DNA of 25,329 nucleotides from a bacterium (GTDB taxonomy: Bacteria; BMS3Abin14), in the NCBI GenBank assembly GCA_020350725.1, contig CP070719.1, forward strand, positions 2,688,749 through 2,714,077, written 5' to 3'. Within the stretch, counting starts at the first letter, position 1. Every line of letters starts with the position of its first letter. The notes beneath the pieces are model-generated. The model searched no databases. It was not told where the DNA came from and worked only from the letters and a program-made list of their open reading frames with translations. The translations under genes were made by a program, and so were the position numbers. Positions 1 to 25,329 of this stretch are shown here, piece after piece.

Positions 1-240
1 ATGATCGATCGACACAAGGCCAGGTGCTGAGGGAAGGGGTGTTGGGGATCGGACATGGGACAATAGAGCATTGGAGATTAATCCAAAGTCCCAGATCCAA
101 GATCCAAAAGGACAGTATACGATTAGAAAGCAGAGGATTAGGGATTAGAGCATTAGGGATTAGAGCATTAGAGATTGGAACATTGGAGATTGGATATTAG
201 AGCATTAGAGATCGGGGATTGGAGATCGGGGATTGGAGAG
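1..240. repeat. Degenerate 7-8 base period array in left-edge spacer
   Basis: No gene is visible here. Positions 81-111 contain heptads of the type ATCCAAA/ATCCAAG, a motif that recurs inverted near 2145-2175 and directly near 8638-8670. From about 121 to 240 the sequence is a run of units such as GGATTAG, AGCATTAG, AGATTGG and GGATTGG, mostly 7 and sometimes 8 bases long. Units vary in sequence but keep spacing. The array stops about 20 bases before the end of the HD-GYP gene (stop codon at 262). No promoter or terminator is evident. Confidence 0.75.
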
Positions 241-261
241 TGGAATGGGAGACGAAGCCCT

Positions 262-1554
262 TTACTGCTCACTTTCTGACCGGGGCTCGGCGAAAGGCCG
301 GATCATCTCGTCGTACCTCGTGCAGGCCGCCTCCTGGATGTTGCGGCGCAGATCGTTCAGGTCGTCGAACCTCGACTCCATGACCGACATGACCTCCGGA
401 TCCAGCTGCTGGCTGTCCGCGAGGTCCATTAAAAACCTCAGCGGCATATCCCTCGTCATAGCCTTGCGGTAAGGCCTGTCCTCCGTTACCGCGGTGAACA
501 CGTCGGCCACAGCCAGGATGCGTGATCCCAGGCTGATATCCATGCCGCCGCTGTGATTGGGATAGCCGCTTCCATCCAGACGCTCATGGTGTTGAGCGAC
601 CCATTGGCTGGCCTCACCCAGATCCGGCAGGGCGTTCAAGATCCTCGCCGCCCGCCGGGGGTGGTCCATGACGATGCCGTACTCCTCAGCGGATAGACGG
701 GCGGGTTTTTCGATGATCTCGGATGGCACTGCCAGCTTGCCCATGTCGTGAAGGTGTCCGGCGATCCTCATAAGCCGGCAGGTCTCCTCCGGCAGATCCA
801 TGGTCCGGGCGAGGGCCTCGGCAGTTGCGGCGACTCCACAGGAATGTGTGGCCGTGTAATGGCTCCTGTAGTCGATTATCCGGGACAGGAGAGTGGACAG
901 GTCCGAAAGGTCCTCCGGCTGAAGCACGGGCAAATGACCATCCAGCCTCTCCCGCAGCCGGGCTTCCAGGAACGGCGAGGCGGCGTTGAGCCAGAAGGAC
1001 TCCCTGAGGGCCAGGCTCATCAGGGGTTTGGACAGGGAAGGCATGAAGGTCGTTCCCATCCGTGACATGACGACATCCACGATGGGAATAACCTGGTCCA
1101 GGATATCCTTCTCCTCGTCCATGAGGATGGAGACCCGGTCGGCGAGGTGCAGGATGTGGCTCTGGATAAGTACCTGCCGGCCGTCGGGCTCCTCGTATCC
1201 CTGGGTCTGCCAGGGTAGATGGTGGTAGAGGATGATCAGGGCCACCCTTGAAAGCCCCGAGAACCCCTTGATCAGCTGATAGCCCAGGCGGGCATGCCGG
1301 TGAGGGTCGTCGAACTCGAAGTCCAGGGTGTCTAGCCTGTCCCGGAGGGAAAAGGCGCCGATATCGTGCAACAGGCCGGCGAGGACCAGTTCGGTCACCT
1401 GGTCGGCCTTCAGCCCATACTCCTCTCCCAGACGCATGGCGATGTAGGCAGCCCTCTTCTGGTGGTTGTGCACCAGTGGGCTGATCATGTCCATCACATC
1501 CGAGAGGACGATGGCCAGATCAAGAAGAGTTGTCCGATCCCTGTTCACCTGCAT
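262..1554 (-). CDS. Tandem HD / HD-GYP domain protein, probable cyclic-di-GMP phosphodiesterase
   Basis: A 430-residue protein with two HD-type modules. The N-terminal one shows H29/H31, HD at 63-64 followed by IG, and HH at 111-112. The C-terminal one is a full HD-GYP domain: HD at 269-270 in an HDMGK context, HHE at 322-324 and a DGSGYP motif at 327-332. HD-GYP proteins hydrolyse cyclic-di-GMP with a two- or three-metal centre, and the intact ligands argue for activity. The N-terminal HD module lacks a GYP motif and may be regulatory. No signal peptide or membrane helix is seen, so it is probably cytoplasmic. The ATG at 1554 has a GGGGAG about 12 bases upstream. It stands alone, facing away from the efflux operon, between two repeat arrays. 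The c-di-GMP role is inferred from the family. Confidence 0.88.
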   Translation of the reverse strand: MQVNRDRTTLLDLAIVLSDVMDMISPLVHNHQKRAAYIAMRLGEEYGLKADQVTELVLAGLLHDIGAFSLRDRLDTLDFEFDDPHRHARLGYQLIKGFSGLSRVALIILYHHLPWQTQGYEEPDGRQVLIQSHILHLADRVSILMDEEKDILDQVIPIVDVVMSRMGTTFMPSLSKPLMSLALRESFWLNAASPFLEARLRERLDGHLPVLQPEDLSDLSTLLSRIIDYRSHYTATHSCGVAATAEALARTMDLPEETCRLMRIAGHLHDMGKLAVPSEIIEKPARLSAEEYGIVMDHPRRAARILNALPDLGEASQWVAQHHERLDGSGYPNHSGGMDISLGSRILAVADVFTAVTEDRPYRKAMTRDMPLRFLMDLADSQQLDPEVMSVMESRFDDLNDLRRNIQEAACTRYDEMIRPFAEPRSESEQ

Positions 1555-2284
1555 CCTGTCCGCTCCCCGGTCCCTTTTAAGGCTCGATGGGACATGGTCC
1601 GCTATATGATAATTTTACCAGAGTATCGGGGTGGCGGCAGGAAAAGAAGGGGGAGGAGGCGATAACTGAGTCCAGAGCCCAGAGGCCAGGGTCCAGAGGG
1701 AGCGAAGGGGCGAAGGATATAATAGTTCTAAGAGATAAGTGATAAGAGATAAGTATACTGCGCTGTTACTTATCACATATCACTTAGCACTGTTGTCATT
1801 GCGAACAGGAACTCAAGTGAAGCAATCTCGGAAGACCCTGCTCGGGGGACGCGCTTTGGAAAAAGGAGCCAGGAGTCTGGAGCCAGAATTCAGGAGGAAG
1901 AGCCTTAACACAGAGGACACAGAGGCGTCCCTGGAGACGCCCCCACCCCTCGACAGGCTCGGAGCAGGCAGAGGGCCACAGTAATTGCGAGGGGGAGAGG
2001 GGGCGAACAAGCGGTTGTCATTGCGAACCGATACCTGTGTGAAGCAATCTCTAGCGGTGAACCGTAAACGGTGAACTGTGAACTCGTCTTTTCGAATCAC
2101 GAATCACGAATCACCAATCACGGCGGTTTCCCAAATGTGAACCGTCTTTTTGGATTTTGGACTTCGGATTTTGGATTCATTTCCTGATCACAAATCACGA
2201 GTCACCAATCAAGGCTGTATTCCAACGGTGAACGGTGAACTGTGAACCGGCAACTGTATTCGATATACCCGATACCGCAATCTG
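1555..2284. repeat. Gene-free mosaic of heptad-period repeats and REP-like palindromes
   Basis: This spacer is almost entirely repeats. In order: type A (unit GAGTCCA) at 1669-1700; type F (AGATAAG units facing CTTATCA/CTTAGCA units, able to fold on themselves) at 1727-1792; a degenerate type B palindrome at about 1793-1830; further A-like sequence near 1866-1890; type B at 2001-2049; type C (GGTGAAC/TGTGAAC) at 2054-2083; type D (ATCACGA/ATCACCA) at 2094-2124; C and E (GGATTTT/GGACTTC) at 2137-2180; D at about 2186-2208; and C at about 2222-2246. A to F have a 7-base period, while B is an interspersed palindrome-like element. The six-frame translations here come from stop-free repeat units and are not genes. 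Confidence 0.85.
2001..2049 (+). repeat. REP-like interspersed element, type B, copy 1
   Basis: A 49-base element with ATTGC and GCAAT near its ends. It differs by one base (A for G) from the copy at 25040-25088, and its core recurs in opposite orientation at 8699-8737. Inverted terminal arms and dispersed near-identical copies fit a REP/BIME-like element; the class assignment is inferred. Confidence 0.75.
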
Positions 2285-2327
2285 TTGACACCGGGCAGGC
2301 GGGCTGATATGTAAGCACTTACTTACA
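2285..2327 (+). promoter_or_regulatory. Promoter with overlapping TetR-type operator
   Basis: A consensus -35 TTGACA lies at 2285-2290. After a 17-base spacer comes a weak -10, TATGTA, at 2308-2313. Overlapping it is a palindrome at 2310-2327 with arms TGTAAG and CTTACA around CACTTA; a nested GTAAG-CA-CTTAC half is also visible. An operator covering the -10 box just before a TetR gene is the usual layout for autorepression. TetR control of the downstream efflux genes is inferred from gene order. Confidence 0.6.
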
Positions 2328-2350
2328 TTAGCAAACCTGGGGGATCAAAA

Positions 2351-2956
2351 ATGGCTGACCCGTTGGAAACGCGCGACAGGATTCTGGAGGCAACCCTGGA
2401 GCTCATCTCGGAAAAGGGTTATCTTGGCGCGACGACGCGTGAGATCGCCCATCAGGCCGGCGTGTCCGAGCTTACGATCTTCCGGAAGTTCGGCAAGAAG
2501 GAGAGGCTTTTCGAGGAAGTCCTCAAGACCTACACCTTCCTACCCCGCCTGAAGGACCTGATACCGGCCGTCGAGAACCTGCCGGTCCAGGAGGCTCTCG
2601 AGACCATCGGCATCCGGTTCCTCCGCACTCTCAAGGAGCGAAAGTGTTTTGTCCGCATTATGCTCTCCGAGATGAACACCTACCCGGAGAAGGTCCGGAA
2701 AGCTTACAGCCAGACCATCGAGGAGATGGTGCAGACCCTCAGGGGCTATCTGATCCGTCTGCAGGCCGCGGGGCAGCTTCGGGACGTTCCCCTGGACACA
2801 GCCGCCGTCTTCTTTCTGCGCATCCTGTTCACCACCTTCATGAACGCCGAGATCCTCAACCAGAGGGATCTCTCGCCGGCGGAGATGGAATCCACCGTCA
2901 GTCAACTGGTGGGGATCTTTCTTCACGGTGTCCTGGCTGAAGAGACCGCCGGCTGA
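2351..2956 (+). CDS. TetR/AcrR family transcriptional regulator
   Basis: A 201-residue protein of typical TetR length. Residues about 8-54 form the three-helix DNA-binding domain, including the conserved ATTREIA and GVSELTIFRKFGKKE stretches. The remainder is a helical ligand-binding and dimerisation domain that is too divergent to predict a ligand. The ATG follows GGGGGA at 2339-2344 with good spacing. It lies directly upstream of a TolC/EmrA/EmrB set in the same direction and just downstream of a palindrome overlapping its own promoter. A role as a local repressor relieved by an efflux substrate is inferred from that context; the regulator family is clear. Confidence 0.9.
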   Translation: MADPLETRDRILEATLELISEKGYLGATTREIAHQAGVSELTIFRKFGKKERLFEEVLKTYTFLPRLKDLIPAVENLPVQEALETIGIRFLRTLKERKCFVRIMLSEMNTYPEKVRKAYSQTIEEMVQTLRGYLIRLQAAGQLRDVPLDTAAVFFLRILFTTFMNAEILNQRDLSPAEMESTVSQLVGIFLHGVLAEETAG

Positions 2957-2985
2957 ATATTGCCCGACAACAGACCGAGGGAGTG

Positions 2986-4296
2986 ATGAAAAAATCAGCT
3001 GTGTTTCTGACCCTGTTTTCCCTTTACCATCTGGCCTTTACGGGAGGGGCTCACTCCCTGTCCCTTGCCGAGGGTCTGGCCATCGTCACCTCCGAAGGCA
3101 GGGACGTCAGGATCGCCGAGACCCGGGCACAGGCGGCCGAGGCCAGGCTTGATCTGGCGCGTTCCCGACGCCTTCCATCGGTTGAGACCTTCGCCGACCA
3201 GACGTGGCTCCGCTATCAGCCCGAGGCAAGGTTCGGGGGCGGCAGTACGTCACCCATCGCCGAAAAGGAGTCCCTCCGGTACGGCATCAGCCTGCACCAG
3301 CTCGTCACCGATTTCGGTCGCACCGGAGCCGGCATCATGGGGGCCGAAGCGAGGGCGCGGTCGCGTGACCTGTCCACGCGTCAGACCAGAAACGACTCCG
3401 CCATCGATTTTTTTGTCACCTATGTGGACCTGCTGGAGGCGGAACACCTGCTTGCCGTGGCCGATGAGGAGGTCAGGAGTTTCGAGGCCCACCTCTCGGA
3501 CGCCAGGGCCCTCTACGAGGAGGGGATGGTCACGGTCAACGACACTCTTCAGGCTGAGGTCAACCTGGCCGACGCCCTCCAGCGCCGCATATCCGTCCGT
3601 GACGACCGGGCCCTCAAGGCGGCACGGATCAACTATCTCCTCAGCCGGAACCTGTCCGATCCGGTGGTACCGGAGGAGATCGTCCCCTCTCCCCTTCCCG
3701 ACTTCACTGACGCGGATAACGCGGCCGACATCGCCCTGCAAACGAGGTTGGAACTGGAGATCCTCGATCTGGAGATCGACTTCCTGGAATCGGAAAGAGA
3801 GGAGGCCCGGGCGGATCACTACCCATCGGTCTTCGTCTCGGGTGGATATCTTTTCGAGGAAAACCGGTACCGGGTGCACGAGGACAACTGGTCCCTGACC
3901 GCAGGTGTAACCTGGGACCTCTACTCGGGAGGGAGCAAAGGGGCCGAGGTGGCCCGCGCCGAGGCGGAAGTGTCGGGCCTGCGCATTCAGCGGGAACGAA
4001 CCGCCGCAGCCATTCAGCTGGAGGTCAAGAAGGCTTTTCTGGCCCTCACGGGCTCCCGGGACAGGGAGGCGGTTGCCAAGAAGGCCGTACGCCAGGCGGA
4101 AGAGAGCCTGCGCCTCCAGCGCGCCAGGTACGAGGAGGGCGAGGGAACCGCCACTGAGGTCACCGACGCTGTGACCCTTCTCGCCCGGACCGAGCAGAAT
4201 TACTGGACGGCCCTCTATTCCGTCCGCCGGGCCGAGGCCGCCGTCCTGTACGCCACAGGGACGGATCTGGTGGAGGCACTCGGTAAGGAGAATTGA
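2986..4296 (+). CDS. TolC family outer-membrane efflux protein
   Basis: A 436-residue outer-membrane factor. The N-terminus (MKKSAVFLTLF, then a hydrophobic stretch to about residue 22) is a Sec signal peptide. Two OEP repeats follow, at roughly residues 25-210 and 230-425, rich in long heptad-like helices with the Ala/Glu/Arg/Leu composition of the periplasmic tunnel. A GTG sits at 2983 directly before the ATG at 2986; GAGGGA at 2977-2982 touches the GTG but is better spaced for the ATG, so 2986 was chosen. It starts about 30 bases after the TetR gene and precedes the adaptor and pump genes, completing a tripartite exporter. The substrate cannot be deduced. Confidence 0.9.
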   Translation: MKKSAVFLTLFSLYHLAFTGGAHSLSLAEGLAIVTSEGRDVRIAETRAQAAEARLDLARSRRLPSVETFADQTWLRYQPEARFGGGSTSPIAEKESLRYGISLHQLVTDFGRTGAGIMGAEARARSRDLSTRQTRNDSAIDFFVTYVDLLEAEHLLAVADEEVRSFEAHLSDARALYEEGMVTVNDTLQAEVNLADALQRRISVRDDRALKAARINYLLSRNLSDPVVPEEIVPSPLPDFTDADNAADIALQTRLELEILDLEIDFLESEREEARADHYPSVFVSGGYLFEENRYRVHEDNWSLTAGVTWDLYSGGSKGAEVARAEAEVSGLRIQRERTAAAIQLEVKKAFLALTGSRDREAVAKKAVRQAEESLRLQRARYEEGEGTATEVTDAVTLLARTEQNYWTALYSVRRAEAAVLYATGTDLVEALGKEN

Positions 4297-4424
4297 GGAA
4301 GGCCGAGGGACGAAGAACAAGGGGCCAAGAAAGAAGAGCCAAGGACCAAGGGATCAGAAATATATGCGGATTTCCTTTCACTTGACTCTTCGCCCTTAGC
4401 TCTAAGTACTTAGCACTCAGCACT
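4297..4424. repeat. Heptad repeat spacer (types G and F)
   Basis: Purine-rich heptads of the GAGCCAA/GGACCAA type run through 4300-4355 (type G). In-register CTTAGCA-like heptads fill 4381-4424 (type F; six units starting with CTTGACT CTTCGCC). The F array stops 18 bases before the next start codon, just upstream of its AGGAGA ribosome-binding site. The same G-then-F order recurs at 7313-7479. Confidence 0.8.
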
Positions 4425-4442
4425 ATTTTCAGGAGATCCTCC

Positions 4443-5624
4443 ATGAACGAAGTGGAAAAGCCGACCGAAGGCAACTCAAAGAAGAAGCGCAAGGCATTCG
4501 CCGTCGCCGGTATCGTGGTGGCCGCAGCTCTGACCGGCCTCTTTCTCTACCGGGGATATGCCAGGACCCATCTCAAGACGGATGACGCCTTCGTGGAGGG
4601 GGCCATTCACATTATCGCCCCCAGGATCCCGGGGACCGTAAACGAGGTCCTTGTGGTCAACAACCAGGCGGTGCAACGGGGAGATATTCTGGTCCGCCTT
4701 GACCCGGATATCTACGTCCAGAAGCTCGCCGAGGCGGAGGCGGGCCTGGAGGCGGAGAGCCGGAAGCTGGCCGAGTTCGAGGTTCAGGTCCAGGCACAGC
4801 GGACCCGGATCGCGGCCGCCCAGGCGGCGGTGGACAGGGCGGTATCAGCGAAGGCCGAACTGGAGGCCATGGTGGCGGTCAGGGAGGCCGATGTCGCGGC
4901 GAAGACGGCTCTCCTCGACCAGGCGGAGACAGATCTCAAACGGGCAGGGAACCTTTTGTCCAGGAATGTGATCCCCCTGAACCGTTACGAGACGGTAAAG
5001 ACCTCCCGGGACACCGCTGCAGCCGCTCTCAAGGCCGCCGAGGAGCTCAGACGGCAGGCCCAGGTCGCCCTGAGGGGACACGACAGCACCATCCATCAGG
5101 CGAGGGCCAACCTGAAGGCGGAGGGGGCCAACCTCACCCGCACCGAACAGGCTGTTCACACCCAGGCCATGCAGATCAGCAAACGGAGGGCGCAGGCCGA
5201 ATTGGCCCGCCTGAACCTCTCCTACACCGCCGTCGACGCCCCGGCGGACGGTTTTGTTACCCGAAAATCGGTGGAGGTCGGCAACCAGGTCCAGGCCGGC
5301 CAGCCCTTCATGAGTGTCGTCTCCCTCGCAGATGCCTACGTGGTGGCCAACTACAAGGAGACCCGCATCTCCGGAATCAGGCCCGGGCAGAGGGTGAAAA
5401 TGAGGATCGACGCCTATCCGGCCCGCAAGTTCTCGGGGAGGGTCGACAGCATCATGGCCGGAACCGGATCCGCCTTCACCCTTTTTCCGCCCGAGAACGC
5501 CAGCGGCAACTTCGTCAAGGTCGTTCAGAGGGTGCCGGTAAAGATCGTCTTCGACGACGTGGAGGAGATAAGGGACCTGCTCAGGGTTGGGATGAGCGTG
5601 ATCCCGACTATTCTCGTGGAATAG
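4443..5624 (+). CDS. emrA: HlyD/EmrA family membrane fusion (adaptor) protein
   Basis: A 393-residue periplasmic adaptor. A basic N-terminal tail (KKKRK) precedes one membrane anchor at about residues 18-36. Then come the first half of a biotinyl-lipoyl-like domain (about 50-88), a long Ala/Glu/Arg-rich coiled-coil hairpin (about 92-250), the second half of the lipoyl domain with the typical SYTAVDAPADGFV stretch (about 258-300), and a C-terminal beta-barrel. Family members link an inner-membrane MFS pump to a TolC channel. The ATG has AGGAGA at 4431-4436. Position between TolC and EmrB genes supports the assignment. The emrA symbol denotes the type, not a proven orthologue. Confidence 0.9.
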   Translation: MNEVEKPTEGNSKKKRKAFAVAGIVVAAALTGLFLYRGYARTHLKTDDAFVEGAIHIIAPRIPGTVNEVLVVNNQAVQRGDILVRLDPDIYVQKLAEAEAGLEAESRKLAEFEVQVQAQRTRIAAAQAAVDRAVSAKAELEAMVAVREADVAAKTALLDQAETDLKRAGNLLSRNVIPLNRYETVKTSRDTAAAALKAAEELRRQAQVALRGHDSTIHQARANLKAEGANLTRTEQAVHTQAMQISKRRAQAELARLNLSYTAVDAPADGFVTRKSVEVGNQVQAGQPFMSVVSLADAYVVANYKETRISGIRPGQRVKMRIDAYPARKFSGRVDSIMAGTGSAFTLFPPENASGNFVKVVQRVPVKIVFDDVEEIRDLLRVGMSVIPTILVE

Positions 5625-5629
5625 TCGGG

Positions 5630-5712
5630 AGGTAAAAGGTTAAGGGGGAAAGTGGAAAGAAGGATCTGCTTTCCATCTATAACCTTTCCCTTTCAACTTT
5701 ACCCTTTTCCCT
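5630..5712. repeat. Facing heptad arrays forming an imperfect hairpin
   Basis: 5630-5662 carries purine heptads (GGTAAAA, GGTTAAG, GGGGAAA) and 5682-5712 carries pyrimidine heptads (CCTTTCA, ACTTTAC, CCTTTTC). Because the two blocks are roughly complementary, the spacer can fold back on itself. No U-tract terminator is visible, so readthrough from the adaptor gene to the pump gene remains possible. Confidence 0.65.
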
Positions 5713-5788
5713 GACTGCGATCACCCATCCGTTCACATAATTTTTAGACCCCGATGTCACCGGTAAAGGGACGAGATCAGGAAAATCC

Positions 5789-7312
5789 ATGAGTGAGCAA
5801 ACCCGTCAGGTGAACAAGTGGGTGATCGCGGTCACGGTGATGCTGCCCACCCTGATCGAGATCATCGACACGTCCATCGTGAACGTGTCCCTGGATCACA
5901 TCCGTGGATCGCTCTCGGCGGGCATCGACGAGGCCACCTGGGCCATCAGCTCCTATCTGTTGTCCAACGCCGTCGTCATCCCCATGTCGGGCTGGCTCAG
6001 CCGCCTGTTCGGCAGGAAACGTTATCAGATCGGATCCATTCTCGTCTTCACCTTCAGTTCCTTCATGTGCGGGGCGGCGTGGAACCTTCAGAGCCTCATA
6101 TTCTTCCGGGTAATGCAGGGTCTGGGGGGCGGCGGCCTGGTCCCCGTCAGCCAGGCCATCCTTCTTGAGGCTTTCCCGAGGAAGGAACACGGCATGGCCA
6201 TGGCCATCTTCGGAATGGGGGCCATGGTCGGTCCGATCCTCGGCCCCCTTCTCGGCGGCCTGATCACCTATCACTGGTCCTGGCGGTGGATCTTCTACAT
6301 CAACATCCCCATCGGCCTGTTGTCGATCTTCCTGAGCGTGCTGTTCATCCACGACCCGCCGTACATGAGGAAAAGGGCCATGAGGATCGACTACCTCGGC
6401 TTCGCCCTCCTGGCCGTGGGCCTCGGTTCCATGCAGTACGTCCTGGACACCGGCCAGAGAAACGACTGGTTCGGCTCGGAAACCATCATCGCCTTCACCG
6501 TTCTCTCCATTGTCGCCCTGATTTTCATGACCATCAACGAACTGTACGCCGAGCATCCCATCCTCAACCTCCGTCTCCTCAGGGACCGGTCCTTCACCAG
6601 CGGCTGCATCGTGATGTTCTTCGTCTTCTTCAATCTGTTCGGCAGCATCGTCCTCCTGCCGATCTTCCTCCAGGTCCTGATGGGCTACACCTCGCTGCAG
6701 GCCGGACTGATCCTCGGGCCGGGCGGGCTGGCCTCCCTCATTACCATGCCCATCGTGGGCCGGCTCGTCTCCAGGGTGAACCCCAAGCGCATCCTGGCGG
6801 TGGGGATCCTCATCTGTTCCGGGACAACCTACGCCATGTCCCTGTTCAACCTGCAGACCGACTTCTGGACCTTCGTGTGGCCGCGGGTGACCCTGGGCAT
6901 CGGAATGGCCTGCATCTTCATCCCCACCACGACGCTTACCCTGTCCCACATCCCCAGGGAGAAAATGGGCGAGGCCACCTCCATCTACAACATGATCCGG
7001 AACCTGGGGGGCAGCATGGGGATCGCATATGCCATCTTCATGGCCACCCGAAGGGCCCAGTTCCATCAGGCCCGGCTGGTCGAGCACCTGACCCCCTTCG
7101 ATCCGTCCTACGTGATCGCCAAGGCCAGAGGGGCGGCCATTCTGTCGGCGAAGGGTGCCGGCTTCTTCCCACCCGATGCCGGGATCTATCGCCAGCTCAT
7201 GATGCAGGCGAACATGCTGGGGTTCAACGACTCCTTCTTCACCATCGCCGTGACCCTGTTCTGCGTCATCAGCCTCGTTCTGATCATGCAGAGACCGGAG
7301 GAGGGGCACTGA
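5789..7312 (+). CDS. emrB: DHA2 family (EmrB/QacA type) MFS drug exporter
   Basis: A 507-residue, 14-helix major facilitator transporter of the drug:H+ antiporter-2 type. Visible signatures are the helix-1 motif around IIDTSIVNVSLDHI (residues about 24-37), the motif-A-like loop SGWLSRLFGRKR (about 67-78), and antiporter motif C GPILGPLLGG (about 148-157). Family members expel hydrophobic compounds using the proton gradient, and with EmrA and TolC partners they export across both membranes. The ATG has AGGA at 5779-5782. It is the last gene of the efflux set. The long minus-strand frame opposite it is a GC-rich shadow. Confidence 0.93.
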   Translation: MSEQTRQVNKWVIAVTVMLPTLIEIIDTSIVNVSLDHIRGSLSAGIDEATWAISSYLLSNAVVIPMSGWLSRLFGRKRYQIGSILVFTFSSFMCGAAWNLQSLIFFRVMQGLGGGGLVPVSQAILLEAFPRKEHGMAMAIFGMGAMVGPILGPLLGGLITYHWSWRWIFYINIPIGLLSIFLSVLFIHDPPYMRKRAMRIDYLGFALLAVGLGSMQYVLDTGQRNDWFGSETIIAFTVLSIVALIFMTINELYAEHPILNLRLLRDRSFTSGCIVMFFVFFNLFGSIVLLPIFLQVLMGYTSLQAGLILGPGGLASLITMPIVGRLVSRVNPKRILAVGILICSGTTYAMSLFNLQTDFWTFVWPRVTLGIGMACIFIPTTTLTLSHIPREKMGEATSIYNMIRNLGGSMGIAYAIFMATRRAQFHQARLVEHLTPFDPSYVIAKARGAAILSAKGAGFFPPDAGIYRQLMMQANMLGFNDSFFTIAVTLFCVISLVLIMQRPEEGH

Positions 7313-7479
7313 ACAAGGAAAGGACAAAGGGCAAAGGGCCAAGTACGAAGTGGGATGTGTGTCACGCGGGACTTGAATGCAGGCTATGCAAACCGGGTCT
7401 GTCGATAATTTTATGCTATAAATATCCCTAAGCTCTTAACTCTTCGCCCTTAGCACTTATCTCTTAGCACTTAGCACTG
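7313..7479. repeat. Heptad repeat spacer (types G and F)
   Basis: The G array (GGACAAA, GGGCAAA, GGGCCAA) occupies about 7321-7343. Non-repeated sequence follows. The F array at 7428-7479 has seven in-register heptads, from CTAAGCT to CTTAGCA. It ends 18 bases before the ATG at 7497, next to GGGAGA at 7485-7490. The order repeats that of 4297-4424, showing that the spacer type was copied as a unit or built in the same way twice. Confidence 0.85.
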
Positions 7480-7496
7480 TTAGAGGGAGATCAACC

Positions 7497-8489
7497 ATGA
7501 AACAGAGATCACTTGGCAACCAGGGCCTGGCCGTATCCGCCATGGGCCTCGGCTGCATGGGCATGTCCGAGTTCTATGGAAAATCGGACGAAGCCGAGTC
7601 CATCGCCACTATCCACCGCGGCCTGGACCTGGGGGTCAATTTCCTGGACACGTCGGACATGTACGGCCTCGGCCGCAACGAAAAGCTGGTGGGCCGGGCG
7701 GTGAAAGGGATGAGGGACCGGTTCGTCATCGCCACCAAGTTCGCTGTCCTGAGGGGGGAGGACGGCAGTTTTGTCGGCGTCAGTGGCAAACCGGAATACG
7801 TCCGGTCCGCCTGCGAGGGAAGCCTTCGCCGCCTCGGAGTGGACACCATCGACCTGTATTACCAGCACCGGGTGGATCCCGAGGTCCCCATCGAGGACAC
7901 CGTCGGGGCCATGTCGGAGCTGGTTTCGGAGGGCAAGGTCCGGTATCTGGGCATGAGCGAGGCCGGCTCCGACACCCTTCGCCGGGCGTGCGCAGTGCAT
8001 CCCATCTCGGCCCTGCAGACCGAATACTCCCTGTGGAGCCGGGGCCCGGAGGACCGCATCATCCCCACCTGCCGCGAGCTGAACATAGGGTTCGTCCCCT
8101 ACTCCCCCCTGGGCCGGGCCTTTCTCACCGGAAAGTACCGCAAGGCGGCCGACTTCGAGGTGGAAGGGGACGTGCGGTCGATGCGCTTTCCCAGGCTCAC
8201 GGGGGAGAACTTCGAGAAAAATCTGGCCCTGGTGGAAAAACTGGAGGACCTGGCCTCCGCCAAGGGGTGCTCTGCCAGCCAGCTGGCCCTGGCCTGGGTC
8301 CTGGCCAAGGGAGAGGACATGGCCCCCATTCCCGGGACCACCAAGCGGTCCCACCTGGAGGAGAACGTCAGCGCCCTGGAGGTTTCCCTGACGCCGGCGG
8401 ACCTGGAGGCCCTGGAGGCTGCCTTCCCCCCCGGCGCCGCCGCCGGCACCCGGTACCACGAACAGGGCATGGCGATGCTGGAGGAGTGA
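7497..8489 (+). CDS. Aldo/keto reductase (NADPH-dependent oxidoreductase)
   Basis: A 330-residue (alpha/beta)8-barrel oxidoreductase. The catalytic tetrad is readable as D51, Y56, K81 and H124. The N-terminal [12 protein letters not shown] stretch and the C-terminal [14 protein letters not shown] cofactor-binding segment are typical of the YakC/AKR13-like group. Such enzymes reduce aldehydes or ketones with NADPH in the cytoplasm; the natural substrate cannot be predicted. The start has GGGAGA at 7485-7490. It follows the efflux pump in the same direction after a repeat-filled 184-base spacer. A shared role in detoxification is possible, but co-transcription is unproven. Confidence 0.92.
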
Positions 8490-8880
8490 GAGCCAGTTCA
8501 CGGTCCACCGTTGCCCGTTGAAAACCGTCGTGATTGGTGATTCGTAATTAGTGATTCGGAAAGACCAGTTCGCAGTTCACGGTTCGCCGTTGAAAAGCCG
8601 CCGTGATTGGTGATTCGTAATTGGTGATTCGGAAACGGATCCAAAATCCAAAGTCCAAAATCCAAAAAAAAGTTCATAGTTCGCCGTTCACGGTTAGAGA
8701 TTGCTTCACACAGGCATCGGTTCGCAATGACAACCGCCTTTTCCCCGTGTCTCCGCGTCCCCGTGTTGCCGCGTCCGCTTTTCGCCCCATCGCCTCTGCG
8801 CCCTCTCTGGACGCTGGGCTCTGGACTCTGGACTCATTTGTCCCCGCGTCTGCTCTTCGCTCCCTCTGGACTCCCCTCCT
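8490..8880. repeat. Inverted mosaic of heptad repeats and a REP-like element
   Basis: No gene is supported in this 430-base spacer. The order is C (8493-8520), D (8529-8558), C (8568-8595), D (8603-8632), E (unit ATCCAAA/GTCCAAA, 8636-8670), C (8672-8695), B (8699-8737), an 8-base-period block (CCCCGTGT, CTCCGCGT; 8743-8777), A (8803-8835), and an A-like remnant near 8856-8872. Read on the minus strand this is largely the order seen at 1669-2246 and partly that at 24936-25163, so the mosaic has a polarity and occurs in both orientations. Confidence 0.85.
8699..8737 (-). repeat. REP-like interspersed element, type B, copy 2 (inverted)
   Basis: Exact reverse complement of 25050-25088 over 39 bases, with ATTGC/GCAAT ends. 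It lies between a type C array and the 8-base-period block. Confidence 0.75.
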
Positions 8881-8890
8881 CAATTGATTC

Positions 8891-8918
8891 TATAATAACG
8901 GTGCATCCCTTCCGGAGG
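8891..8918 (+). promoter_or_regulatory. Possible -10 box and strong ribosome-binding site
   Basis: A perfect TATAAT lies at 8891-8896. GGAGG at 8914-8918 is 5 bases before the ATG at 8924. No good -35 is present: the only candidate (CTGGAC/TGGACT near 8866-8872) falls inside a type A repeat remnant. The ribosome-binding site is convincing; the promoter is tentative. Confidence 0.4.
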
Positions 8919-8923
8919 GGAAT

Positions 8924-10642
8924 ATGAAAAGCGGTTCGCCCATCATCATTCCTGCCAGCCAGGCGGTCGTGGCTGCCCCCTTTGTCTTCACCATCATTGT
9001 CTTCGTCTCCCTGACCTGGCTGCTGGGTGTGCAGATAAGCATACTCTGGTTCCTCGCCATACTCACCCTCCAGGTGGGGGCGTTCTGGTTTGAGCGGTGG
9101 AAGCTGCTCACTTCCCTCGGAGCATCGACTCTTGCCTCTCTGGTCGCCATCCTGGGTTTCGGGGTCGCTGTCTACTTCAAAGGCGGCAGCGGGGGGGCGG
9201 CCAACCGGTTCGGTCTGGTGGGGGCCATCGCCTCGGGCGTGTTCACGGTATTTATCTTCTTTGCTTCACTCATGCTCAGTGTGTCTAACTCGCGGGAGGA
9301 AGAGGCAAGCGAGGCAGGCGTTGACCAGGAGCCCGGGGACCTGGTGCTGGACTTCCCCCAGGACATGGAAACCGATGAGTCCGTCGATGCCGTCGAGTCG
9401 GTTACCGATCCCCCGGAGAGGGAGAGGGAAGAGGAAGAGGAGTTCAACCTCTTCGAGGACGCTTCGCCGGCGGAACAACCCGGTGAGCCCCCGGCGGCGA
9501 CAGATCGGACGGAAGATCTTGAGTTCGATCTTCCCCTCGAGGACAAAGCCAGGCCGATCCCGGAGGGTGACGTTGATGAAGAGGGGGGGGAGATGGAACC
9601 CCTGACGGACGATTGGGCAGACGAGGCGCTGAATGAGCTCAGCCGGATCACCGATGACAAAAGTGTTCAGGAAGACCCGGTTTTCGAGAAGGAGAGGCAC
9701 GTGGGCCTCACCTACAGGATCATCGATCACGATTCAGCTGTAGTTCTCGCCAACCTCTACGGCGAAGAGGGGTACACGACCCTGGATCTTCCAACCTTGA
9801 AAAGCCAGTTGCCCGGTGTCCCCGCAGAGCTGGACCTGCGCATCGTCAAGGTTCACTGGGTGAACTTCGGTGAGGTGGACATTTACGTGGACGCGGCCGG
9901 CCCTATACCTGAAGGCAGGTGGACAGAGGAGGACGGGGACCAAGAGAGGATTCTCGACATGCCTGATCTGGACACCGAAGGGCTGACCCTGGCGGGCCCG
10001 AATCCTGATAAAGGCAGTCCTGATAAAGGCAGTCCAGAGTCCAGAGTCCAGAGTCCAGAGGAAGGCAGTCCAGAGTCCGGAGTCCAGGGTCAGGAGGAAG
10101 GCAGTCCTGATAAAGGCAGTCCAGAGTCCAGAGTCCAGAGTCCAGAGGAGGGCAGTCCTGATAAAGGCGGTCCGGAGTCCGGAGTCCAGAGTCCAGAGGA
10201 GATCCTTCAGGCTTCCGCCGATCCGGTCATCCTTCATTCCGACGAGCCTGCTGCCGGGTATGGCTACGGCAGGCAGCCAAAGTATGTCATCTATTCCCAG
10301 CGCACCCAGAGGCCCCTGTTGGATTTCACGCCCGATGGTCAGCGCCCCCGTCTGGACCGGCTGACCCTGTACAAGATCTTCAAGGATTTCGAGTTCAATT
10401 CCCTGAAAATCGAATCGCTACGCTGGGAGAAGGAAGAGGTCCGGATCTACATCAGCGGTTCAAGGAAGGCGAAGACGGACATTATAGTATCCGACAGAAA
10501 AAAAACCGGGCGGACAAGACCAGGGAAGTCAAAGGGTGCCGGGGCGGATCTTTCGAATCATGGTGAGGCAATGGATCCGAATGGCAGGACGGGACCGCCG
10601 GATCCTCCCCGAAAGAAGGGTCGTCGACAGGAGCAGGAGTGA
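8924..10642 (+). CDS. Unknown four-helix membrane protein with an in-frame repeat insertion
   Basis: A 572-residue protein of no recognised family. Four hydrophobic helices are at about residues 15-35, 38-55, 62-84 and 96-119. An acidic, probably disordered region follows (about 122-245, rich in Glu, Asp and Pro), then a folded-looking segment (about 255-335). Residues 360-426 are a Pro/Glu/Ser/Gly repeat tract with PDKGS and PESRVQS units. After that comes a second folded-looking segment (about 430-530) and a basic tail. The tract is encoded by the spacer repeat type A and an interleaved CCTGATAAAGGCAGT unit. The ATG at 8924 has GGAGG with ideal spacing. The cytoplasmic part may be a scaffold or sensor; no function is claimed. 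Confidence 0.8.
   Translation: MKSGSPIIIPASQAVVAAPFVFTIIVFVSLTWLLGVQISILWFLAILTLQVGAFWFERWKLLTSLGASTLASLVAILGFGVAVYFKGGSGGAANRFGLVGAIASGVFTVFIFFASLMLSVSNSREEEASEAGVDQEPGDLVLDFPQDMETDESVDAVESVTDPPEREREEEEEFNLFEDASPAEQPGEPPAATDRTEDLEFDLPLEDKARPIPEGDVDEEGGEMEPLTDDWADEALNELSRITDDKSVQEDPVFEKERHVGLTYRIIDHDSAVVLANLYGEEGYTTLDLPTLKSQLPGVPAELDLRIVKVHWVNFGEVDIYVDAAGPIPEGRWTEEDGDQERILDMPDLDTEGLTLAGPNPDKGSPDKGSPESRVQSPEEGSPESGVQGQEEGSPDKGSPESRVQSPEEGSPDKGGPESGVQSPEEILQASADPVILHSDEPAAGYGYGRQPKYVIYSQRTQRPLLDFTPDGQRPRLDRLTLYKIFKDFEFNSLKIESLRWEKEEVRIYISGSRKAKTDIIVSDRKKTGRTRPGKSKGAGADLSNHGEAMDPNGRTGPPDPPRKKGRRQEQE
10001..10201 (+). repeat. Spacer repeat type A inside a coding sequence
   Basis: 201 bases (67 codons) built of GAGTCCA heptads alternating with a 15-base CCTGATAAAGGCAGT unit. 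The heptad is the same as in the spacers at 1669-1700, 8803-8835, 24936-24966 and 24985-25015. A pure run of it has no stop codon in any of the six frames, which explains how it can sit inside a gene. The total length is a multiple of three, so the downstream frame is kept. Confidence 0.9.
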
Positions 10643-10790
10643 GGGCAGCGGCAGTTCATCCGGTACTCGATCTCTATCGATCAGCGTGTGTGCCGGCCGG
10701 AAAGTGAGACCGGGGTTGCCAATAAAAAGTGTCCACAGGCTGCCCCGGGGCCTGCAATGAGGTATATATTTATAGAGGGTGGATCTAACA

Positions 10791-10823
10791 GGAAAAAATG
10801 AAAAAAAAGAGCCGGCCTCCGGC
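10791..10823 (-). terminator. Possible intrinsic terminator, minus strand
   Basis: Read on the minus strand, a GCCGG-AGG-CCGGC hairpin (10811-10823) is followed by TCTTTTTTTT. The nearest minus-strand gene ends at 11275, about 450 bases upstream of it, with a plus-strand small gene between. The stem is only 5 bp, so the call is tentative. Confidence 0.35.
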
Positions 10824-10887
10824 ACAAGGAACAGGCGCCCGGAGTTTTCATGCTGGTGCAGAACCTCAAGCTGGCGGGGAGTTAACC

Positions 10888-11085
10888 ATGATCGGTTACG
10901 AAGGGCCTGAAAGGCGAAAAAAGAAAGACCGGCGTTCGGGAGTTGACAGGCGCAGGGGAAGGAAGAACAGGCGCGTTTGGCATGACCCCGACCGTGCTGT
11001 GGAAGAGGATCGCAGGGTGGGGCCTGTCGAGAGGAGGGTGGGGCCCGCTTGCAGGCGGCTTGTGGCAGACCGGAGGCTGCACTGA
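10888..11085 (+). CDS. Small basic protein with repeated ERR/DRR motifs
   Basis: A 65-residue protein starting MIGYEGPERR. It contains at least seven ERR, DRR or NRR triplets at short intervals, giving it a very high Arg content. GGGGAG at 10876-10881 is 6 bases before the ATG at 10888. An upstream in-frame ATG at 10798 would make 95 residues, but its first codons fall in an A-run that looks like a minus-strand terminator, so 10888 is preferred. Small proteins with ERRxxxDRR arrays occur in many Gram-negative genomes without a settled function. It could bind nucleic acid or an acidic partner; this is only inference. Confidence 0.55.
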   Translation: MIGYEGPERRKKKDRRSGVDRRRGRKNRRVWHDPDRAVEEDRRVGPVERRVGPACRRLVADRRLH

Positions 11086-11274
11086 GACCTGGTCCGGAGG
11101 GCGGAGGTGGCAAGGAAAACCTGGCTCTGCAGGTTGCACGTTGGAGGGTCGTCCGGGAGGTTGCCGGGAACCCGGTGACCAGGACCGCTCAAGTGCCTGG
11201 ACAGTGGGCCTCAGAGTCCATGATCATCAGGGAGCCGGTCCGTCAGCCTCGATATCCGGCCCGGACGGCCTCCC

Positions 11275-11748
11275 CTATTGAGGTGAGTTGACGGCGGGCG
11301 GGATCTTCTGCACCGGGCTCAATATATGGCCGTCGCTGACGGTGATCTCCTGTCCGCTCTGTAAGACGTACTTCCCGTCGGGGGCCAGGTAGCGCTTGCC
11401 TTCCTCCAGGAGGAAAAGGTGATTCCCGTCGGCGCCCCGGACAGCCTGGGCCTGCCTGCCGTCCCTGAGGGGGATGCTCGCCCACGGAGGCGTTTTTCCC
11501 TTGGCGGAAGGATCGGGCGCGTCTTCCGATGACAGATTCCCTGGCGTTGTGTCATTGGAGGCAGTCAGCGGCGAGTTGGTTATAGTTCCGGCGGGATTCA
11601 CGGGTACAGGGCCGGTATCGGGTTTTTGCAGGGGCGCCTTGTCACCCTGGTCCCCCGGATCTCCCTGTGCCCGGCCCGGCGAAAACCCCAGAGCCAATAC
11701 CAGGGCCAGCGCCGGGATCGCCAGGAATGTCCTCTTCCTCAGACTCAT
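11275..11748 (-). CDS. Predicted secreted protein of unknown function
   Basis: A 157-residue protein. The N-terminus is a clear signal peptide: MSLRKR, a hydrophobic core to about residue 21, then a likely cleavage near GRAQG. The next ~60 residues are Pro/Asp/Thr/Asn-rich linker. The C-terminal ~60 residues look folded (stretches such as GNHLFLLEEGKRYLAPDGKYVL) and may form a small beta domain. A GAAGG lies close to the ATG on the minus strand. It faces the small ERR/DRR gene and is divergent from the Lrp-like/trp-like cluster. No family is recognised. Confidence 0.65.
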   Translation of the reverse strand: MSLRKRTFLAIPALALVLALGFSPGRAQGDPGDQGDKAPLQKPDTGPVPVNPAGTITNSPLTASNDTTPGNLSSEDAPDPSAKGKTPPWASIPLRDGRQAQAVRGADGNHLFLLEEGKRYLAPDGKYVLQSGQEITVSDGHILSPVQKIPPAVNSPQ

Positions 11749-11879
11749 ACCTTCACCGCTTTGGGCCGGGATCGATTCTCCTCCTACCGTTTCATCATAT
11801 CAGACTTCAATCCAAGTAATAAGCATCGAATTTCCTCTTTTTTTGCCGTGCAGCCTGACCTGCTGCAGCTTTCCTCCTG

Positions 11880-11908
11880 TTGCAGTTCCCTCGACCATTC
11901 CCTAAAAT
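11880..11908 (+). promoter_or_regulatory. Candidate sigma70-type promoter of the trp-like cluster
   Basis: TTGCAG at 11880-11885 and TAAAAT at 11903-11908 are separated by 17 bases, 62 bases before the first gene of the cluster. The -10 matches five of six consensus bases but the -35 only three. The spacer 11749-11969 shows nothing else definite. Confidence 0.35.
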
Positions 11909-11969
11909 GGCGGTTCATTGTTTAGAAACCACGGGGGGCGGCTCATCTCAAAGACAAAGGAGCGGAGGT

Positions 11970-12251
11970 ATGATCACAGCGATCGTAACAGTAAAGTGCG
12001 AGGTGGGGAAAGTCCATGCCGTATCCGAAGCCCTTACGGCGCTGGACGGTGTGGCCGAGGTTTACTCGGTTTCAGGGGAATTCGACGTCCTGGCCATCAT
12101 CAAGGTGAAGGAGTATGACCTCCTGGCGGCACTGGTCACGCAGGAGATCGCCGGTATCGAGGGCATTGTCCGTACCAGCACCCATATGGCTTTCAGGGCC
12201 TACTCGAAGCACAATATGGAAAAGGTCTGGGCTGAAACCATGGGGGAGTAG
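11970..12251 (+). CDS. Stand-alone Lrp/AsnC ligand-binding (RAM) domain protein
   Basis: A 93-residue protein made only of the Lrp/AsnC C-terminal alpha-beta sandwich: MITAIVTVKC, then a VYSVSGEFDVLAIIKV strand-loop-strand, then GIVRTSTHMAF. No helix-turn-helix precedes it. The ATG at 11970 was chosen over an upstream in-frame start because AAGGAG at 11957-11962 is 7 bases before it. In this family the domain binds amino acids or related small molecules and forms oligomers; single-domain versions act as effectors or partners of full-length regulators. It ends 5 bases before the trpC-like gene, so the two are almost certainly co-transcribed, suggesting it senses an intermediate or product of the cluster. 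Confidence 0.85.
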   Translation: MITAIVTVKCEVGKVHAVSEALTALDGVAEVYSVSGEFDVLAIIKVKEYDLLAALVTQEIAGIEGIVRTSTHMAFRAYSKHNMEKVWAETMGE

Positions 12252-12256
12252 ACGGC

Positions 12257-12955
12257 GTGCGAAAACTCTCCTCCGCGATCCTCGAGGCCAGGGAGAGCGG
12301 AAAGGTGCCCCTTATTGCCGACATCAAAGCGATCTCCCCCCGGGACGGAGACCTGGTGAGAGAAAGGGATCCGCACCTTTTGGCCCGCTCACTCGTCGAG
12401 GGGGGGGCCTGCGCCCTGTCCGTGGTGACTGAATCGGCCAATTTCGGCGGCAGCCTCGACCTCCTTCGCCGGGTGGCCGGTGCGGTCACGGTCCCGGTCC
12501 TGCGGAAGGACTTCATCACCTCGCCGGATCAGCTCGACGAAACACTTGAGGCCGGATCGTCCGCTGTTCTCCTCACCCTGGCCACCATACCCGAATCCCT
12601 TCTGGCCCCCATCTATCGCCGGGCCAGGTCCCTTGGCCTGGAAGCCGTCCTGGAGGTGCACACGGAAAACGAACTGAAAGTGGCATTGGCGCTGGATCCG
12701 GACATCGTGGGGATCAACAACCGTGACATCCTCTCCCTGGAGAGAGATTCCGGCGATGTCAGGGTGACGGAGAAACTCGCCCCCCTCGTCCCGGAGAGCG
12801 TGGTGACGCTGTCGGAGAGTTCGCTGCTCACCGGGGAGGACGTGAGGCGGGCCTTTGCCGCTGGAGTCGATGCCGTGCTGGTGGGGACGGCCATTCTCCA
12901 GTCCGGTGAGCCGGCTGCAAGGATCGCCGACCTTACCGCCGGTGTCAGGATGTGA
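12257..12955 (+). CDS. trpC: Indole-3-glycerol-phosphate synthase-like protein (TrpC family)
   Basis: A 232-residue TIM barrel starting at GTG 12257. Family marks include the SP motif at 27-28, SVVTESANFGGS at 55-66, VLRKDF with the catalytic Lys at 84, Glu133 (general base position), GINNRD at 152-157 and SES with Glu187. Two things are unusual. The usual N-terminal extension of about 40 residues is absent, and the IAEIK active-site motif is IADIK here (Asp22, Lys24), followed by SPRDGD instead of SPSKG. TrpC normally closes the indole ring after decarboxylation of the anthranilate-derived ribulose phosphate. With a TrpD-like neighbour apparently altered in anthranilate binding, a different substrate is possible. 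Confidence 0.85.
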   Translation: MRKLSSAILEARESGKVPLIADIKAISPRDGDLVRERDPHLLARSLVEGGACALSVVTESANFGGSLDLLRRVAGAVTVPVLRKDFITSPDQLDETLEAGSSAVLLTLATIPESLLAPIYRRARSLGLEAVLEVHTENELKVALALDPDIVGINNRDILSLERDSGDVRVTEKLAPLVPESVVTLSESSLLTGEDVRRAFAAGVDAVLVGTAILQSGEPAARIADLTAGVRM

Positions 12956-12959
12956 GGCC

Positions 12960-13655
12960 ATGGTGAGGGTCAAGCTGTGCGGGCTCATGAGTGAGGAGGA
13001 CATGAGAGCGGCCGAGGCCGCCGGGGCCGACGCCCTGGGCTTCGTAACGGAATACCCGGTGGCGGTGCCCTGGAACCTGAGGAGGGACCGGGCGGCCCGG
13101 CTGGTCAGGAATGCGCCGCCGTTTATCACCACAGTGGCGGTGGTGGGAGGGGCTGTGAGTGAGATGGTGGACATCGCCCTGACTGTCAGACCGCGTGTCC
13201 TTCAGCTCCACGGGGACGAGACTCTGGATATGGTCCGGACGGTGTGCGACTCCCTTGAGGGAACGGGGATAATGGTCATCAAGGCCCTCAGGATCGATGT
13301 CGATACGGGTGAGGCTCGGTTCACAGCCCGGGACCCGGTGGAGGCCGCCCGCGTGCTGGCCGGTTCCGGGATAACGGCTCTGGTGGTCGACTCGAAAACA
13401 TCCTCCCGTCCGGCCGGCACGGGAGTAGCCCTCGACTGGGATCTGGCGGGGGTGATCAGGGACGCCATCGATATCCCCCTCATCCTCGCGGGGGGATTGA
13501 CCGCTGCAAATGTGCCGGCTGCCACAGCGACGGTACGGCCCTATGCCGTCGACGTCATCTCGGGGGTGGAAAGGGAGAGCGGAGTGAAAGACCCGGATAA
13601 AATGTGTGCCTTCGTCAGAGCGGCCAAAGGATGGAAGGAGACAAATACCTCATAG
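12960..13655 (+). CDS. trpF: Phosphoribosylanthranilate isomerase family protein (TrpF)
   Basis: A 231-residue TIM barrel. The VKLCGL motif near the start carries the catalytic Cys. The catalytic Asp is in VVDSKTSS, and PAGTG, LDWDL, LAGGL and DVISGVERESGVKDP match the phosphate-binding and C-terminal family motifs. It performs the Amadori rearrangement of an N-phosphoribosyl aromatic amine to the deoxyribulose form. The ATG at 12960 was chosen because it lies 4 bases after the trpC-like stop with GTGAGG just upstream; the longer open frame runs back into trpC. Both catalytic residues are present, so isomerase chemistry is likely kept. The true substrate may differ from phosphoribosylanthranilate, given the altered TrpD-like partner. 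Confidence 0.87.
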   Translation: MVRVKLCGLMSEEDMRAAEAAGADALGFVTEYPVAVPWNLRRDRAARLVRNAPPFITTVAVVGGAVSEMVDIALTVRPRVLQLHGDETLDMVRTVCDSLEGTGIMVIKALRIDVDTGEARFTARDPVEAARVLAGSGITALVVDSKTSSRPAGTGVALDWDLAGVIRDAIDIPLILAGGLTAANVPAATATVRPYAVDVISGVERESGVKDPDKMCAFVRAAKGWKETNTS

Positions 13656-13677
13656 TTCTCAGAGATGAGCGCTCAAT

Positions 13678-13763
13678 GATAAGTGGACTGAGTTGTTGTT
13701 GTACTCGTATTCAGTCCCTGGCTCTGGTTTCACTTATCTCTTAGTGCATAGGACTTAGGGCTG
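13678..13763. repeat. Hairpin plus type F heptad array before the reductase gene
   Basis: GATAAGTG (13678-13685) pairs with CACTTATC (13731-13738), and inside them GGACTGA pairs with TCAGTCC, giving an interrupted hairpin. From 13733 to 13763 run in-register heptads CTTATCT, CTTAGTG, CATAGGA, CTTAGGG. The AGGG of the last unit (13757-13760) is 8 bases before the ATG at 13769 and is the best ribosome-binding site present, so the repeat appears to supply it. Confidence 0.65.
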
Positions 13764-13768
13764 TATTT

Positions 13769-14449
13769 ATGAAAAACAGACCGTTCACTTTCATGCTGGT
13801 GGCTGCCAGCCTGGACGGGAAGATCTCGCCCAGGCGCAGGCCCGGCCAGGCCAATCCCGTGGGTCCGGAACTTATCGATGACGACATCATGCGCCTGCAC
13901 AACTCCAAGCGGGCCGGCGTGGACGCCGTAATGGTGGGCCTGAACTGCATCCTCCTCGACGATGCCCGGCTGACTCTGCGGGAGGGTGAGGGCAGAAGTC
14001 CCATCCGGGTCGTCCTGGACGGCCTGGCCGAGATGCCCCCAGCCGCCAGGATACTGGATCGGGACGCCCCCACCGTGGTGGTCGTCAGTAAGGACGCTCC
14101 TCCGGGCAGGGTGAGGACCCTGAGAGATAAAGGGGCCGATGTCATCACCTCGGGCCGGGGCAGGTTCGTGGACCTGGCACCGGCCATGGAGGAGCTCTGG
14201 GGCCGTTTCGGCGTCAGCCGGTTGATGGTGGAGGGTGGTGGCACCGTCCACCGTTCCATGATCTCCTCCGGGCTCTACGACGAGGTCCACCTCATAATCT
14301 GTCCTTTCGTCATCGGGGGATCGAGATCCATCACACCGGTGGACCGGTGGCCCTTCTGGCCCCGGGGTCCGATTCCACGTTACTCGCTGGCAGAGTCCCA
14401 GGTCATCGGTGACTACATATACGTTGTCTACAGGCCGATAGAAGCTTGA
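13769..14449 (+). CDS. RibD C-terminal-domain reductase
   Basis: A 226-residue reductase of the RibD-C/dihydrofolate-reductase-like fold. It shows the hallmark AASLDGKI near the N-terminus, the AGVDAVMVGLNCILLDD nucleotide-binding stretch, LMVEGGG and CPFVIGG. Family members use NADPH to reduce the ribosyl group of 2,5-diamino-6-ribosylamino-pyrimidinone 5'-phosphate to ribityl, or reduce related pteridines. There is no deaminase half, so it resembles the stand-alone archaeal/fungal-type enzyme. It sits between TrpF-like and TrpD-like genes with no other riboflavin genes near. Reduction of an N-phosphoribosyl or pterin-like intermediate made by its neighbours is the inference. Confidence 0.85.
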   Translation: MKNRPFTFMLVAASLDGKISPRRRPGQANPVGPELIDDDIMRLHNSKRAGVDAVMVGLNCILLDDARLTLREGEGRSPIRVVLDGLAEMPPAARILDRDAPTVVVVSKDAPPGRVRTLRDKGADVITSGRGRFVDLAPAMEELWGRFGVSRLMVEGGGTVHRSMISSGLYDEVHLIICPFVIGGSRSITPVDRWPFWPRGPIPRYSLAESQVIGDYIYVVYRPIEA

Positions 14450-14489
14450 TAATTTGAAGGGGGGAAGCGGCAGGGAGGAGGATAAGATC

Positions 14490-15605
14490 ATGGGAGAACA
14501 GGAGAATCGCTGGAGGGAATTCGGGTCCATTGTCGTGAGATTGACTCACGGTCAGGACATCACCAGGGAAGAGGCCAAGGAATGCTGGCGTCAGATCTGC
14601 GAGGAGGAGCAGACCGATCTTCAGCAGGGTGGATTCATGGGTGCCCTGCAGGCCAAGGGTGCGACTCCCGAGGAAGTGGCCGGCACCTTCGAGGCCCTGT
14701 ATGAGTATGACACCCTTAAAGTGGAGGTGGACACACCTAAGCCCCTCATCGACAATTGCGGCACCGGAGCCGATACGCTCAAGACGCTGAACATCAGCAC
14801 CGGGGCCGCGATCATCGGAGCCGCCCTGGGGCTTTACGTCGTCCGCCACGCCGCCCGGGCCATCTCCTCCAACTGTGGCGCAGTGGACGTGGTCGAGGCC
14901 TTTGGAGTCAACGTCGAGTCGGCCCCGGAACTGCCCAAAAAGAGCATTGAAAATGCCGGCATCTGCGTGTGGAACGCATTCCTGCCCTCCGTACACCCAA
15001 AGACCCTGGCACGGGTCCTGTCCCAGATCCGCTTCGGATCGGCCATCAACCTGGTCGGACCGCTGCTCAATCCCACTATGCCCGAATACAAGGTCATGGG
15101 CGTGCCCAACAGGGAGATGATAGACATCGAGGTCAGAACCCTGAAGGAGCTGGGGTTTAAAAGGGCTTTTGTCATGCACGGACTGGACGATGTGTCGGGC
15201 AAAGGGATGGACGAGGTGTCCACACTGGGCACCACCCACGTCGCCGAGCTTAAAGAGGACGGATCCATCGACACCTACGAGATCGTCCCGGAGGATTTCA
15301 AGATCAAGAGGGGCACCTTCGAGGAATTGGCCTCCACCAGGGACGTGCAGAGCGACGCAATGGCCCTCCTCAGGGTGCTGTCCGGCAGGGACACGGGGCC
15401 CCGGGCCGACATCGTTTGCCTGAATACCGCACCCCTGCTCACTGTCATGGGCGAAGCCGAGGACCTGAAGATGGGTGTGGAAATGGCTCGCCAGGCCATC
15501 GGCGACGGCAGAGCCCTGGAGAAACTCAGGGACTGGGTAACCTGGCAGAACGAGACACCCGAGGACGGCCTTCCCCTCCTCGAGGCGATGATGGCAAAAC
15601 TGTGA
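14490..15605 (+). CDS. trpD: Anthranilate phosphoribosyltransferase-like protein (divergent TrpD)
   Basis: A 371-residue member of the anthranilate/thymidine phosphoribosyltransferase fold. PRPP and metal motifs are mostly kept: GTGAD at 91-95 (usually GTGGD), NISTG at 101-105, GPLLNP at 190-195 and metal-binding DE at 241-242. Positions known to contact anthranilate are changed: the usual KHGNR is RHAAR (119-123), and the RTxFN segment before GPLLNP is GSAIN (183-187), losing the Arg. PRPP chemistry is therefore likely, but with another acceptor. The ATG at 14490 was chosen over an upstream TTG because AGGAGG at 14476-14481 is 8 bases before it. It follows the reductase gene by 40 bases. Confidence 0.85.
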   Translation: MGEQENRWREFGSIVVRLTHGQDITREEAKECWRQICEEEQTDLQQGGFMGALQAKGATPEEVAGTFEALYEYDTLKVEVDTPKPLIDNCGTGADTLKTLNISTGAAIIGAALGLYVVRHAARAISSNCGAVDVVEAFGVNVESAPELPKKSIENAGICVWNAFLPSVHPKTLARVLSQIRFGSAINLVGPLLNPTMPEYKVMGVPNREMIDIEVRTLKELGFKRAFVMHGLDDVSGKGMDEVSTLGTTHVAELKEDGSIDTYEIVPEDFKIKRGTFEELASTRDVQSDAMALLRVLSGRDTGPRADIVCLNTAPLLTVMGEAEDLKMGVEMARQAIGDGRALEKLRDWVTWQNETPEDGLPLLEAMMAKL

Positions 15606-15630
15606 CGGTTTTACCGTTAGGGGTGCCCCC

Positions 15631-17847
15631 GTGGACGTAAAGCATTCTTCGTGCTGTTTCTGCTCCAGCCGGGGCTGCGCCGTAAAGGTGCATGTGGACG
15701 GTGGACGCATCCGGAGGGTTACCATAGACACCGATGCGCCGGTGGTCCCGGGCGCCCACTGCCCCCGGCCGTCCCTGGCGGCAGAATACCAGGAAAGTCC
15801 CTTCCGCCTCGATTACCCCCTGAAGAGAAAGGGGAAACGGGGTGAGGACAGCTGGGAGCGGATCTCGTGGGATCAGGCCCTCGACGAGATCGCCGCCGGC
15901 CTGTCCACTGTCAGGGAGAAATACGGTCCGGAGGGCCTGGCCACCAGTTCCGGTACCGGTCGCGGCGCCTGGGATTTCGCCAAGACCCGGTTCATGAACC
16001 TGTTTGGCAGCCCCAACCGCATCGGGGCCGTCACGATCTGTTATGGACCGCGCAGCATGGTTTGGCTCTCCACCTTCGGGGGCCCCCTCGTGCCCGACAG
16101 CAGGCCGGGGAAGACGAGGCTCATGGTGTTGTGGGGGCGAAACCCCCACGAGGGAGGACCCTCCTCCTGGCACAGGTATCTGGAGGCCAAGAAGGCCGGG
16201 ATGAAGACCATGGTGGTCGACCCCCGCCTCACCGAACCGGCCCGCCAGGCCGATCACTGGGTGCAGATCCGGCCGGGCACGGACGCGGCCCTCGCCTTGG
16301 GGATGATGCACGTCATGATCGGCGAGGGGCTCCACGACGGCGGGTTCGTCGGGAATCGGACAACTGGTTTCGAGGACCTCGCAGAGCGGGTTAGGGAGTA
16401 CCCTCCGGACCGGGTTGCCCGCATCTGCGGTCTGACGAAGGACCAGGTGGTCGATGCCGCCCGGTTCTTCGCCGGCAACCAGCCCTCCACCATAGTGATC
16501 GGGGTCGCCGCCGAGCACAGCCCCCCCAACTCCATTCAGGCCGTGCGGGCAATCAATGTGCTGCTCGCCGTCGCCGGCAGCGTCGACAGGGAGGGTGGAA
16601 TGCTCATCGCCGGCCCGGCAGAGGGTTTTATCCCCGATGCCGCCATGGAGCTGAACCACCAGCTGTCGCCCCAACAACGCCGGAAGCAGATCGGGGCCGA
16701 CCGGTTCCGGTTCCTGAGCTACCCGGGATGGGAACTGGTGGAGGAGCAGTTGAGGAGGAAGTGGGGGGATCAACACCCGGCGGCAGCCTATCTGAACTGT
16801 CTGGCCCACGCGCCGTCGGTGTTTCGGGCCATGCTTACGGGGGAGCCCTATCCGGTACGGGGCCTCATCGTGTCCGCCAGCAACCCGCTCCTCGCCTATG
16901 CCAACACGAAACTCGTTTACAGGGCGCTTCAATCACTGGACCTGCTGGTCACCCTCGACGTCACCTGGACACCCACCGCCCGGATCTCGGATTACGTCCT
17001 GCCTGCCGCCTGCTGGATGGAGCGGCCCGATATGGGGAACTTCTGCTCCAGCGGCTCCTACCCCCTGATCCAGGTGGGTGAAGCGGCCCTGCCGGCCAGG
17101 ATCCCGGGACGGTACGAACGTTACGACGACTATGAATTCTGGCGGGCTCTCGGATTGCGTCTCGGCCAGGGCAAACACTGGCCCCAGGGGACCTTCGAGG
17201 AGGTGTGGGAGCACCGTCTAACCGGCATCTTCGAAAGCCGCGGCGTCAAGAGCCTGGCGGAGTTCATCGCTCAGAGACGATGGGAAAAGGGAACCGTCGA
17301 GCCGGGCCAGTGCGAAGAGGGCCTGGCCACTCCGTCGGGAAAGGTCGAGATCCGGTCCACCATACTCGAGAAGCTCGGTTACGATCCCCTGCCGGGGTAT
17401 GTGGACCCCCGTCAGCCCGAGGGAGAGTGGAAAAAGTACAGGCTTCTCAATATCTCAGGGGCCAGGACGATGCCCTACCATCACAGTGAATTCCGCCACG
17501 TGGAGGGTTTCCGCAGGATGCACCCCGACCCCATAGTCGAGATCCACGTGGATCTGGCGAGGAGAAAAGGCATCGCCGACGGGGACTGGGTCTGGATCGA
17601 GACTCCGGTGGGGCGCTGCAGGCAGCGGGCACGGCTGACAACCTCCCACGATCCGGACATCATCTGCTCCCAACACGGGTGGTGGTTCCCGGAACAGTCC
17701 GGAGAGGAGCCTTCCCTGCACGGCGCTTTCGAGTCGAACATCAACATCACCACCGATGACGATCCGGACAGGTGCGACCCTATGTCAGGCGGGTGGCCAT
17801 TCAAGGGCCAGTATATGAGGTGTTCGGTAAGGAAAGTCGAGGAATAG
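15631..17847 (+). CDS. Molybdopterin oxidoreductase, cytoplasmic, single subunit
   Basis: A 738-residue DMSO-reductase superfamily enzyme. C8, C11, C16 and C44 form an N-terminal [4Fe-4S] site. C137, in TICYGP, sits where the family places the Mo/W ligand, suggesting cysteine ligation. The central part has the two bis-pterin dinucleotide-binding regions (VLWGRNPHEGG near 178, SASNPLLAYANTK near 414). The C-terminus is the molydop-binding barrel, with SGARTMPYHHSE and CSQHGWWFPEQ. There is no twin-arginine signal, so it is cytoplasmic, and no electron-transfer partner gene is adjacent. The GTG at 15631 follows TAGGGG; a small perfect hairpin (ACGGT-TTT-ACCGT, 15605-15617) lies between the two genes. 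Being 25 bases after the TrpD-like gene, it probably acts in the same pathway. Confidence 0.9.
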   Translation: MDVKHSSCCFCSSRGCAVKVHVDGGRIRRVTIDTDAPVVPGAHCPRPSLAAEYQESPFRLDYPLKRKGKRGEDSWERISWDQALDEIAAGLSTVREKYGPEGLATSSGTGRGAWDFAKTRFMNLFGSPNRIGAVTICYGPRSMVWLSTFGGPLVPDSRPGKTRLMVLWGRNPHEGGPSSWHRYLEAKKAGMKTMVVDPRLTEPARQADHWVQIRPGTDAALALGMMHVMIGEGLHDGGFVGNRTTGFEDLAERVREYPPDRVARICGLTKDQVVDAARFFAGNQPSTIVIGVAAEHSPPNSIQAVRAINVLLAVAGSVDREGGMLIAGPAEGFIPDAAMELNHQLSPQQRRKQIGADRFRFLSYPGWELVEEQLRRKWGDQHPAAAYLNCLAHAPSVFRAMLTGEPYPVRGLIVSASNPLLAYANTKLVYRALQSLDLLVTLDVTWTPTARISDYVLPAACWMERPDMGNFCSSGSYPLIQVGEAALPARIPGRYERYDDYEFWRALGLRLGQGKHWPQGTFEEVWEHRLTGIFESRGVKSLAEFIAQRRWEKGTVEPGQCEEGLATPSGKVEIRSTILEKLGYDPLPGYVDPRQPEGEWKKYRLLNISGARTMPYHHSEFRHVEGFRRMHPDPIVEIHVDLARRKGIADGDWVWIETPVGRCRQRARLTTSHDPDIICSQHGWWFPEQSGEEPSLHGAFESNINITTDDDPDRCDPMSGGWPFKGQYMRCSVRKVEE

Positions 17848-17852
17848 GGGCG

Positions 17853-18635
17853 TCATCGGTCCTCGTCGATCTTGGGAAACCAGGGAAAAAAAGCATTGGT
17901 CCTGGCCCGATAGGCCTCGAACTCCGGATTTCCCTCGTACTTCTTCTCCAGCATGGGGATGCCTGATACGCGCAGGAGGAGAAAGCCGATCGTCAGGGGG
18001 CTGATGACGGCGAGCCAGCCCCAGGGAGCTCCCAGTGCGATAAGGTACATGCCCCACCACAGGGTCGCCTCCCCGAAGTAATTCGGATGGCGGGTGACGC
18101 TCCACAGTCCCTGTGTCATGATCTGCCCTTTGTTATAGGGATCGCGGATGAACCGCAGCAGCTGCCAGTCTCCCACGGACTCGAAGAGGAACCCGACCAG
18201 CCAGACGGAGAAGCCTATGGTGTCCAGAACGGTCAGGTCTCCCCCGGGGCGTCTTATGACCATCAGGACCGGTGTGAGGACCACGAGGATCACGGCAGCC
18301 TGAAGCATAAAGATCTGGAAGAAGCTGCGCACGACAAAATAGCGTCCCCACGTCTCCCTCCACTTCCGGTAGCGGAAATCCTCCTCCTTCCCCCGTTTAC
18401 GGACAAAGAGGTGAAGGGAAAGCCTCAGGCCCCACAGGGTGAGCAGGATTATCATCAGGACCTGACGGGGATGGTTCGTTCCAAACCGATGGAGGGCGAG
18501 GAGTCCGGCCTCGACGAAGCCCAGGCCGTAGAAGATGTCGACGATGCTGTTGTCCCTGAGGATCAATGCCAGGACGTAAACGCACGTCATGTATATGACC
18601 AGGACCAGGGCGGCCCATCCGATCACGGCAAACAT
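17853..18635 (-). CDS. DUF1295 / steroid 5-alpha-reductase-like integral membrane protein
   Basis: A 260-residue membrane protein with about six to seven hydrophobic helices. The C-terminal signature is RHPNYFGEATLWWGMYL, followed by MLEKKYEGNPEFEAYRARTNAFFP. That matches the DUF1295 group, which is related to steroid reductases and isoprenylcysteine methyltransferases; the reaction is unknown for most members. The ATG at 18635 was chosen because GGAGGAG lies just upstream on the minus strand; the longer frame runs into unconserved sequence. It converges with the molybdopterin enzyme, their stops being 5 bases apart, with a weak 6-bp hairpin (17838-17865) spanning both ends. Upstream it is divergent from the ankyrin gene. 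Confidence 0.82.
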   Translation of the reverse strand: MFAVIGWAALVLVIYMTCVYVLALILRDNSIVDIFYGLGFVEAGLLALHRFGTNHPRQVLMIILLTLWGLRLSLHLFVRKRGKEEDFRYRKWRETWGRYFVVRSFFQIFMLQAAVILVVLTPVLMVIRRPGGDLTVLDTIGFSVWLVGFLFESVGDWQLLRFIRDPYNKGQIMTQGLWSVTRHPNYFGEATLWWGMYLIALGAPWGWLAVISPLTIGFLLLRVSGIPMLEKKYEGNPEFEAYRARTNAFFPWFPKIDEDR

Positions 18636-18752
18636 CGACTCCTCCCCCCCGGCCGAGGCCCCCGATCGTCCACCCCGTGGACGATCCATGGCAGATCGAC
18701 AGGTAAAATTCGGGTAAATGGCGGAAAACCCGTACATTCTACAGGCAAGGCC

Positions 18753-18767
18753 CTGTTGTATCAACAG
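18753..18767. promoter_or_regulatory. Short perfect palindrome in a divergent spacer
   Basis: CTGTTG-TAT-CAACAG is a perfect 6-bp inverted repeat with a 3-base centre. It lies between two divergent genes (18635 and 18902). It could be an operator, but no promoter elements can be placed confidently beside it. Confidence 0.25.
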
Positions 18768-18901
18768 TGTAAAGCAGGCTTCGAAATGAAGGTCCCTATG
18801 GAGCTCACCGTGCTCTCCCGCCATATGCACCGTCGCAGGAATCGAGGTAAAATGTACTTGAGAGGGCTTCATCATCCTCAACCGCGCGGGGTGAGCGATC
18901 A

Positions 18902-19507
18902 ATGCCGTACACTGATACACACAGGGTGGTTCACGTTCGACGGTTGACCCGGTATATCCTGGTGGCACTTCTCTGTGCTGCTGTCCTTCTCCTTATGCCG
19001 AAACTATCCCAGGGCATACCCGAACTGTTTGAGGCTATCCGACAGGGCGATTGCGATAGGGTGCGTGCACTTATTGAGATCGAACCAAGGGCGGTCGCTT
19101 CCAGGAGCAGGGGAAGGACAAGCCCCCTACACTGGGCGGTCGAGGAAAGCAATCCCACATTGGTCGAGATGCTTCTCGAGTGCGGAGCCGATGTCAACTG
19201 CCAGGCCTTCGACGGAGCCACTCCGCTGATGGTGGCGGCCGAGGCCGGAGACTGCGAGATGGTCGAGCTTCTCTGCGTCCCGGAACTGGATCTCAACCTG
19301 GCAGACCGCAGGGGCTGGACGGCCCTCCACTTCGCCGTTTCCGCCGGCTGCTGCGACAGCGTGGAACTGCTCCTGGCCAGAGGAGCCGATATCAGTGCCA
19401 GGACCAGGGGCGATGACACCCCGCTTTCCCTTGCTGTCCGAAAGGGACACCGCGATGTCTTCCTGATCCTCGAGGAACACGGTGCCCTGGACCAGATCGG
19501 CCGATAG
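18902..19507 (+). CDS. Exported or membrane-anchored ankyrin-repeat protein
   Basis: A 201-residue protein. A hydrophobic segment at about residues 18-34 after Arg-rich residues is a signal peptide or membrane anchor. Four to five ankyrin repeats follow, beginning near residues 40, 73, 106, 139 and 171, with the usual TPLH/TALHFAV and GAD turns. Ankyrin arrays mediate protein binding; in bacteria, small exported versions occur in the periplasm, some linked to stress resistance. The start ATG has a GGTGAG about 9 bases upstream. It stands alone and divergent from the DUF1295 gene. A specific partner cannot be predicted. Confidence 0.85.
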   Translation: MPYTDTHRVVHVRRLTRYILVALLCAAVLLLMPKLSQGIPELFEAIRQGDCDRVRALIEIEPRAVASRSRGRTSPLHWAVEESNPTLVEMLLECGADVNCQAFDGATPLMVAAEAGDCEMVELLCVPELDLNLADRRGWTALHFAVSAGCCDSVELLLARGADISARTRGDDTPLSLAVRKGHRDVFLILEEHGALDQIGR

Positions 19508-19792
19508 GCCGGGCTGCCGGTCGGCCGGTGGTACCACCGGCTGTCACGCTAGCAGAGCAAGGCAATGCTCCCCATCACCCTGCCTGCCCGGAAACCCCTT
19601 CTCTCCCGATGGAAAATTTACTCCATCCCGTCCCGTTTCCATAAATGATGTGGGCACCATGACGTCTTGTTGACGACATATCAGCAATTCGTCTGTAGTC
19701 GGTGGCCCGGACAGGGCCGGAGTATCCCGGTCCGACAGGGAAAAAGGTATTAAAATATGGGGGTTGGAATGTTTTTCCTTTCCCTCCCGTTC

Positions 19793-19808
19793 TGGCACCG
19801 TCCTTGCT
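19793..19808 (+). promoter_or_regulatory. Sigma54 (-24/-12) promoter 1
   Basis: TGGCAC (19793-19798), five bases, then TTGCT (19804-19808). The GG and GC elements have the exact 10-base spacing of sigma54 promoters, and the site matches the TGGCACG-N4-TTGCW consensus except for one base. The predicted start is near 19819. It points rightward to a strong terminator at 19968-19997. The site and the following 18 bases closely match promoter 2 at 21918. Confidence 0.7.
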
Positions 19809-19818
19809 CCTATCCGGG

Positions 19819-19997
19819 CAAGGAGACAAAAGCGGTATCATCCCCGCCCGGGGTGCATGGTGGGCCATCGGTCGGCATCCGGGCAAGGAGCATTGGGGGA
19901 GAAGAGGGCCTGCCGGAAGGGCCGACCGGTGTGAGGGGCTCAAAGGAGCGGGGATGTTTCCGGAGAAGGGGAAGGCGAGATGCCTTCCCCTCTTTTT
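19819..19997 (+). ncRNA. Candidate sigma54-driven small RNA
   Basis: Between the sigma54 promoter at 19793 and the terminator at 19968-19997 lie about 180 bases with no start codon carrying a good ribosome-binding site. The predicted RNA begins with GGGCAAGGAGA, a leader shared with the transcript predicted from 21944 (GGGCAAAAGGA). GGGCAAGGAGCA occurs again inside the RNA near 19886-19897, and its AGGAGCA could pair with the TGCTCCT just upstream of the predicted start. No known RNA family was recognised. This is inferred from promoter and terminator placement only. Confidence 0.5.
19968..19997 (+). terminator. Strong intrinsic terminator
   Basis: GGGGAAGGC (19968-19976) pairs perfectly with GCCTTCCCC (19982-19990) around a 5-base loop, followed by TCTTTTT. 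This is a textbook Rho-independent terminator in the + direction. It has no protein gene directly upstream other than the ankyrin gene ending at 19507. The stretch 19508-19792 holds no gene; a possible TTGACG at 19670-19675 with TGTAGT at 19694-19699 is too weak to call. Confidence 0.8.
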
Positions 19998-20077
19998 CAC
20001 CTCTGGATCAGCATCTTAGGCCCGGGCCCGGGTTCTGTTCAGTTGGCCGTCCCGTACCGAACCCTCGACCCCGTCCC

Positions 20078-21622
20078 CTAGCTCTTGCTGATGCCCAGCT
20101 TCTTCATTCTGGAACTGAAGGTAGTTCTCTTGACCCCTGCCCGCCGTGATGCGGCCGCGATGTTCCATTTCGTCTTCTCCAGCAGGGACAGGACATACAG
20201 CCTCTCCAGGCTTTCCCAGGAATATTCCGTGATGGGGAAAGGGGCCCCATCGGATTGAGCCCCGAGGGACGGACCTTCGTCCGGGGGAATTGATGGGGTG
20301 TCCTGGACCCGGGTTGCCCCGTCGTAGGGCGGAGGGAGATCGGTGGGCATGACCGTGTTGCCCCGGGTGACGGTCAAAAGGTACTTGACCAGATTCTCCA
20401 TCTCCCGGATGTTCCCCGGCCAGGGATATTGAACCAGCTTCTCCATGGCCTCGGTGCCGATGGTCTTCCGGGGACCGTCCGAACCCTGACCGAAGGTCTC
20501 CATAAAATGGGTCAGGAGCAAGGGGATATCGTCCCTCCTGTCCCGGATGGCCGGGACCTCAAGAGGGAGGACGTTGAGCCTGTAGAAAAGATCCTCCCGG
20601 AATTCCCCGTCGACGACCCTCTCCCTCAGGATCCGGTTGGTGGCCGCAATGATCCGGACATCGACCCTGCGCGCCTCAGCAGTCCCCAGTGGCTTGATCT
20701 CGCTGCTCTGCAGGACCCTCAGGATCTTCGCCTGAAGGCCCAGGGGCATGTCACCGATCTCATCAAGAAAGACTGTGCCTCCGTCCGCGGCCTGGAAAAG
20801 GCCCTCTTTGTCCCTGTCGGCCCCGGTAAACGCCCCCTTCTTGTAGCCGAAAAGCTCGCTTTCCAGGAGAGTGTCGGGTATTGCGCTGCAGTTCTGGGCG
20901 AGGAAAGGGGCCCCCCTCCTGGAACTGAGCCGGTGGATCTCCCTGGCCATGACCTCCTTGCCGGTCCCGCTCTCCCCGGTGATCATGACCGGGAAATCAT
21001 TTGCCGCGTAGGTCTCGACAGTCTTCATCGCGGCAAGGAAGGCCCCGCTCTGCCCTACGATGGCAGCCGGGGACCTGGCTTCCTGGAGCATCCTTCTCAG
21101 TTTGACGTTTTCCCGGTGCTCACTGGCGAAGTCCAGGGAAGTGCTCAGGGCGATTCCCCCTATAGTGACGAGGCCCTCCAGAAGACCCAGGTAGCCGGGA
21201 TCAAGGTTCAACCGGTCCCCACCGGCGCTCGTGTCGATGATCTGAACAGCCCCGTAAACACTTGCGTCACTGAGTTTCAGTGGAAAGCACACGATCAGAG
21301 TGCTCTTCACGTCCAGCGTGTCCTCGATCTGGCTGAGGTGGCGGGGATCCTTGCCCGGTTCGGCGATGGTCATCTTTCCGGTCTCGAATACGGACCCGAC
21401 GACGCTCCGGCTTTTCGTGCTGATTGCCAGTCCTTTGACCTTCCAGGCCTCGGGACCGACCGCCTCCGAGCAAATGTACCTGTCGTCCTCCCTGATCCAA
21501 ATAGACCCCCTTTCCACCTTCTGGATCCGCATCAGTGACTGGAGGAACTGCAGCGGAAACTGATCAGGGTCCAGTTTTTCGAAGAGGGACTGAACGAAGA
21601 TAATGGGCAGTGTCTGGTCCAT
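20078..21622 (-). CDS. Sigma54-dependent transcriptional activator (GAF-AAA-Fis)
   Basis: A 514-residue enhancer-binding protein. A GAF sensor covers about residues 25-165. The AAA+ sigma54-interaction domain has Walker A GESGTGKE at 216-223, the GAFTGA sigma54 contact loop at 263-268 and Walker B VFLDE at 284-288. A C-terminal Fis-type helix-turn-helix (NIAAASRRAGVKRTTFSSRM) ends the protein. All ATPase motifs are intact. The ATG at 21622 was chosen because AGGAAGG precedes it closely; a GTG 24 bases upstream lacks such a site. There is no receiver domain, so activation is probably by a small ligand of the GAF domain. It lies between two sigma54 promoters on the opposite strand, which are its likely targets. 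Confidence 0.93.
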   Translation of the reverse strand: MDQTLPIIFVQSLFEKLDPDQFPLQFLQSLMRIQKVERGSIWIREDDRYICSEAVGPEAWKVKGLAISTKSRSVVGSVFETGKMTIAEPGKDPRHLSQIEDTLDVKSTLIVCFPLKLSDASVYGAVQIIDTSAGGDRLNLDPGYLGLLEGLVTIGGIALSTSLDFASEHRENVKLRRMLQEARSPAAIVGQSGAFLAAMKTVETYAANDFPVMITGESGTGKEVMAREIHRLSSRRGAPFLAQNCSAIPDTLLESELFGYKKGAFTGADRDKEGLFQAADGGTVFLDEIGDMPLGLQAKILRVLQSSEIKPLGTAEARRVDVRIIAATNRILRERVVDGEFREDLFYRLNVLPLEVPAIRDRRDDIPLLLTHFMETFGQGSDGPRKTIGTEAMEKLVQYPWPGNIREMENLVKYLLTVTRGNTVMPTDLPPPYDGATRVQDTPSIPPDEGPSLGAQSDGAPFPITEYSWESLERLYVLSLLEKTKWNIAAASRRAGVKRTTFSSRMKKLGISKS

Positions 21623-21720
21623 GGGCCTTCCTGTAGGGTCCCCCACCGTAGAGAATCACCCACACCTATACCGTCCACGCGGGGGGCACGTTCAGATGGG
21701 GATTTAGAGGACCTCATTTT

Positions 21721-21750
21721 TTTGTAACGCCCGCCCAGCGGAAACGTCAA
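21721..21750 (-). promoter_or_regulatory. Candidate sigma70-type promoter for the sigma54 activator
   Basis: On the minus strand, TTGACG (21750-21745) and TACAAA (21726-21721) are 18 bases apart, about 100 bases upstream of the activator start. Matches are five of six and four of six. The rest of 21751-21900 shows no gene. Confidence 0.35.
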
Positions 21751-21917
21751 GGGATAAATGATCGGGCCAGAAGGCACGATAATCCGCCTGGCAGACGATA
21801 TTTAGTCTTAGTACGCGCCTGTTGGCGAAGGCAAAGGCCGTAGTCCGGAAATGGTCGATCCGAGAAAACAATATTAAATCAATAAGTTATGTCTAATAAG
21901 TGGTATCAGTCCCCTCC

Positions 21918-21933
21918 TGGCATCGGCCTTGCT
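21918..21933 (+). promoter_or_regulatory. Sigma54 (-24/-12) promoter 2
   Basis: TGGCAT (21918-21923), five bases, then TTGCT (21929-21933), with correct GG/GC spacing. The predicted start is near 21944. The block from CTGGCA through GGGCAA aligns without gaps to promoter 1 and differs at only a few positions. It is 57 bases upstream of the RBS of the small gene at 22001 and divergent from the sigma54 activator. GTAGTC occurs upstream of both promoters (19695 and 21840) and is a weak candidate for part of an activator site. Confidence 0.7.
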
Positions 21934-22000
21934 CCTCATCGGGCAAAAGGAACCAGGCGGATAAACGGCATTCGGCCCAGGTGCTTGGGGGAGGTTGGCA

Positions 22001-22183
22001 ATGGAAGAGTCGGTAGCGGGAAGAAATGAGATCGTTATTGGGGAAAGGACACAGAGGGCCAAAAGGAGGTCGGTGATGAAAAGGACAAAGGAGGTCGTGG
22101 CCGCGGGGCTCGAGGTCCTGAGGGAAGTCCGCCACCAGTGGACGGAGGCCGAGCAGAACCTGTCCCGGTGGAAGGCCGAATGA
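22001..22183 (+). CDS. Small protein under sigma54 promoter 2
   Basis: A 60-residue protein from the ATG at 22001, which has GGGGAGG at 21988-21994. An internal in-frame ATG at 22076 has an even better site, AAGGAGG at 22063-22069, and would give 35 residues (MKRTKEVVAAGLEVLREVRH and so on). The 35-residue part looks like one or two amphipathic helices (LEVLREVRHQWTEAEQNLSRW). The upstream 25 residues are basic and less structured. No family is recognised. Position downstream of a sigma54 promoter and next to its likely activator suggests regulated expression. Which start is used, or whether both are, cannot be told. Confidence 0.5.
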   Translation: MEESVAGRNEIVIGERTQRAKRRSVMKRTKEVVAAGLEVLREVRHQWTEAEQNLSRWKAE

Positions 22184-22239
22184 CGGGCAGGCGGCTGGTG
22201 ATCCGCCGGGACAGGCCGGGGGTTAAGAGGGGTGGACCG

Positions 22240-22281
22240 ACAGGGCCGGGGAAGGGAAGTGTGTCTTTCCCCGGACCCTGT
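22240..22281 (+). terminator. Strong hairpin between converging genes
   Basis: ACAGGG plus CCGGGGAA (22240-22253) pairs with TTCCCCGG plus CCCTGT (22267-22281), 14 bp with a single bulged A. There is no U-tract on either side, so it may be a non-canonical terminator or an RNA 3'-end stabiliser. It sits 57 bases after the small gene and before the 3' end of the convergent gene at 22334. Confidence 0.45.
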
Positions 22282-22333
22282 TAACAGGAGATCGGGAGGC
22301 CGAGACCGCCGCGGGATCCCGATGCCTGGATCT

Positions 22334-22630
22334 TCACGCCGAATGTTCGTTCACCGAGGGGTTGTCAGGGGGCAGAACCCTTCCGGTGAAGGGGCCTCTG
22401 ACGTAGGCCTTCGCCTCGGAATAGGTCCCGAAAATGGCCATGAGTTCCATCTGGTCCGTATAATGGGAGAACCGACAGGGATCCTTGACGGTGAACGTCT
22501 CGTCGATGCTCCACACGCACCAGTGGCGGTCGCACCGAGTAATAGCCCCGATGAGCCGGCCCTGAATGTAGACGGCCTTATCCCTGCACCGGCGCGAACC
22601 GGCGATCCGGAGGACGCGGTGCAGTTCCAT
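22334..22630 (-). CDS. Hypothetical small protein, Cys/Trp-containing
   Basis: A 98-residue protein starting at the ATG at 22630, chosen because AGGAAGG lies 5-6 bases upstream on the minus strand; a longer frame to 22684 lacks such a site. Codon third positions are G/C-biased as in neighbouring genes, which supports real coding. The sequence has a compact core (AVYIQGRLIGAI, then CDRHWCVWSIDETFTV, then ELMAIFGTYSEAKAYV) with alternating hydrophobics suggestive of a small alpha/beta fold. The C-terminus is Pro/Asn-rich. Cysteines in the CRD and CDRHWC segments could bind a metal, but the spacing is not a known motif. No family is recognised. Confidence 0.6.
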   Translation of the reverse strand: MELHRVLRIAGSRRCRDKAVYIQGRLIGAITRCDRHWCVWSIDETFTVKDPCRFSHYTDQMELMAIFGTYSEAKAYVRGPFTGRVLPPDNPSVNEHSA

Positions 22631-22948
22631 GTGGTCCTTCCTGGGCACGGTATCCCTCCCTCCTCCCCATGACCGATCCAACACCCAGCATCCCCCATAG
22701 ATATTTTATCAAATTGAGATCCATCCATCCCCGGGTCGGGTGTGATATCCTTTAATAGAGGATGTTTTGGAGGTCCCTGGTGTGGTGCATCGGACATCCT
22801 GGTCGTTCCGGGGGCGTCCGGATCGACGGCCAACTCCTGGCCCGATCGGTCTTAATCCCGAGTCCTGCCTCTTCAAGACCTGAATCGGCCCTCGAAGCAC
22901 CCATTCGGGGGACCCGCCCGGACGTCCGACGGGCGGAGGAGGAGCGAA
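22631..22948. other. Divergent spacer without an assignable gene
   Basis: Between the minus-strand gene starting at 22630 and the plus-strand gene starting at 22949. A TAAAAT on the minus strand (22708-22703) could be a -10 for the former, with no good -35. Open frames here are short, overlap one another and lack ribosome-binding sites. None of the heptad repeats is present. Confidence 0.5.
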
Positions 22949-23236
22949 ATGATAAGCATGGAGGAGATGATCCGTAAGCGGCTGAAAAATGAAGCCGACA
23001 AGTGGATGGTGGATGAGCTCGTCGTGCGCATGAAGTACGCGGAGGATGCGATCCTGAAGCAGGCAGCCGCAACCCTGCAGGTGTGCGGAGATGAGAGTGC
23101 CAGGAAACACGTGGCGTCCGCGATGGCCTATGCTGAAGAGGAGATAAGAAAGGACCTCGAGCACGAGGCGAGGATGTGGATCGAGGATGAGCTCAAAAGG
23201 CGGTTGAGGGCTGTCGGTGAGGAGAAGGGGGCCTGA
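22949..23236 (+). CDS. Small helical protein with internal duplication
   Basis: A 95-residue, highly charged, probably all-helical protein. Residues 5-31 and 63-89 are an internal repeat with 13 of 27 identical positions (E-E, IRK, L, E-A, W, DEL, R), so it likely arose by duplication and forms a helical bundle. A single Cys is at 46. There is no signal peptide or membrane helix. GGAGGAGGAG ending 4 bases before the ATG is a strong ribosome-binding site. The neighbour 22334-22630 is divergent. No family is recognised; a role as a scaffold or as a binding partner of another helical protein is only a guess. Confidence 0.75.
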   Translation: MISMEEMIRKRLKNEADKWMVDELVVRMKYAEDAILKQAAATLQVCGDESARKHVASAMAYAEEEIRKDLEHEARMWIEDELKRRLRAVGEEKGA

Positions 23237-23449
23237 TGCCGGAAAAGAGGATCATCAGAGGGTAAAGTGAACCAGAGATCACAGGTATCAATGTCGAAGG
23301 AGGCGGAGAAAGAAGGCATGGGAGCACGCAGGGCGATGACCACGACACCGCTGCCCATCCCCCTCCTCACAAGCCAACCGGCGACCCCGCCCCGGTCACT
23401 GCGGCAGGGCACGGGGGAACCGGTACCCCGCCGAGAAACCCCTTGGAAC

Positions 23450-24802
23450 CTATATGTCCCTGAGGAGTCGGTTGGAGGAGGAGGTCTCCATCTCCCGGGC
23501 AAAGGTGGCCAGGGAGTCGGAGAGTGTTTCCAGTTCCTCGGAGTGGGCCACCGGAATGCCGTCCAGGCCCCGGTGATCCAGCGCCTCGAGGACCCGGTGT
23601 ATCGTCATCTCATCCGTGGTGAAGGCCGGCCGGAAGGCAGCCGTCCGCTCCCCTTTGCCGGCCGTCGCGGTGATAACCCCTGCCTCCGTGAGCTCGAAGA
23701 GGATCTCCCTCAGCAGGCGGATGGGGATCTCCAGTTCCTGTGAGATCGACTCCTCCGAGAGGGGCGGTTCGCCGGGGGTGAAGTGCTTGGCGATGAGATT
23801 GACCACTCTCAGGGCGAGGAGCCTGAGAAAGGCGGGGCTGACGCGGTCGCTGTCGGGTTCGAATTCGTAGGTGCTGGCGTTCTGCTGGGCGAAGGACAGC
23901 TCCGCTCCACTGAGCACGATCATCCAGCTCACCTGCAGCCAGATGAGAAACAGGGGAAGCGCGGCGAAGCTCCCGTAAATGGCGTTGTACTTCGCCACCC
24001 CGATCTGGAGTTTGAGATAACCTATCTGAAAGACCTGATAGAACGTTCCGGCCACGACGCCGGCGAGGAGACCGGCCGATAGGCTGACCTTGGTGTTGGG
24101 CATGAAGATGTAGGCAAAGGCGAAAAGGACCCAGATGGCCACCAAGGGGAGAAATCTGAGGGCGGCGAAGACGACGGGACTCAGGGGTCCCAGGAGATGC
24201 ACCCTGGTGAACAGGGCCTCCACCCGTCCGGCCACCAGCACCGTCACGGCGCTTGATGAGACAAAGAGTGTGGGGAGTATGAGCATGAGGGACAGATAAT
24301 CGGTTACTTTCCGGATAAAGGGTCTGCCCTCAACCACTCCCCAGATATCGTTGAAGGCGTTCTCGATGTTGGTCAGAACCTTCAGTGCGGCCCACATGAG
24401 GATCAGGACACCGGCCCCCGCCACCAGCCCGCCCCTCGTGTTCTCCAGCAGGGAGTTCGCGAAACCCATCACCTGGCCGACCACCTCGCCGTGAAACTCC
24501 AGTTTCTCGTAAAGACGGGCTTCCAGTGCCTTCTGGAATCCGAACCCCTTGGCTATTCCAAAGGCGAGGGCTGCCACAGGAACCACCGACAGCAGGGAGT
24601 AGAAGGTCAGAGAGGCGGCTCTCAGCTGGCACCGGTCCTCGACAAACCCGCGCAGGCTCAGGACGACGATCCTGAGTACCCTGAGCCCGACAAGCTGGAA
24701 TCCGGAGTGGTCCTTCTCCCTGACCCGCCAGATGCCCTCTCTGAGAAAAAGGACGATCTCTGACAGGTGTGTCATTCTCTTTTCGGTTTCTCTTTGTGCC
24801 AA
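23450..24802 (-). CDS. YihY/BrkB family integral membrane protein
   Basis: A 450-residue protein from the TTG at 24802. The family core has about six helices, with marks such as RAASLTFYSLLSVVPVAAL, IENAFNDIWGV, YLKLQIGVAKYNAIYGSFAA and LSGAELSFA. A C-terminal extension (LSEESISQELEIPIRLLREI, then ELTEAGVIT) looks like a winged-helix domain, as in UPF0761 members. Members were once annotated as RNase BN, which is not supported; the function is unsettled. The TTG was preferred because GAGGAGG lies 5 bases upstream; an ATG at 24775 is the alternative. The longer open frame reaching 25060 is translated type A repeat, not protein. A probable glycine riboswitch lies upstream. Confidence 0.88.
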   Translation of the reverse strand: MAQRETEKRMTHLSEIVLFLREGIWRVREKDHSGFQLVGLRVLRIVVLSLRGFVEDRCQLRAASLTFYSLLSVVPVAALAFGIAKGFGFQKALEARLYEKLEFHGEVVGQVMGFANSLLENTRGGLVAGAGVLILMWAALKVLTNIENAFNDIWGVVEGRPFIRKVTDYLSLMLILPTLFVSSSAVTVLVAGRVEALFTRVHLLGPLSPVVFAALRFLPLVAIWVLFAFAYIFMPNTKVSLSAGLLAGVVAGTFYQVFQIGYLKLQIGVAKYNAIYGSFAALPLFLIWLQVSWMIVLSGAELSFAQQNASTYEFEPDSDRVSPAFLRLLALRVVNLIAKHFTPGEPPLSEESISQELEIPIRLLREILFELTEAGVITATAGKGERTAAFRPAFTTDEMTIHRVLEALDHRGLDGIPVAHSEELETLSDSLATFAREMETSSSNRLLRDI

Positions 24803-24935
24803 GGACGCCTCCTCACAGTGCCCCATCCAGGGCGGTATCAAGCGGCATGCTCCCATTTCCGGCGACAGAATACCATCTTTCGGCCGTCTGGGAAAAGAAC
24901 CTGATCCCCTGTAGGGAGGGGACACAGAAAGAAAA

Positions 24936-25163
24936 GAGTCCAGAGTCCAGAGGCCAGCGTCCAGAGAAGGAGAGGGGGAGAAATGAGTCCAGAGTCCAGA
25001 GGCCAGCGTCCAGAGGGAAACGCGGGGACCTACCCGAGGGGGCGAACAAGCGGTTGTCATTGCGAACCGATGCCTGTGTGAAGCAATCCCGTAATGTGCG
25101 GACGCGGGGACACGGGGACGCGGAGAAAAGGGCTAATCACAAATCACGAATCACTAATTACGG
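24936..25163. repeat. Mosaic of heptad repeats and a REP-like element, right end
   Basis: Two exact 31-base copies of type A (24936-24966 and 24985-25015), type B (25040-25088), an 8-base-period block (GGACGCGG, GGACACGG; about 25097-25123), and type D (ATCACAA, ATCACGA, ATCACTA; about 25135-25163). The polarity A, B, D matches 1669-2124 and is the reverse of 8490-8880. The type A copies keep the same off-consensus bases as the copy at 8803-8835, so blocks were copied rather than built by slippage each time. Confidence 0.85.
25040..25088 (+). repeat. REP-like interspersed element, type B, copy 3
   Basis: 49 bases, one mismatch to 2001-2049. The surrounding order (A upstream, D downstream) is also shared. 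Confidence 0.75.
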
Positions 25164-25213
25164 CGGTACCCGCCGGATGGGAGTCTCGTCCTCTCCAGGT
25201 GTCCTGGCGGGCG

Positions 25214-25329
25214 AAAAAACGGGGAGTCGGAACCGGTGGGTCCCTTCTCCCCTGACAGCACCTGAGAGGGAACGGGCACAGCTGACGATGCTTTCCATTG
25301 CCTCAGTCCTTCGGGATGAAGGTTTCGGC
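25214..25329 (-). promoter_or_regulatory. Probable glycine riboswitch with intrinsic terminator, truncated by window edge
   Basis: On the minus strand, CCCGAAGG (25315-25308) and, about 40 bases on, CTCTCAGGTGC (25268-25258) match two signature pieces of the glycine aptamer (CCGAAGG and CUCUCAGGYRC). CTGTCAGGGGAGAAGG then runs into a terminator: GGGGAG and GGGACC pair with GGTTCC and CTCCCC around CACC (25252-25221), followed by GTTTTTT. The terminator sequence overlaps the aptamer's 3' end, as expected for a transcriptional switch. The 5' part of the aptamer lies beyond the window. The first minus-strand gene downstream is the YihY/BrkB gene, after about 410 bases. The family match is by eye. 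Confidence 0.5.

Follow-up and report, generated by a model that had tools for sequence, protein, structure and literature searches.

The analysed window, a stretch of 25,329 nucleotides of contig CP070719.1, is probably the home of a small sigma54 regulon, composed of (i) an activator with a GAF domain, (ii) at least three promoters, (iii) small proteins and (iv) a transcript of about 180 nt. The promoters, the half-sites upstream of them, the activator domains, the small-protein family and the conservation of these elements together were read directly from the sequences. According to the proposed mechanism, the GAF domain of the activator (20078–21622, minus strand) would sense a signal, and the activator, predicted to bind paired TGACGAYAT half-sites about 105–145 bp upstream of -24/-12 promoters, would then trigger promoter opening by sigma54 polymerase at three targets or more: 19793, 21918 and G000:1381963 (G000 being the genome of the window). 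From promoters 21918 and G000:1381963, two small proteins that are paralogues of each other and end in R-x-W-x-E-A-E would be produced. The output of promoter 19793 would be a transcript of roughly 180 nt ending at a terminator; it most likely represents a paralogous small-protein mRNA whose reading frame was lost, and its role as an RNA could go either way. The features of the locus, including the predicted binding regions, transcription start sites and expressed units, are as follows:

19662–19693, plus strand: predicted binding region (UAS) of the activator at promoter 1, ACGTCTTGTTGACGACATATCAGCAATTCGTC, with half-site GACGACAT at 19672–19679 and inverted TCGTC at 19689–19693.
19793–19808, plus strand: promoter 1, sigma54 type, TGGCAC-N5-TTGCT, TGGCACCGTCCTTGCT; exact match, with a sigma54 gene in the genome.
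19819–19997, plus strand: predicted transcript 1, about 180 nt, with no convincing ORF; start placed by the 12-nt spacing.
19967–19991, plus strand: terminator of transcript 1, an 11-bp stem followed by CTTTTT, from the terminator scan.
20078–21622, minus strand: one-component sigma54 activator with a GAF-type N-terminal domain, an AAA+ domain with GAFTGA and a Fis-type HTH, assigned by domain matches and orthologues.
21784–21807, plus strand: predicted binding region of the activator at promoter 2, comprising half-site GACGATAT at 21794–21801 and a weak second half.
21918–21933, plus strand: promoter 2, sigma54 type, TGGCAT-N5-TTGCT, TGGCATCGGCCTTGCT; exact match.
21944–22000, plus strand: leader of transcript 2, with ribosome-binding site GGGGGAGG at about 21987–21994; start placed by spacing, sequence read directly.
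22001–22183, plus strand: small protein of 60 aa, MEESVAGRNE...GLEVLREVRHQWTEAEQNLSRWKAE, of the R-x-W-x-E-A-E family, assigned by a paralogue, homologues and the codon-position pattern.
22240–22281, plus strand: hairpin 3' of the small ORF, read directly; a possible terminator with a short T run only and no call in the terminator scan.

The two near-identical, exactly spaced sigma54 promoters described in the sequence-only reading were confirmed: promoters 1 and 2 are the sole zero-mismatch matches to the -24/-12 pattern in the window (three other matches carry two mismatches each), and the genome encodes one sigma54 protein (487 aa). The exact pattern occurs at 10 sites in the whole genome versus 2 for the reversed control, and, since the control rate is 2 per genome, two same-strand sites within 2.1 kb are far above chance (probability of about 1e-6 by our own arithmetic). 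The hexamer GGGCAA indeed lies at an equal distance in both promoters, 23 bases past the start of TGG. In the wider form GGnCAA it occurs in the start region of most promoters of the set, yet it cannot be regarded as regulon-specific because the pilA promoters of G001 and G004, and a few others, have it too. In the sigma54 promoters of these pilA-like genes (L195, G004:C8:436; L240, G001:445172), GGGCAATTGG lies in the start region and GTGACG-N6/7-GTCA upstream; the latter might be bound by a PilR-like activator. Directly upstream of promoter 1, an ankyrin-repeat protein is encoded at 18902–19507.

A genome-wide search for the promoter-leader block, proposed in the sequence-only reading, yielded a third near-identical promoter (G000:1381963; one mismatch to the extended pattern), located 1.33 Mb away in the same genome and followed by a small ORF homologous to that behind promoter 2 (G000:1382006–1382224; E 1.9e-10). 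The two ORFs differ at 5, 4 and 10 sites of codon positions 1, 2 and 3, respectively, over 27 codons, and the ORF of the window is therefore considered coding. A profile search of 386 genomes revealed further convincing members of the protein family in G002, G008, G010 and G005, all of the same bacterial family; in their alignment R, W, E, A and E are invariant near the C-terminus, which ends in R-x-W-x-E-A-E. A sigma54-type promoter precedes five of the six small ORFs and was not found ahead of that of G005. The 60-aa protein had no family match in NCBIfam and only sub-threshold, chance-level matches in Pfam, and thus the R-x-W-x-E-A-E proteins constitute a family without description in these two libraries. 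Behind the small ORF of G002 and G008 lies a gene for a protein of 209 aa (L131, 6701–7330) or 214 aa (L281, 4070–4714), each with approximately three repeats of W-x-x-[AS]-D...[YH]H[IL]PKS[RG]; a third, shorter repeat protein of this type is encoded in G008 (L282) beside a run of N.

It is extremely improbable that the promoter-like blocks at 19793 and 21918 are products of chance or a functionless repeat. Short elements of this type do arise by chance about twice per genome, to judge by the reversed control, but such an origin is at odds with the extended identity of the blocks, the third copy ahead of a homologous gene and the conservation in other genera. The third copy, together with similar arrangements in related bacteria, instead suggests a small sigma54 regulon. 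The earlier proposal of a compact regulon of activator, RNA and small protein was thus upheld as to the activator and the small protein, for which the third promoter, the conservation in relatives and the sigma54 gene speak. The regulon would reach beyond the locus, to the target 1.33 Mb away.

The gene placed between the two promoters was also borne out as that of a sigma54 activator with an intact GAFTGA loop. Its product contains the sigma54-interaction domain PF00158 (E 1.7e-68) and an AAA lid, and GAFTGA is intact both in this protein and in all three orthologues. The Fis-type HTH (PF02954) scores 23.6 bits against a cut-off of 22 and is found in 4/4 orthologues. The GAF domain was assigned by orthology, because the window protein searched alone gave no GAF match, while GAF_2 is matched by two of four orthologues (best E 3.5e-9); a single-sequence structure prediction of the N-terminal domain reached a pLDDT of only 36. 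According to the alignment, the best start of the gene is ATG 21622, in place of GTG 21646. Full-length orthologues from the same bacterial family share 62% (G002) and 61% (G006) identity with the activator. A homologue with 49–50% identity was identified in a metagenome-assembled genome (MAG) labelled Desulfotignum, with no sigma54 promoter of the set and no half-sites nearby; in this MAG (L021, 4968–9365), RtcB and FdhD/NarQ genes come after it. The closest NCBIfam model is TIGR01817 (NifA; residues 33–519), and identification of the activator as a NifA equivalog was rejected because its score of 315.5 bits falls far below the curated cut-off of 528.85 bits.

Comparison of the six best promoters (three from the genome of the window and one each from G002, G006 and G008) revealed the half-site GACGAYAT, on either strand, about 105–143 bp upstream of five of them; any word was shared by at most three in 500 shuffles, although the half-site was defined post hoc, by inspecting the same promoters. 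Across 12 genomes, this half-site was found at the appropriate distance from a -24/-12 promoter in only four places, all belonging to the set, versus one place in the control. The word GTAGTC (19695 and 21840), earlier offered as a starting point for the binding site, was not recovered as a shared element and is not common to the related promoters; the word shared by promoters 1 and 2 is GACGAYAT (19672 and 21794). GACGAYAT was absent from the looser promoter of G010.

In its most complete form, the putative binding site is a palindrome, TCGTCA-N3-TGACGA, present in full or nearly so twice, 30 bp apart, in both G002 and G008. The half-site of G008 is embedded in a perfect palindrome, TCGTCACTGTGACGA, of which another copy lies 30 bp further along, and the two copies of G002 have one mismatch each. 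Two palindromes separated by 30 bp are the arrangement expected of this class of activators. Single copies are found in G006 (one mismatch) and at promoter 1 (two mismatches); promoters 2 and 3 possess a good half-site only, the second half of the palindrome being weak. Of the 94 sites in the order that match the sigma54-type pattern exactly, only members of this set gave a palindrome score of at least 10 at -100 to -145; one further score of 10 was recorded at -162, inside an apparent coding sequence.

Within the bacterial family, a matching sigma54 promoter is located near the activator orthologue in G002 and G006, and such a promoter precedes the small-protein gene in G002 and G008, with a looser version in G010. 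The relative order of activator gene and promoter varies: divergent in G006, convergent at a distance of 2.1 kb in G002, and both in the window. A functional link between activator and promoter is favoured, because the association has been kept across three genera despite this changing order. The promoters might nevertheless be driven by another of the activators encoded in the genome, the gene between them being a mere neighbour. In favour of this view, the genome holds 17 matches to the activator family, related activators may have similar half-sites (compare the GTGACG-N6/7-GTCA upstream of pilA in G001 and G004), and G008 has the sites with no activator orthologue detected. We nonetheless consider it improbable, since the orthologue and a half-site promoter adjoin in three genera at varying positions. 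In G008 the promoter, the half-sites and the small protein are all present, and an activator orthologue was not found in the assembly, which is 81% complete.

Two neighbouring genes were read by eye in these relatives. In G002 (L102, 1–1100), the gene upstream of the activator resembles an IS110-type transposase gene and could have replaced the divergent promoter that is present in G006 and in the window. In G006 (L103, 1–1000), a 48-aa ORF comes first behind the divergent promoter, and next a gene resembling those of MalT/LuxR-type ATPase regulators.

The functional RNA of the earlier proposal was not likewise upheld: transcript 1 has no homologue in the other 11 genomes of the order, folds only moderately better than background without its terminator and resembles an eroded copy of the transcript 2 leader. 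Its longest internal ORF has 25 codons' worth of protein (25 aa), and none combines a good ribosome-binding site with likeness to the small-protein family. The order-wide search, which found no homologue in the 11 other genomes, matched transcript 1 itself, the promoter-3 block and one 34-base stretch; the last was taken as a chance match, as it lies inside an ORF whose translation, read by eye, is enoyl-CoA-hydratase-like. Rfam 15 gave no matches in the window at the gathering score. A 14-base word, ATCCGGGCAAGGAG, occurs twice in transcript 1 (19813 and 19878), 65 bases apart, and its first copy spans the predicted start.

Transcript 1 might be a functional, sigma54-driven small regulatory RNA, comparable to Qrr RNAs and acting by base pairing or protein binding, a reading that we hold possible but doubtful. 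The strong terminator, the want of a convincing ORF, the intact promoter and half-site and a best fold z of -3.4 are in agreement with it. Without the terminator, however, the fold z is only -2.25 to -2.5, a value equalled by about 4% of random window stretches, and the missing homologues in the order also weigh against it. Antisense pairing with the leaders of the activator gene and of the other two transcripts did not exceed that of shuffled sequences, and a role as a CsrA sponge was rejected, GGA motifs being not enriched (8 versus a background mean of 5.0, with 18% of stretches reaching 8).

Alternatively, transcript 1 may derive from an eroded small-protein paralogue that has kept its promoter and leader, lost its frame and has no present function, which we rate as a serious candidate, though at somewhat less than an even chance. 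Its promoter and leader resemble those of promoter 2, the alignment of the region past the promoter with the leader and 5' region of transcript 2 beats 300 of 300 shuffles, and the equivalent convergent position in G002 is occupied by a small-protein operon. Against it, the alignment score exceeds the best of the other window stretches tested by a slim margin (47.5 versus a maximum of 45), and transcript 1 has an intact promoter, half-site and terminator, an unusual finding for a relic. Given the likeness of the two transcripts, the lack of homologues and the modest fold, an eroded or repurposed paralogue appears as likely as an independent RNA. A duplicated sigma54-dependent small-protein gene could also have split, under one GAF-domain activator, into R-x-W-x-E-A-E proteins and a regulatory RNA derived from a paralogous mRNA leader, a scenario that we regard as rather unlikely; if the RNA arm is true, the leader of a small-protein gene would, after duplication, have given rise to a regulatory RNA.

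The locus resembles those of the one-component activators of Desulfovibrio vulgaris, of which adjacency to the presumed target sigma54 promoters is the rule (PMC4641369). In strain Hildenborough, six such activator genes are divergent from sigma54 promoters, DVU0569 has a sigma54 promoter downstream of the activator gene, and candidate binding motifs lie upstream of the promoters in question (PMC4641369). The window locus is of the same kind, with its activator beside sigma54 promoters, but differs in that the promoters flank one gene, the small-protein targets belong to a nameless family and one target is distant. With NifA-type activators (TIGR01817), the predicted protein shares the GAF domain, AAA+ domain and Fis HTH; in contrast, it scores under the TIGR01817 cut-off, and no nitrogenase genes were noted at the locus. 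With LuxO/Qrr and other sigma54-driven small RNAs (for example PMC10162802), the common features are a sigma54 promoter beside an activator gene and a short terminated transcript. The putative RNA of the window differs by having no conservation or Rfam match, the small proteins being the conserved output, and the activator by carrying a GAF domain instead of a receiver domain.

The analysis defines a testable putative sigma54 regulon in a sparsely sequenced lineage, provides a candidate binding half-site for its predicted activator and reveals a small-protein family that has no curated library entry and recurs behind sigma54 promoters. Another sigma54-type promoter ahead of a small protein was observed at L260 (G011:C560:3068) and at L267/L164 (G002:C62:4315); the small protein of L260 ends in ...AGEAEFNTQTRSRYR and is followed by a terminator. 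The upstream regions lack GACGAYAT and carry TTGTATACGATC in both genomes, and these loci possibly represent a second sigma54-driven small-protein set in the same bacterial family.
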